64,000 nt of DNA from an uncultured Clostridia bacterium (GTDB lineage: Bacteria > Bacillota > Clostridia > Christensenellales > UBA1750), in assembly GCA_904393115.1 (NCBI GenBank), contig CAJFMX010000002.1, positions 62,001-126,000 on the forward strand, read 5' to 3'. Under the pieces are notes generated by a model that saw only the letters and a program-made list of their open reading frames with translations, ran no database searches and had not been told where the DNA came from. Made by a program: the position numbers and the translations under genes. This document shows, in pieces, positions 1 through 64,000 of the stretch (position 1 is its first letter; the number at the start of each line of letters is the position of its first letter).

Positions 1-1
1 G

Positions 2-1069
2 GGCGTGGTCATCTCCGCGTCCCACAACCCCGCCAAGTACAACGGCATCAAGTTCTTCAACCGCGAGGGCTATAAGCTCTCCGACGCGCTGGAGGACGAG
101 ATCGAGGCGCTGGTGCGCGGCGGCTGCGCGGGCGTGCCCTCGCCCACGGGCGCGGAGCTCGGCAGGATCGAGACCCGGCCCGAGATGCGCGCCGAATACC
201 TCGAGGCGCTGGTGCAGCGGGCGGGCGCGGACCTCTCCGGCCTGACCATCGCGCTGGACTGCGCAAACGGCGCGGCCTCCCGCGTCGCGCCGGAGCTCTT
301 TGCGCGCCTGGGCGCGCGCGTCGTCTCCCGCGCCTGCGAGCCGGACGGCATGAACATCAACCTGGACTGCGGCTCCACCCATCCCGAGGCGCTCCAGGCG
401 CTCGTCGTGGAGTCGGGCGCGGACGTAGGCCTGGCCTTTGACGGCGACGCGGACCGCCTCATCGCCGTGGACGAAACGGGCAAGATCGTCGACGGGGACG
501 AGATGCTCGTCGTCTGCGGCCGCGCGCTCAAGGAAAAGGGCCAGCTCCCCGGCGACACGGTCGTGGCCACCGTCATGAGCAACATGGGCCTGGACATCGC
601 CCTGCGCCAAAGCGGCATCCGCGTCGAGCGCACGGCCGTGGGCGACCGCTACGTGCTCGAGCGCATGCTGCAGGGCGGCTATGTTCTGGGCGGCGAGCAG
701 TCCGGCCACATCATCTTCCTGCGGGACAACACCACCGGCGACGGCATCCAGACCGCGCTGCACCTGCTCTCCATCCTCACGGAGACGGGGCGGCCGCTCT
801 CCGCGCTCGCCGCGCAGATGCAGCGCCTGCCCCAGGTGCTCGTCAACGTCCCCTGCGCGGGCGAGAAGAAGCACGCCTTTGCCGAGGACGCGGCGATCTG
901 CGCCCGCATCGGGGAGATCGAGGCGGAGCTTGCCGGCTGCGGCCGCGTGCTCGTGCGCCCCTCCGGCACCGAGGCGCTCGTGCGCGTCATGCTCGAAGGC
1001 CCGGACGAGGCCATGCTGCACCGGAGCGCCGAGGACCTGGCCGCCCTCCTGCGCGCGCGCCTTTCCTGA
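2..1069 (+). CDS. glmM: Phosphoglucosamine mutase, 5' end outside window
   Basis: Converts glucosamine-6-phosphate to glucosamine-1-phosphate on the way to UDP-GlcNAc for peptidoglycan. The reading frame is open from the first bases, so the gene starts upstream; about 355 residues are visible, against roughly 445 in full-length family members. The catalytic serine loop SASHNP lies at the very start of what is visible. The metal-binding DGDADR is near residue 150 of the visible part, and the phosphate-binding RPSGTE is near the C-terminus. The gene ends in TGA with no strong terminator after it. The SASHNP and DGDADR pattern fits GlmM better than the phosphomannomutase relatives, but the missing N-terminus leaves a little doubt. 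Confidence 0.93.
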   Translation, partial: GVVISASHNPAKYNGIKFFNREGYKLSDALEDEIEALVRGGCAGVPSPTGAELGRIETRPEMRAEYLEALVQRAGADLSGLTIALDCANGAASRVAPELFARLGARVVSRACEPDGMNINLDCGSTHPEALQALVVESGADVGLAFDGDADRLIAVDETGKIVDGDEMLVVCGRALKEKGQLPGDTVVATVMSNMGLDIALRQSGIRVERTAVGDRYVLERMLQGGYVLGGEQSGHIIFLRDNTTGDGIQTALHLLSILTETGRPLSALAAQMQRLPQVLVNVPCAGEKKHAFAEDAAICARIGEIEAELAGCGRVLVRPSGTEALVRVMLEGPDEAMLHRSAEDLAALLRARLS

Positions 1070-1231
1070 AAATTCTGCAAAAAAAGTTTTTTTCCTGTGT
1101 TAGAACCGGCGCGAATCCGGGTATATACAAATCGTGAGGCGAGGAGGCCACAAAAAAGCCCACCGCCCGCACAACGCAAAAGAATACCAATGCGGATGGC
1201 ACGCATTGAGAAAAAATGGAGGAATTGCATC

Positions 1232-1774
1232 ATGAAGTGGGTATGTTCTGTCTGCGGTTACGTCTACGAAGGTTCCGAGCCCCCCAAGGAGTGCCCCGTC
1301 TGCAAGGCGCCCGCGTCCAAGTTCACCAAGCAGGAAGAGGGCGAGCTGAAGTTCGCGGATGAGCATCGCATCGGCGTGGCCAACGGCCTGGACGCCGAGG
1401 TCGTCGAGGGCCTGCGCGCCAACTTCACCGGCGAGTGCACCGAGGTCGGCATGTACCTGGCCATGAGCCGCCAGGCGGACCGCGAGGGCTATCCCGAGGT
1501 CGCCGAGGCCTACAAGCGCATCGCCTTTGAGGAGGCCGAGCACGCCGCCAAGTTCGCCGAGCTGCTGGGCGAGGACATCGTCTACCCCGACACCAAGAAG
1601 AACCTGACCGTCCGCGTCGAGGCGGAGCACGGCGCCACCGCCGGCAAGCTGGCCCTGGCCAAGCGCGCCAAGGAGCTGGGCTATGACGCCATCCACGACA
1701 CCGTGCACGAGATGTGCAAGGACGAGGCCCGCCACGGCAAGGCCTTCAACGGCCTGCTGAAGCGCTACTTCTAA
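1232..1774 (+). CDS. Reverse rubrerythrin (N-terminal rubredoxin domain)
   Basis: A 180-residue peroxide-reducing non-haem iron protein of the anaerobe oxidative-stress defence. The rubredoxin-like FeCys4 site comes first (C5, C8, C22, C25 in CSVC and CPVC). The ferritin-like diiron four-helix domain follows, with EEAEH and DEARH metal-ligand motifs. That is the reverse of the classical rubrerythrin order and is typical of the clostridial revRbr type. The start follows a TGGAGGAA ribosome site at 1216-1223. A possible but weak promoter with a TATATA/TATACA element lies near 1122-1129. The small [2Fe-2S] protein downstream may be a redox partner; that is inference. Confidence 0.93.
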
Positions 1775-1868
1775 GCGCCGCCGGACCCGAAAAATCAAAA
1801 TCCCATCCTGCAAGGCGCGCCGGGAGACTGCCCGTCGCGCCCGCAGGTCGTCAAGGAGGAATGCGCGC

Positions 1869-2066
1869 ATGGAAAACCGCCTGATTTGCAAGTGCAAGAA
1901 CGTCTCGCTCTATGACGTCAGCGACGCGCTGCACCAGTGCAAGACCTTTGGCGAGGTCGAGGACACCTTCAAGGAGGTCCAGAAGATCACCAAGTGCTCC
2001 ACCGGCTGCGGCGGCTGCCACGACAAGATCCTGGACGCCATCTCCGAACTCATGATGAACCGCTGA
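1869..2066 (+). CDS. BFD-like [2Fe-2S]-binding small protein
   Basis: A 65-residue protein with the spacing of a bacterioferritin-associated-ferredoxin (BFD) domain. An early CKC (residues 8-10) and a later CSTGCGGC supply the cysteines, and the helical pattern between them is normal for the family. BFD-like domains bind a [2Fe-2S] cluster and pass electrons or support NAD(P)H-dependent oxidoreductases. It sits 94 bp downstream of the reverse rubrerythrin and before a strong terminator, so the two may share a transcript. An AAGGAGGAA ribosome site precedes ATG 1869. The redox partner cannot be told from sequence. Confidence 0.85.
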   Translation: MENRLICKCKNVSLYDVSDALHQCKTFGEVEDTFKEVQKITKCSTGCGGCHDKILDAISELMMNR

Positions 2067-2074
2067 CCCCGCAA

Positions 2075-2118
2075 AACAGCCCCGCCCCCTGCATCCACGC
2101 AGCGGGCGGGGCTGTTTT
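2075..2118 (+). terminator. Rho-independent terminator after the rubrerythrin/BFD pair
   Basis: The stem ACAGCCCCGCCC pairs with GGGCGGGGCTGT and is followed by a T-run. It closes the rubrerythrin-BFD unit before the convergent gene at 2185. Confidence 0.9.
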
Positions 2119-2184
2119 TGCAAAAAACCAAAAGAGCGGGAGGCGGGTATGTAGGCCGGGGCCGTCCCCCGGCCCGGCAAGACC

Positions 2185-2883
2185 TTAGAGGCGCTCGCCG
2201 TCCTCCAGGAGGAAGCGCTGCACCGTCCCATCCGCGCTGCGCACGCAGTACGCGCCGCCCAGAACCTGGCCGAGCACGCCCTCCTTCCGGCCGCGGTTCC
2301 ACCAGACCAGGTCGCCGCTGCGCGCCTCCAGGCAGAGCGCCTGGCAGGGCGCGCCGCGCAGCACCATGTACAGGTATCCCGCGAAGTGCGCCGCCGCGTC
2401 CACGACCGTGCCCAGCGTCTGCGCCTGCCAGAGCGTCTCGCCCGTCACGCGGTCGCAGGCCATGTAGGCGCCCGTGCCGTCGCCAAAGCCCGCGGCAAGG
2501 CGCGCCTCGCCCTGTGCGTCCGAGAACTCGAACAGCGTCGGGCTGCCGGCCAGGCCCTTTGCCTCGCAGGCAAAGGCGACGCGCCCCTCCTGCAGCGAAT
2601 AGGCGATCAGCCGCCGGTCCGCCGCGAAGTAGAGCAGGCGGTGCAGCGCGTCAAAGGCCAGCGTTCCGTCCGCCGGGCGGATGCCCGTCTCGAACCGGAA
2701 CCGCTCCGCGCCGTCCCCGCCCGTGCCCAGGATCTCGCCCGCCTCCGAGAGCGTCACGTGCGTGCCGCCCAGGTCCAGCGCCCGCACCGCAGGGGGCGGG
2801 CACAGCTCGCCGCCGTAGCACACGCGGTTGTTCTTCCACGGCAAGTCGCAGAAGACGCAGGTCTCCTTGGGGAATGTTTCCAT
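2185..2883 (-). CDS. PQQ/WD-like beta-propeller protein of unknown function
   Basis: A 232-residue protein with no signal peptide. It contains repeated strands of the pattern (L/F)xAxDRxTGETLWQ and LEARSGDLVWW, typical of PQQ-type or quinoprotein-like beta-propeller blades. The short N-terminus carries three cysteines (C9, C12 and C21). The start at 2883 was chosen because GGGAGGTGG sits seven bases or so upstream on this strand; a longer frame reaching 3003 lacks such a site. It is divergent from the lipoprotein hydrolase. A weak promoter candidate (TTCCCA, 17 bp, TACACT on the minus strand) lies in the gap. I do not recognise a specific function. Confidence 0.7.
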   Translation of the reverse strand: METFPKETCVFCDLPWKNNRVCYGGELCPPPAVRALDLGGTHVTLSEAGEILGTGGDGAERFRFETGIRPADGTLAFDALHRLLYFAADRRLIAYSLQEGRVAFACEAKGLAGSPTLFEFSDAQGEARLAAGFGDGTGAYMACDRVTGETLWQAQTLGTVVDAAAHFAGYLYMVLRGAPCQALCLEARSGDLVWWNRGRKEGVLGQVLGGAYCVRSADGTVQRFLLEDGERL

Positions 2884-3003
2884 GTTTCCACCTCCCGTGG
2901 CAGTGTATGTGCAGCGCGTGAATTTGGGAACCGCCGGAACAATGAAGTGCCCCCGGACGTTTTCCCTATGGTCTTTTTGGGGAAAAACGGAGGAGAGATG
3001 CAC

Positions 3004-3902
3004 ATGAGAGACAGCCGGAGATGGGCCTGCGCGCTGCTGGCGCTGACCCTCGCCCTTGCGCCCGCCGGATGCGCGGTGCAGCAGGACCTGACCCCCGTCC
3101 TGGAGGCGGGCACACCCGCGGCCTCCGCCGCGCCTTCCGAAGCGGCCGCGAGCGCGGCCCCTTCTGCCGGGACGGCGTCCCCGGAGTCCGCCGCCGAAGC
3201 GCCCACCGCGACCCCGGCCGCAACGCCGTCGGCCACCCCATCGGCATCGCCGGAGGCTGAGGAGGCGTCCCTGGAGACGGGCGAGGCGGGCGGCCTGGAC
3301 TACTCGCCCCGTCCGGCGCGCGCGACGGCCTGCCCCTGATCGTGTACCTGCACGGCGGCAGCGGGCGCGGGGACGACCTGGAGCTCGTGATGGAGGCGGA
3401 GAGCCTGCCGAAGTTCCTGCGGGACGGGGACCTTGCGCTAAGCGCCTACGTGGTCATGCCGCAGCTCCCCAGCGGGGAAGCGGGCTGGGACGGCGTGACG
3501 GAGGGCCTCGCGGAGCTGATCGACGCCGTGGTGGAGGAATGCGGCGCCGACGCCGGCCGCGTCAGCCTGACCGGCCACAGCATGGGCGGGACCGGCGCCT
3601 TCGCCGTGGCGGCCGCCATGCCGGGGCGCTTCTCCTGCGCCGCCCCGCTGAGCGGAAGCGTCCGCGACACGCGGGAGATGCGCGCCGCGCTGGCGGACCT
3701 GCCCGTCTGGGCGATCGCCGGCGCGCAGGACGACGTCGTGGACCCGGCCGCCGCGCGGGACTTCCTCGCGGCCCTGCGCGCCGTCAACCCCGACGCGCGC
3801 TACACAGAGGTGGAGGACGCGGGCCACTTCGACCTGCCCGCGCGCGCCTATCTGGACGGGGAGGTCGGCCTTGTGCGCTGGCTCCTCTCCCACGAGCGCT
3901 GA
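3004..3902 (+). pseudogene. Alpha/beta-hydrolase lipoprotein interrupted by a frameshift
   Basis: The N-terminal part (3004 onward) encodes a lipoprotein signal peptide with lipobox LAPAGC (C23), then an Ala/Pro/Ser/Thr linker, and runs into a stop at 3339. The hydrolase body continues in another frame from about 3303 to 3902: YLHGGSG oxyanion region, GHSMGG nucleophile elbow, a DD acid region and GHFDL histidine. This resembles PHB-depolymerase/esterase-type hydrolases. One lost base near 3301-3305 would join the two halves as GLDYLAPSG. Either the gene is freshly broken or the assembly has an indel. The ribosome site GGAGGAG lies seven bases before ATG 3004. Confidence 0.75.
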
Positions 3903-3916
3903 TTCCCGCGCGGGCC

Positions 3917-3945
3917 TTGCATTTGCGCGCGCGGCGTGCTATACT
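3917..3945 (+). promoter_or_regulatory. Sigma-A promoter for the GNAT-YbaK gene
   Basis: TTGCAT at 3917-3922, a 17-bp spacer, then TATACT at 3940-3945, 56 bp before the start codon. Confidence 0.8.
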
Positions 3946-4001
3946 GACCCCAATTTCCGACAAAGACCCGCGCAAGGCGGGAAGAGGGGGAGAGGAGAGA
4001 C

Positions 4002-4925
4002 ATGGCGCACTTTTTCATGGCCCGCTTTGGCCGGGATCTGCCCGCGTACGACCCGCCCGCGGGCGTGACCATCCGCACCTTTGCGCCCGGGGACGAGGAG
4101 ACGTTCCTGCGCTGCTGCGCCGGGGGCGAGCTGGGCACGGAGAGCTGGTCCCTGGACGACGTTCGGGAGAAGCTGCTCGGCAAGCCGGGCGTCGCGCCCG
4201 AGCGCGTGTTCTTTGCCGAGGACGCGCAGGGCCGCGCCGGCGCGACCGCGACCGCCGTCTTTGAGGAGGGGCGCGGCTACGTCCACATGGTCGCCGCGGA
4301 CCCGAGCTTCCGCGGCAAGGGCCTGGGAAAGGCCGCCTGCTACGCCGCGGTGCGCTGCCTGGTGGACGCGGGCTACGACTACATCGTCCTGGAGACGGAC
4401 GACTTCCGCGCCCCGGCGCTGCACATCTACGATTGGCTCGGCTTTGTGCGCACCGGCGTGCCCGACCGCGTGCGCGAGGCGCTGGCCGCCTGCGGCCTTG
4501 CGGACCGCATCCGCGAGTTCCGCGTCTCCACGGCGACGGTCGGCCTTGCGGCGCAGGCCGTCGGCTGCGAGCCGGCGCGCATCGCCAAGACCCTGTCCTT
4601 TGCGGTGGGCGGGGGCTGCGCGCTGATCGTCTGCGCGGGCGATGCGCGCATCGACAACCCGAAGTTCAAGGCCCGCTTCCACGAGAAGGCGCGCATGCTC
4701 CCGCACGAGCGCGTGCAGGAGATCACCGGCCACCCGGTGGGCGGCGTCTGCCCCTTTGCCGCGGGCGGGGCCTCCGTCTACCTGGACGAATCCCTGCGCC
4801 GGTTCGACGTCGTCTACCCCGCGGCGGGCGGCGCCAATACCGCCGTGCGCCTGACGCCGGAGGAGCTCGCCCGCGCCACGGGCGGGCAGTGGATCGACGT
4901 CTGCCGCATCCCGCAGGGCGAGTGA
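4002..4925 (+). CDS. GNAT acetyltransferase fused to a YbaK/ProX-type tRNA-editing domain
   Basis: A 307-residue two-domain protein. Residues 1-150 form a GNAT N-acetyltransferase with the acetyl-CoA loop RGKGLGK (104-110) and a C-terminal HIYDWLGF strand. Residues 155-305 form a YbaK/EbsC-like aminoacyl-tRNA deacylase domain with RIAKTL, then NPKFK and HPVGGVCPF. YbaK-type proteins hydrolyse mischarged tRNAs such as Cys-tRNAPro. GNATs acetylate amines, and some act on aminoacyl groups. The joint role is unknown. The gene has its own promoter (3917-3945) and a purine-rich ribosome site directly upstream. The open frame across the junction supports a real fusion. Confidence 0.85.
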   Translation: MAHFFMARFGRDLPAYDPPAGVTIRTFAPGDEETFLRCCAGGELGTESWSLDDVREKLLGKPGVAPERVFFAEDAQGRAGATATAVFEEGRGYVHMVAADPSFRGKGLGKAACYAAVRCLVDAGYDYIVLETDDFRAPALHIYDWLGFVRTGVPDRVREALAACGLADRIREFRVSTATVGLAAQAVGCEPARIAKTLSFAVGGGCALIVCAGDARIDNPKFKARFHEKARMLPHERVQEITGHPVGGVCPFAAGGASVYLDESLRRFDVVYPAAGGANTAVRLTPEELARATGGQWIDVCRIPQGE

Positions 4926-4961
4926 CGCCCTTGACGCTCACGTTTTTCAGGAGGAACCGAA

Positions 4962-6191
4962 ATGCAGTCCAACGCCGACCTTTTGCGGATTGAGAACCCC
5001 GAACCCCTGCAGGAGCTCTACGCGCTCCGCCCCTTTGACTCGCTCCTTCTGTCCTTCTGCGCGGACACGCCGCCGGGCACAAGCGTCGAGGTCCAGGCCC
5101 GCGTGCGCCTCACGGACGGCGCGTTCACGGGTTGGTTCTCCTTCGGCGTCTGGAGCCCCTTCTGCGACCGCCACAGCAAGAGCGCCCAGGACGGGAGCGC
5201 GAAGATGGATACGGACACCCTGCGCCTTGCGGACGGCCGCCGCGCCGACACCGTGCAGATCCGCATCCTGCCGACGCTTTCCCCGGCGGGCGAGGCGCCG
5301 CGCGTGCGCAGCGTGACCCTCTCCTGCCGGGACAGCGCGCGCCCGAAGGCCGAGCCGCCCGCGCCCCGCGCGGACCTGTGCGCCCCGGCGCCCTGCTACT
5401 CCCAGATGGTGCGCGACCCCGCCATCGGGAACGTGATCTGCTCGGCCACGACCATCGCCATGCAGCTCAACGCCCTGGGCGAGAACGTGCTGCCCGAGGA
5501 AATCGCCCTGAACAACTACGACAGCGCCTATCGCGGCTGCGGCAACTGGGCCTTTTCCGCGGCGATCGCCGCAAGCTACGGCTACGAGGCCTGCGCCCGC
5601 TACGCCACGCTGGACGAGGTGGAGGAGGAGCTCGCCGCGCACCGCCCGGTGGGCGTCAGCGTCCACTACACCAACGACCCCGCAAACGAGAAGCTGCCCT
5701 ACCTGGAGGGCGCGCCCTGCACCACGAACGGGCACCTGATGCTCCTGTGCGGCTTTGCCACGGGCGCGGACGGGCGGCGCTTCGCCGTCGTCCACGACCC
5801 CGCCGCGCCCGAGAACGCCAGCGTGCGCCGGCTCTACCCCCTGGAGCAGTTCCTCGCGGCGTGGAGCGGCCGCGTGTGCTACTTCGTGCGCCGCGCCGCG
5901 ACGCCGCCGGCCCAGCGCTTCGCGCCTGCGCGCCTGCGCGCCGCCCTCGTGCCCCTGGGCGGAGACGTCTACGCGCTGGAGGCCGAGTGCGTCACCGTGC
6001 ACTTTGCGCAGGGCGAGGGCTTCCCGCGCGCCGTCGCCGCCTACATCTCTGAGGAGCGCGGCGAAAAGGACGCGGACTGCGCCTTTGTCTACGGCAGCGT
6101 CACCCCGGAGGGGAACCTGCGCCTGCCCGGCTACGCGGGCCAGCGCGCCTTCGTCGTCACCGACCGCGGCCTGACCTACGCCATCGAATAA
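4962..6191 (+). CDS. C39-family peptidase-like protein
   Basis: A 409-residue protein without a signal peptide. The N-terminal 130 residues are beta-rich, ending in an Ala/Pro linker. Residues 140-310 resemble a C39-like papain-fold domain. The candidate catalytic cysteine is C160 (preceded by YSQM and a short loop), the histidine is H258 in NGHLML, and the aspartate is D279 in VHDP. C39-type enzymes cleave leader or substrate peptides; here no transporter or precursor peptide is adjacent, so the substrate is unknown. It lies 36 bp after the GNAT-YbaK gene and is probably cotranscribed. A GGAGGAACC ribosome site precedes ATG 4962. Confidence 0.8.
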   Translation: MQSNADLLRIENPEPLQELYALRPFDSLLLSFCADTPPGTSVEVQARVRLTDGAFTGWFSFGVWSPFCDRHSKSAQDGSAKMDTDTLRLADGRRADTVQIRILPTLSPAGEAPRVRSVTLSCRDSARPKAEPPAPRADLCAPAPCYSQMVRDPAIGNVICSATTIAMQLNALGENVLPEEIALNNYDSAYRGCGNWAFSAAIAASYGYEACARYATLDEVEEELAAHRPVGVSVHYTNDPANEKLPYLEGAPCTTNGHLMLLCGFATGADGRRFAVVHDPAAPENASVRRLYPLEQFLAAWSGRVCYFVRRAATPPAQRFAPARLRAALVPLGGDVYALEAECVTVHFAQGEGFPRAVAAYISEERGEKDADCAFVYGSVTPEGNLRLPGYAGQRAFVVTDRGLTYAIE

Positions 6192-6246
6192 AAAAACCTG
6201 CGCCCGGCGCAGCCAAAAAGCGGCGCCCGGGCGCAGGTTTTTTCTA
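6190..6246. terminator. Bidirectional terminator between convergent genes
   Basis: AAAAAACCTGCGCCCGG pairs with CCGGGCGCAGGTTTTTT around a short loop. With A-rich and T-rich flanks it can serve both the C39-like gene and the convergent regulator. Confidence 0.9.
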
Positions 6247-6266
6247 AAATTCGGTCGCAAAAGGGC

Positions 6267-6821
6267 TTACAGCACGATCGCCAGGAACTTGGCCGGCTCG
6301 CTGCCCACGGCCTGCATGCCGTGCGGGTAGGAGGAGTCGAAGTAGATGCTGTCCCCCGGGTAGAGGAGGAGCTCCGTGCCGTTGATGGTCAGCCGCAGCG
6401 TGCCCTCGATGAGGTAGTCGAACTCCTGGCCCTCGTGGGTGTTGACGACGAGCGGCGTGCCCGCGGGCACGACCCCGGCCGTGACCAGGAAGGGCTCGGC
6501 CACCTTGTTGCCGAAGTTATAGGCGAGGGACTTGTAGCGGTATTCCTTGCGGCGGTCGATGCCCACGCCCTTGCCCGCGCGCGTCAGGCAGTAGACGTGG
6601 AGCTTCGGCTCCCCGCCGGTCAGCAGCGCGGAGGGCTCGACGTGGCAGGCATTGGCCATGGCCAGCAGCACGCTGATGGGGATGTCGATGGCGCCGCTCT
6701 CGTAGGAGGCATACGCCTCGGGCGTGACGTTCAGCTCCCGGGCCATCTCTTCCGGGGTAAATTCGCAGATCTCGCGCAGCTCCTTCATGCGCGCGGCGAT
6801 GTCGAGGATCTCGTTGGACAT
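6267..6821 (-). CDS. XRE-family regulator with C-terminal cupin domain
   Basis: A 184-residue DNA-binding protein. A helix-turn-helix of XRE type spans about residues 10-65 (MARELNVTPEAYASYESG). A cupin sensor domain spans about 110-184, with NTHEGQEFDYLIEG and DSSYPHGM as the two conserved cupin motifs. Such regulators often sense a small molecule and control a neighbouring metabolic gene. The ribosome site AGGAGG is seven bases before ATG 6821. Its promoter overlaps a divergent one, and an 11-bp palindrome TTGCAATGCAA lies between them, a plausible autoregulatory site. The effector is unknown. Confidence 0.9.
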   Translation of the reverse strand: MSNEILDIAARMKELREICEFTPEEMARELNVTPEAYASYESGAIDIPISVLLAMANACHVEPSALLTGGEPKLHVYCLTRAGKGVGIDRRKEYRYKSLAYNFGNKVAEPFLVTAGVVPAGTPLVVNTHEGQEFDYLIEGTLRLTINGTELLLYPGDSIYFDSSYPHGMQAVGSEPAKFLAIVL

Positions 6822-6869
6822 GGTCAAACCTCCTGCCTCCCTGCGGGACGAACTCGTTTTCTCCCTACC

Positions 6870-6914
6870 AGTATACATTGCGCCCTTCCATTTTGCAATG
6901 CAATTTGCTATACT
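6870..6914. promoter_or_regulatory. Overlapping divergent promoters and palindrome
   Basis: Minus strand: TTGCAA (6898-6893), 17 bp, TATACT (6875-6870), driving the XRE-cupin gene. Plus strand: TTCCAT (6886-6891), 17 bp, TATACT (6909-6914), driving the Dabb gene. The palindrome TTGCAATGCAA at 6893-6903 overlaps the minus -35 and the plus spacer and could be the regulator's operator. Confidence 0.7.
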
Positions 6915-6950
6915 GTTGGGAAAGAAGTTCTTGCTTGGGAGGAAGAGAGA

Positions 6951-7238
6951 ATGATTCGACACATCGTCCTGTTCCGCTTGAAGGACGCCCGGCCCGACAA
7001 GGTCGAGGCGGCCGCGCAGATGCTCCGCTCCATGCGGGGCAAGATCGAGGGCCTCCTGGACCTGGAGGTCGGCCTGGACTTCCTCGCCTCGGAGCGGTCC
7101 TACCACCTGGCGCTCCTGTGCACGTTTGACAACGAGGAGCACTTTGCCGCCTATGCGGACCACCCGGTGCACCGTCCGGTCAAGGCCTACATGCACGCCG
7201 TGCGGGAGACGAGCGTCTCCTGCGACTACCGCATCTGA
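6951..7238 (+). CDS. Dabb (stress-responsive alpha/beta-barrel) domain protein
   Basis: A 95-residue ferredoxin-like fold protein matching the Dabb family. It starts MIRHIVLFRLK, has a central LEVGLDFL strand and an HPVHRPVKAY region, and usually acts as a dimer. Some members act in catabolic pathways and others are stress induced. It is the first gene on the plus strand opposite the XRE-cupin regulator and may be its target. ATG 6951 follows a GGAGGAAGAGAG ribosome site. No active-site assignment is possible. Confidence 0.88.
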   Translation: MIRHIVLFRLKDARPDKVEAAAQMLRSMRGKIEGLLDLEVGLDFLASERSYHLALLCTFDNEEHFAAYADHPVHRPVKAYMHAVRETSVSCDYRI

Positions 7239-7270
7239 TCCCCCTTTACCCCGAAAACGGAGGAATGGCC

Positions 7271-7558
7271 ATGGGCAATGAGATCACGCTCTCCTACATT
7301 CAGGAGATGGTTCGCCGCCGCGAGGGGCGGCTTGGGGAAAAGCAGCAGCTCCTGCACCTGATGCGCGCCATGGGCGACCTGGCCCAGGCCGTCGAGCGCG
7401 AGGAGGGGATGGAGGGCGCCATCGGGGACATGCTCTACAACCTCTTCGCCCTTGCCAACACGTATGGCATCGACATCGAGGACTGCCTGCCCGAATCCGT
7501 GCCCGTGCCCCAGCAGGAGAAGAAGACCGCCCGCGGCCTGGACTTCCGCCCGCTGTAA
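7271..7558 (+). CDS. MazG-like protein (possible nucleotide pyrophosphohydrolase)
   Basis: A 95-residue helical protein. The stretch VEREEGMEGAIGDMLYNLFALAN followed by GIDIE resembles the helix pair of MazG-like NTP pyrophosphohydrolases, in which EExxE and ExxD motifs hold magnesium. The acidic pattern here is only partly conserved, so activity is uncertain. ATG 7271 is preferred over the ATG six bases upstream because GGAGGA then has normal spacing. It follows the Dabb gene by 32 bp and is probably in the same transcript. Confidence 0.6.
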   Translation: MGNEITLSYIQEMVRRREGRLGEKQQLLHLMRAMGDLAQAVEREEGMEGAIGDMLYNLFALANTYGIDIEDCLPESVPVPQQEKKTARGLDFRPL

Positions 7559-7621
7559 ACCGCGTTTTTCCCGGTATTTTCGCCTAAAAAAATAGAGAAC
7601 ATCTGAAGGAGGAACCAACCC

Positions 7622-8113
7622 ATGCGCAAACTCACCGTCAAAAAGCTGGACCGCGAGGCCTTCCGCCCCTACGGCGACTTCGTCTCCCTTCTGCGCCCCG
7701 CCGAGTTCTACGGCGACGCCCCCTCGGTCTTTACGCCGGACATGCTCCAGCTGCCCCTGGCGCAGCACGACCTTGCGTCCTTCTCGATCTGCCGCGTGGC
7801 CCAGCGCCCGAACGTCGTGGATACCTCGGAGTACCACTCCGCCGCTTGGGAGGGCAACCTGCCGCTGGACGGCGACGTCGTGCTCCACCTGGCCCCGGCC
7901 AACCGCGGCAAGATCGACGCCGACGCGTTTGAGGCCTTCCTCGTGCCCAAGGGCACGCTGGTCATCCTCAAGCCCGGCGTCTGGCACTTCGCGCCCTACG
8001 CGGTAGAGGGCGAGGTCTCCACCCTCGTGGTCCTGCCCGAGCGCACCTACGCCAACGACTGCGTGGTCGTCAAGCACGCCGAGGACGAGAAGTTCGAAAT
8101 CGAGATGCCCTAA
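7622..8113 (+). CDS. Ureidoglycolate lyase (AllA)-like cupin protein
   Basis: A 163-residue protein with the AllA/ureidoglycolate lyase cupin layout: FRPYGDFV near the start, LPLDGDVVLHLAP in the middle, and the conserved KPGVWHFAPY followed by LVVLPERTYANDC. AllA-type enzymes split ureidoglycolate to glyoxylate and urea in purine or allantoin breakdown. No other allantoin gene is nearby, so the real substrate may differ. The AAGGAGGAACC ribosome site precedes ATG 7622. Confidence 0.75.
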   Translation: MRKLTVKKLDREAFRPYGDFVSLLRPAEFYGDAPSVFTPDMLQLPLAQHDLASFSICRVAQRPNVVDTSEYHSAAWEGNLPLDGDVVLHLAPANRGKIDADAFEAFLVPKGTLVILKPGVWHFAPYAVEGEVSTLVVLPERTYANDCVVVKHAEDEKFEIEMP

Positions 8114-8152
8114 AAGCGGCGCAATCCATACAAAGAAATGGGGGGACTTTCC

Positions 8153-8608
8153 ATGGAAAAGGGAATCCTTGGCACCAAGATCGTGACGCAGATCGGCTTT
8201 GTGGTCAACGACATCGAGAAGACTTCGCAGGCCTTCGCCGACTTCCTCGGCGTGGAGAAGCCGCAGTGGAGCCTTACGGACACCATCGACAAGACGCACG
8301 GCGAGTTCAACGGCGAGCCCTGCCCCGCGCGCGCCAAGCTCGCCTTCTTCCACGTGGGCGAGACCCTGGACATCGAGCTCATCGAGCCGGATGAGACGCC
8401 CAGCGTCTGGCGCAACGTGCTCAACGAAAAGGGCGAGGGCGTCCACCACATCGCCTTTGTCGTCAACGGCATGAAGGAGAAGATCCTCGCCCTGGAGGGC
8501 AACGGCATGAAGCTCCTCCAGCGCGGCGAGTACACCGGCGGCCGCTACGCCTATATCGACTGCGTGGACCAGCTCAAGACCATCGTCGAGCTCCTGGAAA
8601 ACGACTAA
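8153..8608 (+). CDS. VOC-superfamily (glyoxalase/epimerase-type) protein
   Basis: A 151-residue protein with two beta-alpha-beta-beta-beta modules of the vicinal oxygen chelate fold. It begins with KIVTQIGFVVNDIEK and later has GVHHIAFVVNGM and GGRYAYID. Likely metal ligands are a histidine in HHIAF and acidic residues such as the E in LDIELIE. The pattern is close to methylmalonyl-CoA epimerase and lactoylglutathione lyase relatives, but the reaction cannot be fixed. ATG 8153 was chosen because GGGGGG lies at normal distance; an ATG at 8138 has no site. It is probably cotranscribed with the upstream AllA-like gene. Confidence 0.82.
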   Translation: MEKGILGTKIVTQIGFVVNDIEKTSQAFADFLGVEKPQWSLTDTIDKTHGEFNGEPCPARAKLAFFHVGETLDIELIEPDETPSVWRNVLNEKGEGVHHIAFVVNGMKEKILALEGNGMKLLQRGEYTGGRYAYIDCVDQLKTIVELLEND

Positions 8609-8618
8609 AACCCACCGC

Positions 8619-8646
8619 GGGGCGCCCGGCAACCCGGGCGCCCCTT
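8619..8646 (+). terminator. GC hairpin, probable weak terminator
   Basis: GGGGCGCCCGG pairs with CCGGGCGCCCC around a short loop, but the following T-run is only TT, so termination may be partial. Confidence 0.5.
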
Positions 8647-8677
8647 CTGCATACAAAAGAAGGGAGGAGGGCCGCGC

Positions 8678-9184
8678 ATGGAGGAGCGGAAGACGGGGCT
8701 TGCGCCCCTGTGCCCTGGTTGCGCGCGCGTGCTGGTTCTGGGCTCCATGCCCTCGGAGAAGTCGATCGCCGCGGGGTTCTACTATGCGAACCCGCGCAAC
8801 GCCTTCTGGACGATCCTCGCCGCGCTCTACGGCGAGGCGGACGAGGGCACGCCGGAGGGGCGCATCGCGCGCCTTGGCGCCCACGGCGTCGCCCTGTGGG
8901 ACAGCGCGGCCTCCTGCTTCCGCCGCGGGAGCCTGGACAGCGCCATCCGCGCGGCCGAGATCAACGACATCCCCGCCTTCCTCGCGGCGCACGCGGGCAT
9001 CCGCGCGGTGCTGTGCAACGGCCAGGCCTCGCACAAGCTCCTGACGCGCACATACCCCGTCCTGGCGGTTCCCGTGCGCGTCCTGCCCTCGACAAGCCCC
9101 GCGGCCGCGTCCCGCTCCTTTGCGGAGAAGCTCGCGGCCTGGGCGGCTGCGTTTGACGAATTTTCCCTTCGCGAAATCCCATGA
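8678..9184 (+). CDS. DNA-deoxyinosine/uracil glycosylase (Mug/HDG type)
   Basis: A 168-residue member of the uracil-DNA glycosylase superfamily, closest to the hypoxanthine-DNA glycosylase branch. It has GSMPS at the first motif, FYYANPRNAFW, the SLDSAIRAAEINDI segment typical of that family, NGQAS, and the late LPSTSPAAA motif. It removes deaminated bases from DNA as the first step of base excision repair. A GGAGGAGG ribosome site lies upstream of ATG 8678. It is followed after 12 bp by a nitroreductase gene, with which it is probably cotranscribed; no functional link is evident. Confidence 0.88.
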   Translation: MEERKTGLAPLCPGCARVLVLGSMPSEKSIAAGFYYANPRNAFWTILAALYGEADEGTPEGRIARLGAHGVALWDSAASCFRRGSLDSAIRAAEINDIPAFLAAHAGIRAVLCNGQASHKLLTRTYPVLAVPVRVLPSTSPAAASRSFAEKLAAWAAAFDEFSLREIP

Positions 9185-9196
9185 GGAGGCATTTCC

Positions 9197-9847
9197 ATGA
9201 CCACGTTTGAAGAACTCGCTTGCGCCCGGCGCAGCATCCGCAAATACGCGCCCGACCCCGTGCGGCCGGAGGACCTGGCGGCGCTGCTGCGCGCAGCCCA
9301 GGCAGCGCCCAGCGCCTGCGGCGCGCAGAACTGGCTCTTCGTCGTGCTGCAGGGCCGCAAGGACATCGAGGGCCTGGCCCGCGCGGTGGAAGCCGGCGTG
9401 CGCCGCGCGCACCGCGAATTTCTGCCCGAGGCGGAGGAAAGCTATGTCGAGGGCCGCGTGTGCCACTCCACGTTTTTCCGCAGCGCGCCGCTGGTGCTCG
9501 CGGTCTACATGCGCCCGGTCGCGTATGCCGATGCGCGGCTCGAGGCGGCCATGCGCGGGGCGGGCCTGTCCTACGAGGCGGAGATGGAGCGCCTGGCCCG
9601 GCCGGACATCCTGGGCCTTGGCGCGGCGATCGAAAACCTGCTGCTCTGCGCGCAGGACCTGGGCTACGGCGGCTGCTGGATGAACGCGCCCGCCCTGGCC
9701 GCGCCGGAGATCGACGAATACCTGGGCAAGGCCGGGGAGGGCCTGCGCCTGATGAGCCTCGTGCCCATCGGCCGGCCCGCCTACACCCCGCGCGAAAAGC
9801 CCCTGCGGCCGGACGCGGTCGAAATCCGCGCAAACGAGGAGGCGTAA
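9197..9847 (+). CDS. Nitroreductase-family flavoprotein
   Basis: A 216-residue FMN-dependent oxidoreductase. The N-terminal ARRSIRKYAPDPV motif binds the FMN phosphate, AAPSACGAQNW follows, and the late LGYGGCWMNAP motif is typical of the family. It probably acts as a dimer using NAD(P)H to reduce nitro compounds, quinones or similar substrates; the natural substrate is unknown. ATG 9197 follows GAGGAGGC, and the gene is only four bases upstream of the pyrimidine phosphorylase, suggesting one operon. Confidence 0.9.
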   Translation: MTTFEELACARRSIRKYAPDPVRPEDLAALLRAAQAAPSACGAQNWLFVVLQGRKDIEGLARAVEAGVRRAHREFLPEAEESYVEGRVCHSTFFRSAPLVLAVYMRPVAYADARLEAAMRGAGLSYEAEMERLARPDILGLGAAIENLLLCAQDLGYGGCWMNAPALAAPEIDEYLGKAGEGLRLMSLVPIGRPAYTPREKPLRPDAVEIRANEEA

Positions 9848-9851
9848 ACAC

Positions 9852-11156
9852 ATGGCGGATATGCGCACGATCCTGGAGACGAAGAAGCGGGGCGGGAAGC
9901 TCGCCCCGGAGGAGATCGCCTGCTTTGTGCACGGCGTGTACGACGGCAGCGTGCCGGACTACCAGGCGGCCGCGTTCCTGATGGCGGTGCGCCTGATGGG
10001 CATGGACGAGGCGGAGACGGCCGCCCTGACGCTGGAGATGGCGCGCACGGGCGCGCAGGCGGACCTCTCCGCCATCCCCGGGGTCAAGGTGGACAAGCAC
10101 TCCACCGGCGGCGTCGGGGACCTGACGACCCTGGTCGCCGTGCCGCTGTGCGCGGCCTGCGGTGTGCCGGTTGCCAAGATGAGCGGCCGCGCGCTCGGGC
10201 ACACGGGCGGCACGCTCGACAAGCTCGCCGCGATCCCCGGCCTGCGCACGGACCTTTCGATGGAGGCCTTCGTCCGCCAGGTGCAGCGGATCGGCTGTGC
10301 GGTCATCGGCCAGACCGGGGACCTCGCGCCCGTGGACAAGGCGCTCTACGCCCTGCGGGACGTCACCGCGACCGTGGACAGCATCCCGCTGATCGCCTCG
10401 AGCATCCTGTCCAAGAAGATCGCCGCCGGCTGCGACGCGATCCTGCTGGACGTAAAGACCGGCTCCGGCGCGCTGATGCCCACGCTGGAGGACTCCCGCC
10501 GCCTGGCCGAGGAGATGGTGCGCATCGGCAAGGCCGCGGGCAAGCGCGTCTGCGCGCTGATCACGGACATGGACGAGCCCCTGGGCCGGCTCATCGGCAA
10601 CGCGCTGGAGGTCAAGGAGGCCCTCGGCATCCTGCGCGGGGAGGAGACGGGCCGCGCGCGCGACCTCTGCCTGGAGGTCGCCGCGCGCATGGTCGCCCTG
10701 GGCACGGGCGAGGCGGTCGCCGCGGCGCGCCTGCGCACAAAAGCCGCCCTAGAGGAAGGGCGGGGCTTTGCCAAGCTGTGCGAGATGGTCGCGGCGCAGG
10801 GCGGCGATGTGCGCGCGCTGGAGGAGACGGACCGCCTGCCCGGCGCGCGGCTGCGCGTGCCCCTGCGCGCGCAGGAGGACGGCTGCGTCTCTGCCCTCGC
10901 GGCGCGGGACCTGGGCCTTGCCTCCAATGCGCTGGGTGCGGGCCGCGCGCGCAAGGAGGACCCCATCGACTACGGCGTGGGGATCGAGTGCTGCGTCCGC
11001 GTTGGCGACCGCGTGCGGCGCGGGCAGACGCTGCTCCTGCTGCACGCCAACGACGAGGCGCGCGTGGGGCCCGCGCTGGAGCTCGCCGCGGGCGCGGTGC
11101 GCCTTGCGCCGGAGGCGCCGCAGCCCCGGCCGCTGCTCTTCGGCGCGGTGGAATGA
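9852..11156 (+). CDS. pdp: Pyrimidine-nucleoside phosphorylase
   Basis: A 434-residue nucleoside phosphorylase that splits uridine, thymidine or deoxyuridine with phosphate to base and (deoxy)ribose-1-phosphate in nucleoside salvage. Conserved parts are KVDKHSTGGVGD (phosphate and substrate binding), SGRALGHTGGTLDKL, and KTGSGALM, plus the C-terminal PYNP domain near residue 345 onward. Length is normal for the family. It pairs functionally with deoB at 38480, which isomerises the sugar phosphate product. Thymidine phosphorylase (DeoA) is the close alternative name. Confidence 0.93.
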   Translation: MADMRTILETKKRGGKLAPEEIACFVHGVYDGSVPDYQAAAFLMAVRLMGMDEAETAALTLEMARTGAQADLSAIPGVKVDKHSTGGVGDLTTLVAVPLCAACGVPVAKMSGRALGHTGGTLDKLAAIPGLRTDLSMEAFVRQVQRIGCAVIGQTGDLAPVDKALYALRDVTATVDSIPLIASSILSKKIAAGCDAILLDVKTGSGALMPTLEDSRRLAEEMVRIGKAAGKRVCALITDMDEPLGRLIGNALEVKEALGILRGEETGRARDLCLEVAARMVALGTGEAVAAARLRTKAALEEGRGFAKLCEMVAAQGGDVRALEETDRLPGARLRVPLRAQEDGCVSALAARDLGLASNALGAGRARKEDPIDYGVGIECCVRVGDRVRRGQTLLLLHANDEARVGPALELAAGAVRLAPEAPQPRPLLFGAVE

Positions 11157-11189
11157 GCGCGCCGAGGGAAAAAATTAACCGGAACGCTC

Positions 11190-11218
11190 TTGACAGCGGA
11201 CAAAAGAGGCGCTATACT
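11190..11218 (+). promoter_or_regulatory. Consensus sigma-A promoter of the thrS T-box transcript
   Basis: TTGACA at 11190-11195, exactly 17 bp, then TATACT at 11213-11218. This is the best -35 match in the window. Confidence 0.92.
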
Positions 11219-11224
11219 GTGTCT

Positions 11225-11486
11225 CAATCGCATGGGGCGACGAGGAACGAGTACCCGGCAGGGTGCGCGGGCAAGAGAGAGCGCGACGCGGCTGAGAGCG
11301 CGCTCACGCGCAAGATCCGGCGAAGACCAGCCTCTGACCATGCCGAAGCAAGGCTCGTTAGCGCCTGTCAAGCGGTCGCGCAGGGATGCGCGGCAATTTG
11401 GGTGGAACCGCGGGGAGCGCAAAGGCAGTATGTCCGGCCCCGTCCCTTTTGCAGAATCTTTCTGCAGGGGGACGGGGCCTTTTGCA
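11225..11486 (+). promoter_or_regulatory. T-box riboswitch controlling thrS
   Basis: A tRNA-sensing leader between the promoter and thrS. Stem I features are GACGAGGAACGAGTA (near 11238) and the AAGAGAGAGCG element (near 11272). The T-box consensus GGGTGGAACCGCG is at about 11399-11411. The leader ends in a strong terminator (see next entry), so uncharged tRNAThr would allow read-through. A likely threonine specifier is ACC at 11326-11328 in the GAAGACCAGC loop; another ACC at 11337-11339 is less likely. The antiterminator would pair the T-box bulge with the upstream terminator arm. Confidence 0.93.
11434..11485 (+). terminator. T-box intrinsic terminator
   Basis: GGCCCCGTCCC pairs with GGGGACGGGGCC, with an inner TTTTGCAG/CTGCAG extension, followed by TTTT. 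It lies 56 bp before thrS and is the OFF state of the leader. Confidence 0.9.
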
Positions 11487-11540
11487 TCCCTTCCCCCGGA
11501 AAACCGGACAGAAAAAAACTGAATTTGGAGGGAATTTGCC

Positions 11541-13439
11541 ATGAAGATCACGCTCAAGGGCGATGTGCGCGAGTTTGAGGCGCCCAAGACCGCGCTGGAG
11601 ATCGCCGCGTCCCTTTCCCAGGCGCTCAAGAAGGAGGCCCTGGCCGTCAAGGTCGACGGCGAGGTGCAGGGCCTGACCACCGTCATCGACCGCGACTGCG
11701 CGCTGGAGTTCCTCACCTTTGCCGACGAGGAAGGCCGCCGCGTCTACCGCCACACGGCCTCCCACGTCATGGCCCAGGCCGTCAAGGCCCTCTGGCCCGA
11801 GGCGAAGCTGGCCATCGGCCCGGCCATCGAGAACGGCTTCTACTACGACTTTGACTGCGACACGGCCTTCTCCACCGAGGACTTCAAGAAGATCGAGAAG
11901 GAGATGGAGCGCATCGTCAAGGCGAACTACCCCATCGTCCGCTCCGAAAAGCCCCGGGCGGAGGCCATCGCCTACATGCAGGAAAAGGGCGAGCCCTACA
12001 AGGTTGAGCTCATCGAGGACCTGCCCGAGGACGCGGTCATCTCCTTCTACACGCAGGGCGACTTCACCGACCTGTGCGCCGGCCCGCACCTGCCCTCGAC
12101 CGGGTATGTCAAGGCCGTGAAGATCATGTCCGTCGCCGGCGCCTACTGGCGCGGATCGGAGAAGAACAAGATGCTCCAGCGCCTCTACGCCACGGCCTTC
12201 CCCAAGAAGGCGGACCTGGACGCCTACGTCCAGCAGCTGGAGGAGGCCAAGAAGCGCGACCACCGCAGGCTCGGCCGCGAGCTCGACCTCTTCGACGTGC
12301 GCGACGAGGGACCGGGCTTCCCGTTCTTCTACCCCAAGGGCATGATCCTGCGCAACCTTCTGGAGGACTACTGGCGCAAGATCCACCGCGAGCACGGCTA
12401 TGAGGAGATCAAGACCCCGATGATGCTCAACCGCGCCCTGTGGGAGCGCTCCGGCCACTGGGATCACTACGCCGAGAACATGTACACCACCAAGATCGAC
12501 GACACGGACTTCGCCATCAAGCCCATGAACTGCCCCGGCGGCATCCTGGTCTACGAGCGCCGCGCCTGGAGCTACCGCGACCTGCCCATCCGCAGCGGCG
12601 AGCTGGGCCTGGTCCACCGCCACGAAAAGAGCGGCACGCTCCACGGCCTGATGCGCGTGCGCTGCTTTACGCAGGACGACGCGCACATCTTCATGCGCCC
12701 GGACCAGATCCGCGACGAGATCAAGGGCGTCTACCAGCTCATCGACGAGGTCTACAAGGTCTTCGGCTTCCAGTACACGGTGGAGCTGTCCACCCGCCCG
12801 GAAAACTCCATCGGAACGGACGAGATGTGGGCCCTTGCCACTGACGGCCTGCAGGGCGCGCTGGACGACCTGAACGTAAAGTACACCATCAACGAGGGCG
12901 ACGGCGCCTTCTACGGCCCGAAGATCGACTTCCACCTGCGCGACTGCCTGGGCCGCACCTGGCAGTGCGGCACCATCCAGCTCGACATGAACCTGCCCGA
13001 GCGCTTTGACCTGACCTACGTTGGCGCGGACGGCGAGAAGCACCGCCCGGTCATGATCCACCGCGTGGTCTTCGGCTCCATCGAGCGCTTCATCGGCATC
13101 CTCACCGAGCAGTTCGCCGGCGCCTTCCCGCTGTGGCTCTCGCCCGTGCAGGTGCGCATCCTCACCATCACGGACCGCGCGGACGCGGCCGCAAAGGACC
13201 TGCAGGCCAAGCTCGAAAAGGCCGGCATCCGCACCGAGATCGACCTGCGCAACGAGAAGATCGGCTTTAAGATCCGCGAGGCGCAGATGCAGAAGATCCC
13301 CTATATGTTCGTCCTGGGCGACAAGGAGGTCGAAAACGGCGTCCTGTCCGTCCGCTCCCGCAAGGGCGCGGTGGAGACGATGACCTACGACGAGGTCCTC
13401 GCCAAGCTGCGCGAGGAGATCGAGACCAAGGCCCTCTAA
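11541..13439 (+). CDS. thrS: Threonyl-tRNA synthetase
   Basis: A 632-residue class II synthetase that charges tRNAThr. Domains are an N-terminal TGS domain (1-60), the editing/second-additional domain (about 70-240, with HTASH and the DLCAGPH zinc-like motif), the catalytic core (about 245-535, with MNCPGG supplying the zinc cysteine and RCFTQDDAHIF as motif 2), and a C-terminal anticodon-binding domain. Length and domain order are standard. Expression is under the T-box leader upstream. Downstream asd is only 31 bp away and has no terminator before it, so threonine starvation may raise both. Confidence 0.98.
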   Translation: MKITLKGDVREFEAPKTALEIAASLSQALKKEALAVKVDGEVQGLTTVIDRDCALEFLTFADEEGRRVYRHTASHVMAQAVKALWPEAKLAIGPAIENGFYYDFDCDTAFSTEDFKKIEKEMERIVKANYPIVRSEKPRAEAIAYMQEKGEPYKVELIEDLPEDAVISFYTQGDFTDLCAGPHLPSTGYVKAVKIMSVAGAYWRGSEKNKMLQRLYATAFPKKADLDAYVQQLEEAKKRDHRRLGRELDLFDVRDEGPGFPFFYPKGMILRNLLEDYWRKIHREHGYEEIKTPMMLNRALWERSGHWDHYAENMYTTKIDDTDFAIKPMNCPGGILVYERRAWSYRDLPIRSGELGLVHRHEKSGTLHGLMRVRCFTQDDAHIFMRPDQIRDEIKGVYQLIDEVYKVFGFQYTVELSTRPENSIGTDEMWALATDGLQGALDDLNVKYTINEGDGAFYGPKIDFHLRDCLGRTWQCGTIQLDMNLPERFDLTYVGADGEKHRPVMIHRVVFGSIERFIGILTEQFAGAFPLWLSPVQVRILTITDRADAAAKDLQAKLEKAGIRTEIDLRNEKIGFKIREAQMQKIPYMFVLGDKEVENGVLSVRSRKGAVETMTYDEVLAKLREEIETKAL

Positions 13440-13470
13440 GGCCGGACAGATTTGGAAAGGAGAAAGAGCC

Positions 13471-14556
13471 ATGCAGAAATACAAGGTTGGGATCGTGGGC
13501 GCCACGGGCATGGTGGGCCAGCGCTTCATCACCCTGCTGCACGACCACCCCTGGTTTGAGATCTGCACCCTGGCCGCCAGCGCCCGCAGCGCGGGAAAGC
13601 CCTACCGCGAGGCGGTGGGGGACCGCTGGGCCATGTCTGCGCCCATCCCGGAGCAGGTCGCCGGAATGCCCGTGCTCGACGCCTCCCACGTGGAGGAGGT
13701 CGCCGGACCCTGCGACTTCGTCTTCTGCGCCGTGGACATGAAGAAGGACGAGATCCGCGCCCTGGAGGAGGCCTACGCCAAGACCGAGACGCCCGTCGTC
13801 TCCAACAACTCGGCCAACCGCGGCGTGCCGGACGTGCCCATGATCATCCCGGAGATCAACCCCGAGCACGCCCACGCCATCGTCCGCCAGCGGGAGCGCC
13901 TGGGCACCAAGGTCGGCTTCATCGCCGTCAAGCCCAACTGCTCCATCCAGTCCTACGTCCCGGCGCTGGCGCCGCTGTACTCCTGCGGCATCGAGAGCGT
14001 GATGGTCTCGACCTACCAGGCCATCTCCGGCGCGGGCAAGACCTTTGCCACCATGCCCGAGATCCTGGACAACGTCATCCCCTTCATCTCCGGCGAGGAG
14101 GAGAAGAGCGAGCAGGAGCCGCTCAAGATCTGGGGCAAGCTCGAGGATGGCCTCATCGTCAACGCCAGTTCGCCCAAGATCTCCGCGCACTGCGTCCGCG
14201 TGCCGGTCTCCGACGGGCACCTGGCCACGGTCTTTGTCAAGTTCAAGAACAAGCCCACCAAGGAGCAAATGCTCGCGGCCTGGGCCACCTTCAAGGGCGA
14301 GCCGCAGAAGCTCGAGCTGCCCAGCGCCCCGGCGCAGTTCCTCCACTACTGCGCGGAGGACAACCGACCGCAGACCAAGCTCGACCGCGACTACGAGCGC
14401 GGCATGGGCATCTGCATCGGCCGCCTGCGCGACGACCCGATCTTCGACTATCGCTTCGTCTGCCTGTCGCACAACACGCTGCGCGGCGCGGCCGGCGGCG
14501 CGGTGGAGACCGCAGAGCTCCTCTGCGCGCAGGGCTGGATTCCGCACAAGGCCTGA
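13471..14556 (+). CDS. asd: Aspartate-semialdehyde dehydrogenase
   Basis: A 361-residue NADPH-dependent enzyme that reduces aspartyl phosphate to aspartate semialdehyde, the branch point to threonine, methionine, lysine and diaminopimelate. It shows the Rossmann loop GIVGATGMVGQRF, the catalytic cysteine in KPNCSIQ, and a late histidine region around RVPVSDGHL. The PNCSIQSY form is that of the archaeal-like ASADH class also found in clostridia. It lies 31 bp after thrS behind AAGGAGAAAG and ends at a terminator, so it probably shares the T-box-controlled transcript. Confidence 0.96.
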   Translation: MQKYKVGIVGATGMVGQRFITLLHDHPWFEICTLAASARSAGKPYREAVGDRWAMSAPIPEQVAGMPVLDASHVEEVAGPCDFVFCAVDMKKDEIRALEEAYAKTETPVVSNNSANRGVPDVPMIIPEINPEHAHAIVRQRERLGTKVGFIAVKPNCSIQSYVPALAPLYSCGIESVMVSTYQAISGAGKTFATMPEILDNVIPFISGEEEKSEQEPLKIWGKLEDGLIVNASSPKISAHCVRVPVSDGHLATVFVKFKNKPTKEQMLAAWATFKGEPQKLELPSAPAQFLHYCAEDNRPQTKLDRDYERGMGICIGRLRDDPIFDYRFVCLSHNTLRGAAGGAVETAELLCAQGWIPHKA

Positions 14557-14572
14557 ACCGCAAAAAAATAGG

Positions 14573-14602
14573 AGGGGCGGGGCATTTTGCCCCGCCCCTT
14601 TG
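14573..14602 (+). terminator. Terminator after asd
   Basis: GAGGGGCGGGGC pairs with GCCCCGCCCC around ATTTT, followed by TTTGG. A further copy of the arm GGGGCGGGGC recurs at 14650-14659, beyond the repeat element that follows. Confidence 0.8.
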
Positions 14603-14660
14603 GCGTGCCGGCACGCTTCAAAACCATGCAAGACGCATGGCTGCAAGCTGGGGCGGGGCA
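14603..14660. repeat. Two-hairpin intergenic repeat, copy 1
   Basis: A perfect palindrome GCGTGCCGGCACGC (14603-14616) is followed by TTCAAAACCATGCA (14617-14630), then GCATGG at 14635-14640, which pairs with CCATGC at 14624-14629. The terminator arm GGGGCGGGGC is then repeated at 14650-14659. A second copy with the same architecture lies at 55561-55622. Confidence 0.75.
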
Positions 14661-14675
14661 AAACGCTCCCCTTGT

Positions 14676-15572
14676 CTATTCGCCGCGGATGGCGCGAATG
14701 TCCGCCAGTGTCAGCGGCGCGTGGAGCGCCAGGTCGATCGCGTCCGCAAGGAGCGCCGACGCCGCGCGGACCTGCTCGTCGATGCCCGCGGGCGTCACCA
14801 GCAGGTCCCCCGCGCCCAGGTCCTCGGCAAGGCCGCGGGCGTCCACACGCGCGCCCGCCTCGCCCGCGATGCGCTCCAGCGCGTCGCGCAGGATGGTCGA
14901 GGCGTGGATGACCGTGGGAATCCCCAGCGCCACCACCGGCACGCCGAGCTCCTCCCGCGTCAGCGCCGCGCGGTGGTTCCCCACGCCGGACCCCGGCGCG
15001 ACCCCCGCGTCCGCGATCTGCACCGTGGTCAGCAGCCGCTCGGCGCTGCGGGCCGCCAGCGCGTCCAGCGCCAGCACCGCCCCCGGGTGAAAGGCCCGGC
15101 AGACCGCGGCGACGAGCTCTCCCGTCTCCAGCCCCGTCTCGCCCGTGACGCCCGGCAGGATCGCGCTCACCGGCCGCAGCTGCGGCAGGGCCTTGTGCAG
15201 GTGCCGCGTCACCAGCGCCGCGCCCGCCGCGCGCGGGCCGAGGGAGTCCGGCGTCAGGCGCCGGTTCCCCAGGCCCACCAGCAGCACGCTCGCCCCCTCG
15301 CGCAGGGGCAGGAGCGCCGCAATCTCCTGCGCCAGGCGCGCGGCCAGCGCCCCGTCCGCGCGCACCTCGCCCGCGCACAGGCCGGGGTGGGTCAGGGTGA
15401 CGTAGGTCCCCAGGGGCTTGCCCAGCGCGTCGGCCCCTTCCTTCGTCCGCACGCGGACGCGGACGATCTCCGCGCCCGCGTCCTGCTCCTTTGTCATCTC
15501 CACGCCGGGGATTTCGCCCGCGGCCTCCCGCGCCTCCATGGCCAGGTCCGTCCGGAATGCAGGGTCTTGCAT
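14676..15572 (-). CDS. gpr: Germination protease GPR
   Basis: A 298-residue spore protease that degrades small acid-soluble proteins during germination. The N-terminus FRTDLAMEARE resembles the self-cleavage region of the zymogen. LLVGLGNRRLTPDSLGP, the GVTGETGLETGE stretch, DALAARS and GVGNHRAAL are family signatures. It is made as an inactive precursor in the forespore. Start ATG 15572 follows AGGAGGCGA on this strand. It is divergent from rpsT, an arrangement common in Firmicutes. I could not recognise a convincing sigma-G promoter in the gap. Confidence 0.96.
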   Translation of the reverse strand: MQDPAFRTDLAMEAREAAGEIPGVEMTKEQDAGAEIVRVRVRTKEGADALGKPLGTYVTLTHPGLCAGEVRADGALAARLAQEIAALLPLREGASVLLVGLGNRRLTPDSLGPRAAGAALVTRHLHKALPQLRPVSAILPGVTGETGLETGELVAAVCRAFHPGAVLALDALAARSAERLLTTVQIADAGVAPGSGVGNHRAALTREELGVPVVALGIPTVIHASTILRDALERIAGEAGARVDARGLAEDLGAGDLLVTPAGIDEQVRAASALLADAIDLALHAPLTLADIRAIRGE

Positions 15573-15656
15573 GTAAATCGCCTCCTGATTTTTTCTATTT
15601 TGCCCCGCGCGCCGGAAAAAGCCGGCGTTAATTTCCTGCGAAATTGGAAATTTTAC

Positions 15657-15685
15657 TTGCAATTTGAAGGGGAAGATGCTATGAT
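15657..15685 (+). promoter_or_regulatory. Sigma-A promoter of rpsT
   Basis: TTGCAA at 15657-15662, 17 bp, TATGAT at 15680-15685, 36 bp before the start codon. Confidence 0.85.
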
Positions 15686-15721
15686 AGTGCATGTCGATTT
15701 GTACTGAGGGGGTGAAAACGA

Positions 15722-15988
15722 ATGCCGAATATCAAGTCCGCGATCAAGCGCGTCAAGGTCACCGCCACGAAGAACCTGCAGAACCGCATGGTCAAGTCCT
15801 CCGTGCGCACCCAGATCAAGAAGTTTGACGCCACCGTCGCTGCGGGCGACGCCTCTCAGATTGAGAGCCAGCTGCGCGTGACTTCCGCCGCCGTCGATAA
15901 GGCTGCCGCGAAGCACGTGATGCACAAGAACGCCGCCAACCGCAAGAAGGCGCAGCTCGCGCGCGCCGCCGCCAAGGCGAACGGCTAA
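15722..15988 (+). CDS. rpsT: 30S ribosomal protein S20
   Basis: An 88-residue basic helical protein that binds 16S rRNA in the small subunit. It starts MPNIKSAIKRVKV and has a conserved LHKNAANRKK-like segment (MHKNAANRKKAQL) near the C-terminus. Length is normal. GGGGGTGAAAACG precedes ATG 15722. It has its own promoter and a strong terminator, so it is monocistronic between gpr and spoIIP, the usual order in clostridia. Confidence 0.98.
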   Translation: MPNIKSAIKRVKVTATKNLQNRMVKSSVRTQIKKFDATVAAGDASQIESQLRVTSAAVDKAAAKHVMHKNAANRKKAQLARAAAKANG

Positions 15989-16000
15989 GACCAGCGAAAA

Positions 16001-16047
16001 CAAACGGCTCGCTTCCCGGGGATTCCGGGAAGGGGCCGTTTTTTTCG
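16001..16047 (+). terminator. Terminator after rpsT
   Basis: AAACGGCTCGCTTCCCGG pairs with CCGGGAAGGGGCCGTTT with small mismatches, followed by seven T residues. Confidence 0.9.
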
Positions 16048-16119
16048 TGCCGGCATTTTTCCCTCCGGCTGCGCATAGGCTTTTACCAGCACATGGAAAA
16101 CCGGAGGGGGATAGGCAAC

Positions 16120-17112
16120 ATGATCCGCATCAAGGTCTACAAGCTCTCGCAGGTCATCGGCGCGGCGGTTCTGGCCGTGCTGCTCATCGTCGCAATCGTC
16201 GTGGGCATCCGCGTCTTTGCGGGTGCGCAGGACAGCCCAACCCTGGGGCAGGAGAGCGCGGGCGTTTCGGCTTCGGCCGGGGCCCCCGCCGCGGACAAGC
16301 CCCAAGCGCTTCGCACCTGGCTGCCCGACGGGGAGGAGGCCGTGCCCGTCACCGCCGAGGGGGAAACGGGCGACGCGCCCGACGACGTGGACCGCATCCG
16401 CGTGGAGATCTCCAAGATCGAGGGGGAGTTCGAGGCCGAACCCAAGGAAAAGCCCCGCGTGCTCCTCTACCACACCCACTCCTACGAGGCCTTTGCCCAG
16501 GACCCGGACAACCCCTATGAGGAGACCACGCAGTGGCGCAGCGCGGATGCGGACTTCAACATCATGGCCGTGGGCGCAAAGCTCAAGGAGGAGCTGGAGA
16601 CGCGCGGCATCGAGGTCGTCCACGACCGGACCGAGCACGAGCCGCCCAAGCTCGGCACGGCCTACATCCGGTCCCTGGCGACGCTGGAGAAGTACCAGGA
16701 GGCCGGGGAGGCGTTCGACATGGTCCTGGACATCCACCGCGACGCGGCCAGCGCCCGGAACACGAACCCCTCGTGCGTGACCGCGAACGGGAAGGACTAC
16801 GCGCGCCTGATGATGCTCATCGGCACGGGCGAGGGCGACGACGGCGAGGGCTTCTCCATCAAGCCCAACTGGCAGGAGAACTACAAGCTCGCCGAGGCCC
16901 TGACCGAGGGGCTCAACGAGCGCATCCCCGGGATCTGCCGCGACATCATGGTCAAGACCGGGAGATATAACCAGCACATGAGCGAGCGCGCCGTGCTCAT
17001 CGAGGTGGGCCACAACGAGAACACCCTGCAGGAAGCGCTGAACGCCACCGAACCCCTGGCGGACGTCATCGCGGACCTGCTGCTGGACCCGGCGTCCGCT
17101 TTTGCCTCGTGA
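16120..17112 (+). CDS. spoIIP: Stage II sporulation protein P
   Basis: A 330-residue membrane-anchored peptidoglycan hydrolase that, with SpoIID and SpoIIM, drives septal thinning and engulfment. One transmembrane segment covers about residues 9-32, then a low-complexity Ala/Pro/Glu linker, then the catalytic domain from about residue 105. That domain carries YHTHSYEAF (metal-binding histidine), DIHRDA and EVGHNENT. Start ATG 16120 was chosen over 16093 because GGAGGGGG lies nine bases upstream. murI follows with its own promoter overlapping the spoIIP stop. Confidence 0.96.
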   Translation: MIRIKVYKLSQVIGAAVLAVLLIVAIVVGIRVFAGAQDSPTLGQESAGVSASAGAPAADKPQALRTWLPDGEEAVPVTAEGETGDAPDDVDRIRVEISKIEGEFEAEPKEKPRVLLYHTHSYEAFAQDPDNPYEETTQWRSADADFNIMAVGAKLKEELETRGIEVVHDRTEHEPPKLGTAYIRSLATLEKYQEAGEAFDMVLDIHRDAASARNTNPSCVTANGKDYARLMMLIGTGEGDDGEGFSIKPNWQENYKLAEALTEGLNERIPGICRDIMVKTGRYNQHMSERAVLIEVGHNENTLQEALNATEPLADVIADLLLDPASAFAS

Positions 17113-17137
17113 CGGCGGGGACGGGATGTGGTATACT
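17109..17137 (+). promoter_or_regulatory. Probable promoter of murI
   Basis: TATACT at 17132-17137 with a weak -35 GTGACG at 17109-17114 and a 17-bp spacer. The -35 overlaps the spoIIP stop codon. Confidence 0.55.
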
Positions 17138-17171
17138 GTTTCTGTCACATCCTGTTCTTTGGAGGCGGAGC

Positions 17172-17921
17172 ATGTTTAGACCCATCGGCATCTTCGACTC
17201 GGGGGTGGGCGGCGTCAGCGTCCTGCGGGACGCCATGGCCCTGCTGCCCCACGAGCGCTTCCTATTTTATGGGGACAATGCGAACGCGCCCTACGGCCTA
17301 AAGTCCCCGGAGGAGATCCGCGCCTGCGTGCGCCGCGTGGTGGACGAGCTCCTGCAGCGCGACGTCAAGGCCCTGGTCATCGCCTGCAACACGGCCACGG
17401 CCGCGGCGGCAAAGGAGCTGCGGGAGACCCTCGCCCTGCCCGTCATCGGCATGGAGCCGGCGCTCAAGCCCGCCCATGCGCTGCTGCACGGCGGCCAGAT
17501 CCTGGTGCTGGCCACGCCCGCGACGCTGCACATGGAGAAGTTCCAGCGCCTGATGGCGCTCTACGGCGAGGGCGCCGTGCCCGTGGAGGGCCGGGGCCTT
17601 GTCGAGTGCGTGGAGTCGGGCCACCTGGACGACGCCGCGGCGGAGGCGGCTCTGCGGGCGGTCCTCGCGCCGCACCTCGCCCGGCCGACGGACGCCATCG
17701 TCCTGGGGTGCACGCACTACCTCTTTTTGCGCCGCGCGCTCGAGCGCATCGCCCCGGGGATTCCCCTCGTGGACGGGAACCTGGGCACCGTGCGCCAGCT
17801 CCGCCACGTGCTCGAGGAGCGCGGGCTCCTGCGCGCCGCGGGCGCGGGCGGGTGCGAGCTGCACACGACGGGCGACGCGGAGCACTTCCTGCCCCTGATG
17901 CAGCGCCTGCTGCGCGCGTAA
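17172..17921 (+). CDS. murI: Glutamate racemase
   Basis: A 249-residue enzyme making D-glutamate for peptidoglycan. The N-terminal IGIFDSGVGGVSVL loop, the first catalytic cysteine C72 in ACNTATA and the second in LGCTHYLF near residue 180 are all present. The substrate-binding YGDNANAPYG is also conserved. ATG 17172 follows TGGAGGCGGAGC. The gene is followed by two hairpins with T-runs, which separate it from the spoIIIA operon. Confidence 0.97.
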   Translation: MFRPIGIFDSGVGGVSVLRDAMALLPHERFLFYGDNANAPYGLKSPEEIRACVRRVVDELLQRDVKALVIACNTATAAAAKELRETLALPVIGMEPALKPAHALLHGGQILVLATPATLHMEKFQRLMALYGEGAVPVEGRGLVECVESGHLDDAAAEAALRAVLAPHLARPTDAIVLGCTHYLFLRRALERIAPGIPLVDGNLGTVRQLRHVLEERGLLRAAGAGGCELHTTGDAEHFLPLMQRLLRA

Positions 17922-17989
17922 AAATTTTTTTCGGGCGCGGAACTTTTCCGGTTCGCCCTCCGTCCTATAGGGCGAAAGGGCGCATTCCT

Positions 17990-18033
17990 TGCAGAACCCT
18001 CCGGCTTCTCCCGCCGGGGGGTTCTGCGCTTTT
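17990..18033 (+). terminator. First of two terminators after murI
   Basis: GCAGAACCCTCCGGC pairs with GCCGGGGGGTTCTGC, followed by GCTTTT. Confidence 0.75.
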
Positions 18034-18046
18034 GGCCGACGGCGCG

Positions 18047-18084
18047 GGCAGCCTTCCGTTTGGGAAGGCTGCTTTTTGCGTTTT
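18047..18084 (+). terminator. Second terminator after murI
   Basis: GGGCAGCCTTCC pairs with GGGAAGGCTGC around GTTT, followed by TTTTTGCGTTTT. Two terminators in tandem insulate spoIIIA from murI read-through. Confidence 0.85.
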
Positions 18085-18102
18085 GGGAAGGGGGCGCGGG
18101 GC

Positions 18103-18131
18103 GGATATTCCGCGGGGGCGGGGCATATACT
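18103..18131 (+). promoter_or_regulatory. Sigma-E-type promoter of the spoIIIA operon
   Basis: GGATATT at 18103-18109, a 14-bp spacer, then CATATACT at 18124-18131. This fits the mother-cell sigma-E consensus (KMATATT, 14 bp, CATACAMT) with one -10 difference. It sits 17 bp before spoIIIAA and after two terminators, where the sporulation promoter is expected. Confidence 0.75.
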
Positions 18132-18148
18132 CCTGCGAGGTGAAGGCA

Positions 18149-19018
18149 ATGGACAAACTCCTATCCCAGTTCAGCCCGCCCTTCCGCGCGGCGCTCGCCC
18201 CGTACGCGCGGGAGATGGCCGGCGCGCGGGAGATCCGCATCCGCGTCCGCCGGCCGCTGCTGCTGCGGGGCGAAAAGAACCTGCGCATCCCCCTGGAGCC
18301 GGACGAGGCGCAGATCCGGGACCTGCTGCTCTCCTTCTGCGGCCAGGCGCTCTACGCCCGGCAGGAGGAGCTGAACCAAGGGTTCCTGACCCTGCCCTGC
18401 GGCCACCGCGTGGGCGTGTGCGGCCACATGGCGCTGGACGGCGCGCGGCGCAATGCCCTGACGCAGGTCCAGGCCCTGAACGTGCGCATCGCGCGGCAGG
18501 TCCCGTGCGACGCGCGGGCGCTGGCGGCGGCGATGCCGGGCGGCGCGCTGCGCTCGACGCTGGTGCTCTCCGAGCCGGGGATGGGCAAGACCACGCTGCT
18601 GCGGGAGCTGGCGCGCGCCCTGAGCCGCGCGGGCGCGCAGGTGGCCATCGCCGACGAGCGCGGGGAGCTGGCCGCCTGCGTGCGGGGCGTGCCGCAGCTG
18701 GACGTCGGCCCCTGCACGGACGTCATGGACAACATGGGCAAGGCCGAGGCCGTGCGCCTGCTCACGCGGTCCATGGCGCCGGACGTGATCGTCTCGGACG
18801 AGATCGGCGGAGAGGCGGACGCCGCAGCGCTGCTGGACGCGCGGCGCTGCGGCGTGCAGGTGCTCTGCAGCGCGCACGCCGCGGGCTTTGCCCAGGCGAA
18901 GCGCCGCCCCGCGCTGGAGCCCCTGCTGCGCGCGGGCGTCTTCGACCGCATCGTGGTGCTGGGCGGGCGGGTCGGGCGGATCGCCGCGGTGCTGGACGGG
19001 GAGGGAAGGCCATGCTGA
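18149..19018 (+). CDS. spoIIIAA: Stage III sporulation protein AA (ATPase)
   Basis: A 289-residue AAA/secretion-type ATPase, the motor of the SpoIIIA-SpoIIQ mother cell-forespore channel complex. It has EIRIRVRRPL near the start, Walker A SEPGMGKTTLLREL near residue 145, an IADERGEL segment, and a Walker B-like DVIVSDEIGG near residue 210. Length is close to the usual 300 or so. The start follows GAGGTGAAGGCA. It opens the operon, and its stop overlaps the spoIIIAB start by seven bases. Confidence 0.97.
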   Translation: MDKLLSQFSPPFRAALAPYAREMAGAREIRIRVRRPLLLRGEKNLRIPLEPDEAQIRDLLLSFCGQALYARQEELNQGFLTLPCGHRVGVCGHMALDGARRNALTQVQALNVRIARQVPCDARALAAAMPGGALRSTLVLSEPGMGKTTLLRELARALSRAGAQVAIADERGELAACVRGVPQLDVGPCTDVMDNMGKAEAVRLLTRSMAPDVIVSDEIGGEADAAALLDARRCGVQVLCSAHAAGFAQAKRRPALEPLLRAGVFDRIVVLGGRVGRIAAVLDGEGRPC

Positions 19019-19488
19019 AGCAGTTGGGCGCGTGCCTGGTGTCGCTGGCCCTGGGCGCGCTGGGGTTCTGGTGGATCGCGCGGGAGCACGCGCGCCTGGA
19101 CGCGCTGGAGGACGCGCTGCGCGCCGTGCGCCTGCTGCGCGCGCAGGTGGAGCACCTGCGCCTGCCGCTGCCGGAGGCCGTGGAGTCGCTGCGCGGCCAG
19201 TGCCGCCTGGCGGACGCGCTCTGGGAGGCGAGCTGTCCGCTCGGGGGCGAGGCGCTGGAGACGGCGCTGCGCGCGGCCGGGCTGCAAAGGGACGCCGCGC
19301 AGATCGTGCAGGCCCTGCTGCGCGCGGTGCCGACGCTGCCCGCAGGGGAGACGGGCCCGTTTGACAGCGCGCAGGAGCAGCTGCGCGAGCTCCGGGACCT
19401 GAAGCGCGCGGCCCTGGACCAGAGCGCGGCGCTCTATCCGCGCCTGGGGCTGCTGGCGGCCTTTGCGGCGCTGGTGCTGCTGCTCTAG
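19012..19488 (+). CDS. spoIIIAB: Stage III sporulation protein AB
   Basis: A 158-residue membrane protein of the SpoIIIA complex, related in layout to type II/IV secretion F-type platform proteins. It has an N-terminal transmembrane segment (about 5-22), a helical cytoplasmic domain with RLLRAQVEHLRLPLPEAV, and a C-terminal hydrophobic helix AAFAALVLLL. The start ATG 19012 overlaps the end of spoIIIAA, and GGGAGGG lies upstream. Length is close to the usual 170. Confidence 0.93.
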   Translation: MLKQLGACLVSLALGALGFWWIAREHARLDALEDALRAVRLLRAQVEHLRLPLPEAVESLRGQCRLADALWEASCPLGGEALETALRAAGLQRDAAQIVQALLRAVPTLPAGETGPFDSAQEQLRELRDLKRAALDQSAALYPRLGLLAAFAALVLLL

Positions 19489-19518
19489 CGGGCGGACAAA
19501 AGAAGGGGGGAAGCGGGA

Positions 19519-19719
19519 ATGGACGTGGATCTGCTGCTGCGCATTGCGGCGATCGGGCTGCTGATGGCGGTGGCCTCGACCGTGCTCAAGAGCGCCGGGC
19601 GCGACGACATCGCCATGGTCTGCAACATCGGGGGGCTGGTGCTCGCGCTGGCCCTGATCCTCGGGGGAGTCAGCGACCTGTTCACCAGCATCAAGGCGCT
19701 CTTCCCCCTCTACGGATGA
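19519..19719 (+). CDS. spoIIIAC: Stage III sporulation protein AC
   Basis: A 66-residue protein with two transmembrane helices separated by the conserved SAGRDDIAMVCNIGG loop. It is a small membrane subunit of the SpoIIIA channel complex. Length is normal. The ribosome site AAGGGGGGAAG precedes ATG 19519. The stop overlaps the spoIIIAD start by four bases (ATGA), indicating translational coupling. Confidence 0.96.
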   Translation: MDVDLLLRIAAIGLLMAVASTVLKSAGRDDIAMVCNIGGLVLALALILGGVSDLFTSIKALFPLYG

Positions 19720-20108
19720 CGGAGGTGCTGCGCCTTGCCGGCATCGCGATCCTGGGCGCGGCCATGGGCGCGGTGCTGCGCGCCTTTGGGCGGAAGGAGG
19801 CCGCGCTCGTCTGCGAGATCGCCTGCGGCCTTGCGCTGCTGCTGCGGGTGCTGCAGGGCGCGGGCGAAGCGCTCAGCGCGCTGCCGGACCTGTTCGGCCG
19901 GGCGGGCCTTTCCGGGGAGCTGAGCGGGATGCTGCTGCGCAGCGCGGGCATCGCGGTGGCGGCGGAGCTCGGTGCGCAGCTCTGCCGGGACGCCGGGTCC
20001 GGCGCGCTGGCGCAGAAGGTGGAGCTCGGCGGCAAGATCCTGATCCTCTGCGCGGCCCTGCCCATGGTCCTGGACCTGTGCGACGCCGTGCTCCTGCTGC
20101 TGGGCTAG
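19716..20108 (+). CDS. spoIIIAD: Stage III sporulation protein AD
   Basis: A 130-residue membrane protein with four predicted hydrophobic helices, homologous to SpoIIIAC in its first half (AFGRKEAALVCEIACG). It is part of the feeding-tube channel in the engulfment membrane. Start ATGA overlap with spoIIIAC. Length matches family members of about 130 residues. Confidence 0.95.
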   Translation: MTEVLRLAGIAILGAAMGAVLRAFGRKEAALVCEIACGLALLLRVLQGAGEALSALPDLFGRAGLSGELSGMLLRSAGIAVAAELGAQLCRDAGSGALAQKVELGGKILILCAALPMVLDLCDAVLLLLG

Positions 20109-20128
20109 GGCGAAAGGAGGGGGGAACC

Positions 20129-21283
20129 ATGCGCGCAAGACGGATTGCCGCGGCCGCGGCGCTGTTCCTGAGCCTGCTCCTGCTCGCGCTCCCCGCGGCC
20201 CGGGCGCAGGAGGAGAGCGGCCTTGCCGGGCTCCTGCGCGAGGAGACGGAGCGGCTGCTCGGCGAGATGGACCTTGCGCCCCTGCAGGAGGCCGCGCCGG
20301 AGCTGGACGTCGCCTCGCTCCTGGAGAGCGCGTCCCAGGGCGGCGCCGCCCTGCCCGTCGGGGAGATCCTCTCCGCCGCGGGCGAGGCGCTCGCGGGGAA
20401 CCTTCGCAGCCTTGCCCCGCGGATGGTGCGCCTCGTGGGCCTTGCGGTGCTCAGCGCCGCGCTGCTGCGCCTGCGCGCCGTTTCCTCTGGCGATGGGGCG
20501 GCGCGCCTTTTGCAGCTGATGACCTACCTGTGCATGGCGCTGCCGGCCGCGGCGGACGCGGCCAATCTCCTGCAGGCCGGCAAGGAGACGGCCGGGCGCA
20601 TGGTCGACCTGTTTGCGGCGCTGCTGCCCACGATGCTGGCGCTGCTGACGGCCATGGGCGGCGCGCAGTCCGCCGCGCAGATGCAGAGCCTGGGGCTCCT
20701 TGCGACGGGGACGCTCGCGGGCTTTGCGCAGCGGGCGCTGTTTCCGCTGCTGGGCCTTGCCGCGGCGGTGGCGGTGGTCTCGCGCCTGGCGCCGCAGATC
20801 CGGCTCACGAGCGCGGGGAAGCTCCTGCGCTCGATGGTGCACTGGGCGCTGGGCGTGGGGTTTACGGTGTTCCTGGGCGTGCTGACCGTGCAGGGCGCGA
20901 CGAGCGCCAGCTACGACGGGGTGACCATGCGCGCGGCCAAGTACGCCGTGGACAAGTTCGTGCCCGTGATCGGCGGGGCGTTCAAGGACACGGCGGACAC
21001 CCTGGTCGGCTGCTCGATCGTGGTCAAGAACGCGGTGGGCGCGGTGGGCCTGGCGGGGTTTCTGCTGATCCTGCTCGGGCCGTGCGCGCAGGTGCTGCTC
21101 ACGATTGCGGCCTACCGGCTGTGCGCCGCGGCGATCGAGCCCCTGGGCGCGGAGCGCATCGCCCCGGCCCTGCAGGACTTTGCGGATATTTTGACCACGC
21201 TTTTCATATTGATGATCAGCATCGGCGCGATGTTCTTCGTCTTTGTCGCGGCGCTGATGCGGATGGGGATGGGATTTGCATGA
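20129..21283 (+). CDS. spoIIIAE: Stage III sporulation protein AE
   Basis: A 384-residue polytopic membrane protein with a cleavable-type signal segment (about 5-27), an acidic N-terminal domain with ELDVASLLESA, and about seven membrane segments. The conserved region VSRLAPQIRLTSAGKLLRSMVHWALG and LTVQGATSASYDGVTMRAAKYA identifies SpoIIIAE, the multi-pass permease-like part of the channel. An AAGGAGGGGGG ribosome site precedes ATG 20129. It ends in an ATGATG overlap with spoIIIAF. Confidence 0.96.
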   Translation: MRARRIAAAAALFLSLLLLALPAARAQEESGLAGLLREETERLLGEMDLAPLQEAAPELDVASLLESASQGGAALPVGEILSAAGEALAGNLRSLAPRMVRLVGLAVLSAALLRLRAVSSGDGAARLLQLMTYLCMALPAAADAANLLQAGKETAGRMVDLFAALLPTMLALLTAMGGAQSAAQMQSLGLLATGTLAGFAQRALFPLLGLAAAVAVVSRLAPQIRLTSAGKLLRSMVHWALGVGFTVFLGVLTVQGATSASYDGVTMRAAKYAVDKFVPVIGGAFKDTADTLVGCSIVVKNAVGAVGLAGFLLILLGPCAQVLLTIAAYRLCAAAIEPLGAERIAPALQDFADILTTLFILMISIGAMFFVFVAALMRMGMGFA

Positions 21284-21471
21284 TGGAAACCCTTCGCAGC
21301 GCGGTCGCCGCGCTGTGCGGCTTGGCGGTGCTCTCCACGGTGCTGGACGCGCTGCTGCCGGATGGATCGGTCAAGAACTACTTCGGCTTCGCCTTCTCGC
21401 TGGCGGTGCTGCTGACGCTGCTGACGCCGGCGCTTGCGATCGTGCGGGCCGCAATGGGGATGGGAGAATGA
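21280..21471 (+). CDS. spoIIIAF: Stage III sporulation protein AF, short form
   Basis: Only 63 residues, with two hydrophobic helices (about 8-25 and 34-54) joined by LLPDGSVKNYFGF, which matches the membrane part of SpoIIIAF. The usual protein is around 200 residues and carries a ring-forming domain after the helices; that domain is absent here. The next gene begins by ATGA overlap, so there is no room for a shifted remainder. Assignment rests on the position between spoIIIAE and spoIIIAG and on the helix sequence. ATG 21283 is an alternative start one codon later. Confidence 0.8.
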   Translation: MMETLRSAVAALCGLAVLSTVLDALLPDGSVKNYFGFAFSLAVLLTLLTPALAIVRAAMGMGE

Positions 21472-21857
21472 GCGGATGGGAAGGGCTGTCCCGCGCCCTG
21501 CGGGACAGGAAGTTTGCGGGCCTTTTGCTGCTGCTCGCGCTGGGGATCGGCCTTGTGGCGCTCTCCTTTTTCCTGCCGGGGCAGGAGGAGCGGGCGCGCA
21601 GCGCGGACGCCGAGTACGCGGCCCTGGGCCTGGAGGAGCGGCTTTCGGCCGCGCTGTCGGACATCCGGGGCGCGGGCGAGGTCACGGTCTTCATCAACGA
21701 GGACGAGGAGGGCGTGCGCGGGGTCCTGGTCGTCGCCGAGGGCGCGGGGGACCTCGCCGTGCAGACGGAGCTGCTGCGCGCGGCCATGACCGCGCTGGAC
21801 GTGCCGGCGGCGAGCGTGGAGGTCTTCGCCCGCAGCGCGCAGGGCGAGACCGATTGA
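21468..21857 (+). CDS. spoIIIAG: Stage III sporulation protein AG, short form
   Basis: A 129-residue single-pass protein. The transmembrane segment is about 17-37, then a ring-building domain with LSDIRGAGEVTVFINEDEEG, VRGVLVVAEGAGD and a closing VPAASVEVF strand, which are SpoIIIAG hallmarks. SpoIIIAG builds the large ring of the channel. B. subtilis SpoIIIAG is near 230 residues; the region between the beta strands of the ring domain is much shorter here. Coupled to spoIIIAF by ATGA. Confidence 0.9.
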   Translation: MSGWEGLSRALRDRKFAGLLLLLALGIGLVALSFFLPGQEERARSADAEYAALGLEERLSAALSDIRGAGEVTVFINEDEEGVRGVLVVAEGAGDLAVQTELLRAAMTALDVPAASVEVFARSAQGETD

Positions 21858-21888
21858 CGGCCGGCGCGCGAAGAGGAGAGGGGAGAGG

Positions 21889-22395
21889 ATGTTTATGCGA
21901 CCTTGGAAAAACCGGACCACGGTGACGCTTGCGGCGATGGTGCTGCTGCTGGGGCTGGGGCTTGTCACGCGCACCCTTGCGGCAAACCAGCCGGAACCCG
22001 CTTCGGCGGAGGCGGCGAGCGTCCTTGCCGCGCAGGAGGAGACGGGCGACTTTTTCCGCGACTTCCGCGCCCAGCGCGAGACCGCCCGCGCGGACGAGAT
22101 CGCGCTTCTGGACGAGATCGTGCACCGCGAGGGCGCGCCGGAGGAATCCGTGCGCGAGGCCGACGCGCGCCGGATCGAGCTCACGCGCCAGACCGAGCAG
22201 GAGCGCGCGATCGAGACGCAGCTTGTGGCCAAGGGCTTTGAGGACGCGGCCGCCTTTGTGCAGGAGGGGACGGTCACAATCGTCGTCAAGCGGGACCGCC
22301 TATCCGACGAGGACACCGCCCAGATCCTGGAGATCGCCATGCGCCAGACCGAGCAGGAGGCCGGAAACGTCAAGATCATCCCCGTCGCAGGATAG
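21889..22395 (+). CDS. spoIIIAH: Stage III sporulation protein AH
   Basis: A 168-residue single-pass mother-cell membrane protein that binds SpoIIQ across the intermembrane space. One transmembrane helix covers about 12-30; a helix-rich Glu/Ala segment follows, then a YscJ/FliF-like ring fold with KGFEDAAAFVQEGTVTIVV and a late ILEIAMRQTEQEAGNVKIIPV. ATG 21889 and ATG 21895 both follow the purine-rich GAGAGGGGAGAGG; the first was chosen. It is the last gene of the operon. Confidence 0.94.
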   Translation: MFMRPWKNRTTVTLAAMVLLLGLGLVTRTLAANQPEPASAEAASVLAAQEETGDFFRDFRAQRETARADEIALLDEIVHREGAPEESVREADARRIELTRQTEQERAIETQLVAKGFEDAAAFVQEGTVTIVVKRDRLSDEDTAQILEIAMRQTEQEAGNVKIIPVAG

Positions 22396-22475
22396 GCGGC
22401 GCGCTTGCCCGGGAAATTGCGCGCGCCGCGCGCAAAAACCTGGAAAAAGCCGGAAGGGTTTGGCGCATAAGGGGT

Positions 22476-22504
22476 TTGCAGAATCCGTGCGCATCTGTTA
22501 TAAT
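22476..22504 (+). promoter_or_regulatory. Sigma-A promoter of asp23
   Basis: TTGCAG at 22476-22481, 17 bp, TATAAT at 22499-22504, 30 bp before the asp23 start. Confidence 0.85.
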
Positions 22505-22534
22505 AGAATCAACTTATGTTTGGAGGTGTTGACC

Positions 22535-22960
22535 ATGAGCGAGAATATGCCGGTGAACGTCGAAATCGACAACGGGATCGGCTCTGTGACCTTTGAGGAT
22601 GACGTCATCGCCATCATCGCCGGCCTTGCCGCGACGGAAGTCAAGGGCGTAGCCAGCATGGCGGGCAGCATGTCCTCGTCGCTGAACGAGATGCTGGGCA
22701 AAAAGGACCACACCAAGGGCGTCAAGGTCGAGGTGGGCACCGAGGAGGCCGCTGTGGACCTCTATCTCTCCCTCTACTACGGCATCAGCATTCCCGAGAC
22801 CTGCCGCGCCGTGCAGGAGAACGTCAAAAAGGCCATCGAGACGATGACGGGCCTTCGCGTTGTGGAAGTCAACGTCCACGTGCAGGCCGTCAAGTTCGAG
22901 AAGGAAGCCCCGGCCGAGATCGCCGCGCCCGAGGAGGCGCCCGCTCCCCGGGTCAAGTAA
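22535..22960 (+). CDS. Asp23/Gls24-family envelope stress protein
   Basis: A 141-residue Asp23-domain protein. VTFEDDVIAIIAGLAATEVKGVASMAGS starts the domain, KGVKVEVG follows, and LYYGISIPETCRAVQENVKKAIETMTGL is the family helix-strand motif. Asp23 proteins are abundant, sit at the membrane through AmaP and are linked to cell-envelope stress. The C-terminal 15 residues are an acidic/Ala/Pro tail. It is followed by amaP and the DUF2273 gene, the usual trio, then nusB. GGAGGTGTTGACC precedes the start. Confidence 0.94.
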   Translation: MSENMPVNVEIDNGIGSVTFEDDVIAIIAGLAATEVKGVASMAGSMSSSLNEMLGKKDHTKGVKVEVGTEEAAVDLYLSLYYGISIPETCRAVQENVKKAIETMTGLRVVEVNVHVQAVKFEKEAPAEIAAPEEAPAPRVK

Positions 22961-22997
22961 TTTCCCCGAAGGAAAATAGCCGTTCGCCAGGGAAGAG

Positions 22998-23039
22998 CCT
23001 GCGCGTGCGCGGTCGCACGCCCCATGCGCAGGTTTCTTT
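22998..23039 (+). terminator. Hairpin between asp23 and amaP, possible attenuator
   Basis: CCTGCGC pairs with GCGCAGG, with an inner GTGCG/CGCAC helix, followed by TTTCTTT. It could let asp23 be made in excess over amaP. Confidence 0.55.
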
Positions 23040-23108
23040 ATGCGCGCATTCAACAGCAGGGCGGGCCTTTTGCGCCTGCCCTGCAAGGAGAAAAGGGGGA
23101 CCTTCCCG

Positions 23109-23657
23109 ATGAAGATGAAGTGGTACGATCGGCTGCTTGCGGCGCTGTGTGCGCTCGTGCTGCTTGCGGCGGCGGTGTTCGCTGTGGGCGTGGCCCTGGG
23201 CCCGTTCCGCTCGGCGCTGCAGAGCTTTGGCGAGGCGTCGGGCCTTGTGCTCGGGATTTTCGGGGTCGTCGTCGCCCTAATCGCCCTGCGCGTGCTCTAC
23301 GCGGCGCTGGGCCATGCCGCGGCCCCGGTCCAGGGGCAGGAGTCCGTCCTCATCAAGACCACGGACAACGGCTCCATCCTCATCGCGCTTTCCGCCCTGG
23401 ACACGATGGTCCAGCGCTCGGTGCGCGCCTGCGCCGCCGTGCGCGATGTGGAGAGCCGTCTGCTCGCCACGGAGCAGGAAGGCGTGCGGGTGCTTTTGCG
23501 GGTGAGCTTTGCGCCGGATTCGGTGCTGCCGGAGGCGACGGCGCAGATTCAGCGCGAGGTCAAGGACTACGTCCAGACCCACGCGGGCGTGCCGGTGACG
23601 GACGTGCAGATCTTTGTCGAGGCGGTCGGCTCCCCCCAGCCGGTGCGGGTGGAATAA
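23109..23657 (+). CDS. amaP: Asp23 membrane anchor protein AmaP
   Basis: A 182-residue protein with two transmembrane helices (about 10-30 and 46-66) followed by a cytoplasmic domain carrying DTMVQRSVRACAAVRDVESRL and VTDVQIFVEAV, which resembles an Asp23 fold. AmaP anchors Asp23 to the membrane in Staphylococcus; the same role is inferred from synteny. The start could be either of two near ATGs (23109 or 23115). AAGGAGAAAAGGGGG lies upstream. Confidence 0.88.
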   Translation: MKMKWYDRLLAALCALVLLAAAVFAVGVALGPFRSALQSFGEASGLVLGIFGVVVALIALRVLYAALGHAAAPVQGQESVLIKTTDNGSILIALSALDTMVQRSVRACAAVRDVESRLLATEQEGVRVLLRVSFAPDSVLPEATAQIQREVKDYVQTHAGVPVTDVQIFVEAVGSPQPVRVE

Positions 23658-23669
23658 GGGGGGCTTTCG

Positions 23670-23915
23670 TTGAACAAAGAGGACGTCCTGCGCCTGATCC
23701 GGGCGCACTTGTATGCGCTCGTGGGCGGGGCGCTGGGTTTGATTGTCGCCGTGCTGTTTTTGACGCTGGGGTTCTGGCGCACGGTGCTGATCGTCGTGCT
23801 CGTCGCCCTGGGCGCGGGGATCGGGGCGCTCGCGGACCGCGGACGCCGCCTTTGGGACGTTGTCGCCCGCTTCTTTCCCAAGGACCGGGACGACGACATC
23901 CGTTTTAAGTTTTAA
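23670..23915 (+). CDS. DUF2273 small membrane protein
   Basis: An 81-residue protein with two hydrophobic helices (about 15-33 and 36-52) and a charged C-terminus (FFPKDRDDDIRF). This is the DUF2273 family that regularly accompanies asp23 and amaP. The start is a TTG codon; AAGGGGGG lies at a good distance, and no ATG is available. The function beyond envelope association is unknown. Confidence 0.85.
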   Translation: MNKEDVLRLIRAHLYALVGGALGLIVAVLFLTLGFWRTVLIVVLVALGAGIGALADRGRRLWDVVARFFPKDRDDDIRFKF

Positions 23916-23936
23916 CAAGGGAGTTTAGGAGGAACT

Positions 23937-24434
23937 ATGGCGCGCAGAGAGGCACGGCAGATCGCCATGCAGTTGATCTATCAGTATGAGATGGGGGGCG
24001 ACGGCATCGCCTCCACCATCGAGGAGACGATCGAGGGGCCGTCCCTTACGACTTCGGACCGGGAATACATCGACCAGGTGGTCCTGGGCGCGGTGGAGCG
24101 CGCGCAGGACCTGGACGCGCGCATCGCCGCGCACGCGCAGGGCTGGACGCTGGAGCGCATCGCCCGCGTGGACCTGGCCATTTTGCGCCTTGCGCTCTTT
24201 GAGATGTTCTACCGGGAGGATGTGCCCACGGGCGTGGCCATCAACGAGGCGGTGGAGCTTGCCCACGCGTTCTCGGGCGGCAAGGCGGCCTCCTTCATCA
24301 ACGGAATCCTGGGCACGATCGCCCGCGAGGTAGAGTCTACCCCCCTGGCAGAAGCTGCCCCCATTGCGGAGGAAGCTCCCGATGCGCAGGGCGAGCGCGC
24401 GCCGGCGGCCCTTCCGGCGGAAGAAAGGGGCTGA
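23937..24434 (+). CDS. nusB: Transcription antitermination factor NusB
   Basis: A 165-residue all-helical RNA-binding protein that, with NusE, forms the rRNA antitermination complex. ARREARQIAMQLIYQYE at the start, RIARVDLAILRLALFEM and AINEAVELAHAFSGGKAASFINGILG are family signatures. The last 25 residues are an Ala/Glu-rich extension beyond the core. Start ATG 23937 follows TTAGGAGGAACT. Confidence 0.97.
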   Translation: MARREARQIAMQLIYQYEMGGDGIASTIEETIEGPSLTTSDREYIDQVVLGAVERAQDLDARIAAHAQGWTLERIARVDLAILRLALFEMFYREDVPTGVAINEAVELAHAFSGGKAASFINGILGTIAREVESTPLAEAAPIAEEAPDAQGERAPAALPAEERG

Positions 24435-24440
24435 GGCGCG

Positions 24441-25394
24441 GTGCAAGCCGTACTTGGCATGGACACAAGCTGTTATACGACCTCGGTTGCCGCTGTCGCG
24501 CTGGACGGGCATGTGCTCGGGAGCGCAAGGCGGCTGCTTGTCGTTAAGATGGGCGGCAGGGGTCTGCGGCAGAGTGAGGGCGTGTTCCAGCACGTGCAGA
24601 ACCTGCCCGAGCTGATTGCGGAACTCTCGGAGGCTGTGCCGGGGATGGAGATCGCGGCGGTCTGCGCGTCGGACGCCCCGCGGGACGTGGAGGGCTCCTA
24701 CATGCCGGTCTTCACCGTGGGCAGCGGCATGGCCGCGTCGCTTTCGGCGCTCCTTGGCGTGCCGCGCTTCCGCTCGAGCCACCAGGCTGGGCACATCGCC
24801 GCGGCGCGCATCGATTCCGGCCTGCCCGCGGGGCCGCACCTGGCGCTGCACCTGTCCGGCGGCACGACCGAGGTCCTCGCCTGCGGGGAGGACGGGAGCA
24901 TCTCGCTCCTGGGCGGGTCGGACGACCTGCACGCGGGCCAGTTCGTGGACCGCGTGGGCGTGCGGCTGGGGCTGCCCTTCCCCGCGGGGCCGGAGCTGGA
25001 GAAGCTCAGCCGCGGCGCGCAGCCGCAGTCCCTGGTGGTCGTGACCTGCCGCGGCCTGCACTGCTCCTTTTCCGGGGCCGAGGCGCAGGTCATGCGCATG
25101 GCGGACAGCGGCGGCTTTTCGCCGGAGCAGATCGCGGCGGAGGTCTATTCGTGCCTGGCGCGCACGATCGAAAAGCTCCTGACGAACGCCAGCCGCGAGA
25201 CGGGGCTGCGAAGCGCGCTCCTTGCGGGGGGCGTTGCCTCCTCGCAGCGGTTCCGGGAGCTCCTGCGGGAGCGCATCCGCCGCAGCGGCAGCCCGGTGCG
25301 GCCCTACTTCGCCCGGCCGGAATACGCGGGCGACAACGCCGTGGGCGCGGCGCTGCTCGGACTACAACAACTCCAAAGCGGAAAGAATTCATAG
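24441..25394 (+). CDS. Kae1/TsaD-like paralogue
   Basis: A 317-residue ASKHA-fold protein of the Kae1/TsaD (YgjD) family. It has the nucleotide-binding [12 protein letters not shown] start, the metal site HQAGH (HxxxH), the HLSGGTTEV phosphate loop and a C-terminal [12 protein letters not shown] motif. True TsaD makes t6A in tRNA. This copy, between nusB and folD, is the second, shorter family member seen in many clostridia, whose role is not established. Start GTG 24441 lies seven bases after the nusB stop. Misannotation as O-sialoglycoprotein endopeptidase is likely elsewhere. Confidence 0.85.
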
Positions 25395-25416
25395 AGAGAC
25401 AAGGGAGGAAGACGCC

Positions 25417-26265
25417 ATGGCGGCCAGCATCATCGATGGAAAGGGCATTGCCCTGCGCGTGCGCGAGGGGCTCGCCCCGCGCGTGGAGGCGCTCAAGAGC
25501 CGGGGGATCACGCCCGGCCTTGCGGTCGTGCTCGTGGGGGAGGACCCCGCCTCGGCCATCTACGTGCGCAACAAGGAGCGCGCGTGCAAAAAGCTCGGCA
25601 TGAACGGCACGGTTCTGCGCCTGCCGGAGGAGACCACGCAGCAGGAGCTGCTGAGCACCGTGCAGCGCCTGAACGAAGACCCTGCGGTCCACGGCATCCT
25701 CGTGCAGCTCCCCCTGCCGCGCCACCTGGACGAGCGCGAGGTGATCCGCGCCATCGATCCGGACAAGGACGTGGACGGCTTCCATCCCATCAACGCCGGC
25801 CGCCTGCTCATCGGCGAGCCGGGCTTTGTGCCCTGCACGCCCAAGGGCGTGATGCGCCTGCTGGAGATCGAGGACGTGCCCCTTTCCGGCAAGCACGCGG
25901 TGGTCGTGGGCCGCTCCAACATCGTGGGCAAGCCCATGGCGCTGCTCCTCCTGCAGAAGAACTGCACCGTGACCATCGCCCACTCCCGGACGCAGGACCT
26001 TGCGCAGGTCACGCGCGGGGCGGACATCCTGGTCGTTGCGGTGGGCAAGGCCGGCATGATCACGGGCGACATGATCAAGCCCGGCGCGGTGGTGCTGGAC
26101 GTGGGCATCAACCGCGTGGAGGGCAAGGTCGTGGGCGACGTGGACTTTGCCAGCGCCGCGCAGGTGGCCTCGCGCATCACGCCCGTCCCCGGCGGCGTCG
26201 GCGCCATGACCATCGCCATGCTCATGGAAAACGCCGTGGAGGCCGCGGAACATGCCGCAAAGTGA
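25417..26265 (+). CDS. folD: Bifunctional methylene-THF dehydrogenase/cyclohydrolase FolD
   Basis: A 282-residue enzyme that interconverts 5,10-methylene-, methenyl- and 10-formyl-tetrahydrofolate. It has [22 protein letters not shown] with the catalytic lysine, [25 protein letters not shown], the [15 protein letters not shown] Rossmann loop and [21 protein letters not shown] lies before ATG 25417. It overlaps xseA by 14 bases and is therefore coupled to it. Confidence 0.98.
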
Positions 26266-27475
26266 CCGCCTGACGCTGAGCGTCAGCCAGCTCAACGGCT
26301 ATGTGCGCTCCCTCCTGCAGGCGGACTCGCTGCTGCGCGGCCTGTGCGTGCGCGGGGAGATCTCCGGCTTTAAGCGCCACGTCTCCGGCCACCTCTACTT
26401 CTCCCTGAAGGACGAGGGCGGCCTCGTGCGCTGCGTGATGTTCCGGCAGAACGCCATGCGGCTCCCCTTTGCCCCCAGGGACGGCATGCGCGTGCTGCTG
26501 ACCGGCTATGTCTCCCTGTACGAGGCGCAGGGCCAGTATCAGTTCTACGGCGAGGGCATGGAGCGCGACGGCGTGGGCGAGCTCTGGCTGCGCTTTGAGC
26601 GCGACCGCGCCCGCCTGCAGGCCGAGGGCCTCTTCGATCCCGAGAAGAAGCGCCCCCTGCCGCGCGCGCCGCGCTGCATCGGCGTTGCGACCTCGCCCTC
26701 CGGCGCGGTGATCCGGGACATCGTGCGCGTGGCGCACCGCCGCAACCCGGCCGTGGACATCCTGCTCTGCCCCTGCCGCGTGCAGGGCGAGGGCGCGGCG
26801 GCCTCCATCGCGCAGGCCGTGCAGACCCTGGGCGCGCAGGCGGTGGACGCGGTGATCGTCGGGCGCGGCGGCGGGTCCATGGAGGACCTGTGGGCCTTCA
26901 ACGAGGAGGCGGTCGTGCGCGCGGTGCGCGCCTGCCCCGTGCCCGTGGTCTCCGCCGTCGGGCATGAGACGGACTTCACCCTCTGCGACTTTGCCGCGGA
27001 CGCGCGCGCGGCCACGCCCTCCAACGCGGCGGAGCTCCTGGTGCCCGACGTGCGGGACGCGCTGCAGCGCCTGGACGGCCTGCGCGAAACGCTCCGCGCG
27101 CGGACTCTGCGCGCCATCGCCGAGCGGGAGGGCCGGCTTTCGCGCCTGGCGGCCCGCGTGCAGCCCGCGCAGGCCCTCTCGGACCTTGCGGGGCGGGAGA
27201 AGGAGCTTGGCGCCCTGCGCCAGCGCCTCGGCGCGCAGGCCCGGGCGGCGCTCGCCGCGCGCGAAGCGGACTTTGGCCGCGCGCAGGCGCGCCTTGCCGC
27301 GCTGGACCCGCAGGCTGTGCTGCGGCGCGGGTACGCCGCGGTGCGCCGGGGCCGCGAGCCCATCCTGCGCGCCGGCCAGGTCCGGCCGGAGGACGAGCTG
27401 TTCCTGCGCTTTGCCGGCGGCGGCGTTTCGGCCCGCGCGCTCGCGGTGTTTCTGGACAACGACGAGGGGGAGTAA
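26252..27475 (+). CDS. xseA: Exodeoxyribonuclease VII large subunit
   Basis: A 407-residue nuclease subunit. An N-terminal OB fold (1-100; [15 protein letters not shown] and [18 protein letters not shown]) is followed by the catalytic core with [28 protein letters not shown] and [18 protein letters not shown] coiled-coil region then leads to a C-terminal barrel. With XseB it degrades single-stranded DNA to acid-insoluble oligonucleotides. Starts inside folD and is followed by xseB after five bases. Confidence 0.97.
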
Positions 27476-27480
27476 AACCC

Positions 27481-27708
27481 ATGAAGAAAATGACCTACGA
27501 GAGCGGCATGGAAGAGCTCACGGCCCTGACGGAGAAGATCGAGAGCGGAGAGATGACGCTGGAGGAGACGCTCAAGGCCTACGAAAAGGGCTGCGCCCTG
27601 GCCGAGAAGCTCAGCGCCCTCCTGCAGGAGGGACGCGGCCGCGTCGAGAAGCTGGAAAAGGACGGCTCCCGCACGCCCTTTGACGCCGAGGAGCCGGAGG
27701 AGGATTGA
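27481..27708 (+). CDS. xseB: Exodeoxyribonuclease VII small subunit
   Basis: A 75-residue two-helix protein. YESGMEELTALTEKIESGEMTLEETLKAYEKGCAL is the family signature. Many small subunits wrap the coiled coil of XseA. It starts five bases after xseA and its stop is immediately before ispA, so the three are translated together. Confidence 0.96.
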   Translation: MKKMTYESGMEELTALTEKIESGEMTLEETLKAYEKGCALAEKLSALLQEGRGRVEKLEKDGSRTPFDAEEPEED

Positions 27709-27710
27709 CG

Positions 27711-28625
27711 ATGCACGCGCAGTTCGAACGCTATCGCGCCATGGTGGAGGCGGCGCTGCCCCTCGCCCTGCCCAAGGACGGCGGCTGGGCCGAGGTCATC
27801 ACGGACGCCGCGCGCTATTCGCTGCTCGCGGGCGGCAAGCGCCTGCGCCCGTGCCTGGTGCTGGCCGCGGCCGAGCGCGTGGGCACGGACCTGCGCGACT
27901 CCCCGTCCGCTTTGCGGGAGGCGCTGCCCGCCGCCTGCGCCATGGAGATGATCCACACCTATTCCCTGATCCACGACGATTTGCCCGCCATGGACAACGA
28001 CACGCTGCGCCGCGGCCGGCCCACGAACCACGTCGTCTACGGCGAGGCGATGGCGATCCTGGCGGGCGACGCGCTGCTCACGCACGCCTTTGCGCACATG
28101 GCGCGCGCGGCGCAGGCCAACCCGGAGCACGCGCTCCGGCACCTGCGGGCCATCGGCCGCGTCGCGGAGGCGGCGGGCCTGACCGGCATGGTCGCGGGCC
28201 AGGCGCTGGACGTGCTCTGCGAAAAGCAGGGCGCAGACCCCGCCCGCCGCGAGGAGCAGCTCCACTTCATCCACAAGAACAAGACCGCCGCCATGATCCG
28301 CGGCGCGCTGCTGGCCGGCGCGGAGATCGGCGGCGCGAGCGAGCGGGAGCTGACCGCCCTTTCCCGCTACGGCGCGGCGCTGGGCCTGGCCTTCCAGGTC
28401 GCCGACGACATCCTGGACGCCACCTCCACCACCGAGGAAATGGGCAAGACCGTCGGCAAGGACGAAAAAGAGGGCAAGCTCACCTATGTCGCCCTCTACG
28501 GCGTGGACGGCGCGCGCCAAAGGCTCGACAGCCTGACCGAGGAGGCCGTCCGCGAGGTGCAGCCCGTGGACGCCGACGGCTTCTTTTCCGATCTTGCGCG
28601 GGACTTTGCCGCGCGCAAACACTAA
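27711..28625 (+). CDS. ispA: Farnesyl/geranyl diphosphate synthase
   Basis: A 304-residue short-chain trans-prenyltransferase that condenses IPP with DMAPP or GPP. It has GGKRLRP, the first aspartate-rich motif DDLPAMDND, RRGRPTNH, and the second motif DDILD near residue 228. Downstream products feed undecaprenyl and quinone chains. ATG 27711 is preferred to the TTG at 27705 because GGAGGAGG lies eight bases upstream. dxs, which supplies the precursors, lies nearby at 29197. Confidence 0.95.
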   Translation: MHAQFERYRAMVEAALPLALPKDGGWAEVITDAARYSLLAGGKRLRPCLVLAAAERVGTDLRDSPSALREALPAACAMEMIHTYSLIHDDLPAMDNDTLRRGRPTNHVVYGEAMAILAGDALLTHAFAHMARAAQANPEHALRHLRAIGRVAEAAGLTGMVAGQALDVLCEKQGADPARREEQLHFIHKNKTAAMIRGALLAGAEIGGASERELTALSRYGAALGLAFQVADDILDATSTTEEMGKTVGKDEKEGKLTYVALYGVDGARQRLDSLTEEAVREVQPVDADGFFSDLARDFAARKH

Positions 28626-28636
28626 GGAGGCAGCCC

Positions 28637-29095
28637 GTGACCAACAACATCCTGCTCGTCTTCCAGAACCCGTGCCTGATGCCCGCGGCGGTGGGCTGGG
28701 TCAGCTCGCAGATCATCAAGGTGCTCTTGAACCTGATGCTGCTTCGCCGGCTGGACGTGACGCGCTTTGTCGGGGCGGGCGGAATGCCCTCGGCGCACTC
28801 GGCCTTTGTCACGGCGCTGGCCGCCTCCATGGGCTTGAACTACGGGTTTGACAGCGCCTACTTCGCCATCGCGGCGGCCCTTGCCGTGGTGGTGATGTAC
28901 GACGCGGCGGGCGTGCGCCGCGCCGCCGGCAAGCAGGCCGCCAAGATCAATAAGATCATCAAGCACCTGATGGACAAGCGCTCCGGCTACCAGGACACGC
29001 AGGAGCAGCTGCGCGAGCTTCTCGGCCACACGCCCCTGGAGGTCCTGGCCGGCGCGCTGCTGGGAATCATCATCGCCATCCTCTGGGTGCTGTGA
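28637..29095 (+). CDS. Divergent PAP2-family (DUF212) membrane protein
   Basis: A 152-residue protein with about four hydrophobic helices. The GGMPSAHSAFVTALAAS segment resembles the PSxSH signature of PAP2 phosphatases, and YDAAGVRRAAGKQAAKINKI is the DUF212 signature. Substrates of this family are not established; lipid-phosphate hydrolysis is inferred. Start GTG 28637 follows AAGGAGGCAGCCC. It is the last gene before a terminator. Confidence 0.9.
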   Translation: MTNNILLVFQNPCLMPAAVGWVSSQIIKVLLNLMLLRRLDVTRFVGAGGMPSAHSAFVTALAASMGLNYGFDSAYFAIAAALAVVVMYDAAGVRRAAGKQAAKINKIIKHLMDKRSGYQDTQEQLRELLGHTPLEVLAGALLGIIIAILWVL

Positions 29096-29105
29096 CGGGC
29101 GGCGC

Positions 29106-29141
29106 GCGCCGCCCGCCCGCAAAGGCGGCGGCATTTTTTTT
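29106..29141 (+). terminator. Terminator after the xse-ispA-DUF212 block
   Basis: GCCGCC pairs with GGCGGC near 29108-29129, followed by an eight-base T-run. Confidence 0.7.
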
Positions 29142-29196
29142 GCAATCCCGCCAGCCCCGGCGCAAGGCACGGGCGAAAAAAAGAGAGAGGGGTTCC

Positions 29197-31080
29197 ATGT
29201 CGATTTTAGAGCAAATCCAGGGCGGCGCAGACCTGCGCCGGTTCTCTCTGCGCGAGCTCGAGCAGCTCTGCCAGGAGATCCGCTGGGAGATCCTGCGCGT
29301 CGTCGCGCGCAACGGCGGCCACCTTTCCAGCAACCTGGGCGCGGTGGAGCTGACGGTCGCGCTGCACTACGTCTACGACCTGCCGCGCGACAAGCTCCTG
29401 TTCGACGTGGGCCACCAGTGCTATGCGCACAAGCTCCTGACCGGCCGCCTGCACGAGTTCCCCACCCTGCGCCGCGCGGGAGGGCTGAGCGGTTTCCCCC
29501 GCCGGCAGGAGAGCGAGAGCGACGCCTTCGGCGCGGGCCACAGCGGCACGGCGGTCTCCGCGGCGCTGGGCTTTGCGCGCGCAGCGCGCCTGCGCGGGGA
29601 GGACTACCACTGCGTCGCCCTGGTCGGGGACGGCGCGTTCATGGACGGCCCCAATGTCGAGGCGCTCAACGACGCCGGCCGCTCGGAGCTGCCGCTCGTC
29701 GTCGTGCTCAACGACAACACCATGTCCATCTCCAAGAACGTGGGCGCGCTGTCCGAATACCTGAACCGCCTGCGCTCCAACCGGGGGTACTGGCGCTTCA
29801 AGAGCCGCACGGCCGGGTTCCTCAAGCGCATCCCGGGCGTGGGTCCGGCGCTGCACGACGCGGTCTATTCCGTCAAAAACGCCGTGAAGTCCCTGCTCGT
29901 CCACGGCCAGTTCTTCGAAAACCTGGGCTTTACCTACCTTGGTCCGATCGATGGGCACAACCTCTCCCTGCTCATCCGGAACCTTTCGCGCGCGAAGAAC
30001 CTCGGCCGCCCCGTGCTCGTCCACGCCGTGACGCAGAAGGGCTACGGCTACAAGCCCGCGGAGGAAAAGCCCGACAAGTACCACGGCGTCGCGCCCTATT
30101 TCGTCGAGCGCGAGGCCGCGCCCGCGCCGGGCTTTGACGCCTGCGCCGGCCAGACACTGCTGGAGATGGCCGCGGAGGACCCGGCGGTCTGCGTCATCAC
30201 CGCCGCCATGCGGGACGGCACGGGCGTCGCGGGCTTTGCCGAGGCGCATCCGGACCGCTTCTTCGACGTGGGGATCGCCGAGGAGCACGCCGTCACCCTG
30301 GCCGCGGGCCTGGCCGCGGGCGGGGCCAAGCCCTTCTTCGCGGTGTATTCGACCTTCCTGCAGCGCGGGTACGACCAGATCGTCCACGACGTGGCGCTGC
30401 AGAACCTGCACGCAGTCTTCCTGATCGGCCACGCGGGCCTTGTGGGCGAGGACGGTGCGACGCACCAGGGCGCCTTTGACCTCTCGTTCCTCACGCACGT
30501 GCCGAACCTGACCCTCCTTGCGCCCTCCTGCGCGCAGGAGCTCGCCATGATGCTGCGCTGGGCCAAGGACGCGCCGGGCCCGGTCGCCATCCGCTATCCC
30601 AAGGCGGAGAGCGCCGCCGCGCACAACATCGTCCCCCTGCAGAAGGGGGATTGGCAGGTGGTCAGCGTCGCGCACCGGGCGCAGGCCGTGGTCTTTGCGG
30701 TGGGGTCCATGGTGGGTCCCGCGATGATGGCCGCCGACACCCTCGCCCTGGAGGGGCTGGAGGTCGAGGTCGTCAACTGCCGCAAGGTCAAGCCCCTGCC
30801 CGACCGCATGCTGGAAAAATATGCGCGCCTGCCCATCGTGACCCTGGAGGAGAACGCGGCGCTGGGCGGCTTTGGCGCGCAGGTGGCCGTGCGGTGCGCG
30901 CAGCTCAGCCTGGGCGCGCGCGTCCTGCCGCTGGGCATCCCGGACGCCTTCATCCCGCACGGTACGCGCGCGCAGCAGCTCGCCGGCTGCGGCCTGGACG
31001 TCGAGGGCATCTGCCGCGCGCTGCGCCGCCTCCTCGGCGCCGACAACCCGAAAGATGCGCAGGAAGTGGGGAAGGACTAG
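29197..31080 (+). CDS. dxs: 1-deoxy-D-xylulose-5-phosphate synthase
   Basis: A 627-residue thiamin-diphosphate enzyme, first step of the MEP isoprenoid pathway, joining pyruvate and glyceraldehyde-3-phosphate. It has GGHLSSNLGAVEL, DVGHQCYAHKLL, SGFPRRQESESD, GHSGTAVSAALG, the thiamin site GDGAFMDGPNVEALND, and the transketolase-type DVGIAEEHAVTLAAGLA. Length matches the family. Start ATG 29197 follows GAGAGAGGGG. tlyA begins four bases after its stop. Confidence 0.98.
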   Translation: MSILEQIQGGADLRRFSLRELEQLCQEIRWEILRVVARNGGHLSSNLGAVELTVALHYVYDLPRDKLLFDVGHQCYAHKLLTGRLHEFPTLRRAGGLSGFPRRQESESDAFGAGHSGTAVSAALGFARAARLRGEDYHCVALVGDGAFMDGPNVEALNDAGRSELPLVVVLNDNTMSISKNVGALSEYLNRLRSNRGYWRFKSRTAGFLKRIPGVGPALHDAVYSVKNAVKSLLVHGQFFENLGFTYLGPIDGHNLSLLIRNLSRAKNLGRPVLVHAVTQKGYGYKPAEEKPDKYHGVAPYFVEREAAPAPGFDACAGQTLLEMAAEDPAVCVITAAMRDGTGVAGFAEAHPDRFFDVGIAEEHAVTLAAGLAAGGAKPFFAVYSTFLQRGYDQIVHDVALQNLHAVFLIGHAGLVGEDGATHQGAFDLSFLTHVPNLTLLAPSCAQELAMMLRWAKDAPGPVAIRYPKAESAAAHNIVPLQKGDWQVVSVAHRAQAVVFAVGSMVGPAMMAADTLALEGLEVEVVNCRKVKPLPDRMLEKYARLPIVTLEENAALGGFGAQVAVRCAQLSLGARVLPLGIPDAFIPHGTRAQQLAGCGLDVEGICRALRRLLGADNPKDAQEVGKD

Positions 31081-31083
31081 AAC

Positions 31084-31884
31084 ATGAAGCGAGAGAGATT
31101 GGACGAGGCGCTCGTGCGCCTGCAAATCGCAGACACCGTGGAAAAGGCGCGCGCCCTCATCATGGAGGGCCGCGTCTTTCAGAACGGCCAGCGGCTGGAC
31201 AAGCCCGCGCTGCCGCTCAAGACGGACGCCGGCCTCGTGGTCAAGGGCGACAAGATCCCCTACGTCAGCCGCGGCGGCCTCAAGCTCGAGCGCGCGATCC
31301 GCGCCTTCGGGCTGGACCTTTCGGGCCTTATTTGCCTGGACGTCGGGTCCTCGACGGGCGGATTTACGGACTGCATGCTGCAAAACGGGGCGCAGCGCGT
31401 CTTTTCCGTGGACGTGGGCTACGGCCTGCTCGACTGGAAGCTGCGCAACGACCCGCGCGTGACGGTCCTCGAGCGCGTCAACGCCCGGAACCTCAGCCCC
31501 GAGCTGCTCGGCGGCTGCGCGGCGGACTTTGCCTCCATGGACGTGTCCTTCATCTCCGTGCGCACGGTCCTGCCCGCGGTGCGCACCTGCGTGCGCGAGG
31601 GCGCGCACCTGGCGGTGCTCGTCAAGCCCCAGTTCGAGGCGCGGCGCGAGCAGGTGGGCAAGGGCGGCATCGTCCGCGACCCGCAGGTGCACCGGGAGGT
31701 GCTGCTGGGCGTCATCGCCGCTGCGCCGGGCATGGGCTTTGCGCCGCTGGGCCTTGCGGTTTCGCCCATCCGCGGCGCGGAGGGGAACGTCGAGTTCCTC
31801 CTGCACCTGCGCGCAGGCGCGGCGGAGCCCTTCGACGCCGAGGGCGCGGTCGAAACGGCGCTCCAGGCCGTAGATTCTGTATAA
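31084..31884 (+). CDS. TlyA-family 2'-O-ribose rRNA methyltransferase
   Basis: A 266-residue protein with an N-terminal S4-like RNA-binding domain (LVRLQIADTVEKARALIMEGRVF, then VKGDKIPYVSRGGLKLERAI) and an FtsJ-type SAM domain with the loop DVGSSTGGFTDCML near residue 88 and a VSFISVRTVLP catalytic segment. TlyA proteins modify 16S/23S rRNA and affect capreomycin sensitivity in mycobacteria. The hemolysin label in databases is historical. Starts four bases after dxs, and nadK follows after a promoter. Confidence 0.93.
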   Translation: MKRERLDEALVRLQIADTVEKARALIMEGRVFQNGQRLDKPALPLKTDAGLVVKGDKIPYVSRGGLKLERAIRAFGLDLSGLICLDVGSSTGGFTDCMLQNGAQRVFSVDVGYGLLDWKLRNDPRVTVLERVNARNLSPELLGGCAADFASMDVSFISVRTVLPAVRTCVREGAHLAVLVKPQFEARREQVGKGGIVRDPQVHREVLLGVIAAAPGMGFAPLGLAVSPIRGAEGNVEFLLHLRAGAAEPFDAEGAVETALQAVDSV

Positions 31885-31898
31885 AATTGCAAAAAGCG

Positions 31899-31927
31899 TT
31901 GTATATTTTGAAGTTTTCGTGTATACT
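31899..31927 (+). promoter_or_regulatory. Sigma-A promoter of nadK
   Basis: TTGTAT at 31899-31904, 17 bp, TATACT at 31922-31927. Confidence 0.75.
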
Positions 31928-31948
31928 GTAGGAAAAGGGAGGACGCGG

Positions 31949-32779
31949 ATGAAGATCGAACGGGTAGGTCTCCTGCAGGGGCCGCACCGCGGGAAGGTGG
32001 AGGCGGCGGTGCTTGCGGCGGCGGCGCGCCTGCGCAGCGAGGGGATCGAGGTGTGCAGCGACCGCGCGGAGATCTCGGGCGGCGAGGTCCTTTCCCGCGA
32101 AGCGGTCATCGCGGGAAGCGATCTGCTGATCGTCTGCGGCGGGGACGGCAGCATCCTTGCGGTCGCGCGGCGCGCGGCGGCGCGCAGCGTGCCGGTGATG
32201 GGGGTGAACTTCGGCCAGCTCGGCTTTCTGTCCGAGGTGGAGGCTGCGGGGCTCTCCGGCGCGCTGGACCGCGTGCTCAGCGGGGACTACGAGGTCGAGC
32301 GGCGGCTCATGCTCCGGGCGAGCTGGCAGGGCCAGGAGGTGGACGCGCTCAACGACATCGTGGTCCGGCGCGAGTCGTCGCTGGCCGTGGTCCGCGCGGA
32401 CGTGGAGGTGGACGGCCTGAAGCTGGACCACTATGTCGCCGACGGCATCCTCGTCTCCACGCCCACGGGCGCGAGCGCCTACGCGCTCTCCTGCGGGGGG
32501 GCGATCGTCCATCCGCGGCTGACGTGCCTGTCGCTGATGGCGATCTGTCCCCACTCGCTGCGGGCGCGGCCGGTCATGCTCGCGCCGGACCAGGAGATCT
32601 CCGTGCGGATCGAGGCGCGGTCCCTGCCCGCGATGATCTGCGCGGACGGCCAGGACCTGATCTCCATGGCCTCGGGCGAGAGCGTGCGCATCCGCCGCGC
32701 CCCCTACGACGCGCGGCTCATCCGCCTGGACCGGCGCGACTTTTTCGCCAAGGTGCACGCCAAGCTCGTCGAGCGCTAG
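31949..32779 (+). CDS. nadK: NAD kinase
   Basis: A 276-residue ATP-NAD kinase making NADP. The GGDGSIL motif near residue 65, NFGQLGFL, the LNDIVVRR motif and the DGILVSTPTGASAYALSCGG signature are all present. Length is normal for the bacterial family. GGGAGGACGCGG precedes ATG 31949. It begins the nadK-argR-recN cluster common in Firmicutes. Confidence 0.97.
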   Translation: MKIERVGLLQGPHRGKVEAAVLAAAARLRSEGIEVCSDRAEISGGEVLSREAVIAGSDLLIVCGGDGSILAVARRAAARSVPVMGVNFGQLGFLSEVEAAGLSGALDRVLSGDYEVERRLMLRASWQGQEVDALNDIVVRRESSLAVVRADVEVDGLKLDHYVADGILVSTPTGASAYALSCGGAIVHPRLTCLSLMAICPHSLRARPVMLAPDQEISVRIEARSLPAMICADGQDLISMASGESVRIRRAPYDARLIRLDRRDFFAKVHAKLVER

Positions 32780-32827
32780 GCGCGCCGCAAAACCGTCCCT
32801 TCCCATCTCACTTGCAAGGAGGAACGC

Positions 32828-33277
32828 ATGAAATCGGTACGACATGCCGTGATCAAGGAGATCATCGAATCCCAGGAAATCGAGACCCAGGAGGAGCTTG
32901 CGGCTGCCCTGCGCGCGCGCAACATCGACGTCACGCAGGCGACGGTCTCCCGCGACATCAAGGAGCTGCGCCTGCTCAAGGTCCTCTCCGACAACGGCGG
33001 GTATAAATACGCCACCGCCGACAAGGCCGAGCACGGCCTTGCGGATCGCTTCATCCGCATCTTCAACGAATCGGTTTTGAGCATCACGCCCGCGGGCAAC
33101 CTGATCGTGGTGCGCACGCTCTCGGGCAGCGGCAGCGCCGCGGGCGAGGCGGTCGACTCCCTCAAGTGGCCGGAGATCGTGGGCACCATCTCGGGCGACA
33201 ACACGCTGCTGGTCATCGCGCAGAACGAGCAGGACGTCGCCACCCTCATGCGCAAGTTTGAGCGCATGAAGAAATAA
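32828..33277 (+). CDS. argR: Arginine repressor ArgR
   Basis: A 149-residue winged-helix regulator of arginine metabolism. The N-terminal DNA-binding domain has ETQEELAAALRARNIDVTQATVSRDIKELRLLKV. The C-terminal hexamerisation and arginine-binding domain has GTISGDNTLLVI. Length is standard. A GCAAGGAGGAACGC ribosome site precedes ATG 32828. Position between nadK and recN is the usual Firmicutes order. No arginine genes lie in this window. Confidence 0.97.
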   Translation: MKSVRHAVIKEIIESQEIETQEELAAALRARNIDVTQATVSRDIKELRLLKVLSDNGGYKYATADKAEHGLADRFIRIFNESVLSITPAGNLIVVRTLSGSGSAAGEAVDSLKWPEIVGTISGDNTLLVIAQNEQDVATLMRKFERMKK

Positions 33278-33315
33278 AGGAGGAATCCGCGCCCCGGCGC
33301 AGGAGGGATCGAGAC

Positions 33316-35034
33316 ATGCTTTGTCAGCTGAGCATCCAAAACATCGCGCTCATCGACGCGCTGAACCTGGAGTTCACCGAGGGGCTCAACGTGCTCACGG
33401 GCGAAACGGGCGCGGGCAAGTCCATCGTCATCGACGCGATGAACCTGGCCCTGGGCGAGCGGGCGGACCGCGACCTCATCCGCGCCGGCCAGGACCGCGC
33501 CGTGGTCGAGGCGCTCTTTGACGCGAGCGCCTGCCCGTCGCTCCTCCCCCTGCTGGAGGAGAACGGCGTGGAGGCCGAGGGCGGGCAGCTCATCGTCTCG
33601 CGGACGATCACCCTTTCCGGCCGCAACATCGTGCGGCTCAATGGATCGCTCATCCCGCTCAGCCTCCTGCGCCAGGTGACTAACGCCCTGGTTGACGTCC
33701 ACGGCCAGCACGAGCACCAGTCCCTGCTGGACGAGGGCCGGCACCTGAAGTTCCTGGACGACTACGCCCACGAGGAGATCGCCGCCCCCGCCCAGCGCGT
33801 GCGCGAGCTCTTCGACGCGTACCGCAGCGTGCGCCTGCGCCTGCGCGGCGTGCGCCAGGGCACAAAGGAGCGCGCCCAGCGCCTGGACATGCTCCGCTAC
33901 CAGGTCGAGGAGATCGACCGCGCGCGCCTTTCCCCCGGCGAGGAGGAGGAGCTGACCGAGCAGCGCGACCTCATCCGCAACGCCGAGCGCATCCTCTCGG
34001 CGCTCTCGCAGTGCTCCGCCTTCCTGGACGGCTACGAGGACATGCCCGCCTGCACGGATTCCATCCGCCAGGCGGTGTCGCTTCTTGGCGGCATCTCCGG
34101 CTACGGCGCGCAGTTCGCCCAGCTCGAGGAGCAGCTGCGCGACATCTACTACACCCTTGAGGACATCGCCATGCAGATCCACGTCCAGGCCGAGAAGATG
34201 GACTTTGACCCGGCCCGCGCGGACTACGTCGAGAACCGCCTGGACGAGATCAAGTCCCTGAAGCGCAAGTACGGCAACAGCGTCGAGGACGTGCTCCGCT
34301 ACTGCGAGGACGCCAAAAAGGAGATCGACCAGCTCTCCCGGCAGGAGAAGGACTCCGGCGCGCTGGACCGCCGCCTGAACAAGCTCGCCCGCGAGCTCTA
34401 CGCCGCCTGCCGCGAGCTGAGCGGCCTGCGCCGCGTTGCGGCCGAGCGCTTCTGCGCCGCGGTCGAGGCGCAGCTCCGGGACCTGGGCATGAAGAGCGCG
34501 CACCTGCACGTGGACTTTTCCGCCCTGCCCGCAGAGGAGGAGGCCGAAAAGTTCTTTTCCGCCTCCGGCCTGGACCGCGTGCGCTTCCTCATCTCCGTCA
34601 ATGCCGGCGAGCCGCTCAAGCCCCTGAGCCGCACGGCCTCCGGCGGCGAGCTCTCCCGCATCATGCTCGCCTTCAAGACCATCGCCGCCGACAGCGACGA
34701 CGTGGGCACCCTCGTCTTTGACGAGATCGACACCGGCATCAGCGGCCGCATGGCCCAGGTCGTCGGCGAGAAGATGGCCGCCATCGGCCGGCGCCGCCAG
34801 GTCATCTGCGTCACGCACCTGCCGCAGATCGCCGCCCTGGGCGACAGCCACCACCTCGTCGAAAAGCGCGAGGAGGAGGGCCGCACCCTCACGCGCGTGC
34901 GCGCCCTGTCCTTTGAAGAGCGCGTGCGAGAGATCGCGCGCATGGTCGGCGGCGCGCAGGAGACCGCCGCGACCCTCTCTCACGCGCGGGAAATGCTCCA
35001 GATGGCCGCCGAGCTCCGAAATCGCTTAACTTAA
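33316..35034 (+). CDS. recN: DNA repair protein RecN
   Basis: A 572-residue SMC-like ATPase for double-strand break repair. Walker A is TGETGAGKSIVIDAM near residue 34, a coiled coil spans about 160-380, the ABC signature is TASGGELSRIMLAFK near 440, and Walker B is TLVFDEIDTGISG near 470. Length is normal. The start follows GGAGGGATCGAGAC. It ends just before the AT-rich gap. Confidence 0.97.
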   Translation: MLCQLSIQNIALIDALNLEFTEGLNVLTGETGAGKSIVIDAMNLALGERADRDLIRAGQDRAVVEALFDASACPSLLPLLEENGVEAEGGQLIVSRTITLSGRNIVRLNGSLIPLSLLRQVTNALVDVHGQHEHQSLLDEGRHLKFLDDYAHEEIAAPAQRVRELFDAYRSVRLRLRGVRQGTKERAQRLDMLRYQVEEIDRARLSPGEEEELTEQRDLIRNAERILSALSQCSAFLDGYEDMPACTDSIRQAVSLLGGISGYGAQFAQLEEQLRDIYYTLEDIAMQIHVQAEKMDFDPARADYVENRLDEIKSLKRKYGNSVEDVLRYCEDAKKEIDQLSRQEKDSGALDRRLNKLARELYAACRELSGLRRVAAERFCAAVEAQLRDLGMKSAHLHVDFSALPAEEEAEKFFSASGLDRVRFLISVNAGEPLKPLSRTASGGELSRIMLAFKTIAADSDDVGTLVFDEIDTGISGRMAQVVGEKMAAIGRRRQVICVTHLPQIAALGDSHHLVEKREEEGRTLTRVRALSFEERVREIARMVGGAQETAATLSHAREMLQMAAELRNRLT

Positions 35035-35320
35035 AATTTACAAATTGTGCCAAATTGCCAAAAAAACTTTCCGGATGTATATTTCCCCGCGCAGCATACA
35101 TCAATTTGGATGTGGGTTTGCGTTTCTTTTCTGGATTTTGCGTGTTTTTTGCCGTGAATTTTCGTTTTCTTTACACAAAAAGCCGCACATTCGAAAAAAC
35201 AATCCTCCAGGTAGAAAATACCGCTATTGAATGTTTGAGAGGGTTGTTATACAATGAATAAGTAAGTTGCTTCATAACTATTTCTGCGGCTGTAAAAGGT
35301 ACGCGGCATCGGAGGTAAGT
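35035..35320. other. AT-rich intergenic stretch with no gene
   Basis: About 285 bases with a GC content that I estimate by eye near 40 percent, against well over 60 percent around it. It holds a small inverted repeat ACATC/GATGT near 35097-35117, poly-A and poly-T stretches, and a promoter (35227-35255) before the XRE gene. No convincing coding frame was seen. Confidence 0.6.
35227..35255 (+). promoter_or_regulatory. Probable promoter of the XRE gene
   Basis: TTGAAT at 35227-35232, 17 bp, TACAAT at 35250-35255. Confidence 0.65.
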
Positions 35321-35641
35321 ATGACACGCGAAGAGTTTATCAAACGGAAGATCCGGGAAAAGGGCATGACGCTCAAGGATTATGCGCGCTCGATCAACAT
35401 GCCCTATTCCACGCTTCTTTCCATGCTGGCGGGCAATCTGGGCGGCGCCTCGCTGGACAACGTGGTGCGCATCTGCAATGGCTTGGACACCAGCATTGGC
35501 ACGATGCAGTCCGCGTACATGGATGGCGGATTGGAGAACAACGTCACGGACCTGAGCGAGCGCGAAAAGAAGCTCGTCCTCAACTACCGCGCGGCGGGCG
35601 TCCTGCAGGAGGCCATCGACAAGCTGCTCGACCTCAAGTAA
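35321..35641 (+). CDS. XRE-family helix-turn-helix protein
   Basis: A 106-residue protein. The helix-turn-helix is KGMTLKDYARSINMPYSTLLSMLAG at about residues 15-40, with NVVRICNGLDTSI following, typical of small clostridial Cro/CI-type repressors. The C-terminal third is a charged helix (LSEREKKLVLNYRAAGVLQEAIDKLL). GGAGGTAAGT precedes ATG 35321. It stands alone between recN and spoIVB and has AT-rich upstream DNA, so it could be an insertion into the usual recN-spoIVB order. Target unknown. Confidence 0.85.
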   Translation: MTREEFIKRKIREKGMTLKDYARSINMPYSTLLSMLAGNLGGASLDNVVRICNGLDTSIGTMQSAYMDGGLENNVTDLSEREKKLVLNYRAAGVLQEAIDKLLDLK

Positions 35642-35793
35642 TCCAGTAAGAAAAAACTTTCCATCGGGCCTGCGGCCCGAAGAGAATGCGGCCAACTAGA
35701 CCACGTCGAGAAACGGGTTCCGACATCTCCCAGAATAACGCGGATGCAAAGTCCACACCTTAAGCGTGAAAAATCGCAAATGGGGTGTGGAAA

Positions 35794-37044
35794 ATGAAAG
35801 CAAAACGGGTGCTGGGAGGGATATTGGCGTGCGCCCTGGTGGCATGGAACTCCATGCCTTCCGTCCAGAGCTTGCGCAAAATCCCGGACCTGATTCATTT
35901 GACGCCGGGCGAGGAAAAGTCGTATTCTTTTTTTCTGCCCATAAAGGCGGAGGTGGCGGAGGACAGCACGTGCGTGCTCTCCTCAACGGATGAGACGCTC
36001 GGCTCGCGCGTGACGACGCTGACCACGGAGGAGCCGGGCAGCGCGCGGGTCGAGTTCTCCCTCCTGGGATGGATTCCGCTCAAGACCGTCGAGGTCCGCG
36101 TGGAGGACGCGCGCATCCTCATCCCCGGCGGCCAGAGCATCGGCCTGACGCTGTTTACGGACGGCGTGTTCATCGTCGACAGCGCGGAGGTCTACCTTCC
36201 GGACGGCACGACGGTCAACCCCGCGCGCGACGCGGGGCTCAGCTCCGGGGACCTGATCAAGCGCGTCAACGGCGCGTCCATCGACTCCATGCAGGACCTG
36301 ACGGACGCCGTGCGCAGCAGCGGGGACGGCGCGCTCACCGTGGAGTACGTGCGCGACGGCCAGGAGCGCACCGCGACCGTCGAGCCCGCGACGGATGAGA
36401 CCGGCCAGCGCCGCCTGGGCATCTGGGTGCGCGACTCCACCGCCGGCATCGGGACCCTGACCTATATCGACCCCAAGGAGAACGCCTTCGGCGCCCTCGG
36501 CCACGCGGTGACGGACCTGGACACCGGCAGCATCCTGCCCATCGACCACGGCCAAGTCTACGTCAGCGAGATCGTGGACGTGCAGAAGGGCGCCCGCGGC
36601 CAGGCCGGGGAGCTGCACGGCGTCTTCACCGGGAACTTCGACGCGCTGGAAACCCTGACCAAGAACACGGAGTTCGGCGTCTACGGCAGCGCGCGCGACC
36701 CGGACCCCAACCCGCTCTACCCGCAGGGCCTGCCCGCGGCCGCGCAGTCCGAGGTGGAGCTCGGCCCCGCCACGATCCTGACCACCATCGACGGCAGCGG
36801 TGTGCAGGAGTTTGCCTGCGAGATCATCCGCCTGACGCCCCAGGCCTCCCGGGCCTCCCGCTCCATGGTCGTCGAGATCACGGACCCGGAGCTGCTCAGC
36901 GTCACCGGCGGCATCGTGCAGGGCATGAGCGGCAGCCCCATCCTGCAGAACGGCAAGATCGTGGGCGCGGTCACGCACGTCTACGTCAACGACCCGACCA
37001 AGGGCTATGGCCTCTACATCGACTGGATGCTCGACACCCAGTGA
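35794..37044 (+). CDS. spoIVB: SpoIVB peptidase
   Basis: A 416-residue serine peptidase of the S55 family that signals from forespore to mother cell to activate pro-sigma-K processing. An N-terminal membrane segment (about 7-25) is followed by a PDZ domain (about 140-205, with GLSSGDLIKRVNGASI) and the catalytic domain with H in ALGHAVTD and S in the late GMSGSPI. ATG 35794 is used; a GTG nine bases upstream is the alternative, and the ribosome site is a weak GGGGTG. A small GGGCC/GGCCC hairpin lies in the upstream gap. Confidence 0.95.
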   Translation: MKAKRVLGGILACALVAWNSMPSVQSLRKIPDLIHLTPGEEKSYSFFLPIKAEVAEDSTCVLSSTDETLGSRVTTLTTEEPGSARVEFSLLGWIPLKTVEVRVEDARILIPGGQSIGLTLFTDGVFIVDSAEVYLPDGTTVNPARDAGLSSGDLIKRVNGASIDSMQDLTDAVRSSGDGALTVEYVRDGQERTATVEPATDETGQRRLGIWVRDSTAGIGTLTYIDPKENAFGALGHAVTDLDTGSILPIDHGQVYVSEIVDVQKGARGQAGELHGVFTGNFDALETLTKNTEFGVYGSARDPDPNPLYPQGLPAAAQSEVELGPATILTTIDGSGVQEFACEIIRLTPQASRASRSMVVEITDPELLSVTGGIVQGMSGSPILQNGKIVGAVTHVYVNDPTKGYGLYIDWMLDTQ

Positions 37045-37073
37045 GAGAGGGCGGCTTTTCAGCCGCCCTCTTC
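37045..37073 (+). terminator. Terminator after spoIVB
   Basis: GAGGGCGGCT pairs with AGCCGCCCTC around a TTTC loop, followed by TT. The T-run is short, so efficiency may be low. Confidence 0.6.
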
Positions 37074-37081
37074 AGTCCCCC

Positions 37082-37130
37082 AAAAGAGTGCATAACCCAT
37101 CTTTTAACAAATGCACAAAAAAGAGTGCAT
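37082..37130 (+). promoter_or_regulatory. Repeated GTGCAT motifs before the spo0A-like gene
   Basis: AAAAGAGTGCAT occurs twice exactly 37 bp apart (37082-37093 and 37119-37130). ATGCAC at 37111-37116 forms an inverted pair with the second copy, separated by eight bases. It looks like a regulator binding array; the regulator is unknown. Confidence 0.5.
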
Positions 37131-37200
37131 TATGTCTTTGGCAGGAAATCGCGCCCGCGCGTCGAACCCTCTTTCCATGGGTGCGAAAGGGGGCGGGCAG

Positions 37201-37905
37201 ATGCGCATCTACATCCTTCGCCGGACGCTGGGGGATGCCGAGCGCGCGCAGGCACAGATCCGGGCGCGCGGCGCGGACCGCGTCGTGGGCCTTGCCGCGG
37301 GCGGCCGTGTGGACGAGGAGGCGCTGCGCCGCAGCGGCGCGGATCTCTTCGTCCTGGACGCGGTCCTACCGGGGCAGGACGGCCTCGCGCTCGCCCGCGC
37401 GCTCGCGCCCAGGCCCTGCGTACTGCTCCTGCCCTGCGCGCAGAACCTGCGCGCGCCAAAGAATGCCCGGTTTGCCACGGAGGCGGAGCTCGCCGCAGCG
37501 CTGGACGATGTGCGCGGCGCGGCCCTGGCCACGCCGGACCGAAACGCCCTCGGCGAGGAGCTCCTGCGCCTGGGGTTCAAGCCGCAGACGCTCGGCACCC
37601 GCCAGCTCTGCCGCGCGCTGGCGATCGCCCTGCAGGACGAGGGGGCGCTGGCCGACGTGCGCAGCCGGATCTACGCGCCCATCGCGCGGGAGATGCGCCG
37701 CACGCCCGACAGCGTGGAGCGCAACATCCGCTACGCCATCGAGTGCGCCTGGGTGCGCGGCGACCTGCGCGCGCTGCAATCCCGGTTCGGCTATACCGTG
37801 GAGGCCGAGCGCGGCAAGCCCACGAACCGCGCGTTCCTCGCGCAGATCTGCGAGCACCTGCGCCTAAGGCGCATGGACGCGCAGGAGGAAACATACCCTT
37901 CCTAA
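37201..37905 (+). CDS. Spo0A-like response regulator with degenerate receiver
   Basis: A 234-residue protein next to spoIVB, where spo0A normally lies. Residues about 115-225 match the Spo0A DNA-binding domain: LGTRQLCRALAIALQDE, RTPDSVERNIRYAIECAW, then LFGYT-like RFGYTVEAERGKPTNRAFLA. The N-terminal receiver is weak. D53 in VLDAVLPGQDGL is kept, but the acidic pair near the start is replaced by arginines (R7, R8), and the threonine and lysine switch residues are not recognisable. It may be a phosphorylation-independent form or a diverged master regulator. ATG 37201 follows GGGGGCGGGCAG. Confidence 0.85.
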   Translation: MRIYILRRTLGDAERAQAQIRARGADRVVGLAAGGRVDEEALRRSGADLFVLDAVLPGQDGLALARALAPRPCVLLLPCAQNLRAPKNARFATEAELAAALDDVRGAALATPDRNALGEELLRLGFKPQTLGTRQLCRALAIALQDEGALADVRSRIYAPIAREMRRTPDSVERNIRYAIECAWVRGDLRALQSRFGYTVEAERGKPTNRAFLAQICEHLRLRRMDAQEETYPS

Positions 37906-37921
37906 AGGGGAGGGATGCGCC

Positions 37922-38446
37922 TTGTGGAAAGACGCGGCGCGCGGCGCAAAAAAACACCTGGCAGACTATGGAATCGGATATGGAATCGCCGTCTTTCTCG
38001 CCATCGCGGCGGCGACGAGCGGCTTTCGCACGGGCGGGGAGGGACTGGATCTCTTTTCGCCGGTCTCCGTCTCGGCGGGCGCGCTGCTCTCCCTCCTGCG
38101 GGAGGGACTTGCGGTGCTGGCGCTCTGGCTCTGCTCCCTGCATCCCTTTGGCTGCGCGCTCTGCGCGGCGCTGCTCGTGAGCCGGGCCTTCTCCGTGGGG
38201 ATGGCCTGGAGTGCGTGGATCGCGGCGCACGGCTGGGCGGGCGCGCTGGCCTTTGGCGCGCTGCTCGTGCCGCAGGGGCTGTTGTCGCTTGCGGCGTGGT
38301 GCGTGGGCTGCTGCGTGACGGCCTATGCCGCGCTGCGCGCGCACATCCCGGGAAAGACGGCCTATGCCTGCCTGCTCGCCGCCGTCTTTGCGGCGCAGGC
38401 GCTCGCCCTCGCGCTGCGGTGCCTCGCCTCGGCGTGCCTTGCCTAA
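37922..38446 (+). CDS. spoIIM: SpoIIM-like membrane protein
   Basis: A 174-residue hydrophobic protein with about five membrane segments. Segments EGLAVLALWLCSLHPFG, SVGMAWSAWIAAHGWAGAL and LVPQGLLSLAAWCVGCCVTAYAALRA line up by eye with SpoIIM, whose role is to hold the SpoIID-SpoIIP engulfment machinery. Similarity is modest, so the name rests also on position after spo0A, usual in clostridia. The start is a TTG at 37922 behind GGGGAGGG. Deob follows after 33 bases. Confidence 0.7.
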   Translation: MWKDAARGAKKHLADYGIGYGIAVFLAIAAATSGFRTGGEGLDLFSPVSVSAGALLSLLREGLAVLALWLCSLHPFGCALCAALLVSRAFSVGMAWSAWIAAHGWAGALAFGALLVPQGLLSLAAWCVGCCVTAYAALRAHIPGKTAYACLLAAVFAAQALALALRCLASACLA

Positions 38447-38479
38447 GACGCGGAAACTACGAAGGAGGAAACCCCAACT

Positions 38480-39622
38480 ATGAAGAAGGAAAATCGTGCC
38501 GTCGTCGTCGTGCTGGACAGCCTGGGCGTCGGGGAACTGCCCGACGCCGCGCAGTTCGGCGACGCGGGCTGCCATACGCTTTTGCACATCCTGGCCAGAA
38601 TGCCCGACCTCGCGCTGCCGAACCTGCGCTCGCTCGGGCTCCTGCGCCTGCTGGGCGCGCAGGACGCGGTCCTGCCCCGGGCGGGCTGGGGGAAGATGGC
38701 CGAGCGCTCGCGCGGCAAGGACACGACCACAGGCCACTGGGAGCTGAGCGGCCTCGTGCTGGACAAGCCGTTCCCCACGTTTCCGCACGGGTTCCCCGCC
38801 GCGTTCCTGGAGCGGTTCTCCCAGGCGGTCGGCCGGCCGTGCATCGGCAACTGCACGGCCTCGGGCACGGAGATCATCCAGCGCCTGGGGGACGAGGCCG
38901 TCCGCCGCGGCGCGCTGATCGTCTACACCTCGGCCGACAGCGTGTTCCAGGTCGCCGCGCACGAGGAGGTCGTGCCCCTTTCGGAGCTCTACGCGATCTG
39001 CCAAACCGCGCGCGGGATGCTCACCGGGGACCTGGCCGTCGGGCGCGTCATCGCGCGGCCCTTCGTGGGCGGTCAAGGGAAGTACGTTCGCACCGCCAAC
39101 CGGCGCGACTTCTCCCTGGAGCCGACCGGCAGGACGATGCTCGACGCGCTGCAGGCCGCGGGCCGGGACGTCCTGGCCGTGGGCAAGATCTCCGACATCT
39201 TCGCCGGCCGGGGCATCACGGAGTCCTTCCCCACGCACGGGAACGAGGAGGGCGAGCGCGCGCTGCTCGACCTGCTCGAGCGCGACTTTTCCGGCCTGCT
39301 GTTTGTGAACCTGGTGGATTTTGACATGCTCTACGGCCACCGCCGCGACGCGGAGGGCTATGGCCGCGCGCTGGAGCACTTCGACAGGACGCTGGGCGAG
39401 GCGCTCCGGCGCCTGCGCCCGGGCGACCTCCTCGCCGTGACCGGCGACCACGGCTGCGACCCCACCTTCCGCGGCACGGACCACACGCGCGAATACGTCC
39501 CCCTGCTGCTGCACGGCGGCGCGACCGGGGACCTGGGCGTGCGGACGAGCTTTTCGGACCTGGCGGCCACGGTCTGCCGGCACCTGGGCGTGGCCTGGGC
39601 CTCCGGGGAAGCCATCGAATAA
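38480..39622 (+). CDS. deoB: Phosphopentomutase
   Basis: A 380-residue metalloenzyme of the alkaline phosphatase superfamily that interconverts (deoxy)ribose-1- and -5-phosphate. It has VVLDSLGVGELPDAAQFGDAG with metal ligands at the start, a TTTGHWELSG stretch, and late DHGCDPTFRGTDHTREYVPLL. It works with the nucleoside phosphorylase at 9852. GAAGGAGGAAACCCC precedes ATG 38480. It ends before a hairpin that overlaps the dacF ribosome site. Confidence 0.97.
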   Translation: MKKENRAVVVVLDSLGVGELPDAAQFGDAGCHTLLHILARMPDLALPNLRSLGLLRLLGAQDAVLPRAGWGKMAERSRGKDTTTGHWELSGLVLDKPFPTFPHGFPAAFLERFSQAVGRPCIGNCTASGTEIIQRLGDEAVRRGALIVYTSADSVFQVAAHEEVVPLSELYAICQTARGMLTGDLAVGRVIARPFVGGQGKYVRTANRRDFSLEPTGRTMLDALQAAGRDVLAVGKISDIFAGRGITESFPTHGNEEGERALLDLLERDFSGLLFVNLVDFDMLYGHRRDAEGYGRALEHFDRTLGEALRRLRPGDLLAVTGDHGCDPTFRGTDHTREYVPLLLHGGATGDLGVRTSFSDLAATVCRHLGVAWASGEAIE

Positions 39623-39641
39623 ACGCGCGGAATCCGGGCAT

Positions 39642-39688
39642 AAATCCCTCCCGTTCTGCTTACCTATGGAGCAGACGGGAGGGATTTT
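39642..39688 (+). terminator. Hairpin ending deoB and covering the dacF ribosome site
   Basis: AAATCCCTCCCGT (39642-39654) pairs perfectly with ACGGGAGGGATTT (39675-39687), extended by CTGCT/AGCAG, leaving a nine-base loop. The GGGAGGG ribosome site of dacF (39677-39683) is inside the 3' arm. It may act as a terminator (TTTT follows) and as a translational block. Confidence 0.7.
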
Positions 39689-39690
39689 GC

Positions 39691-40914
39691 ATGAAAAAGC
39701 GATGGGTTGCCGCATTGCTTGCGGCGCTGCTGCTGCTCTTGCCCGCCGCGGCGCGGGCGGAGAGCGCCACCACGCAGGCGGAGACCGCCCCCGCGCAGGG
39801 CGAGCCCCTGGAGAGCGAGCTGCCCATGGAGGCGGACGCGGTCTCGGTGCTGCTCCTGGATGCGCGCAGCGGAACTGTGATCCTGGAGAAGAACGCGGAC
39901 GAGCAGCGCCCGGCCGCGAGCCTGACGAAGCTGATGACGATCCTGCTGACGCTGGAGGCGCTCGATGCCGGGGAGATCGCCCTTGCGGACGAGGTCACCG
40001 TCTCGGAGGCGGCTGCGGGCATGGGCGGCTCGCAGGCGCTGCTGGACGCGGGCGGCGTCTACACGGTGGAGGACCTGCTCAAGTCCCTGATCGTGGCCTC
40101 GGCAAACGACTCCGCCGTGGCGCTGGCCGAGCTCCTGCGCGGCAGCGAGGACGCCTTTGCCGGCCGCATGAACGAGCGCGCCGCGGAACTCGGCCTTTCG
40201 GGCACGCACTATGTCAACGCCTCGGGCCTGCCGGCCGAAAGGCAGCACACCACCGCGCGGGACATCGCCGCGCTTTCGCTCGAAGTGCTCTCGCATCCCC
40301 TGTACTTCGACTATTCCACCATCTGGATGGACGAGATCCTGCACAGGAACAACCGCGTGACGGACCTGGTCAACACCAACCGCCTCATCCGCTTCTACGA
40401 GGGCGCGGACGGCGTCAAGACCGGCTCCACGAGCGAGGCGGGCTACTGCATCAGCGCGACCGCCAAGCGCGGCGGGGAGCGGTTCCTGGCCGTGATCCTC
40501 GGCTCCTCGACGAGCGCAAAGCGCTTTTCCCTGGCGCAGGGGCTCTTAACATACGCCTTTGACCACTACGAGACGGCGGAGCTTCTGCATCAGGGGGATG
40601 TCATCGTGCAGGGCGTGCCCGTGGAAAACGCCGTCGTGCGCCAGGCGGACCTCGCGGCCAAGGCGGACCTGACGGCGCTCACGCGCAAGGGCGAGGGCGC
40701 GAGCCTCACGGTGGAGGTGAGCGCACCCAGCGTCCTGCGCGCCCCGCTCTCCGCCGGGGAGATCGTGGGCGAGGCCGTCGCCATGCAGGAGGGCGAGGCC
40801 GTCGCGCGCGTGCCGCTGGTGCTGACGCAGGACCTGCACGGCCGCAGTTACCGCTCCTCCCTGGGCGAAGTCCTGCGCCTGTGGATGCAGTGCGCCGCGC
40901 AGGACGGGATTTGA
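39691..40914 (+). CDS. dacF: D-alanyl-D-alanine carboxypeptidase (DacF type)
   Basis: A 407-residue secreted penicillin-binding protein that trims D-alanine from peptide stems. A signal peptide (1-23) is followed by the serine peptidase S11 domain. The active-site triad is SLTK, SAND and KTGST. A C-terminal beta-rich domain (about residues 290-380) and a terminal amphipathic helix follow, typical of sporulation-related DacF/DacB proteins. Located after spo0A-spoIIM-deoB as in clostridia. Its ribosome site is buried in a hairpin (see adjacent entry). Confidence 0.94.
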   Translation: MKKRWVAALLAALLLLLPAAARAESATTQAETAPAQGEPLESELPMEADAVSVLLLDARSGTVILEKNADEQRPAASLTKLMTILLTLEALDAGEIALADEVTVSEAAAGMGGSQALLDAGGVYTVEDLLKSLIVASANDSAVALAELLRGSEDAFAGRMNERAAELGLSGTHYVNASGLPAERQHTTARDIAALSLEVLSHPLYFDYSTIWMDEILHRNNRVTDLVNTNRLIRFYEGADGVKTGSTSEAGYCISATAKRGGERFLAVILGSSTSAKRFSLAQGLLTYAFDHYETAELLHQGDVIVQGVPVENAVVRQADLAAKADLTALTRKGEGASLTVEVSAPSVLRAPLSAGEIVGEAVAMQEGEAVARVPLVLTQDLHGRSYRSSLGEVLRLWMQCAAQDGI

Positions 40915-40975
40915 CGCGGCTGGAAAAATGTGATAGGGTAGAGAAAATTCGATTGTACGAAAGAGGGGAATGCGC

Positions 40976-41680
40976 ATGTGCAATGTGAACCAGGATCGGG
41001 TGGATCGCCCGGAAAAGGCGGAGAAGTTTGTGCCCGAGTACCGCGGCAATCTCCGCGACCACATGATCGAGATCCCGCGCTGCATCGCCCAGGCCAGCGG
41101 CATCCGCGTGTTTGGCCGCCGGATCAAGTCCCTGGTCTTTACCACGGACGTGGCCATCATCCGCAACATCAACGCGGACGCGGTCATCGCCGTCTATCCG
41201 TTTACGCCCCAGCCCGCCATCACCCACGCGGTGCTGACCGCGGCGGAGATGCCCGTGTTCTCGGGCGTCGGCGGCGGCATCACCAGCGGCGCGCGCGTGG
41301 TGAACCTGGCCATGGACGCCGAGGCCCTGGGCGCCACGGCCGTCGTCGTCAACGCCCCGACGAGCAACGAGTGCATCCGCCGGCTCAAGGAGGTCATCGA
41401 CATCCCGGTCGTGGTCACCGTCGCGCGCATGGACACGGATGTCGAAGCGCGCCTGGCCGCCGGCGCGGACATCCTCAACGTCTCGGCCGCCGAAAACACC
41501 GCGCCCCTCGTGCGCCGCATCCGCAGCGAGTTCCCCCAGGCCGCCATCATCGCCACCGGCGGCTCCACGGAGGAGACGATCCTGCGCACGATCGAGGCCG
41601 GCGCCAACGCCATCACCTATACGCCGCCGACGTCCGCGGCGCTCTTCCGCGAGCTGATGGTCAAGTACCGCGGGGATTGA
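40976..41680 (+). CDS. Conserved TIM-barrel-like protein of unknown function
   Basis: A 234-residue protein with repeating alpha/beta units. Segments VAIIRNINADAVIAVYPFTPQPA, VFSGVGGGITSGARVVNLAMDAEALGATAVVVNAP, AAGADILNVSAA and ATGGSTEETILRTIEAGANAITYTPP resemble phosphate-binding TIM barrels such as aldolases. Close relatives in clostridia are merely called hydrolase, with no assay I know of. ATG 40976 is preferred over ATG 40970 because AGAGGGG then has normal spacing. Its promoter was not evident. Confidence 0.6.
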   Translation: MCNVNQDRVDRPEKAEKFVPEYRGNLRDHMIEIPRCIAQASGIRVFGRRIKSLVFTTDVAIIRNINADAVIAVYPFTPQPAITHAVLTAAEMPVFSGVGGGITSGARVVNLAMDAEALGATAVVVNAPTSNECIRRLKEVIDIPVVVTVARMDTDVEARLAAGADILNVSAAENTAPLVRRIRSEFPQAAIIATGGSTEETILRTIEAGANAITYTPPTSAALFRELMVKYRGD

Positions 41681-41757
41681 TCCGGCCTCCCCGCGGCCCC
41701 GAAAGGGCCGAAAAATACTCCGCAAAAAATAAATTTTTTCTCGGCGAATAAAGGGGC

Positions 41758-41786
41758 TTTTCAACATCGGTAAAGTATGTTAAAAT
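41758..41786 (+). promoter_or_regulatory. Possible promoter of the EF-G paralogue
   Basis: TTTTCA at 41758-41763, 17 bp, TAAAAT at 41781-41786. Both boxes are weak matches. Confidence 0.4.
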
Positions 41787-41832
41787 GGCGTTATCGAGTT
41801 CTTTGATTACGGAAGAAGGAGGACCCCATTCC

Positions 41833-43914
41833 ATGAAAGACTATACTTCTCAGAATATTCGCAACATCGCGATCGTCGGCCACGGCGGCGAGGGCAAGAC
41901 GACCCTGACCGAAGCCCTGCTGTGGACCACCGGCGCGATTGACCGCATGGGCCGCGTGGAGGAGGGGACCACGGTCTCCGACTACGATCCGGAGGAGATC
42001 CGGCGCCAGTTCTCCATCAGCACCGCGGTTGCCCCCGTGGAATGGAAGGACACGAAGATCAACTTCATCGACATCCCCGGGTATTTCGACTTCATCGGGG
42101 AGATGATGGGTCCCCTGCGCATCGCGGACGCGGCGCTGATCGTCATCGGCGCGGTGACGGGCCTGAGCGTCGGCGCGGAAAAGGCCATGGCCTACACCAG
42201 CAAGCACTCCATCCCGCGGGCGATCTTCATCAACTCCATGGACCGCGAAAACGCCGATTACGACAAGGTCATCTCCCAGCTCAAGGAGAAGTACCAGACC
42301 GCCATCTGCCCGGTCATGCTGCCCATCTACGAGGACGGCAAGTTCATCGGCTTCTCCTCGCTGGTCACGGGCAAGTCCTACCGCTACCTGGACAAGTTCT
42401 CCAAGGAGATGGACACCACGCCCGAGATGCAGGAGAAGATCGACGAGGTCTGGGAAGAGGTCACCGAGGCTGCGGCCTCCGCGGACGACGAGCTGATGGA
42501 GAAGTACTTCGAGACCGGGGAGCTCACGGACGAGGAGAAGTTCCGCGGCCTGCGCAAGGGCATCGCGGCGGCGACGATCACGCCCGTGTTCTGTGGCGCG
42601 GCGCTGCCGGCGCTGGGCATCTCCAACCTGCTGAACTTCATCGTGACCCTCATGCCCTCGCCCGTGGAAAAGGCCTTCCCCAAGCGCGGCACCAACCCCA
42701 AGACGAACGAGCCGGCCGAGCGCGTCTGCTCCGTGGACGAGCCCTTCTCCGCGCAGGTCTTTAAGACCCTGGCCGACCCCTTTGTGGGCAAGATCTCCCT
42801 CATCAAGATCATCTCCGGCGTGCTGACGCCCAACACGCAGTTCACCAACGCCAACATCGAAAAGACCGCCAAGGCCGGCTCCATCTCGACCATGTGCGGC
42901 AAGAAGCTGACGCCTTCCTTCAAGCTCATCGCGGGCGACATCGGCGTGCTGACCAAGCTTGCGGACACCAAGACCGGCGACACGCTCTGCGACCCCGTGC
43001 ATCCCATCGTCTTCCCGTGGGTGACCTACCCCGAACCCAGCTACTCCATGGCCATCGTCGCCAAGAAGAAGGGCGAGGAAGACAAGATCATGCAGGGCCT
43101 GCAGCGCCTGGCCGAGGAAGATCCCTCCTTCCGCATCGAAAAGCCCGCCGAGACCTCGGAGACCATCCTCTCCGGCCAGGGCGAGATGCAGCTGGACGTC
43201 ACGGTCAAGAAGCTCGCCTCCAAGTTCGGCGTCGAGTCCACGCTCGTGGACCCCAAGATCCCCTACCGCGAGACGATCCGCAAGTCCATCGACGCCGAGG
43301 GACGCCACAAGAAGCAGACCGGCGGCCATGGCCAGTTCGGCCACGTCAAGATCCTCTTTGAGCCCCTCTACGACGAGGACAAGGACTTCGAGTTCGTGGA
43401 CAACGTCGTCGGCGGCGTCGTGCCGCGCGCCTTCATCCCCGCGGTCGAAAAGGGCCTGCGCGAGAACATCGTCCGCGGCGTGCTCGCCGGCTACCCGATG
43501 GTGCACCTGCGCGCCACCCTCCACGACGGCTCCTACCACCCCGTGGATTCCTCGGAAATGGCGTTTAAGACCGCCGCGCGCCTGGCGCTCAAGAAGTGCG
43601 TGGACGCCGATCCCGTGCTGCTGGAGCCCATCTATTCCCTGGACATCACGGTCCCCGACGAGTACATGGGCGACATCATCGGCGACATGAACCGCCGGCG
43701 CGGCCGCGTGCTGGGCATGAACCCGGTCGAGGACGGCCAGGAGGTCGTGGTCGAGGTTCCCCTATCGGAGATCTTCAAGTACGCCACAGACCTTCGCGCC
43801 ATGACGCAGGGCCGCGGCTCCTTCACCAAGAAGTTCGTCCGCTACGAGGAGGTCCCCGCCAACATCGCCCAGAAGATCATCGCTGCTGCCAACCTGCCCG
43901 ACGACGACGAATAA
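41833..43914 (+). CDS. fusA2: Elongation factor G paralogue (EF-G2 type)
   Basis: A 693-residue translational GTPase with all EF-G domains. The P-loop is GHGGEGKTTLTE, of the paralogue type, rather than the canonical AHIDAGKTTTTE. The G3 motif is DIPGYFDF; the usual DTPGH histidine is tyrosine, which is common in this paralogue group. The G4 motif reads NSMD (residues about 136-139), where nearly all relatives have NKMD. Domains III-V follow normally, including GRVLGMNPVEDGQ. It is not the main EF-G, whose gene would sit with rpsL/rpsG elsewhere. GAAGGAGGACC precedes ATG 41833. Confidence 0.92.
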   Translation: MKDYTSQNIRNIAIVGHGGEGKTTLTEALLWTTGAIDRMGRVEEGTTVSDYDPEEIRRQFSISTAVAPVEWKDTKINFIDIPGYFDFIGEMMGPLRIADAALIVIGAVTGLSVGAEKAMAYTSKHSIPRAIFINSMDRENADYDKVISQLKEKYQTAICPVMLPIYEDGKFIGFSSLVTGKSYRYLDKFSKEMDTTPEMQEKIDEVWEEVTEAAASADDELMEKYFETGELTDEEKFRGLRKGIAAATITPVFCGAALPALGISNLLNFIVTLMPSPVEKAFPKRGTNPKTNEPAERVCSVDEPFSAQVFKTLADPFVGKISLIKIISGVLTPNTQFTNANIEKTAKAGSISTMCGKKLTPSFKLIAGDIGVLTKLADTKTGDTLCDPVHPIVFPWVTYPEPSYSMAIVAKKKGEEDKIMQGLQRLAEEDPSFRIEKPAETSETILSGQGEMQLDVTVKKLASKFGVESTLVDPKIPYRETIRKSIDAEGRHKKQTGGHGQFGHVKILFEPLYDEDKDFEFVDNVVGGVVPRAFIPAVEKGLRENIVRGVLAGYPMVHLRATLHDGSYHPVDSSEMAFKTAARLALKKCVDADPVLLEPIYSLDITVPDEYMGDIIGDMNRRRGRVLGMNPVEDGQEVVVEVPLSEIFKYATDLRAMTQGRGSFTKKFVRYEEVPANIAQKIIAAANLPDDDE

Positions 43915-43930
43915 TCGCGTTTCTGCAAAG

Positions 43931-43967
43931 AGCGGCCCCCGGAATCATCCGGGGGCCGCTTTTTTCT
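43931..43967 (+). terminator. Terminator after the EF-G paralogue
   Basis: AGCGGCCCCCGGA pairs with TCCGGGGGCCGCT around a five-base loop, then six T residues. Confidence 0.93.
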
Positions 43968-44037
43968 CCCCTGCGCGGGACGTCAACTTCGCGTCCCTTG
44001 GCGCATACCCTGAAGAGGAGGAAGGGGGAAAAGAGAG

Positions 44038-44490
44038 ATGGATTCCTTGCAGGACTGCACGCGCGCCTACCTGGAAGCGTCCGGCTGCCGCTGCCGCCGG
44101 GAGGAGGAGGGGGGAAGCCTCTATACCTTTGCCGCGCGGGGCGAGCACGGCGTCTATCCCGTGCTGGTCTACGCCCGCGCGCCCTTTTTGATCTGCATCG
44201 CCAGCTTCCGCCAGACCGTGCCGGACGCGCGCCGGCTCGAGGCGGCCGAGTATCTGCACCGCATCAATTACGGCCTGCTGCTGGGCAATTTCGAGATGGA
44301 CTACGACGAGGGAGAAGTCCGCTTCCGCACCTCGCTCATGGCGGAAGGGTCCCTTACCCACGAGGTGCTCGACCGCTACATCCAGATGCCCGCGGCCATG
44401 CTGGACCGCTACGCCCCCGGCCTTGCGGCCATCGTCGCGGACGGCGAGATCGCCGGGGAGGCGCTGCGCCGCGTGCAGGATGCCCGCTAG
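44038..44490 (+). CDS. YbjN-domain protein
   Basis: A 150-residue protein with the YbjN / type III chaperone-like fold. CTRAYLEASGCRCRREEEGG starts it, YLHRINYGLLLGNFEMDYDEGEVRFRTSL is the family core, and VLDRYIQMPAAMLDRYAPGLAAI follows. The role of YbjN proteins is not settled (stress and motility effects in E. coli). AGGAGGAAGGGGG precedes ATG 44038. Its stop overlaps the convergent transporter gene by four bases. Confidence 0.8.
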   Translation: MDSLQDCTRAYLEASGCRCRREEEGGSLYTFAARGEHGVYPVLVYARAPFLICIASFRQTVPDARRLEAAEYLHRINYGLLLGNFEMDYDEGEVRFRTSLMAEGSLTHEVLDRYIQMPAAMLDRYAPGLAAIVADGEIAGEALRRVQDAR

Positions 44491-45611
44491 CCCTTGGCTG
44501 CGGTGCGGCGGCGGGCCAGGTCCTCCCGCACGAGGTCGTAGATCACGCTCATGACCGGGATGCCCACGAAGATGCCCGGGATGCCGAAGAAGCCGCCGCC
44601 CACGATCACCGCCAGCAGGACCCACAGCCCGGAAAGGCCGATCGAATCGCCCACGACGCGCGGGTAGATGAGGTTTCCCTCCACCTGCTGCAGCACGACC
44701 AGGAACACCAGGAAGATCACCGCCGAGAGCGGATTGTCCATGAGAATGAGGAACGCCGAGACGATCGCGCCGATGTAGGCGCCGAAGATCGGGATGACCG
44801 CCGTGACGCCCACCAGGGTGCTCACCAGCGGCGCGTAGGGCAGGCTGAGCACCGTCATGCCGATGAAGCAGAGCATGCCCAGGATCACCGCCTCGGTGAT
44901 CTGGCCGCCGAGGAACTTGCGGAACTTGTCGTTCAGGCGCGTGGCCACCGGGAGCACGACCCTGGCAAGGCGCGGCGCATAGGCGTTCAGCACGCTCTTG
45001 GCCTGGCGCACGAGCTTGTTCTTGGACAGCAGCAGGTAGAACGACAGCATCAGCGCCAGGACGAAATCCGTGATCACCGAGGCCGTGGACGAGGTCAGGG
45101 AGAACAGGTGCGGCGCAGCGTTGGAGAGCAGGTTCTGCAGCGCGTCCATGGTCATGTACTTCTGTATGAACTCCTGGATGCGCGTCTCCAGGTCGAGCCC
45201 GGGCAGGTATTCCTGCGACCACTCGATCAGCCTGCGCCCGTATTCCGGCAGGCTGCGCACGAGCTGCGTCACGCTCTGGCGCAGCTGCGGGTACAGAAGC
45301 GCCACAACGAACACCAGCACCGCCACAAAGGTCAGAAACGACAGCAGCATCGAGAGCGCCCGCACCAGCGTGTCCTTCTTCTGTCCCAGCCGCGCGCGGG
45401 CCAAGAGCTTGCCGAGCCATTTTTCATAGAGGCGCATGGGCAGGTTGACGAAGAAGGCGATGACGGCCGCCAGCACGATCGGCCGGAACACCGCCGCCGC
45501 GCTGGAAAAGAAACGGCAGACCTGCTGCCAGTACAGCGCAACGCCGAAGCACAGCGCCGCAAAGGCGATCAGCGCGGCCGCGCGCCGGAATGCGGGGGAG
45601 GGCTTGTTCAT
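44487..45611 (-). CDS. AI-2E family transporter
   Basis: A 374-residue membrane protein with about seven to eight hydrophobic segments. The conserved late region VVLQQVEGNLIYPRVVGDSIGLSGLWVLLAVIVGGGFFGIPGIFVGIPV is the family signature. Some members export autoinducer-2, others are Na+(Li+)/H+ antiporters, so the substrate is open. It lies 22 bases after the TetR gene on the same strand, likely in one operon and under its control. Confidence 0.9.
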   Translation of the reverse strand: MNKPSPAFRRAAALIAFAALCFGVALYWQQVCRFFSSAAAVFRPIVLAAVIAFFVNLPMRLYEKWLGKLLARARLGQKKDTLVRALSMLLSFLTFVAVLVFVVALLYPQLRQSVTQLVRSLPEYGRRLIEWSQEYLPGLDLETRIQEFIQKYMTMDALQNLLSNAAPHLFSLTSSTASVITDFVLALMLSFYLLLSKNKLVRQAKSVLNAYAPRLARVVLPVATRLNDKFRKFLGGQITEAVILGMLCFIGMTVLSLPYAPLVSTLVGVTAVIPIFGAYIGAIVSAFLILMDNPLSAVIFLVFLVVLQQVEGNLIYPRVVGDSIGLSGLWVLLAVIVGGGFFGIPGIFVGIPVMSVIYDLVREDLARRRTAAKG

Positions 45612-45633
45612 CGCGGGAAACCTCCTTTTTTGT

Positions 45634-46365
45634 TCAGTGTGCGTCCATGGACTTGTCCAGGGGCGAAAGGCCGCGCTGCAGGCGCACGTGCCGCTCGTAG
45701 ATGGCGGTGCAGACCTCGACCATCTGCCGCATCTGGTAGAGCACGATGCTGCCGTAGGGCGCGCCCAGGATCTGCTCGACCGCGTAGCGGTAGAGCTCCA
45801 GGTTCTCCAGGATCTTCGCCGTGTCCGGCGGGACGTCGGGGGAGAGCAGCAGCGCCGCGATCGCGTCCGAAAAGCTCGCGCCCAGCTGCAGAACCAGCGT
45901 GCCCGTTCCCTCCGGATAGGGCGTGAGAAATACGCCGTCCTGCACGCCGCCGCGCACGATCTCCTCCACGAGCGGGAGCATGAGGCTCATGGTCCGGCGC
46001 TTGAGCTTGTCGCGCATGACCAGGTTGTCCTCCCGATAGGCCACGCGGATGAGCAGGCCCATGAAGTCCGCATTGCCCGGCCGCCACATGCCGTATTGGT
46101 CAAAGAGCGCGTTGAACTTCTCCGGCCAGCCGCCGGGGCATTCGTCCACCGCCTTGCGCGCGGCCGCATAGGACTCCTGCGCCTTGCGGTCGCAGATGGC
46201 CTGCAGCAGCGCCTCCTTGCTCGCAAAGTGATGGTAGAATCCGCCCTTGGACAGGCCCAGGGCCGTGAGAATCTGCTGGATCGTGGTCCGCTCGTACCCC
46301 TGCGCGTAGAAGAGGGATTCCGCCGTGCGCAGGATCTCCTCGCGCCGCCTTTCGCCCTTTAACAC
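45634..46365 (-). CDS. TetR-family transcriptional regulator
   Basis: A 243-residue regulator. The N-terminal helix-turn-helix is GYERTTIQQILTALGLSKGGFYHHFASKEALLQAI. The C-terminal ligand-binding helices show no recognisable ligand signature. The start is GTG 46365, with GGGGTGG upstream. It has its own promoter (TTGACT, 17 bp, TACAAT on the minus strand at 46424-46396), about 25 bp from a divergent promoter, suggesting control of both sides. Length is a little above average for TetR. Confidence 0.88.
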   Translation of the reverse strand: MLKGERRREEILRTAESLFYAQGYERTTIQQILTALGLSKGGFYHHFASKEALLQAICDRKAQESYAAARKAVDECPGGWPEKFNALFDQYGMWRPGNADFMGLLIRVAYREDNLVMRDKLKRRTMSLMLPLVEEIVRGGVQDGVFLTPYPEGTGTLVLQLGASFSDAIAALLLSPDVPPDTAKILENLELYRYAVEQILGAPYGSIVLYQMRQMVEVCTAIYERHVRLQRGLSPLDKSMDAH

Positions 46366-46395
46366 CGTGCCACCCCATTTCCCGAATCTCCTCTC

Positions 46396-46478
46396 ATTGT
46401 ATCGGCATACGGCTCGCAAGTCAAGCCGGGCACAATCTTGCGCGCCGGCTTCACAAAAGAAGAAAAGAATGGTATACT
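46396..46478. promoter_or_regulatory. Divergent promoters of tetR and the membrane protein gene
   Basis: Minus strand: TTGACT (46424-46419), 17 bp, TACAAT (46401-46396). Plus strand: TTCACA (46450-46455), 17 bp, TATACT (46473-46478). The 25-bp gap between the two -35 boxes could hold a TetR operator. Confidence 0.78.
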
Positions 46479-46575
46479 GGAATATAGATGAGTCGGGAGA
46501 GGAAGGAAAGCGGCGCGCGTGTCCGCCCAAGTCCTCTTTCCGTTTTACCAGGAAACCGGGTTTGGAGGAACTGCC

Positions 46576-46767
46576 ATGGACTTTGTTTTGGGCTGGCTGG
46601 ATGAAGCGCTGACGACCTTTCTTCCGGCCGATATTTTCAGCAGGCTGGACGTTTACTACAACGGAGCCATCCTGTTCCTGGGCGCGGGGCTGGTGCTCCT
46701 GCTCTCCGCTCTCGCCCTCCTGATTGCTGCCGTGCGCAAGGGCAAAAAACATGCGCCCAGCGCCTGA
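46576..46767 (+). CDS. Small single-span membrane protein
   Basis: A 63-residue protein with one strong hydrophobic helix (about residues 28-53) and a basic C-terminus (RKGKKHAPSA). No family recognised. ATG 46576 follows TTTGGAGGAACTG; an in-frame GTG at 46519 would lengthen it but lacks a comparable ribosome site. It is probably cotranscribed with the acyltransferase-like gene 30 bases downstream, from the promoter divergent to tetR. Confidence 0.6.
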   Translation: MDFVLGWLDEALTTFLPADIFSRLDVYYNGAILFLGAGLVLLLSALALLIAAVRKGKKHAPSA

Positions 46768-46797
46768 GCAACCTGAGCTGCTGGGGGAGGACCCCAA

Positions 46798-47469
46798 ATG
46801 TCGATCTACCCGAGATGGTTCCGCGCGGTGCGCGCGGTCGTTCGCGTCTTTGCAGAGAAGATGGACGTGCGCGGCGCGGAGCGCGTACAGGCGCCCTGCG
46901 TGCTGGTCACGCGGCACCTGAACAACTACGGCCCCGTGGCCGTATATCTCTACTCTCCCGTGGAATTCCACATCTGGTCGTTGCACATGTTCTTTGACGC
47001 GGACAAGTGCCGCGAACACTTTGCCAACTACACCCTTCCCCAGCGCGCCCGGATGCCAAAACCCCTGGCGCGCGCTTTGGCGCGCCTGATGAGCCATCCC
47101 ATCGCCTGGTTTTTCCGCACGCAGATCCGCGCGGTGCCGGTCTGGCGGGGACTCAAGACCGTGATGAAGACCTTTGACCTCTCGGTGGACGAGCTGGAAA
47201 AGGGCGAAAACCTCCTCATCATGAGCGACGTCCACTACGCCCAGGAGGGGAAGGAGATCGGCGAGATCTACACGGGCTTTCTGCACCTGGGGAAGCTCTA
47301 CTACAAGCGCACGGGCAAGCGCCTTTCCTTTGTGGCCATGAGCATCAACCGCAAGGAGAAGTACCTGCGCTTTGGCGAGCCAATCGTCTTTGACCCCACC
47401 GTTCCCTTTGCGCAGGAGAAGGAGCGCATCACAGAGGCGCTCCTGCAGGAACTGCGCGACGACTACTGA
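46798..47469 (+). CDS. PlsC-like acyltransferase-fold protein
   Basis: A 223-residue protein resembling 1-acylglycerol-3-phosphate acyltransferases by its order of motifs. TRHLNNYGPVAVY stands where NHxxxxD is expected. RTQIRAVPVWRG is followed by LEKGENLLIMSDVHYAQEG in place of the FPEG motif. The histidine is kept but the aspartate and FPEG are changed, so catalysis may differ or be lost. GGGGGAGG precedes ATG 46798. It overlaps the convergent small gene by seven bases. Confidence 0.6.
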   Translation: MSIYPRWFRAVRAVVRVFAEKMDVRGAERVQAPCVLVTRHLNNYGPVAVYLYSPVEFHIWSLHMFFDADKCREHFANYTLPQRARMPKPLARALARLMSHPIAWFFRTQIRAVPVWRGLKTVMKTFDLSVDELEKGENLLIMSDVHYAQEGKEIGEIYTGFLHLGKLYYKRTGKRLSFVAMSINRKEKYLRFGEPIVFDPTVPFAQEKERITEALLQELRDDY

Positions 47470-47741
47470 TCCGGGTCCTTTGCCGCACAGGGGCTGGGAG
47501 CTCCACAGGGGCCGGGAGCTCCACGGGGGTCGGGAGCCCCACAGAGGCCGGGGGCTTGTTCCGCGGCCTTTTTTGCGCGCGCGTAGAGCGCGCAGGCGCG
47601 GCGCAGCAGGGCGGCCGCTTCGTCCACGGCGCCGGCCCGCTCGCGGGGCAGCGCGCCGCGCAGCTCCTCCAGCAGGGAGAGCGCGTGGCCGAGCGCGTCG
47701 TCCGCGTCGGAAAAGAGTCCGTCGTACCAGGGCCTGCTCAA
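47463..47741 (-). CDS. Hypothetical protein coupled to the class V aminotransferase
   Basis: A 92-residue protein. Residues 1-60 are helical (ALGHALSLLEELRGALPRE, DEAAALLRRACALYARAKKA). The C-terminal 28 residues are four Gly-Ala-Pro-x-Pro units encoded by an 18-bp tandem repeat. The start is TTG 47741, which overlaps the stop of the upstream gene as TTGA, with GGGGGCGGGAAG in front. No family recognised. Translation coupling suggests a role with the aminotransferase, but that is inference. Confidence 0.5.
   Translation of the reverse strand: MSRPWYDGLFSDADDALGHALSLLEELRGALPRERAGAVDEAAALLRRACALYARAKKAAEQAPGLCGAPDPRGAPGPCGAPSPCAAKDPDQ
47487..47558. repeat. 18-bp tandem repeat, four copies
   Basis: Units begin at 47487, 47505, 47523 and 47541 with consensus ACAGGGGCCGGGAGCTCC and a few substitutions; the last copy is the most diverged. 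It lies in the 3' part of the small gene and encodes a six-residue unit in frame. Confidence 0.85.
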
Positions 47742-48853
47742 ACTTCCCGCCCCCTTTCGATGCGCGCGACCGCCCGCAGCAGCGCGTCGACGTCCGCGGC
47801 GGTGCTGGCATAGCCCAGGCTCGCCCGGACCGCGCCGCGCTCGCCTGTGCCCATGGCTTCGTGCGCCAGGGGCGCGCAGTGCAGCCCCGCGCGCACGCAG
47901 ATGCCCGCAGCGTCCAGTTCGTCCGCGACGCGGCCGGAGGGCAGGCCGCCCACGTTGAAGCTGACCGTGCCCACGCGCGAGACCGCGTCCAGCGGCCCGT
48001 AGACCGTCACGCGCGGGATGTCCAGCAGCCCCGCGAGCAGGCGCTCGGTCAGCAGCAGCTCGCGCCCGCGGATCTCCGGCCGGTGCAGCAGGCAGAACCG
48101 CGCGCCCTGGCCGAGGCTCGCGATGCCGGGCGTGTTGAGCGTGCCGCTCTCGTAGCGCTCCGGCCGCTCCCGCGGCTGCGTGAGCAGGTGGGAGGAGGTG
48201 CCTGTGCCCCCGGCCTTCAGAGGCTCCAGGTCCAATCCGGGCCGGATGTAGAGCGCCCCCGTGCCCTGCGCGCCCAGCAGCGCCTTGTGCCCGGGCATGG
48301 CGCACAGGTCCACGCCCCATTCCTCCGGGTACAGGGGCAGCACGCCCGCGGTCTGCGCCGCGTCCACCAGCAGCAGGCACTTGTGCATCCGGCAGAGCAC
48401 CGCCGCCTGCTCGACGGGCAGGATCGCGCCGGTCACGTTGTCCGCGTGGGGCAGCGCGAGCAGGTCCACGTCCGGCCCCATGCGCGCCAGCGGGTCCACC
48501 GCGATGGTCAGGCGGATGCGCCCCTCGGCCGCCAGGCGGTGCAGCGGCCGCAGCACGGAGTTGTGCGCGTAGGCCGAGGTCAAAACGCGCATCCCCTGGC
48601 GGCACGCGCCCTGCAGCGCGAGGTTGAGCATGTCCGTGCAGTTGGCGCCAAAGACGATGTCGTCCGGGTTCTGCACGTGCAGAAGGCCCGCCAGCGCCTC
48701 GCGCGCGTCCAGGACGATGCGCGCCGCCGCCAGCGACATCCGGTGGCCGGAGCGCCCCGGGTTTGCGCCGAGGAAGCGCATTGTGCGCTCCACCGCGCGC
48801 AGCACGCTCTCCGGCTTTGGGTACGAGGTCGCCGCGTTGTCCAGGTAAATCAT
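47738..48853 (-). CDS. Class V aminotransferase / cysteine desulfurase-like protein
   Basis: A 371-residue PLP enzyme. It begins MIYLDNAATSYPKPE, and the lysine for PLP is in MPGHKALLGAQG near residue 195. ADNVTGAILP, TGTSS and LHCAPLAHEAMGT are typical of the EF2568 group of cysteine desulfurase/selenocysteine lyase-like proteins. That group is often found with selenium or molybdenum-hydroxylase genes. It faces a DUF3343 gene, a proposed Se/S carrier, which supports a role in chalcogen transfer. ATG 48853 has GGGAGGGAAG upstream on this strand. Confidence 0.9.
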   Translation of the reverse strand: MIYLDNAATSYPKPESVLRAVERTMRFLGANPGRSGHRMSLAAARIVLDAREALAGLLHVQNPDDIVFGANCTDMLNLALQGACRQGMRVLTSAYAHNSVLRPLHRLAAEGRIRLTIAVDPLARMGPDVDLLALPHADNVTGAILPVEQAAVLCRMHKCLLLVDAAQTAGVLPLYPEEWGVDLCAMPGHKALLGAQGTGALYIRPGLDLEPLKAGGTGTSSHLLTQPRERPERYESGTLNTPGIASLGQGARFCLLHRPEIRGRELLLTERLLAGLLDIPRVTVYGPLDAVSRVGTVSFNVGGLPSGRVADELDAAGICVRAGLHCAPLAHEAMGTGERGAVRASLGYASTAADVDALLRAVARIERGREV

Positions 48854-48949
48854 TCTCTTCCCTCCCGCACCACTGGCAATTCCAAATCGTATTCTAAGTG
48901 TATGGCAGGTTTCTCTGCTTTACGACGACCTTTGGGAGGGAAAGTTTCT

Positions 48950-49216
48950 ATGGAAAGCTACGGAATTGCCGCCTTCCGTTCCAGACAGGCGGTCCTTCGC
49001 TTTGAGGAGATGCTGCGCCGGGCGGGCGTGCGCGCGCAGGTGATCACCACGCCGCGCGCCGTATCCCTGGGCTGCGGCCTGTCGGTGCGATTTCCCGTGC
49101 AGGATATGCCCGTGGCCGCGCAGGTCTACCGCGCAAATCCCCTGCACAACCTCATCGGCTTTTACATCGCCCGGGAGCAGGGCGGCTCGCTGCAGGTTTC
49201 GCCCGCGCCGCTCTGA
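48950..49216 (+). CDS. DUF3343 protein, possible Se/S carrier
   Basis: An 88-residue protein. SYGIAAFRSRQAVLRFEEMLRRAGVRAQVITTPRAVSLGCGLSVRF matches DUF3343, whose conserved cysteine (here C46 in LGCGLS) is proposed to carry selenium or sulfur. It is divergent from the class V aminotransferase. ATG 48950 follows GGGAGGGAAAG. No selD or selenocysteine gene is seen in the window, so the Se link is inference from the family. Confidence 0.8.
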   Translation: MESYGIAAFRSRQAVLRFEEMLRRAGVRAQVITTPRAVSLGCGLSVRFPVQDMPVAAQVYRANPLHNLIGFYIAREQGGSLQVSPAPL

Positions 49217-49249
49217 TCCCGCCCGTCTACAAAGGAAAGGAGAACCCTC

Positions 49250-49924
49250 GTGACACAGATCAACTCTGCGGAGAGAAACGCGGAAATCCTCGCGGAGCTT
49301 CGGCGCCTCTATCCGGACGCCGGGCCCGAGCTGCACTTTACCAATCCCTTTGAGACGCTCGTTGCAACCATGCTCTCCGCCCAGTGCACCGACAAGCGCG
49401 TGAACCTGGTGACGCAGAAGCTCTTTGCGCGCTACAAATGCCCCAAGGACCTTGCCGCCATCACGCCCGAGGAGCTCGAGCCGCAGATCCGCGAGTGCGG
49501 GCTCTACCACAACAAGGCCAAGAACATCGTCGCCGCCTGCCGCATGATCTGCGAAAAGTTCGGCGGCGAGGTGCCCGGCGATTGGGACGCGCTCAACTCC
49601 CTGCCGGGCGTGGGCCGCAAGACCGCCAACGTCGTCTACGCCAACGCCTTCCACGGCGACGCCATCGCCGTGGATACGCACGTGTTCCGCGTCTCCAACC
49701 GCTTGGGCCTGGCCCATGCCAAGGACGTGGAAAAGACCGAGGCGCAGCTCATGCAGGCCATCCCCAAGGCGGAATGGTCCCGCGCGCACCACTACCTCAT
49801 CTTCCACGGGCGCAGGGTCTGCTCGGCCCGCGCGCCCAAGTGCGCGCAGTGCACGCTGCGCAGCCTTTGCGAATACTGCGCCGCGCAGGAGGCCGCGGAG
49901 AAAAAAGAGGGGAGCGCAACGTAA
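49250..49924 (+). CDS. nth: Endonuclease III
   Basis: A 224-residue DNA glycosylase/AP lyase of base excision repair. A helix-hairpin-helix LPGVGRKTANVV carries the catalytic lysine, and the VDTHVFRVSNRLGLA aspartate follows. The [4Fe-4S] cysteines have C-x6-C-x2-C-x5-C spacing near residues 186-205. Start GTG 49250 follows AAGGAAAGGAG. It lies 33 bases after DUF3343. Length is normal. Confidence 0.97.
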   Translation: MTQINSAERNAEILAELRRLYPDAGPELHFTNPFETLVATMLSAQCTDKRVNLVTQKLFARYKCPKDLAAITPEELEPQIRECGLYHNKAKNIVAACRMICEKFGGEVPGDWDALNSLPGVGRKTANVVYANAFHGDAIAVDTHVFRVSNRLGLAHAKDVEKTEAQLMQAIPKAEWSRAHHYLIFHGRRVCSARAPKCAQCTLRSLCEYCAAQEAAEKKEGSAT

Positions 49925-49962
49925 AATCTTGCGCAAATCCCCTCCTTTTTGCGCGCCGCGCA

Positions 49963-49991
49963 TTGCAAAGATGCGCGCAATCCGATATGAT
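49963..49991 (+). promoter_or_regulatory. Sigma-A promoter of obgE
   Basis: TTGCAA at 49963-49968, 17 bp, TATGAT at 49986-49991. Confidence 0.82.
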
Positions 49992-50071
49992 TAAGGAACG
50001 CCGGAGGCATTTCCCCCCGTTTCCGGCGCGCGCAGGCTCTTTCCCAATCGCGCCATGCAAGGAGAAATCAA

Positions 50072-51346
50072 ATGTCAACATTTGTCGATATCGTTCGCAT
50101 CAAACTCAAGGCCGGGGACGGCGGGGACGGCAAGGTCAGCTTCCACCGCGAAAAGTTCGTCCAGGCCGGCGGCCCCGACGGCGGGGACGGCGGCCGCGGC
50201 GGGGACATCGTCTTTGTGGCCGACCCCGGCATGCACACGCTGCTGGACTTCCGCTACAACCGCAAGTTCTACGCCGAAGCCGGCGCGCCCGGCGGCGCGG
50301 GCCGCGCCAGCGGCAAGAGCGGCGCAGCCCTGGTCATCAAGGTCCCGCCGGGAACCATCGTGCGCGACATGGCCACGGACAAGGTCCTGGCGGACGTGCG
50401 CGAGCCGAACGAGCCGCGCGTGGTGCTCCACGGCGGCCGCGGCGGCTGGGGCAACAGCCACTTCGCCAACGCCGTGCGCCAGGCGCCGAACTTTGCCAAG
50501 CCCGGCGTGCGCACGAAGGTGTTCGACGTGCAGCTGGAGCTGAAGACCATCGCGGACGTGGGCCTTGTCGGCTTCCCGAACGTGGGCAAGTCCACGATCC
50601 TCTCGGTCCTCACCGCCGCAAAGCCCAAGATCGCCAACTATCACTTCACCACCCTTTTGCCGAACCTGGGCGTTGTCAAGGCCCGCACGGACGGGTTCGT
50701 CCTCGCGGACATCCCCGGCCTGATCGAGGGCGCGAGCGAGGGGGCGGGCCTTGGGCACGAGTTCCTGCGCCACGTCGAGCGCACGCGCCTGCTCCTGCAC
50801 GTGCTGGACATCTCCGGCAGCGAGGGCCGCGATCCGCTGGAGGACCTCGCGGTCATCAACCGGGAGCTCGCGCGCTACCGCGAGCTGGACAAGAAGCCGC
50901 AGATCCTCGTCTGCAACAAGATGGACCTGCCCGGCGCGCAGGAGAACCTCGAGCGCCTGCGCGACGCGGTCGCGGGAACGGATGCGGAGATCTTCGCCGT
51001 CTCCGCAGCGACGGCCCAGGGCTTTGCGCCGCTGGTGGACGCCTGCGTGCGCCGCCTGGCCGCGCTCCCGCCCCTGGACTCCTTCGAGGAGGAGGCCGGC
51101 GCGCAGGAGTTCGCCGAGGGCCTGGGCGCGCCCTTTGCCGTGCGTCGGGAGAACGAGGACTTCGTCGTCGAGGGCCCCGCGGTCGACGCGCTGATCCTGC
51201 GCGTGCGCCTGGACGACGCCGAGAGCATGGCCTACTTCGAGCGCACGCTCCGGCGCCTGGGCATCATCGACGCCCTGCGCGAAAAGGGCGCCTCCGACGG
51301 GGACACCGTGCGCCTGGGCGACGTCGAATTCGAATTCATCAACTAA
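50072..51346 (+). CDS. obgE: GTPase Obg
   Basis: A 424-residue ribosome-associated GTPase. The glycine-rich Obg fold (1-158) includes GGDGGDGKVSFHREKF and GGPDGGDGG. The G domain has GFPNVGKSTIL, DIPGLIEGASEGAGLG and NKMD. A C-terminal OCT domain follows (about 345-424). Obg acts in 50S assembly and the stringent response. In Firmicutes it usually follows rpmA; here rpmA is not nearby. AAGGAGAAATCAA precedes ATG 50072. Confidence 0.97.
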   Translation: MSTFVDIVRIKLKAGDGGDGKVSFHREKFVQAGGPDGGDGGRGGDIVFVADPGMHTLLDFRYNRKFYAEAGAPGGAGRASGKSGAALVIKVPPGTIVRDMATDKVLADVREPNEPRVVLHGGRGGWGNSHFANAVRQAPNFAKPGVRTKVFDVQLELKTIADVGLVGFPNVGKSTILSVLTAAKPKIANYHFTTLLPNLGVVKARTDGFVLADIPGLIEGASEGAGLGHEFLRHVERTRLLLHVLDISGSEGRDPLEDLAVINRELARYRELDKKPQILVCNKMDLPGAQENLERLRDAVAGTDAEIFAVSAATAQGFAPLVDACVRRLAALPPLDSFEEEAGAQEFAEGLGAPFAVRRENEDFVVEGPAVDALILRVRLDDAESMAYFERTLRRLGIIDALREKGASDGDTVRLGDVEFEFIN

Positions 51347-51365
51347 AAGAAGGAGGGCCCGTTTC

Positions 51366-51659
51366 ATGCCCCTTACGTCCAAACAGCGCGCCCAGCTGCG
51401 CGCCCTGTCCAATGACTTTGACCCCGTGGTCTACATCGGCAAGGAGGGCATCACGCCCAACCTCTCCAAGCAGGCCTGGGACGCGCTGGAGGCCCGCGAG
51501 CTCATCAAGGTCCAGGTCCTCAAGAACGCGCCCTATGAAACGCGCGAGGCCTGCGGCCTGCTGTGCGAGGCGGTCCACGCCGATCCGGTCCTGTGCGTGG
51601 GCAACCGGTTCGTGATCTACCGCCCGGCGCGCAAGGACCCCAAGATCGTCCTGGTCTGA
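51366..51659 (+). CDS. YhbY/CRM-domain ribosome assembly RNA-binding protein
   Basis: A 97-residue CRM-domain protein. LTSKQRAQLRALSNDFDPVVYIGKEG and LSKQAWDALEARELIKVQVL are family signatures, as is CGNRF-like VGNRFVIYRPA. It binds pre-50S particles. It begins 19 bases after obgE, the usual neighbour of nadD in clostridia. Ribosome site AAGGAGGGCCC. Confidence 0.94.
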   Translation: MPLTSKQRAQLRALSNDFDPVVYIGKEGITPNLSKQAWDALEARELIKVQVLKNAPYETREACGLLCEAVHADPVLCVGNRFVIYRPARKDPKIVLV

Positions 51660-51661
51660 TT

Positions 51662-52453
51662 TTAGAAGAGCTCGCGCTCGTCGGACGCCGCCGCTCTGCC
51701 CCGCCCGGCCAGGGCGAGGAACAGCAGCAGCAGCGCCGCCAGCAGGCAGCTGCGCGCGTCCAGGAGAATGTACGCGATCATGAGCAGCGCCGCCAGCAGC
51801 AGGCAGCGCGGCGCGCGCTCCTCGCCCGGCAGCCGCGCAAGCACGGCGGCCGGGCCTTTTTTTGCCGCAGCGCGCGGCGCATCGCGCTTCGGGGGATCGG
51901 GGAGGGGCAGGCGCTCCGCCTCCAGCAGGCGCAGCGGCGGCTCCAAGCGCCCGGCATAGGACTTGGCCGCCTCCGTCGCGCCGCCCGCGCAGATCAATAC
52001 GCCGTGGTCTTCGCCCCGCGCGCGGTGGAAGTCGTGTACCTCGCGCACGTCCGCGGGCTGCGGACTCTGGTGCAGCCCGGCGGCAATGCGCCGGCCCTTT
52101 GCGTCGGTAAAGAGGCGGACGGACGCCCGCGCCCCGGCGGGCGTCAGGGCATAGGCCCGGGCCAGCGCCTCCGCAGCCTGGCAGAGCGCGGTCTTTTCCG
52201 GCAGCATCGTCAGGCGGTAGACCGCCGCGCGCCGCTGCCCCGCGCGCTCCCGCTCCGCGTCGAGCCGCCGGCTGCGCCGCCTTCGGTACAGGTGCAGCGC
52301 ATACGCCGCGAGCGCGGTCAGCGCAGCGGCCAGTGCCGCCGCCGGCCACAGCGCCCCCAAGCGCGTGGCGAACCAGAGGAAGGAAAGGCCCCACAGCATC
52401 GCCGCGCCCAGGGCGCGGTCCAGCGCGCGAGCCGCCTTTGTGCGCGCCTGCAT
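51662..52453 (-). CDS. Membrane protein with a degenerate restriction-endonuclease-like segment
   Basis: A 263-residue protein with two N-terminal hydrophobic helices (about 14-55) and two C-terminal ones (about 222-255). Between them, DHGVLICAGGATEAAKSYAGRLEPPLRLLEAERL looks by eye like the last part of an Mrr-type nuclease fold (ViTt...A..YA......LiD...L), but no catalytic PD-(D/E)xK set is visible. I would not call it a nuclease. ATG 52453 follows AGGAGATGACGAAAAG. It faces yhbY and leaves only two bases between them. Confidence 0.6.
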   Translation of the reverse strand: MQARTKAARALDRALGAAMLWGLSFLWFATRLGALWPAAALAAALTALAAYALHLYRRRRSRRLDAERERAGQRRAAVYRLTMLPEKTALCQAAEALARAYALTPAGARASVRLFTDAKGRRIAAGLHQSPQPADVREVHDFHRARGEDHGVLICAGGATEAAKSYAGRLEPPLRLLEAERLPLPDPPKRDAPRAAAKKGPAAVLARLPGEERAPRCLLLAALLMIAYILLDARSCLLAALLLLFLALAGRGRAAASDERELF

Positions 52454-52507
52454 CTTTTCGTCATCTCCTCTTGCCGCCCCATTGTCCAACTTTGGGCGGA
52501 AAATCAT

Positions 52508-52536
52508 TTTACATTTTTCCCGAAATCGGTTATACT
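52508..52536 (+). promoter_or_regulatory. Sigma-A promoter of nadD
   Basis: TTTACA at 52508-52513, 17 bp, TATACT at 52531-52536. Confidence 0.85.
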
Positions 52537-52563
52537 ATGTATGGATTATAGGAGTGTGCCAAG

Positions 52564-53175
52564 ATGAGCAGCAAAACACGCGTGGGCCTGATGGGCGGCA
52601 GCTTTGATCCCATCCACTTGGGGCACATCACCATCGCCGGGGAGGCCCGGGATGCGCTGCAGCTTTCGCACGTGCTCTTCCTTCCCTCGGGAAGGCCGCC
52701 GCACAAGGCGCATCTGGGCGCGAGCCCTGCGCAGCGGCTGGAGATGACGCGCCTTGCGGTCGAGCCCCTTCCCTGGGCGCAGGCCAGCGACGTGGAGGTG
52801 TGCCGCCAGGGCACCATCTACACCGTCGACACGCTGCAGATCCTCTCGTCGCAGCACCCGGAGGCCGCGTTCTATTACATCATCGGCGCCGATACGCTCC
52901 TGGATCTGCCCAACTGGCGCAACACGCAGAAGGTGTGCACGCTGTGCCGCTTTATCTGCCTGCACCGGCCGGGCGTCGCGGACGAGGCCATCGGCACGGC
53001 CCTGGAGGACCTGCACAGCCGCTACGGCGCGCAGGTGCACCTGGTTCCCGCCTCGGGGCCCGATATCTCGTCTACGGAGATTCGCCGGCGCGTCGCGCGC
53101 GGCCAATCCACCGAGGGCCTGCTGCCCTGCGCAGTGCGGGCCTACATCGACAGGGAGAACTTATACCGTTTATGA
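52564..53175 (+). CDS. nadD: Nicotinate-nucleotide adenylyltransferase
   Basis: A 203-residue enzyme joining ATP to nicotinate mononucleotide on the way to NAD. GGSFDPIHLGHITIA at the start holds the HxGH motif, and SSTEIRRRV near residue 165 is the second signature. Length is normal. The ribosome site is a weak AGGAG some distance from ATG 52564. It overlaps yqeK by four bases (ATGA). Confidence 0.97.
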   Translation: MSSKTRVGLMGGSFDPIHLGHITIAGEARDALQLSHVLFLPSGRPPHKAHLGASPAQRLEMTRLAVEPLPWAQASDVEVCRQGTIYTVDTLQILSSQHPEAAFYYIIGADTLLDLPNWRNTQKVCTLCRFICLHRPGVADEAIGTALEDLHSRYGAQVHLVPASGPDISSTEIRRRVARGQSTEGLLPCAVRAYIDRENLYRL

Positions 53176-53777
53176 AGCGTTTGGATGAAAGTCTGCGCAA
53201 AAAATACATTCATTACCTCGAAGACCACGTCTCGAAAAAGCGCCTGAAGCACAGCCTGGGCGTTGCGGAGACGGCGGTGCAGCTCGCGCAAAAATACGGG
53301 GCGGACCCGTTGCGCGCGGAGGCCGCCGGCCTTCTGCACGACTGCTCCAAGGGCCTGAGCCCGGCGGAGATGATCGAGACGGCCCGCGCCTTTGGCATGG
53401 AGCCGGACGCCTACCAGCTGGAGAACCCGGAGCTTCTGCACCCCTATGTCAGCGCCATGCTCGCCGCGCGCGACCTCGGCGTGACGGACGGGGCGGTGCT
53501 CACCGCCATCCGGCGGCACATGTGCGGCGCGCCGGACATGACGGTGCTGGACGCCGTGGTCAACCTGGCCGATTACATCGAGCCCACGCGCAGCTATCCC
53601 GACGTGGACGAAATCCGCCGCTTGGCGCAAGGATCCCTCTTTGACACGCTCTGCGAAGCACTCGGCAGAACCATGATCCTGACCATCCGCCAAGGCAGCG
53701 TGCTGCATCCGGACACGCTTGTGACCTGGAACGCGCTCATCCTGCGTTCCAAAGCCGAAAAAGGAGAAGAAAAATGA
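53172..53777 (+). CDS. yqeK: YqeK-type HD-domain phosphohydrolase
   Basis: A 201-residue HD-domain protein. RLKHSLGVAETAVQLAQKYG, AGLLHDCSKGLS and a later IRRHMCGAPDM supply the metal ligands. The family hydrolyses Ap4A to ADP. It begins by ATGA overlap with nadD and ends in ATGA overlap with rsfS, so the three are coupled. Length is normal. Confidence 0.93.
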   Translation: MKRLDESLRKKYIHYLEDHVSKKRLKHSLGVAETAVQLAQKYGADPLRAEAAGLLHDCSKGLSPAEMIETARAFGMEPDAYQLENPELLHPYVSAMLAARDLGVTDGAVLTAIRRHMCGAPDMTVLDAVVNLADYIEPTRSYPDVDEIRRLAQGSLFDTLCEALGRTMILTIRQGSVLHPDTLVTWNALILRSKAEKGEEK

Positions 53778-54133
53778 CGGAAAACATCAAAGAAATCGCC
53801 CTTCGGGCTTGCGATATCCTGGACGAAAAGATGGGCACGGACATCGTGTGCCTGGACATCACCCAAATGACCATCATCGCGGACTACTTTGTCATCGCCT
53901 CCGGCCGCAACCCCAACCACGTCAAGTCCCTCTACGACGAGCTCGAGGTCAAGATGGAGGACCTGGGCTTCCCCCTCGTCCGCTCGGAGGGGTACAACGA
54001 GGGCCGGTGGATCGTCATGGACTTCTCCGTCATCATCGTCCACCTCTTCTACGAGCCGGAGCGCGAGTTCTACCACCTCGAGCGCCTCTGGGACGACGGC
54101 CGCAACCGCGTCCCCTACGAGAAGAAGGATTGA
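53774..54133 (+). CDS. rsfS: Ribosome silencing factor RsfS
   Basis: A 119-residue protein of the Iojap family that binds ribosomal protein L14 and blocks subunit joining under starvation. IVCLDITQMTIIADYFVIASGRNPNHVKSL, SEGYNEGRWIVMDFSVIIVHLFYEPEREFYHLERLW are family signatures. The ribosome site AAGGAGAAG lies inside yqeK. It ends the nadD-yqeK-rsfS operon. Confidence 0.96.
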   Translation: MTENIKEIALRACDILDEKMGTDIVCLDITQMTIIADYFVIASGRNPNHVKSLYDELEVKMEDLGFPLVRSEGYNEGRWIVMDFSVIIVHLFYEPEREFYHLERLWDDGRNRVPYEKKD

Positions 54134-54253
54134 CGGGGCCGCGCTTTTCGGACGGACAGCTGCAAAAAAGGGGAAGCCGTGCGCGCGTTGCGCAGAGGGC
54201 GTGTTTCCTATACCCTTTTTCTCAGCCGTTCCCTGCGAATGAAAAGAAAAAGC

Positions 54254-54282
54254 TTGCATTTTTCTCCGGTTTCCGGTATACT
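54254..54282 (+). promoter_or_regulatory. Sigma-A promoter of the SRP RNA
   Basis: TTGCAT at 54254-54259, 17 bp, TATACT at 54277-54282. Confidence 0.85.
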
Positions 54283-54312
54283 ATTTGGGTCGACATTTTG
54301 CGTCTGCAATTT

Positions 54313-54464
54313 GCCGTACTAGGTCGCAAGACGGAATTCCCAAGTGCGCGGGTCCCGTGCAACGCCGCACCGTGAACCGTGTCAGGTTCGGAAGAAAGCA
54401 GCACTAAGCGGACCGCGGGGTGTGCCGCGGGGAAGCCTGCGCGCCTTGGGTGTACGGCATTCCA
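54313..54464 (+). ncRNA. ffs: Signal recognition particle RNA
   Basis: The conserved domain IV apical hairpin is clear: GTGTCAGG at 54379-54386, a GGAA tetraloop at 54390-54393, and AGCAGCAC at 54397-54404. Flanking arms can pair: GGAAT...CCAAG near 54333-54344 with CTTGGG...ATTCC near 54445-54463, and GCCGTAC with GTACGGC at the outer ends. The RNA is the scaffold for Ffh in membrane targeting. A promoter lies just upstream and a terminator just downstream. Exact ends are uncertain by some bases. Confidence 0.92.
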
Positions 54465-54472
54465 ATTTTGCA

Positions 54473-54511
54473 AAAAGGGTTGTCCCGGTTCGCCGCGGGC
54501 AGCCCTTTTGC
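54473..54511 (+). terminator. Terminator of the SRP RNA gene
   Basis: AAAAAGGGTTGTCCCG pairs with CGGGCAGCCCTTTT with minor mismatches, ending in TTTT. Confidence 0.75.
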
Positions 54512-54547
54512 CATGCAAAGAAACCACCTCCAGGGAGGGAAGCGAAC

Positions 54548-54886
54548 GTGAACATCCAGATCTTCATGGGCAAGAAGAACTTCGACTGTCAGAAGGCGGA
54601 GCGCTGGTTCAAGGAGCGCGGCATCCGCTACCAGGCCGTGGACCTTGCCAAAAAGGGCATCAGCCCCCGCGAACTCGACTCCGTGCTCGACCAGGTCGGC
54701 CTCGCCGCCGCGATCGACACCCAGAGCAAGAAGTATGCAGAATCTGCGCTCCGCTTCATGAGCGATCCCAAGATGATCCGCGCGCAGCTCCTGGAGCATC
54801 CCGAGCTCCTGCGCACGCCGATCGTGCGCAACGGCAGAAAAGCGACCGTAGGCTATTGCCCGGAGACCTGGGCGGAGTGGGAATAG
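54548..54886 (+). CDS. ArsC/Spx-family thioredoxin-fold protein
   Basis: A 112-residue protein of the ArsC/Spx/YffB superfamily. KKNFDCQKAERWFKERGIRYQAVDLAKKGIS matches the N-terminus, but only one cysteine of the CxxC pair remains (C14). LRTPIVRNGRKATVGY is the late cis-proline-type region. The GTG 54548 start follows GGGAGGGAAGCGAAC. It may be a redox regulator or an arsenate-reductase-like enzyme; Spx itself normally has CxxC. Confidence 0.82.
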   Translation: MNIQIFMGKKNFDCQKAERWFKERGIRYQAVDLAKKGISPRELDSVLDQVGLAAAIDTQSKKYAESALRFMSDPKMIRAQLLEHPELLRTPIVRNGRKATVGYCPETWAEWE

Positions 54887-54934
54887 AGTTTCTTCACAAA
54901 ATCAACAAAATCTGTTACCACAAAATGCGTAGCG

Positions 54935-54964
54935 CCCATTCCTTACGAAACTGTAAGGAATGGG
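54935..54964. repeat. 12-bp inverted repeat before the lipoprotein gene
   Basis: CCCATTCCTTAC at 54935-54946 pairs perfectly with GTAAGGAATGGG at 54953-54964, six-base loop GAAACT. There is no T-run, so it is not an ordinary terminator; an operator or RNA hairpin is possible. Confidence 0.7.
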
Positions 54965-54976
54965 TAAGGAGAATCC

Positions 54977-55024
54977 ATGGAAAGATCCGCCCGCCTGTGC
55001 GACAATCATTGGCGTCAAGGATAA
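54977..55024 (+). CDS. Possible 15-residue leader peptide
   Basis: ATG 54977 with a TAAGGAGAATCC ribosome site opens a 15-codon frame (MERSARLCDNHWRQG) that stops 13 bases before the lipoprotein start. It follows the 12-bp inverted repeat. No repeated regulatory codon is obvious. It could be a leader peptide or chance. Confidence 0.3.
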   Translation: MERSARLCDNHWRQG

Positions 55025-55037
55025 GGGAGGGATCACC

Positions 55038-55514
55038 ATGAAACGAGACCTTGCGCTTCTCTTTCTCGTGCTGCTCATCGCCCTGTGCGCGCTGACGGGG
55101 TGCTCCAAGGACGCGCTCGTCGCCGGCTACAGCCAGGGCCTTGCCTGGATCGGGGATCTTCCGCTGCAGTCGGAGAGCCGCCTGTGCGGCGAGCGCGACT
55201 TCGGCCCGGACCACTACACGGGCGGCTACCGCGCGGAGTACGAGGCGGAGACGGGGACGGAGTTCCTCTTTGGCGGGACGAGCCTGGAGGCGCGGACGGA
55301 CCTCCGCGTCCAGTGCGAGATCGAGCCGGGGCAGGGCGAGGCGCGGCTGTGCCTGCAGGAGCCGGAGGGCGACGTGCAGGTGCTCTGCGAGGCGGGCGAA
55401 ACCTGCGACGAGACGCTGGATCTGCCCGCCGGCAGCAACTACCTCTACATGGAGCTGAACGGCTACACGGGCGTCGCCGCCCTGACCGTCGAGGACGCCG
55501 CGGAGGAGCCCTAA
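55038..55514 (+). CDS. Small lipoprotein of unknown function
   Basis: A 158-residue protein with a lipoprotein signal ending in LTGC (C22). The mature part is acidic and predicted all-beta, with a repeated pattern of glutamate-rich strands and four further cysteines (in SRLCGER, VQCEIE, RLCLQE and LCEAGETC), one of which may pair with another. No family recognised. GGGAGGGATCACC precedes ATG 55038. It sits outside the cell membrane if exported. Confidence 0.75.
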   Translation: MKRDLALLFLVLLIALCALTGCSKDALVAGYSQGLAWIGDLPLQSESRLCGERDFGPDHYTGGYRAEYEAETGTEFLFGGTSLEARTDLRVQCEIEPGQGEARLCLQEPEGDVQVLCEAGETCDETLDLPAGSNYLYMELNGYTGVAALTVEDAAEEP

Positions 55515-55515
55515 A

Positions 55516-55560
55516 AAAAATCGCGGCCCACGGAAATTGCCTCCGTGGGCCGCGATTTCT
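55516..55560. terminator. Strong terminator after the lipoprotein gene
   Basis: AAATCGCGGCCCACGGA pairs perfectly with TCCGTGGGCCGCGATTT (17 bp). A run of A residues precedes it and TTT follows. A near copy of its 3' arm recurs at 55607-55622. Confidence 0.85.
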
Positions 55561-55622
55561 GCGTGTCGACTTTGTCGACACGCTTCGAAACCATGCAAAT
55601 TTCAATCCATGGGCTGCGATTT
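55561..55622. repeat. Two-hairpin intergenic repeat, copy 2
   Basis: A hairpin of 10 bp with a TTT loop (55561-55583; arms GCGTGTCGAC and GTCGACACGC) is followed by TTCGAAACCATGCA (55584-55597), then CCATGG at 55607-55612, which can pair with CCATG. The sequence then repeats the terminator arm with two changes. The constant tract differs from copy 1 (14617-14630) by one base. Confidence 0.75.
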
Positions 55623-55641
55623 GTCTGTTTTTTTCGGAGAT

Positions 55642-56559
55642 TTAGGCGTTCAGGCGCGTGCCGCTGCGGCGCCAGAGCAGCGAGGGGTCGATGTGGCGGA
55701 TGTCGGGCGAGGCGGTGCGCGCCATGGCGCCGGCCAGCTCCGCGGTCACGGCCTCGATGACCTCGCAGGCGCCCTGGGGTCCCTTTTCCTGGATGGGTCC
55801 CATGACCGGGCGGCCGACGGACACGGCCGTGGCGCCCAGGGCCAGGCACTTAAAGGCGTCGGTCCCGTTCATCACACCGCAGTCGACAAAGATCGGGATG
55901 CGGCCGCCGATGACGCGCGCGATCTCCGGCAGGACCATCAGCGGCGGCACGGCCGTGGGCAGGATGCCGTGGTGGTGCGAGACCACGATGCCCTGCACGC
56001 CCGCGTCCAGGCACTTGCGCGCGTCCACCGCGCTGAGCACGCCCTTGATGATGAAGGGGAGCTTGGTGCGCTTGACGTAGGATTCGATGTCCTTCTGCGT
56101 GCGCGGGCGCATGGGCAGGCCCAGCACCACGTCCGGCTTGCCGTTGCCGCCGAAGGAGTGGTCCAGGTCCATGCCGACCGCCAGCGCGCCCAGCGCCTCG
56201 GCCTGGTCGATGCGGCGCAGGACCATGTCCTCGTCGTCGTAGGGCTTGATGATCTTGATGGAGCGCTTGTTCTTCTCGCAGATCGCGGCGAACTGGCTCT
56301 CCTCGCCCATGCCGGCCCAGTTGACCGCGCCGGCAAGGCGCGCGCCCTCGGCCATCTCGACCATGCCGTCGCCCTTGCCGCCCTGGCCCTTGATGTGGGA
56401 GAGGGCCGCCATCATGATGGGGGTGCGGAAGGTCTCGCCGTAGAGCGTGAGCGTCGTGTCCGGGGTGACGGCGTCCATGTGCCGCATTTCAATCAGGATT
56501 TCATCGAAATAGGCGCGCGTGATCGCGTTGGCGTCCATGGCCTTTTCGCGGATTTCCAT
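55642..56559 (-). CDS. FMN-dependent alpha-hydroxyacid dehydrogenase-like enzyme
   Basis: A 305-residue TIM-barrel flavoprotein. LPFIIKGVLSAVDARKCLDAGVQGIVVSHHHG includes the lysine and histidine region, and IFVDCGVMNGTDAFKCLALGATAVSVGRPVMGP binds the FMN phosphate. Family members oxidise lactate or glycolate, or isomerise isopentenyl diphosphate. It is shorter than typical 360-residue lactate oxidases, and the usual active-site HGG arginine motif is SHHHG here, so the substrate is uncertain. ATG 56559 follows GGAAGGAACAC. Confidence 0.82.
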   Translation of the reverse strand: MEIREKAMDANAITRAYFDEILIEMRHMDAVTPDTTLTLYGETFRTPIMMAALSHIKGQGGKGDGMVEMAEGARLAGAVNWAGMGEESQFAAICEKNKRSIKIIKPYDDEDMVLRRIDQAEALGALAVGMDLDHSFGGNGKPDVVLGLPMRPRTQKDIESYVKRTKLPFIIKGVLSAVDARKCLDAGVQGIVVSHHHGILPTAVPPLMVLPEIARVIGGRIPIFVDCGVMNGTDAFKCLALGATAVSVGRPVMGPIQEKGPQGACEVIEAVTAELAGAMARTASPDIRHIDPSLLWRRSGTRLNA

Positions 56560-56601
56560 GTGTGTGTTCCTTCCTTTCTGCAAAAGCCGGTCTTTCGTGT
56601 C

Positions 56602-56631
56602 ATTATACCACGCGGCCGGCGCGCGCGGCAA
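56602..56631 (-). promoter_or_regulatory. Promoter of the FMN enzyme gene
   Basis: On the minus strand TTGCCG (56631-56626), 18 bp, TATAAT (56607-56602), 43 bp before ATG 56559. Confidence 0.7.
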
Positions 56632-56676
56632 GGCCCTGCAGCGCGCATCTTTCTTGCAAGCATAACGCGGACGCGC

Positions 56677-56705
56677 TTGCATTGCAGGGGGAAATGTGCT
56701 AACAT
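56677..56705 (+). promoter_or_regulatory. Promoter of hisS
   Basis: TTGCAT at 56677-56682, 17 bp, TAACAT at 56700-56705. Confidence 0.7.
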
Positions 56706-56756
56706 GGGCAGGAAAAACGCGGATTTTCGCAAGCATCAAAGGACGGCGACAAGAGC

Positions 56757-57989
56757 ATGAAGATTTCCACCGTAAAGGGCACCAACGACTACCTGCCCGA
56801 ACAGGTTGCGCTGCGCGACTACCTGCAGAGCGTGATCCTGACCACGTACGAGGACGCGGGCTTTTCGCGCATCTCCACCCCGGCCATCGAGGACATCGAG
56901 AACCTGGACAAGAGCGACGGCGGCGAGAATCTCAACCTGATCTTCAAGATCCTAAAGCGCGGGGACAAGCTGGAGAATGCGCTGAAGTCCGGCGAGGAAA
57001 AGGACCTGGCGGACATGGGCCTCCGCTACGACCTGACGCTCCCCTTGAGCCGATACTACGCCAACAACCGCAGCCGCCTTTCCCTGCCGGCCAAGTGCAT
57101 CCAGATCGACAAGGTCTACCGCGCCGAGCGCCCGCAGAAGGGCCGCCTGCGCGAGTTCGTCCAGTGCGACATCGACATCATCGGCTCCTCGTCGATCCTG
57201 TGCGAGGTCGAGCTGATCGAGACCACCGCAAAGGCGCTGCTGAAGATCGGCATGAAGGACTTCACCGTCAAGGTCAACGACCGCCGGATCCTGCGCGCCA
57301 TGCTGGAGACGATGGGCTTTGCCGAGCAGGACCTGGACGGCGTGTGCATCGTCTTTGACAAGCTGGACAAGGTCGGCGTGGACGGCGTGCGCGCGGAGCT
57401 CACGGAAAAGGGCTACGCGCCCGCCGCCGTGGAGGCTCTGTGCGCCACCCTCAACGGCGGGGAGATGACGCTGGAGAAGGTCGCGCAGATCCTGCCGGAA
57501 AACCCCGCGGTGCAGAGCGTCTCCGCGATCCTTTCGGCGGCGCAGGCGCTGGCGGACGGCCGCTACGGCGTGAAGTTCGACCTCTCCCTCGTGCGCGGCC
57601 AGGGCTATTACACCGGCACGGTCTTTGAGGTCGAGAGCAACGAGTTCCGCGGGGCCATCGCCGGCGGCGGGCGGTACGACAACCTCATCGGCAAGTTCAC
57701 GAACGAGACCGTGCCCGCCGTGGGCTTCTCCATCGGGTTTGAGCGGATCTTCGGCATCCTGTCGGAGTCGGGGTTCGCCGCGCCCAAGCGCAAGGAGCGC
57801 ATCGCCCTCTTCTGCGAGGAGGCGGACGCCGCAAAGGCCGCAGCCCTTGCGGAATCGCTGCGCGCGACCTACAGCGTCTCGCTCCTTGCAAGGCCCAAGA
57901 AGCTGGGCAAGGCCCTGCAGCGCCTGGAGGCGGACGGCTTTGCCGGCTACCTCGTCTTCGGCGAGGGCGAGGAGGTCAAGCGCTTCTGA
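56757..57989 (+). CDS. hisS: Histidyl-tRNA synthetase
   Basis: A 410-residue class II synthetase. TVKGTNDYLPEQ at the start, motif 2 VYRAERPQKGRLREFVQCDIDIIGS, the histidine A loop VRGQGYYTGTVFE, and GGRYDNLIG are all present. A C-terminal anticodon-binding domain spans about 325-410. It is a standard length for the bacterial enzyme. No T-box or other leader was recognised in the upstream gap. The ribosome site is weak (AAGAGC). Confidence 0.95.
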   Translation: MKISTVKGTNDYLPEQVALRDYLQSVILTTYEDAGFSRISTPAIEDIENLDKSDGGENLNLIFKILKRGDKLENALKSGEEKDLADMGLRYDLTLPLSRYYANNRSRLSLPAKCIQIDKVYRAERPQKGRLREFVQCDIDIIGSSSILCEVELIETTAKALLKIGMKDFTVKVNDRRILRAMLETMGFAEQDLDGVCIVFDKLDKVGVDGVRAELTEKGYAPAAVEALCATLNGGEMTLEKVAQILPENPAVQSVSAILSAAQALADGRYGVKFDLSLVRGQGYYTGTVFEVESNEFRGAIAGGGRYDNLIGKFTNETVPAVGFSIGFERIFGILSESGFAAPKRKERIALFCEEADAAKAAALAESLRATYSVSLLARPKKLGKALQRLEADGFAGYLVFGEGEEVKRF

Positions 57990-58018
57990 CCCGAGGAGGC
58001 GCACGGACGCCTGCGCGC

Positions 58019-58047
58019 TTGCGAAAAACGCCTCTTTTTGGTATACT
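58019..58047 (+). promoter_or_regulatory. Sigma-A promoter of miaB
   Basis: TTGCGA at 58019-58024, 17 bp, TATACT at 58042-58047. Confidence 0.8.
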
Positions 58048-58091
58048 GAATTGAAAAAAGCGCGCATTCCGCGCGGAGAAGGAGCGGTTTC

Positions 58092-59471
58092 ATGGCACAA
58101 TCCCTCGTCGTCTCCCAGGAGGAGATGGACAAGCAGCGGCAATGCGCGGCCCGCGTGCGGGAAGGCTTTCCCGGCAGGACGTACAAGATCGTCACCTATG
58201 GCTGCCAGATGAACGCGCACGACTCGGAGAACCTCGCCGGGATGCTGGAGGAGATGGGCTTTGCCCCCGCCGCAGACGAGGGAGAGGCGGACCTCCTCCT
58301 CTTTAACACCTGCTGCATCCGCGACAACGCCGAGCGCAGGCTCCTGGGCAACGTCAGCGCCCTGGCCCAGCGCAAGCGCGAGAAGCCGGACCTGCTCGTG
58401 GGCGTGTGCGGCTGCATGATGCAGCAGGAGGGCGGGGCGCAGCGCCTGCTGGACCTCTGCCCGTTTGTGGACCTGGTCTTCGGCACCCACAACCTCTACC
58501 GCCTGCCGGAGCTGCTGCTGCGCGCGCTGCGCGGCCAGCCGGTGCGCGAGACGGACGGCGACGAGCGCGGCTGCATCCCGGAGGGCCTGCCCGTGCGCAG
58601 GACCAGCGCCATCCAGGGCGCGCTGACGATCATGTACGGCTGCAACAACTTCTGCACCTACTGCGTCGTGCCCTACGTGCGCGGGCGGGAGCGCTCCCGC
58701 AGCGTCGCGGACGTCGTGCGCGAGGCGGAGAGCATGGCGGCCTCCGGCATACAGGAGATCCTGCTGCTGGGGCAGAACGTCAACTCCTACGCGGGCGGGG
58801 CGACGTTCCCGGAGCTGCTGCGCGCGCTGGACGGCGTCGTGCCGCGCATCCGCTTCATGACCTCCCACCCCAAGGACCTGTCCGACGCGCTGATCGAGGA
58901 GATGGCGCACTCGCGCTCGGTCTGCCCGCAGTTCCACCTGCCCGTGCAGTCCGGAAACGACAAGGTCCTGCGCGAGATGAACCGCGTCTACACGCGGGCG
59001 CACTACCTGGAGCGCGTGCGCGCCCTGCGCCAGGCGATTCCGGAGGTGGGCCTGACGACCGACGTCATCGCGGGCTTCCCCGGGGAGACGGAGGCGGAAT
59101 TTGCGGACACGCTCTCCCTGGTCGAGGAGGTGCAGTACGACTCGGCCTTCACCTTCATCTATTCCCCGCGCCGGGGAACGCGCGCGGCCGCGCGGCCGGA
59201 CCAGATCCCCGAGGCCGTGCAGCACGAGCGGCTCGACCGGCTCATCCGCGTCCAGGAGCGGTCCACGGCATCGCGCCTTGCCCAGCAGGTGGGCTCCGTG
59301 CAGGAGGTCCTCGTCGAGGGGGCGTCGCGCCGGCGGGAGGGATTCCTCGCCGGGCGCACGGGCCGCGGCATGACGGTGAACTTTCCGGGAGACGCCGCCC
59401 TCGTTGGCAAGATCGTCCCGGTGCGCATCCTCGGCACGGGCGCCAACACCCTGCGCGGAGAGCGCGCCTAA
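58092..59471 (+). CDS. miaB: tRNA-2-methylthio-N6-dimethylallyladenosine synthase MiaB
   Basis: A 459-residue radical-SAM methylthiotransferase that modifies A37 of tRNAs reading UNN codons. The N-terminal auxiliary cluster uses the cysteine of YGCQMNAHDS, one in NTCCIRDNAE and one in VGVCGCMMQ. The radical SAM cluster is C-x3-C-x2-C in YGCNNFCTYC. A C-terminal TRAM domain follows. GAAGGAGCGGTTTC precedes ATG 58092. It is followed by a YmcA/YlbF-type gene, the same pairing as miaB-ymcA in Bacillus. Confidence 0.97.
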   Translation: MAQSLVVSQEEMDKQRQCAARVREGFPGRTYKIVTYGCQMNAHDSENLAGMLEEMGFAPAADEGEADLLLFNTCCIRDNAERRLLGNVSALAQRKREKPDLLVGVCGCMMQQEGGAQRLLDLCPFVDLVFGTHNLYRLPELLLRALRGQPVRETDGDERGCIPEGLPVRRTSAIQGALTIMYGCNNFCTYCVVPYVRGRERSRSVADVVREAESMAASGIQEILLLGQNVNSYAGGATFPELLRALDGVVPRIRFMTSHPKDLSDALIEEMAHSRSVCPQFHLPVQSGNDKVLREMNRVYTRAHYLERVRALRQAIPEVGLTTDVIAGFPGETEAEFADTLSLVEEVQYDSAFTFIYSPRRGTRAAARPDQIPEAVQHERLDRLIRVQERSTASRLAQQVGSVQEVLVEGASRRREGFLAGRTGRGMTVNFPGDAALVGKIVPVRILGTGANTLRGERA

Positions 59472-59513
59472 GCAAAAAAACAATTCAAAACAAGGATTTG
59501 AGGTGGATTTTCG

Positions 59514-59936
59514 ATGAATCTGGAACTGTTTCAGAAGTCTCGGGAGCTCGGGGAGCTCCTGGTCAATACCGACGAATACCGCAAGGTGCAGGAGGCGGAG
59601 GCCGCCTTCCAGGAGGATGAGTTCGCCCAGGCGAAGGTCGCGGAGTTCAACGCCCTCCAGCAGGAGGTGCAGACCCTCATGCAGACGCCGGACCCCGATC
59701 AGGCGCTGATCGCGCAGAAGGCCAACGACCTGCGCAGCATGCAGGCCAGCCTCACCGAGATGCCCTCCATCCAGGCGATGAACGAGGCACAGACGGAGTT
59801 CTCCAAGCTCCTGACCCAGGTCAACCAGGTGCTGCGCTTCATCATCACCGGCCAGGTGGACGAGGGCGGCTGCGGCGGCTCCTGCGAGAGCTGCGGCGGC
59901 TCCTGCTCCTCGTGCGGGGACGCGCACAAGGAATGA
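59514..59936 (+). CDS. YmcA/YlbF-family protein with a cysteine-rich tail
   Basis: A 140-residue helical protein of the Com_YlbF family: LGELLVNTDEYRKVQEAEAAFQED is the family core. In B. subtilis YmcA, YlbF and YaaT (RicAFT) act together in mRNA maturation and development, and purified complexes hold [4Fe-4S] clusters. Here the last 25 residues hold five cysteines (C120, C124, C127, C131, C134) in a Gly/Ser-rich tail. It follows miaB by 42 bases, the ymcA position. The start follows TTTGAGGTGGATTTTCG. Confidence 0.88.
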   Translation: MNLELFQKSRELGELLVNTDEYRKVQEAEAAFQEDEFAQAKVAEFNALQQEVQTLMQTPDPDQALIAQKANDLRSMQASLTEMPSIQAMNEAQTEFSKLLTQVNQVLRFIITGQVDEGGCGGSCESCGGSCSSCGDAHKE

Positions 59937-60027
59937 GCCTTGCGCGCGCCGTGTCCACCAAAACCCACGCGCACCGTGCACCCAGCCTGGGGCGCGGTGC
60001 GCATTTGACTTTGTGCGGGAGGAAATC

Positions 60028-62613
60028 ATGGCCCTTTCCCCAATGATGCAGCACTACCTGGCGACCAAGGAGCAGTACAAGGACTGCATCCTGATGTATC
60101 GCCTGGGCGACTTTTACGAGATGTTCTTTGACGACGCGGTGACGGTGTCCAAGGCCCTGGAGCTGACGCTGACGGGGCGGGACTGCGGCCTGGAGGAGCG
60201 CGCGCCCATGTGCGGCGTGCCCTACCACGCGGTGGACAACTACATCGGAAAGCTCGTGGAAAAGGGATTCCGCGTGGCCATCTGCGAGCAGATGGAGGAC
60301 CCGGCCCTGGCCAAGGGCCTCGTCGAGCGCGCGGTGACCCGCGTCATCACCCCCGGAACGGTGATCGAGACCAACATCCTGGAGGAGAAGAAGAACAACT
60401 ACCTCCTGGCCCTGAGCCTGGACGCGGACGGGAAGAAGGCGGGCCTCGCCTACGCGGACGTCTCCACGGGCGAGATGTTCGTGCTGGAGCTGCCGGTTCC
60501 CCAGCTCGGCGAGGAGCTGACGCGCATCGCGCCCACGGAGGTGCTCGTGCGCGCGCAGGACCGCGCGAGCCTGGAGAGCGCGTCGGGCTCGCTCTGCGCG
60601 ACGATCCGCCCGGCAGAGGACTTCGACAAGAAGGGCGCCGCCGCGCTGCTCAGGAAGCACATGCACAAGAGCCTGACGCAGCTGGGCCTAACCCGGATGG
60701 AGAACGCGGTCTGCGCGTCCGGCGCGCTGCTCCTGTACCTGGAGGAGACGCAGAAGAACGCCCTCGCCCACCTGAACAGCGTGCGCCTCTACAACCGCGG
60801 GGAGCACCTGCTGCTCGATCCGACCGCGCGGAGCAACCTCGAACTCACGGAGACCATGCGCGGCCGGGGCAAGCGCGGCACGCTGCTGTGGCTGCTGGAC
60901 CGCACGCAGACGGCCATGGGCGGCCGCCTGCTGCGCGCCTGGATCGAGGAGCCGCTGACGCAGAAGGAGCAGATCGAGCGCAGGCTGGACGCGGTGGAGG
61001 AGATGATGCGCGCGTTCCTGACGACGCAGGAGCTCATCGAGGCCCTTTCGCCGATCTATGACATCGAGCGCCTGGTCACCAAGCTCTCCTACCTGAGCTT
61101 CAACGCCCGGGACGCGCAGTCCCTCTGCCAGTCCCTGCAGATGATCCCCAAGATCCGCAAGCTCCTGGAGGGCTATACCTGCGCGGCGCTCTCCGACATC
61201 CGCGACCGGCTCGACCCGATGACGGACATGTGCGGCCTGCTCGAGCGCGCCATCGCGGAGAACCCGCCCATCCCCATCCGCGAAGGGGGCATCATCCGCG
61301 ACGGCTACAGTTCGGAGCTGGACGCGCTGCGCTCCGCCGCCTCCGGCGGGCGCGACTGGCTCTCCCAGATCGAGTCCACCGAGCGCGAATCCACCGGCAT
61401 CAAAAACCTCAAGGTCGGCTTCAACAAGGTCTTTGGCTATTACATCGAGGTGCCGCGCTCCCAGGCGGAGCTCGTCCCCCTGCGCTATGAGCGCAGGCAG
61501 ACCCTGGCCAACTGCGAGCGGTTTACGACCAAGGAGCTCAAGCGCATCGAGGAGACGGTCCTGGGCGCGCAGGAGAAGAGCGTGAACCTGGAATACCAGC
61601 TCTTCTGCGAGGTGCGCGACCGCCTGAGCGAGCAGATCGTCCGCTTCCAGGAGACGGCCGCGGCCGTCAAGGAGCTGGACGCGCTCCAGTCCCTGGCCAC
61701 GGTCGCAAGCGAGCGCGGCTACTGCCGGCCCGAGATGCACGAGGGCTTTTCCCTCACCATCCGCGAGGGGCGCCATCCCGTTGTCGAGGCCACGAGCCGC
61801 GACCTCTTTGTGCCCAACGACACGGAGCTGGACGAGGACGCCCGCATGATGATCATCACCGGCCCCAACATGGCGGGAAAGTCGACCTACATGCGCCAGG
61901 TGGCCCTGATCGTGCTGCTGGCGCACATGGGCAGCTTTGTCCCGGCCGCGCAGGCGAAGATCCCGCTGTGCGACCGAATCTTCACGCGCGTGGGCGCCTC
62001 GGACGACCTCGCCGCGGGCCAATCCACCTTCATGGTCGAGATGAGCGAGATGGCCTCCATCCTGCGCTTTGCCACGCCCAGGAGCCTGCTGATCCTGGAC
62101 GAGATCGGGCGCGGCACCTCCACGTTCGACGGCCTGTCCATCGCCTGGGCGACCGCCGAATACATCCTCAAGGAGAAGCGACTCGGCTGCAAGACGCTCT
62201 TTGCCACGCACTACCACGAGCTCTCCGAGCTCGAAGGACGCCTGGCGGGCGTGGTCAACTACCAGGTCACGGTGCGGGAGCGCGGGGACGAGGTCCTCTT
62301 CCTGCGCAAGATCCAGCGCGGGGGCGCGGACTCCTCCTTCGGCGTGCAGGTGGCCGCCATGGCCGGGCTGCCGCAGGCGCTGATCTCCCGCGCGCGGGAG
62401 ATCATGGCCAAGCTCGAGGTCAACAACGTCAACGGCCAGACCATCGGCAAGAACATCCTCGGCGGCGAAAAGGAGGACAAGCAGATCTCCCTGATGGAGT
62501 ACGGGGCGGTGGACTTTGCCCAGGAGGTCGCAAACCTGGACATGGATTCCCTTTCCCCGCGCGAGGCGCTGAACCTGCTCTACGTGCTGCGCGAAAAGGC
62601 GCGCAAGATCTGA
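60028..62613 (+). CDS. mutS: DNA mismatch repair protein MutS
   Basis: An 861-residue mismatch-recognition ATPase. The N-terminal GDFYEMF holds the Phe-x-Glu mismatch-binding motif. Core, lever and clamp domains follow, and the ATPase has Walker A TGPNMAGKSTYMRQ near residue 615, then DEIGRGTSTFDG. The C-terminal dimerisation segment ends at EALNLLYVLREK. Length is normal. GGGAGGAAATC precedes ATG 60028. mutL follows after 16 bases. Confidence 0.98.
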   Translation: MALSPMMQHYLATKEQYKDCILMYRLGDFYEMFFDDAVTVSKALELTLTGRDCGLEERAPMCGVPYHAVDNYIGKLVEKGFRVAICEQMEDPALAKGLVERAVTRVITPGTVIETNILEEKKNNYLLALSLDADGKKAGLAYADVSTGEMFVLELPVPQLGEELTRIAPTEVLVRAQDRASLESASGSLCATIRPAEDFDKKGAAALLRKHMHKSLTQLGLTRMENAVCASGALLLYLEETQKNALAHLNSVRLYNRGEHLLLDPTARSNLELTETMRGRGKRGTLLWLLDRTQTAMGGRLLRAWIEEPLTQKEQIERRLDAVEEMMRAFLTTQELIEALSPIYDIERLVTKLSYLSFNARDAQSLCQSLQMIPKIRKLLEGYTCAALSDIRDRLDPMTDMCGLLERAIAENPPIPIREGGIIRDGYSSELDALRSAASGGRDWLSQIESTERESTGIKNLKVGFNKVFGYYIEVPRSQAELVPLRYERRQTLANCERFTTKELKRIEETVLGAQEKSVNLEYQLFCEVRDRLSEQIVRFQETAAAVKELDALQSLATVASERGYCRPEMHEGFSLTIREGRHPVVEATSRDLFVPNDTELDEDARMMIITGPNMAGKSTYMRQVALIVLLAHMGSFVPAAQAKIPLCDRIFTRVGASDDLAAGQSTFMVEMSEMASILRFATPRSLLILDEIGRGTSTFDGLSIAWATAEYILKEKRLGCKTLFATHYHELSELEGRLAGVVNYQVTVRERGDEVLFLRKIQRGGADSSFGVQVAAMAGLPQALISRAREIMAKLEVNNVNGQTIGKNILGGEKEDKQISLMEYGAVDFAQEVANLDMDSLSPREALNLLYVLREKARKI

Positions 62614-62629
62614 GGAAAGGGGGAACACC

Positions 62630-64000
62630 ATGGCAAAAATTCAGGTGCTGGACGTGCAGACCGCCAACCGCATCGCCGCGGGCGAGGTGGTGGAGCGGCC
62701 CGCCTCCGTCGCCAAGGAGCTGCTGGAAAACGCGCTGGACGCCGGCGCCACGGCCGTGACCCTGGAGATCCGCGAGGGGGGCATCGCCTACCTGCGCGTG
62801 ACCGACAACGGCGCCGGCATCGCGCCGGAGGACTGCCGCCTGGCCTTTGAGCGGCACGCGACCTCCAAGATCCGCTCGGGGGACGACCTGGCGCACATCG
62901 GCACCTTGGGCTTCCGCGGGGAGGCGCTGCCCTCCATCGCCGCGGTCTCCCGCGTGGAGCTGACCACCCGGACAGAAGAGGCCGCCGCGGGCGTCCGCCT
63001 GCAGGTCGAGGCGGGACGCTTCCTCGACGTGCGCGAGGCCGGCTGCCCCAAGGGCACGACCTTCGTCGTGCGCGACCTGTTCTTCAACACCCCCGCGCGC
63101 CGCAAGTTCCTCAAGCGCCCGGCCACGGAGGCCGGTTACGTGGCGGACGTGGCGGCGGAGCTGGCGCTCTCCCGGCCGGAGATCGCCGTGCGCTTCGTCA
63201 ACAACGGCAAGGTGGTCTTCCAGACCGTGGGCAACGGGGACCTGCGCTCCGCCATCTATGTGCTCCACGGCCGGGAGGTCGCCTCCGAGGCGCTGCCCTT
63301 TTCCTATGCGCAGGGCGCGGTGCGCGCCTCCGGCTTTGTCGGGGTGGGAAACCTGGCCCGGAGCAACCGCAGCTATGAGCTGTTCTTCGTAAACGGCCGC
63401 TTTGTGCGGGATTCCGTGCTCTCCGGCGCGGTGGAGGCGGCTTGCCACGAGCGCGTGATGATCGGCAAATACCCGTACTGCGTGCTGAACCTCTCCATTC
63501 CCGCCGAGGCCGTGGACGTCAACGTCCACCCCAACAAGCTGGAGGTGCGCTTTAAGGAGGACTTCCCCGTGCGCGAGCACGTGCAGGCCGCGGTGGAGGC
63601 GGCCTTTGCGGACGGCGCCGCGCCCCTGCGCGCCGTTGCGCCATCCGCACCCGATTCGCCCCCGCCGGAGGTTCCGCCGCCCGCAGACGCGGACGCGCCC
63701 CCGCCGCCGGAGCAGATCGCCATGGCCCAGCCGGCCTTCGGCGCGCCGGAAACGCCGGCTGCGCCGGCGGCCGTCGCGGACTTTGCGCCCCGCCGGGAGG
63801 GTGCGCGCGTCCTGCGCGAGTCGTCCCTGCCGCCGGTTGCCCAGCCCATGCCCTGGCGCGAGAGCGCGCCCGCGCAAAGGCCCGAGACTCCTACGCAGAG
63901 CGAGGAGAAGCGCTTCGCGCCGCCGCGCGTGGAGCCCCTGGGGACGGCGCCCATCCTCATCGGCCAGATCTTTTCGACGTATCTTCTGGTGCAGCGGGGC
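62630..64000 (+). CDS. mutL: DNA mismatch repair protein MutL, 3' end outside window
   Basis: The first 457 residues, running off the window. The GHKL ATPase domain has RIAAGEVVERPASVAKELLENALDAGA, DNGAGI and GTLGFRGEALPSIAAVS; ELFFVNGRFV and VDVNVHPNKLEVRF close the transducer region by residue 310. A Pro/Ala-rich linker then leads to the beginning of the dimerisation domain (GQIFSTYLLVQ). GGAAAGGGGGAACACC precedes ATG 62630, 16 bases after mutS. Whether the endonuclease motif is present cannot be seen. Confidence 0.97.
   Translation, partial: MAKIQVLDVQTANRIAAGEVVERPASVAKELLENALDAGATAVTLEIREGGIAYLRVTDNGAGIAPEDCRLAFERHATSKIRSGDDLAHIGTLGFRGEALPSIAAVSRVELTTRTEEAAAGVRLQVEAGRFLDVREAGCPKGTTFVVRDLFFNTPARRKFLKRPATEAGYVADVAAELALSRPEIAVRFVNNGKVVFQTVGNGDLRSAIYVLHGREVASEALPFSYAQGAVRASGFVGVGNLARSNRSYELFFVNGRFVRDSVLSGAVEAACHERVMIGKYPYCVLNLSIPAEAVDVNVHPNKLEVRFKEDFPVREHVQAAVEAAFADGAAPLRAVAPSAPDSPPPEVPPPADADAPPPPEQIAMAQPAFGAPETPAAPAAVADFAPRREGARVLRESSLPPVAQPMPWRESAPAQRPETPTQSEEKRFAPPRVEPLGTAPILIGQIFSTYLLVQRG

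Follow-up and report, generated by a model that had tools for sequence, protein, structure and literature searches.

In the 64,000-nucleotide stretch of DNA analysed here (the window), the gene at the classical spo0A address, directly downstream of spoIVB and on the same strand, encodes a Spo0A-like paralog whose receiver domain has lost four of its five active-site residues. Because an intact canonical Spo0A is encoded on another contig (C12) of the same genome, the window gene is a second Spo0A, in agreement with one of the two readings offered by the original prediction, namely a second Spo0A-like protein in an organism that had lost or moved the canonical one. The paralog was probably left at the spoIVB locus after an old duplication and would now regulate sporulation by binding DNA independently of phosphorylation. 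Spo0A is commonly taken to be a single-copy, phosphorylation-gated switch, and a location after spoIVB is used to recognise spo0A; in this genome the canonical regulator is encoded elsewhere, so that annotation by position would mislead.

The spoIVB-linked gene and its receiver

The reading frame of the paralog (Table 1) is open throughout, and its ATG at 37201 is preceded by the purine-rich stretch AAAGGGGGCGGGCAG; an alternative in-frame start at 37111 would give a longer product and is less likely. The original prediction had placed the gene after spoIVB, the usual position, and had called its DNA-binding half Spo0A-like, and both descriptions were upheld: the upstream neighbor is a clear Peptidase_S55 gene, and residues 120-220 matched the Pfam Spo0A_C profile at 91.4 bits (cut-off 25, E 4e-26). 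The Response_reg match was weak (17.6 bits; cut-off 30.2), and under TIGR02875, the NCBIfam equivalog model of Spo0A, the protein scored 88.5 bits where 200 are required and thus falls outside the equivalog.

Table 1. Features of the spoIVB-paralog locus (positions in the window)
Feature	Position	Strand	Remarks
Spo0A-like paralog, pseudo-receiver and Spo0A_C DNA-binding domain	37201..37905	+	234 aa
Degenerate receiver, residues about 1-108	37201..37524	+	predicted receiver fold, helix 4 absent
Codons Arg7-Arg8 at the Mg2+-binding acidic-pair positions	37219..37224	+	alignment
Codon Asp53, phospho-acceptor position kept	37357..37359	+	alignment
Spo0A_C domain, residues 120-220	37558..37860	+	profile match; VIA-align Z 18.8 to 1lq1_C
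Helix VERNIRYAIE, matches VERAIRHAIE of Bacillus Spo0A	37714..37743	+	alignment
spoIVB (Peptidase_S55, E 1e-80), anchors the ancestral spo0A locus on its upstream side	35785..37044	+	
spoIVB/paralog gap	37045..37200	.	hairpin, GTGCAT repeats, weak sigma-70-like site

In an alignment in which all outgroup Spo0As (15/15) carry DDD(S/T)K, the five active-site positions of the window receiver read R, R, D, P and A against the canonical DDDTK: Asp53 alone is kept, and the set of residues that defines a phosphorylatable Spo0A receiver (acidic pair, Asp, Ser/Thr and Lys) is incomplete. The Pro and Ala lie in a deletion region where the alignment gaps are uncertain, with no Thr/Ser or Lys in place. 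Thus the earlier observations that the receiver keeps D53 but has Arg-Arg for the acidic pair, and that the switch threonine and lysine are unrecognisable, agree with the alignment. No frameshift was detected: the closest relative, G009, aligned with the window paralog across residues 1-225 (55% identity) with no stops, and likewise has Arg-Arg, which rules out a frameshift or sequencing error in the window copy. A chance Asp/Arg pattern in a random open reading frame was ruled out by the family and fold support.

An AlphaFold2 model of the paralog was built from eight family sequences (mean pLDDT 83; pTM 0.53, the domain arrangement therefore being uncertain). Its C-terminal half superposed on chain 1lq1_C of a Spo0A-DNA complex (VIA-align, Z 18.8), and its N-terminal half on many receivers (Z about 14). 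The modelled receiver keeps the fold without helix 4, a coil at residues 77-88 joining strand 4 to strand 5. A pseudo-receiver, or atypical response regulator, has been defined by the absence of one or more of the five active-site residues (PMC12632262); with a predicted receiver fold and four of these residues missing, the N-terminal domain of the window protein is, according to the model, a pseudo-receiver under that definition. By alignment, the helix VERNIRYAIE is close but not identical to VERAIRHAIE of Bacillus.

As for the neighboring genes, an XRE-type HTH gene conserved in the genus (35267-35641) lies between recN and spoIVB, and a membrane protein gene (37922-38446) directly follows the paralog. 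The product of the latter matches spoIIM only very weakly (13.2 bits, E 0.058), and its position right after the paralog suggests a diverged SpoIIM.

The canonical copy and the linked copies of the order

The genome of the window contains exactly two Spo0A_C genes, the window paralog and the copy on C12. The latter encodes a protein of 286 aa with an intact DDDTK set that passed TIGR02875 at 292.8 bits (cut-off 200), and lies within L075 4021-8146 (G000:C12) with the neighbors sipL(SPOCS)-ispE-spoIIR; over the C-domain the two proteins share about 29% identity. A search of the genome for another Spo0A and for kinases, proposed along with the original prediction, thus found both, the HisKA kinase matches numbering 17. 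Since spoIVB, spoIIR, SpoIIIAE and the GPR protease are also present, the organism looks able to sporulate with the canonical regulator, judging from its gene content. The window gene as the sole Spo0A of the genome was ruled out by the C12 copy.

To define the distribution of the paralog, 61 genomes from 33 families of the order (Christensenellales) were surveyed, a linked copy being a Spo0A_C protein encoded at most 2.5 kb from spoIVB; L072 (G031) and L135 (Anaerotruncus), which fall among canonical or outgroup sequences, were not treated as linked copies of the order. A linked gene was present in 29 of the 61 genomes and in 19 of the 33 families, while 14 of the families sampled yielded no copy beside spoIVB. 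Among the 29 genomes it lay on the opposite strand in two and on the other side of spoIVB in one, and 27 carried a further copy (>120 bits) elsewhere. In the family of the window, 7 of the 11 genomes had the linked gene after spoIVB, and an additional one (G002) had it behind a displaced 3' end of spoIVB. Within the genus, the window genome and G009 encode pseudo-receivers with Arg-Arg, G006 has a receiver-less version of 133 aa located 25 nt after spoIVB, G007 has spoIVB and no linked gene, and the contig of G008 stops just past spoIVB.

The state of the linked receivers was graded across the order: i) intact in G011, G027 and G032; ii) absent in G006, G012, G017, G018, G019, G046, G049 and G055, among others; iii) partially lost in others. 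The linked copy of G011 scored 349.7 bits under TIGR02875 and is a full Spo0A, so that two intact Spo0As coexist in that genome. No linked copy contained internal stops, all frames being open; outside the order, linked copies were nearly always intact and had 0A boxes in front. Given this gradient among the linked receivers, acidic-pair loss appears from these sequences to be a repeated end state and not a single oddity, Arg-Arg being the version of one species pair. On the question of whether Arg-Arg is conserved, therefore, the pair itself extended only to the nearest relative, while acidic-pair loss was found family-wide, in all receiver-bearing linked copies.

In trees of both the C-domain and the full-length proteins, the canonical copies of the order formed one clade (100/100), and the sipL-ispE-spoIIR neighborhood is common to at least four families. 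The linked copies occupy the position of the outgroup Spo0A (loci of Bacillus, Paenibacillus, Tissierellia and others). The linked copies have long branches, which make their deep branching uncertain, and tests of one clade for them gave p values of 0.52 and 0.48 and neither rejected nor established it; a single clade of linked copies is thus allowed (p 0.52). The simplest history would be an early duplication or relocation in the order, with the copy at the old address then decaying in its receiver.

Further Spo0A_C proteins were encountered in the survey. A third Spo0A was found in genus g3 (L085 3572-4369 in G003; L086 5133-5933 in G004); it belongs to the canonical clade, and the second residue of its acidic pair is Ser (DSDAK, DSDTK), the G003 copy still passing the equivalog score at 215.6 bits. 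G044, a 4.2-Mb genome of the order, encodes nine Spo0A_C proteins, mostly short and receiver-less, at several places (C3); these are possibly of prophage origin.

Other sporulation genes were also seen in pieces. In G002, spoIVB is broken at its catalytic-serine motif GGIVQGM|SGSP (L189 2739-7780, G002:C6; L188 8097-9362, G002:C13), and three large serine recombinases are directly followed by the displaced spoIVB 3' end. Displaced 3' ends in G022 (L194 6454-6696) and G005 (L191 6497-6619) start at the same point, which suggests that skin-like elements, or other elements with serine recombinases, integrate at this motif. SpoIIIAE of G006 is in two pieces on different contigs (G006:C54:58156-58896, profile 2-250; G006:C80:2277-2504, profile 245-320), for which an intervening element or an assembly break is possible.

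Control regions and selection

The gap between spoIVB and the paralog contains a 10-bp perfect hairpin (37047-37070) that lacks a clear T run, a single weak sigma-70-like site (37104-37133) and no exact 0A box, the one near match being CGTCGAA; the gap of G009 does contain an exact 0A box. Three GTGCAT/ATGCAC half-sites in direct and inverted repeats (37083-37131) form a possible operator in the window and were not seen in the short gap of G009.

Outgroup spoIVB-spo0A gaps carried a TGNCGAA-type 0A box in 50 of 55 cases (median length 244 nt), as would be expected of an autoregulated spo0A promoter, versus 4 of 21 gaps before the linked copies of the order (median 66 nt). Gap lengths were counted from the first possible start codon, so that the window gap entered at 66 nt (156 nt from the likelier start at 37201). 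The upstream regions of 18 unlinked copies contained 10 exact 0A boxes, where the box density of these loci would predict 0.6. Given this excess and the 4/21 in the linked gaps, the autoregulatory signature seems to accompany the relocated copy in many genomes. Across the whole window 0A boxes were not enriched (5 found, 4.5 expected). The close spacing of the linked copy to spoIVB suggests co-transcription of the two genes in many genomes.

NG86 dN/dS was lower in the C-domain than in the receiver in all three species pairs compared (0.25 v 0.55, 0.15 v 0.24 and 0.41 v 0.57); dS was near 0.8-1.1, close to saturation, in two of the pairs, so the values are rough and their direction alone is used. 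The ratios point to stronger constraint on the C-domain, and to a receiver that is less constrained yet, with dN/dS <1, not free. The recognition helix VERxxRYAIE is preserved in the genus and in several families against a changing receiver.

Proposed role and significance of the paralog

In the reading that we consider probable, the phosphorylatable, canonical Spo0A took up a new position next to sipL-ispE-spoIIR, and the paralog stayed at spoIVB. The pseudo-receiver should refuse phosphate in the usual Mg2+-dependent way, and the Spo0A_C domain would bind 0A-like sites without phosphorylation. This mode of binding is the most likely one because isolated Spo0A DNA-binding domains bind their targets without phosphorylation (PMC3485338) and because truncated, phage-borne Spo0As have been proposed to bypass host signals (PMC10294663). 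With no intact 0A box in front of the gene, activity of the paralog would be set by the amount made, or else by protein contacts of the pseudo-receiver, and the paralog would tune or compete with Spo0A~P; constitutive activity, overlap of targets and the direction of the effect are all inferred. Most relatives retain Asp53 and the P-x-x-DG loop, so the receiver may still have some phosphate-related or acid-mimic role. On the other hand, the linked gene may be dispensable, as it was lost in G007 and its receiver in G006.

These last two genomes also fit the view that the paralog is a decaying duplicate with little function left, in which the old-locus copy is heading for loss and the receiver gradient reflects relaxed selection. 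The absence of the gene from beside spoIVB in 14 of the 33 families sampled, the higher receiver dN/dS and the long branches of the linked copies point the same way; but all linked copies have open frames without internal stops, the gene is present in 19 families, C-domain dN/dS is only 0.15-0.41, and VERxxRYAIE is kept in the genus and several families despite the change in the receiver. We therefore regard simple decay as unlikely. A dominant-negative or heterodimer partner, acting mainly via contact with canonical Spo0A and not at DNA sites of its own, is less probable again. Atypical response regulators heterodimerise elsewhere, as described for BldM-WhiI (PMC4125116), and the receiver fold is kept in the model of the window protein. 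The usual receiver dimer face, however, is alpha4-beta5-alpha5, and helix 4 is absent from the model; moreover, receiver-less orthologs exist, which argues that what has been retained is the function of the DNA-binding half.

The other reading of the original prediction, that the window gene encodes the master sporulation regulator of this organism, acting without the usual phosphorelay, draws on its classical position after spoIVB. Against it stands the intact, DDDTK-bearing Spo0A in the same genome, many orthologs of which have 0A boxes upstream, and we consider it very improbable.

Compared with Spo0A as represented by TIGR02875 (Bacillus subtilis, Clostridioides difficile), the paralog is alike in combining a receiver with Spo0A_C, in its link to spoIVB and in keeping the helix VERxIRxAIE and the KPTN segment. 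It differs in the loss of four of five active-site residues, in its score (88.5 v 200 bits), in lacking an exact 0A box and in having a canonical copy elsewhere. Clostridium thermocellum likewise encodes a second Spo0A homolog, Clo1313_0637, and one of its two homologs is primary for sporulation, but these share 56% identity, versus about 29% over the C-domain for the pair studied here; the available part of that report (PMC4890492) mentions no receiver decay in the second homolog. The truncated phage Spo0As (PMC10294663) also present a Spo0A DNA-binding domain without a working receiver, whereas the window gene is chromosomal, spoIVB-linked and inherited across an order, and keeps a degenerate receiver. 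Atypical response regulators such as ChxR and BldM/WhiI (Bourret et al. 2025, PMC12632262) similarly join a receiver minus active-site residues to a DNA-binding domain, but the output domain of the paralog is Spo0A_C, and Spo0A is not mentioned in the main text of that work. Thus two Spo0As per genome, pseudo-receiver regulators and receiver-less Spo0A are each already known separately. In the literature searched, which was of limited coverage, we found neither an order-wide pairing in which canonical Spo0A has moved and a sibling with a decaying receiver occupies the ancestral address, nor a publication on a Spo0A paralog in Christensenellales.

A broader and distinctly more speculative proposal is that sporulation throughout the order is run by two Spo0As: a master that has relocated and is phosphorylated, and a sibling, linked to spoIVB, that has repeatedly become phosphate-blind and would supply a constitutive, expression-controlled second input on the same or split 0A-box targets, possibly forespore-timed with spoIVB. 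The order offers a natural series of receivers, intact at one end and missing at the other, and would therefore serve as a test of how a phosphorelay-driven master regulator can be split, moved and rewired; the same series may be useful for asking what the Spo0A DNA-binding domain does without phosphate control.
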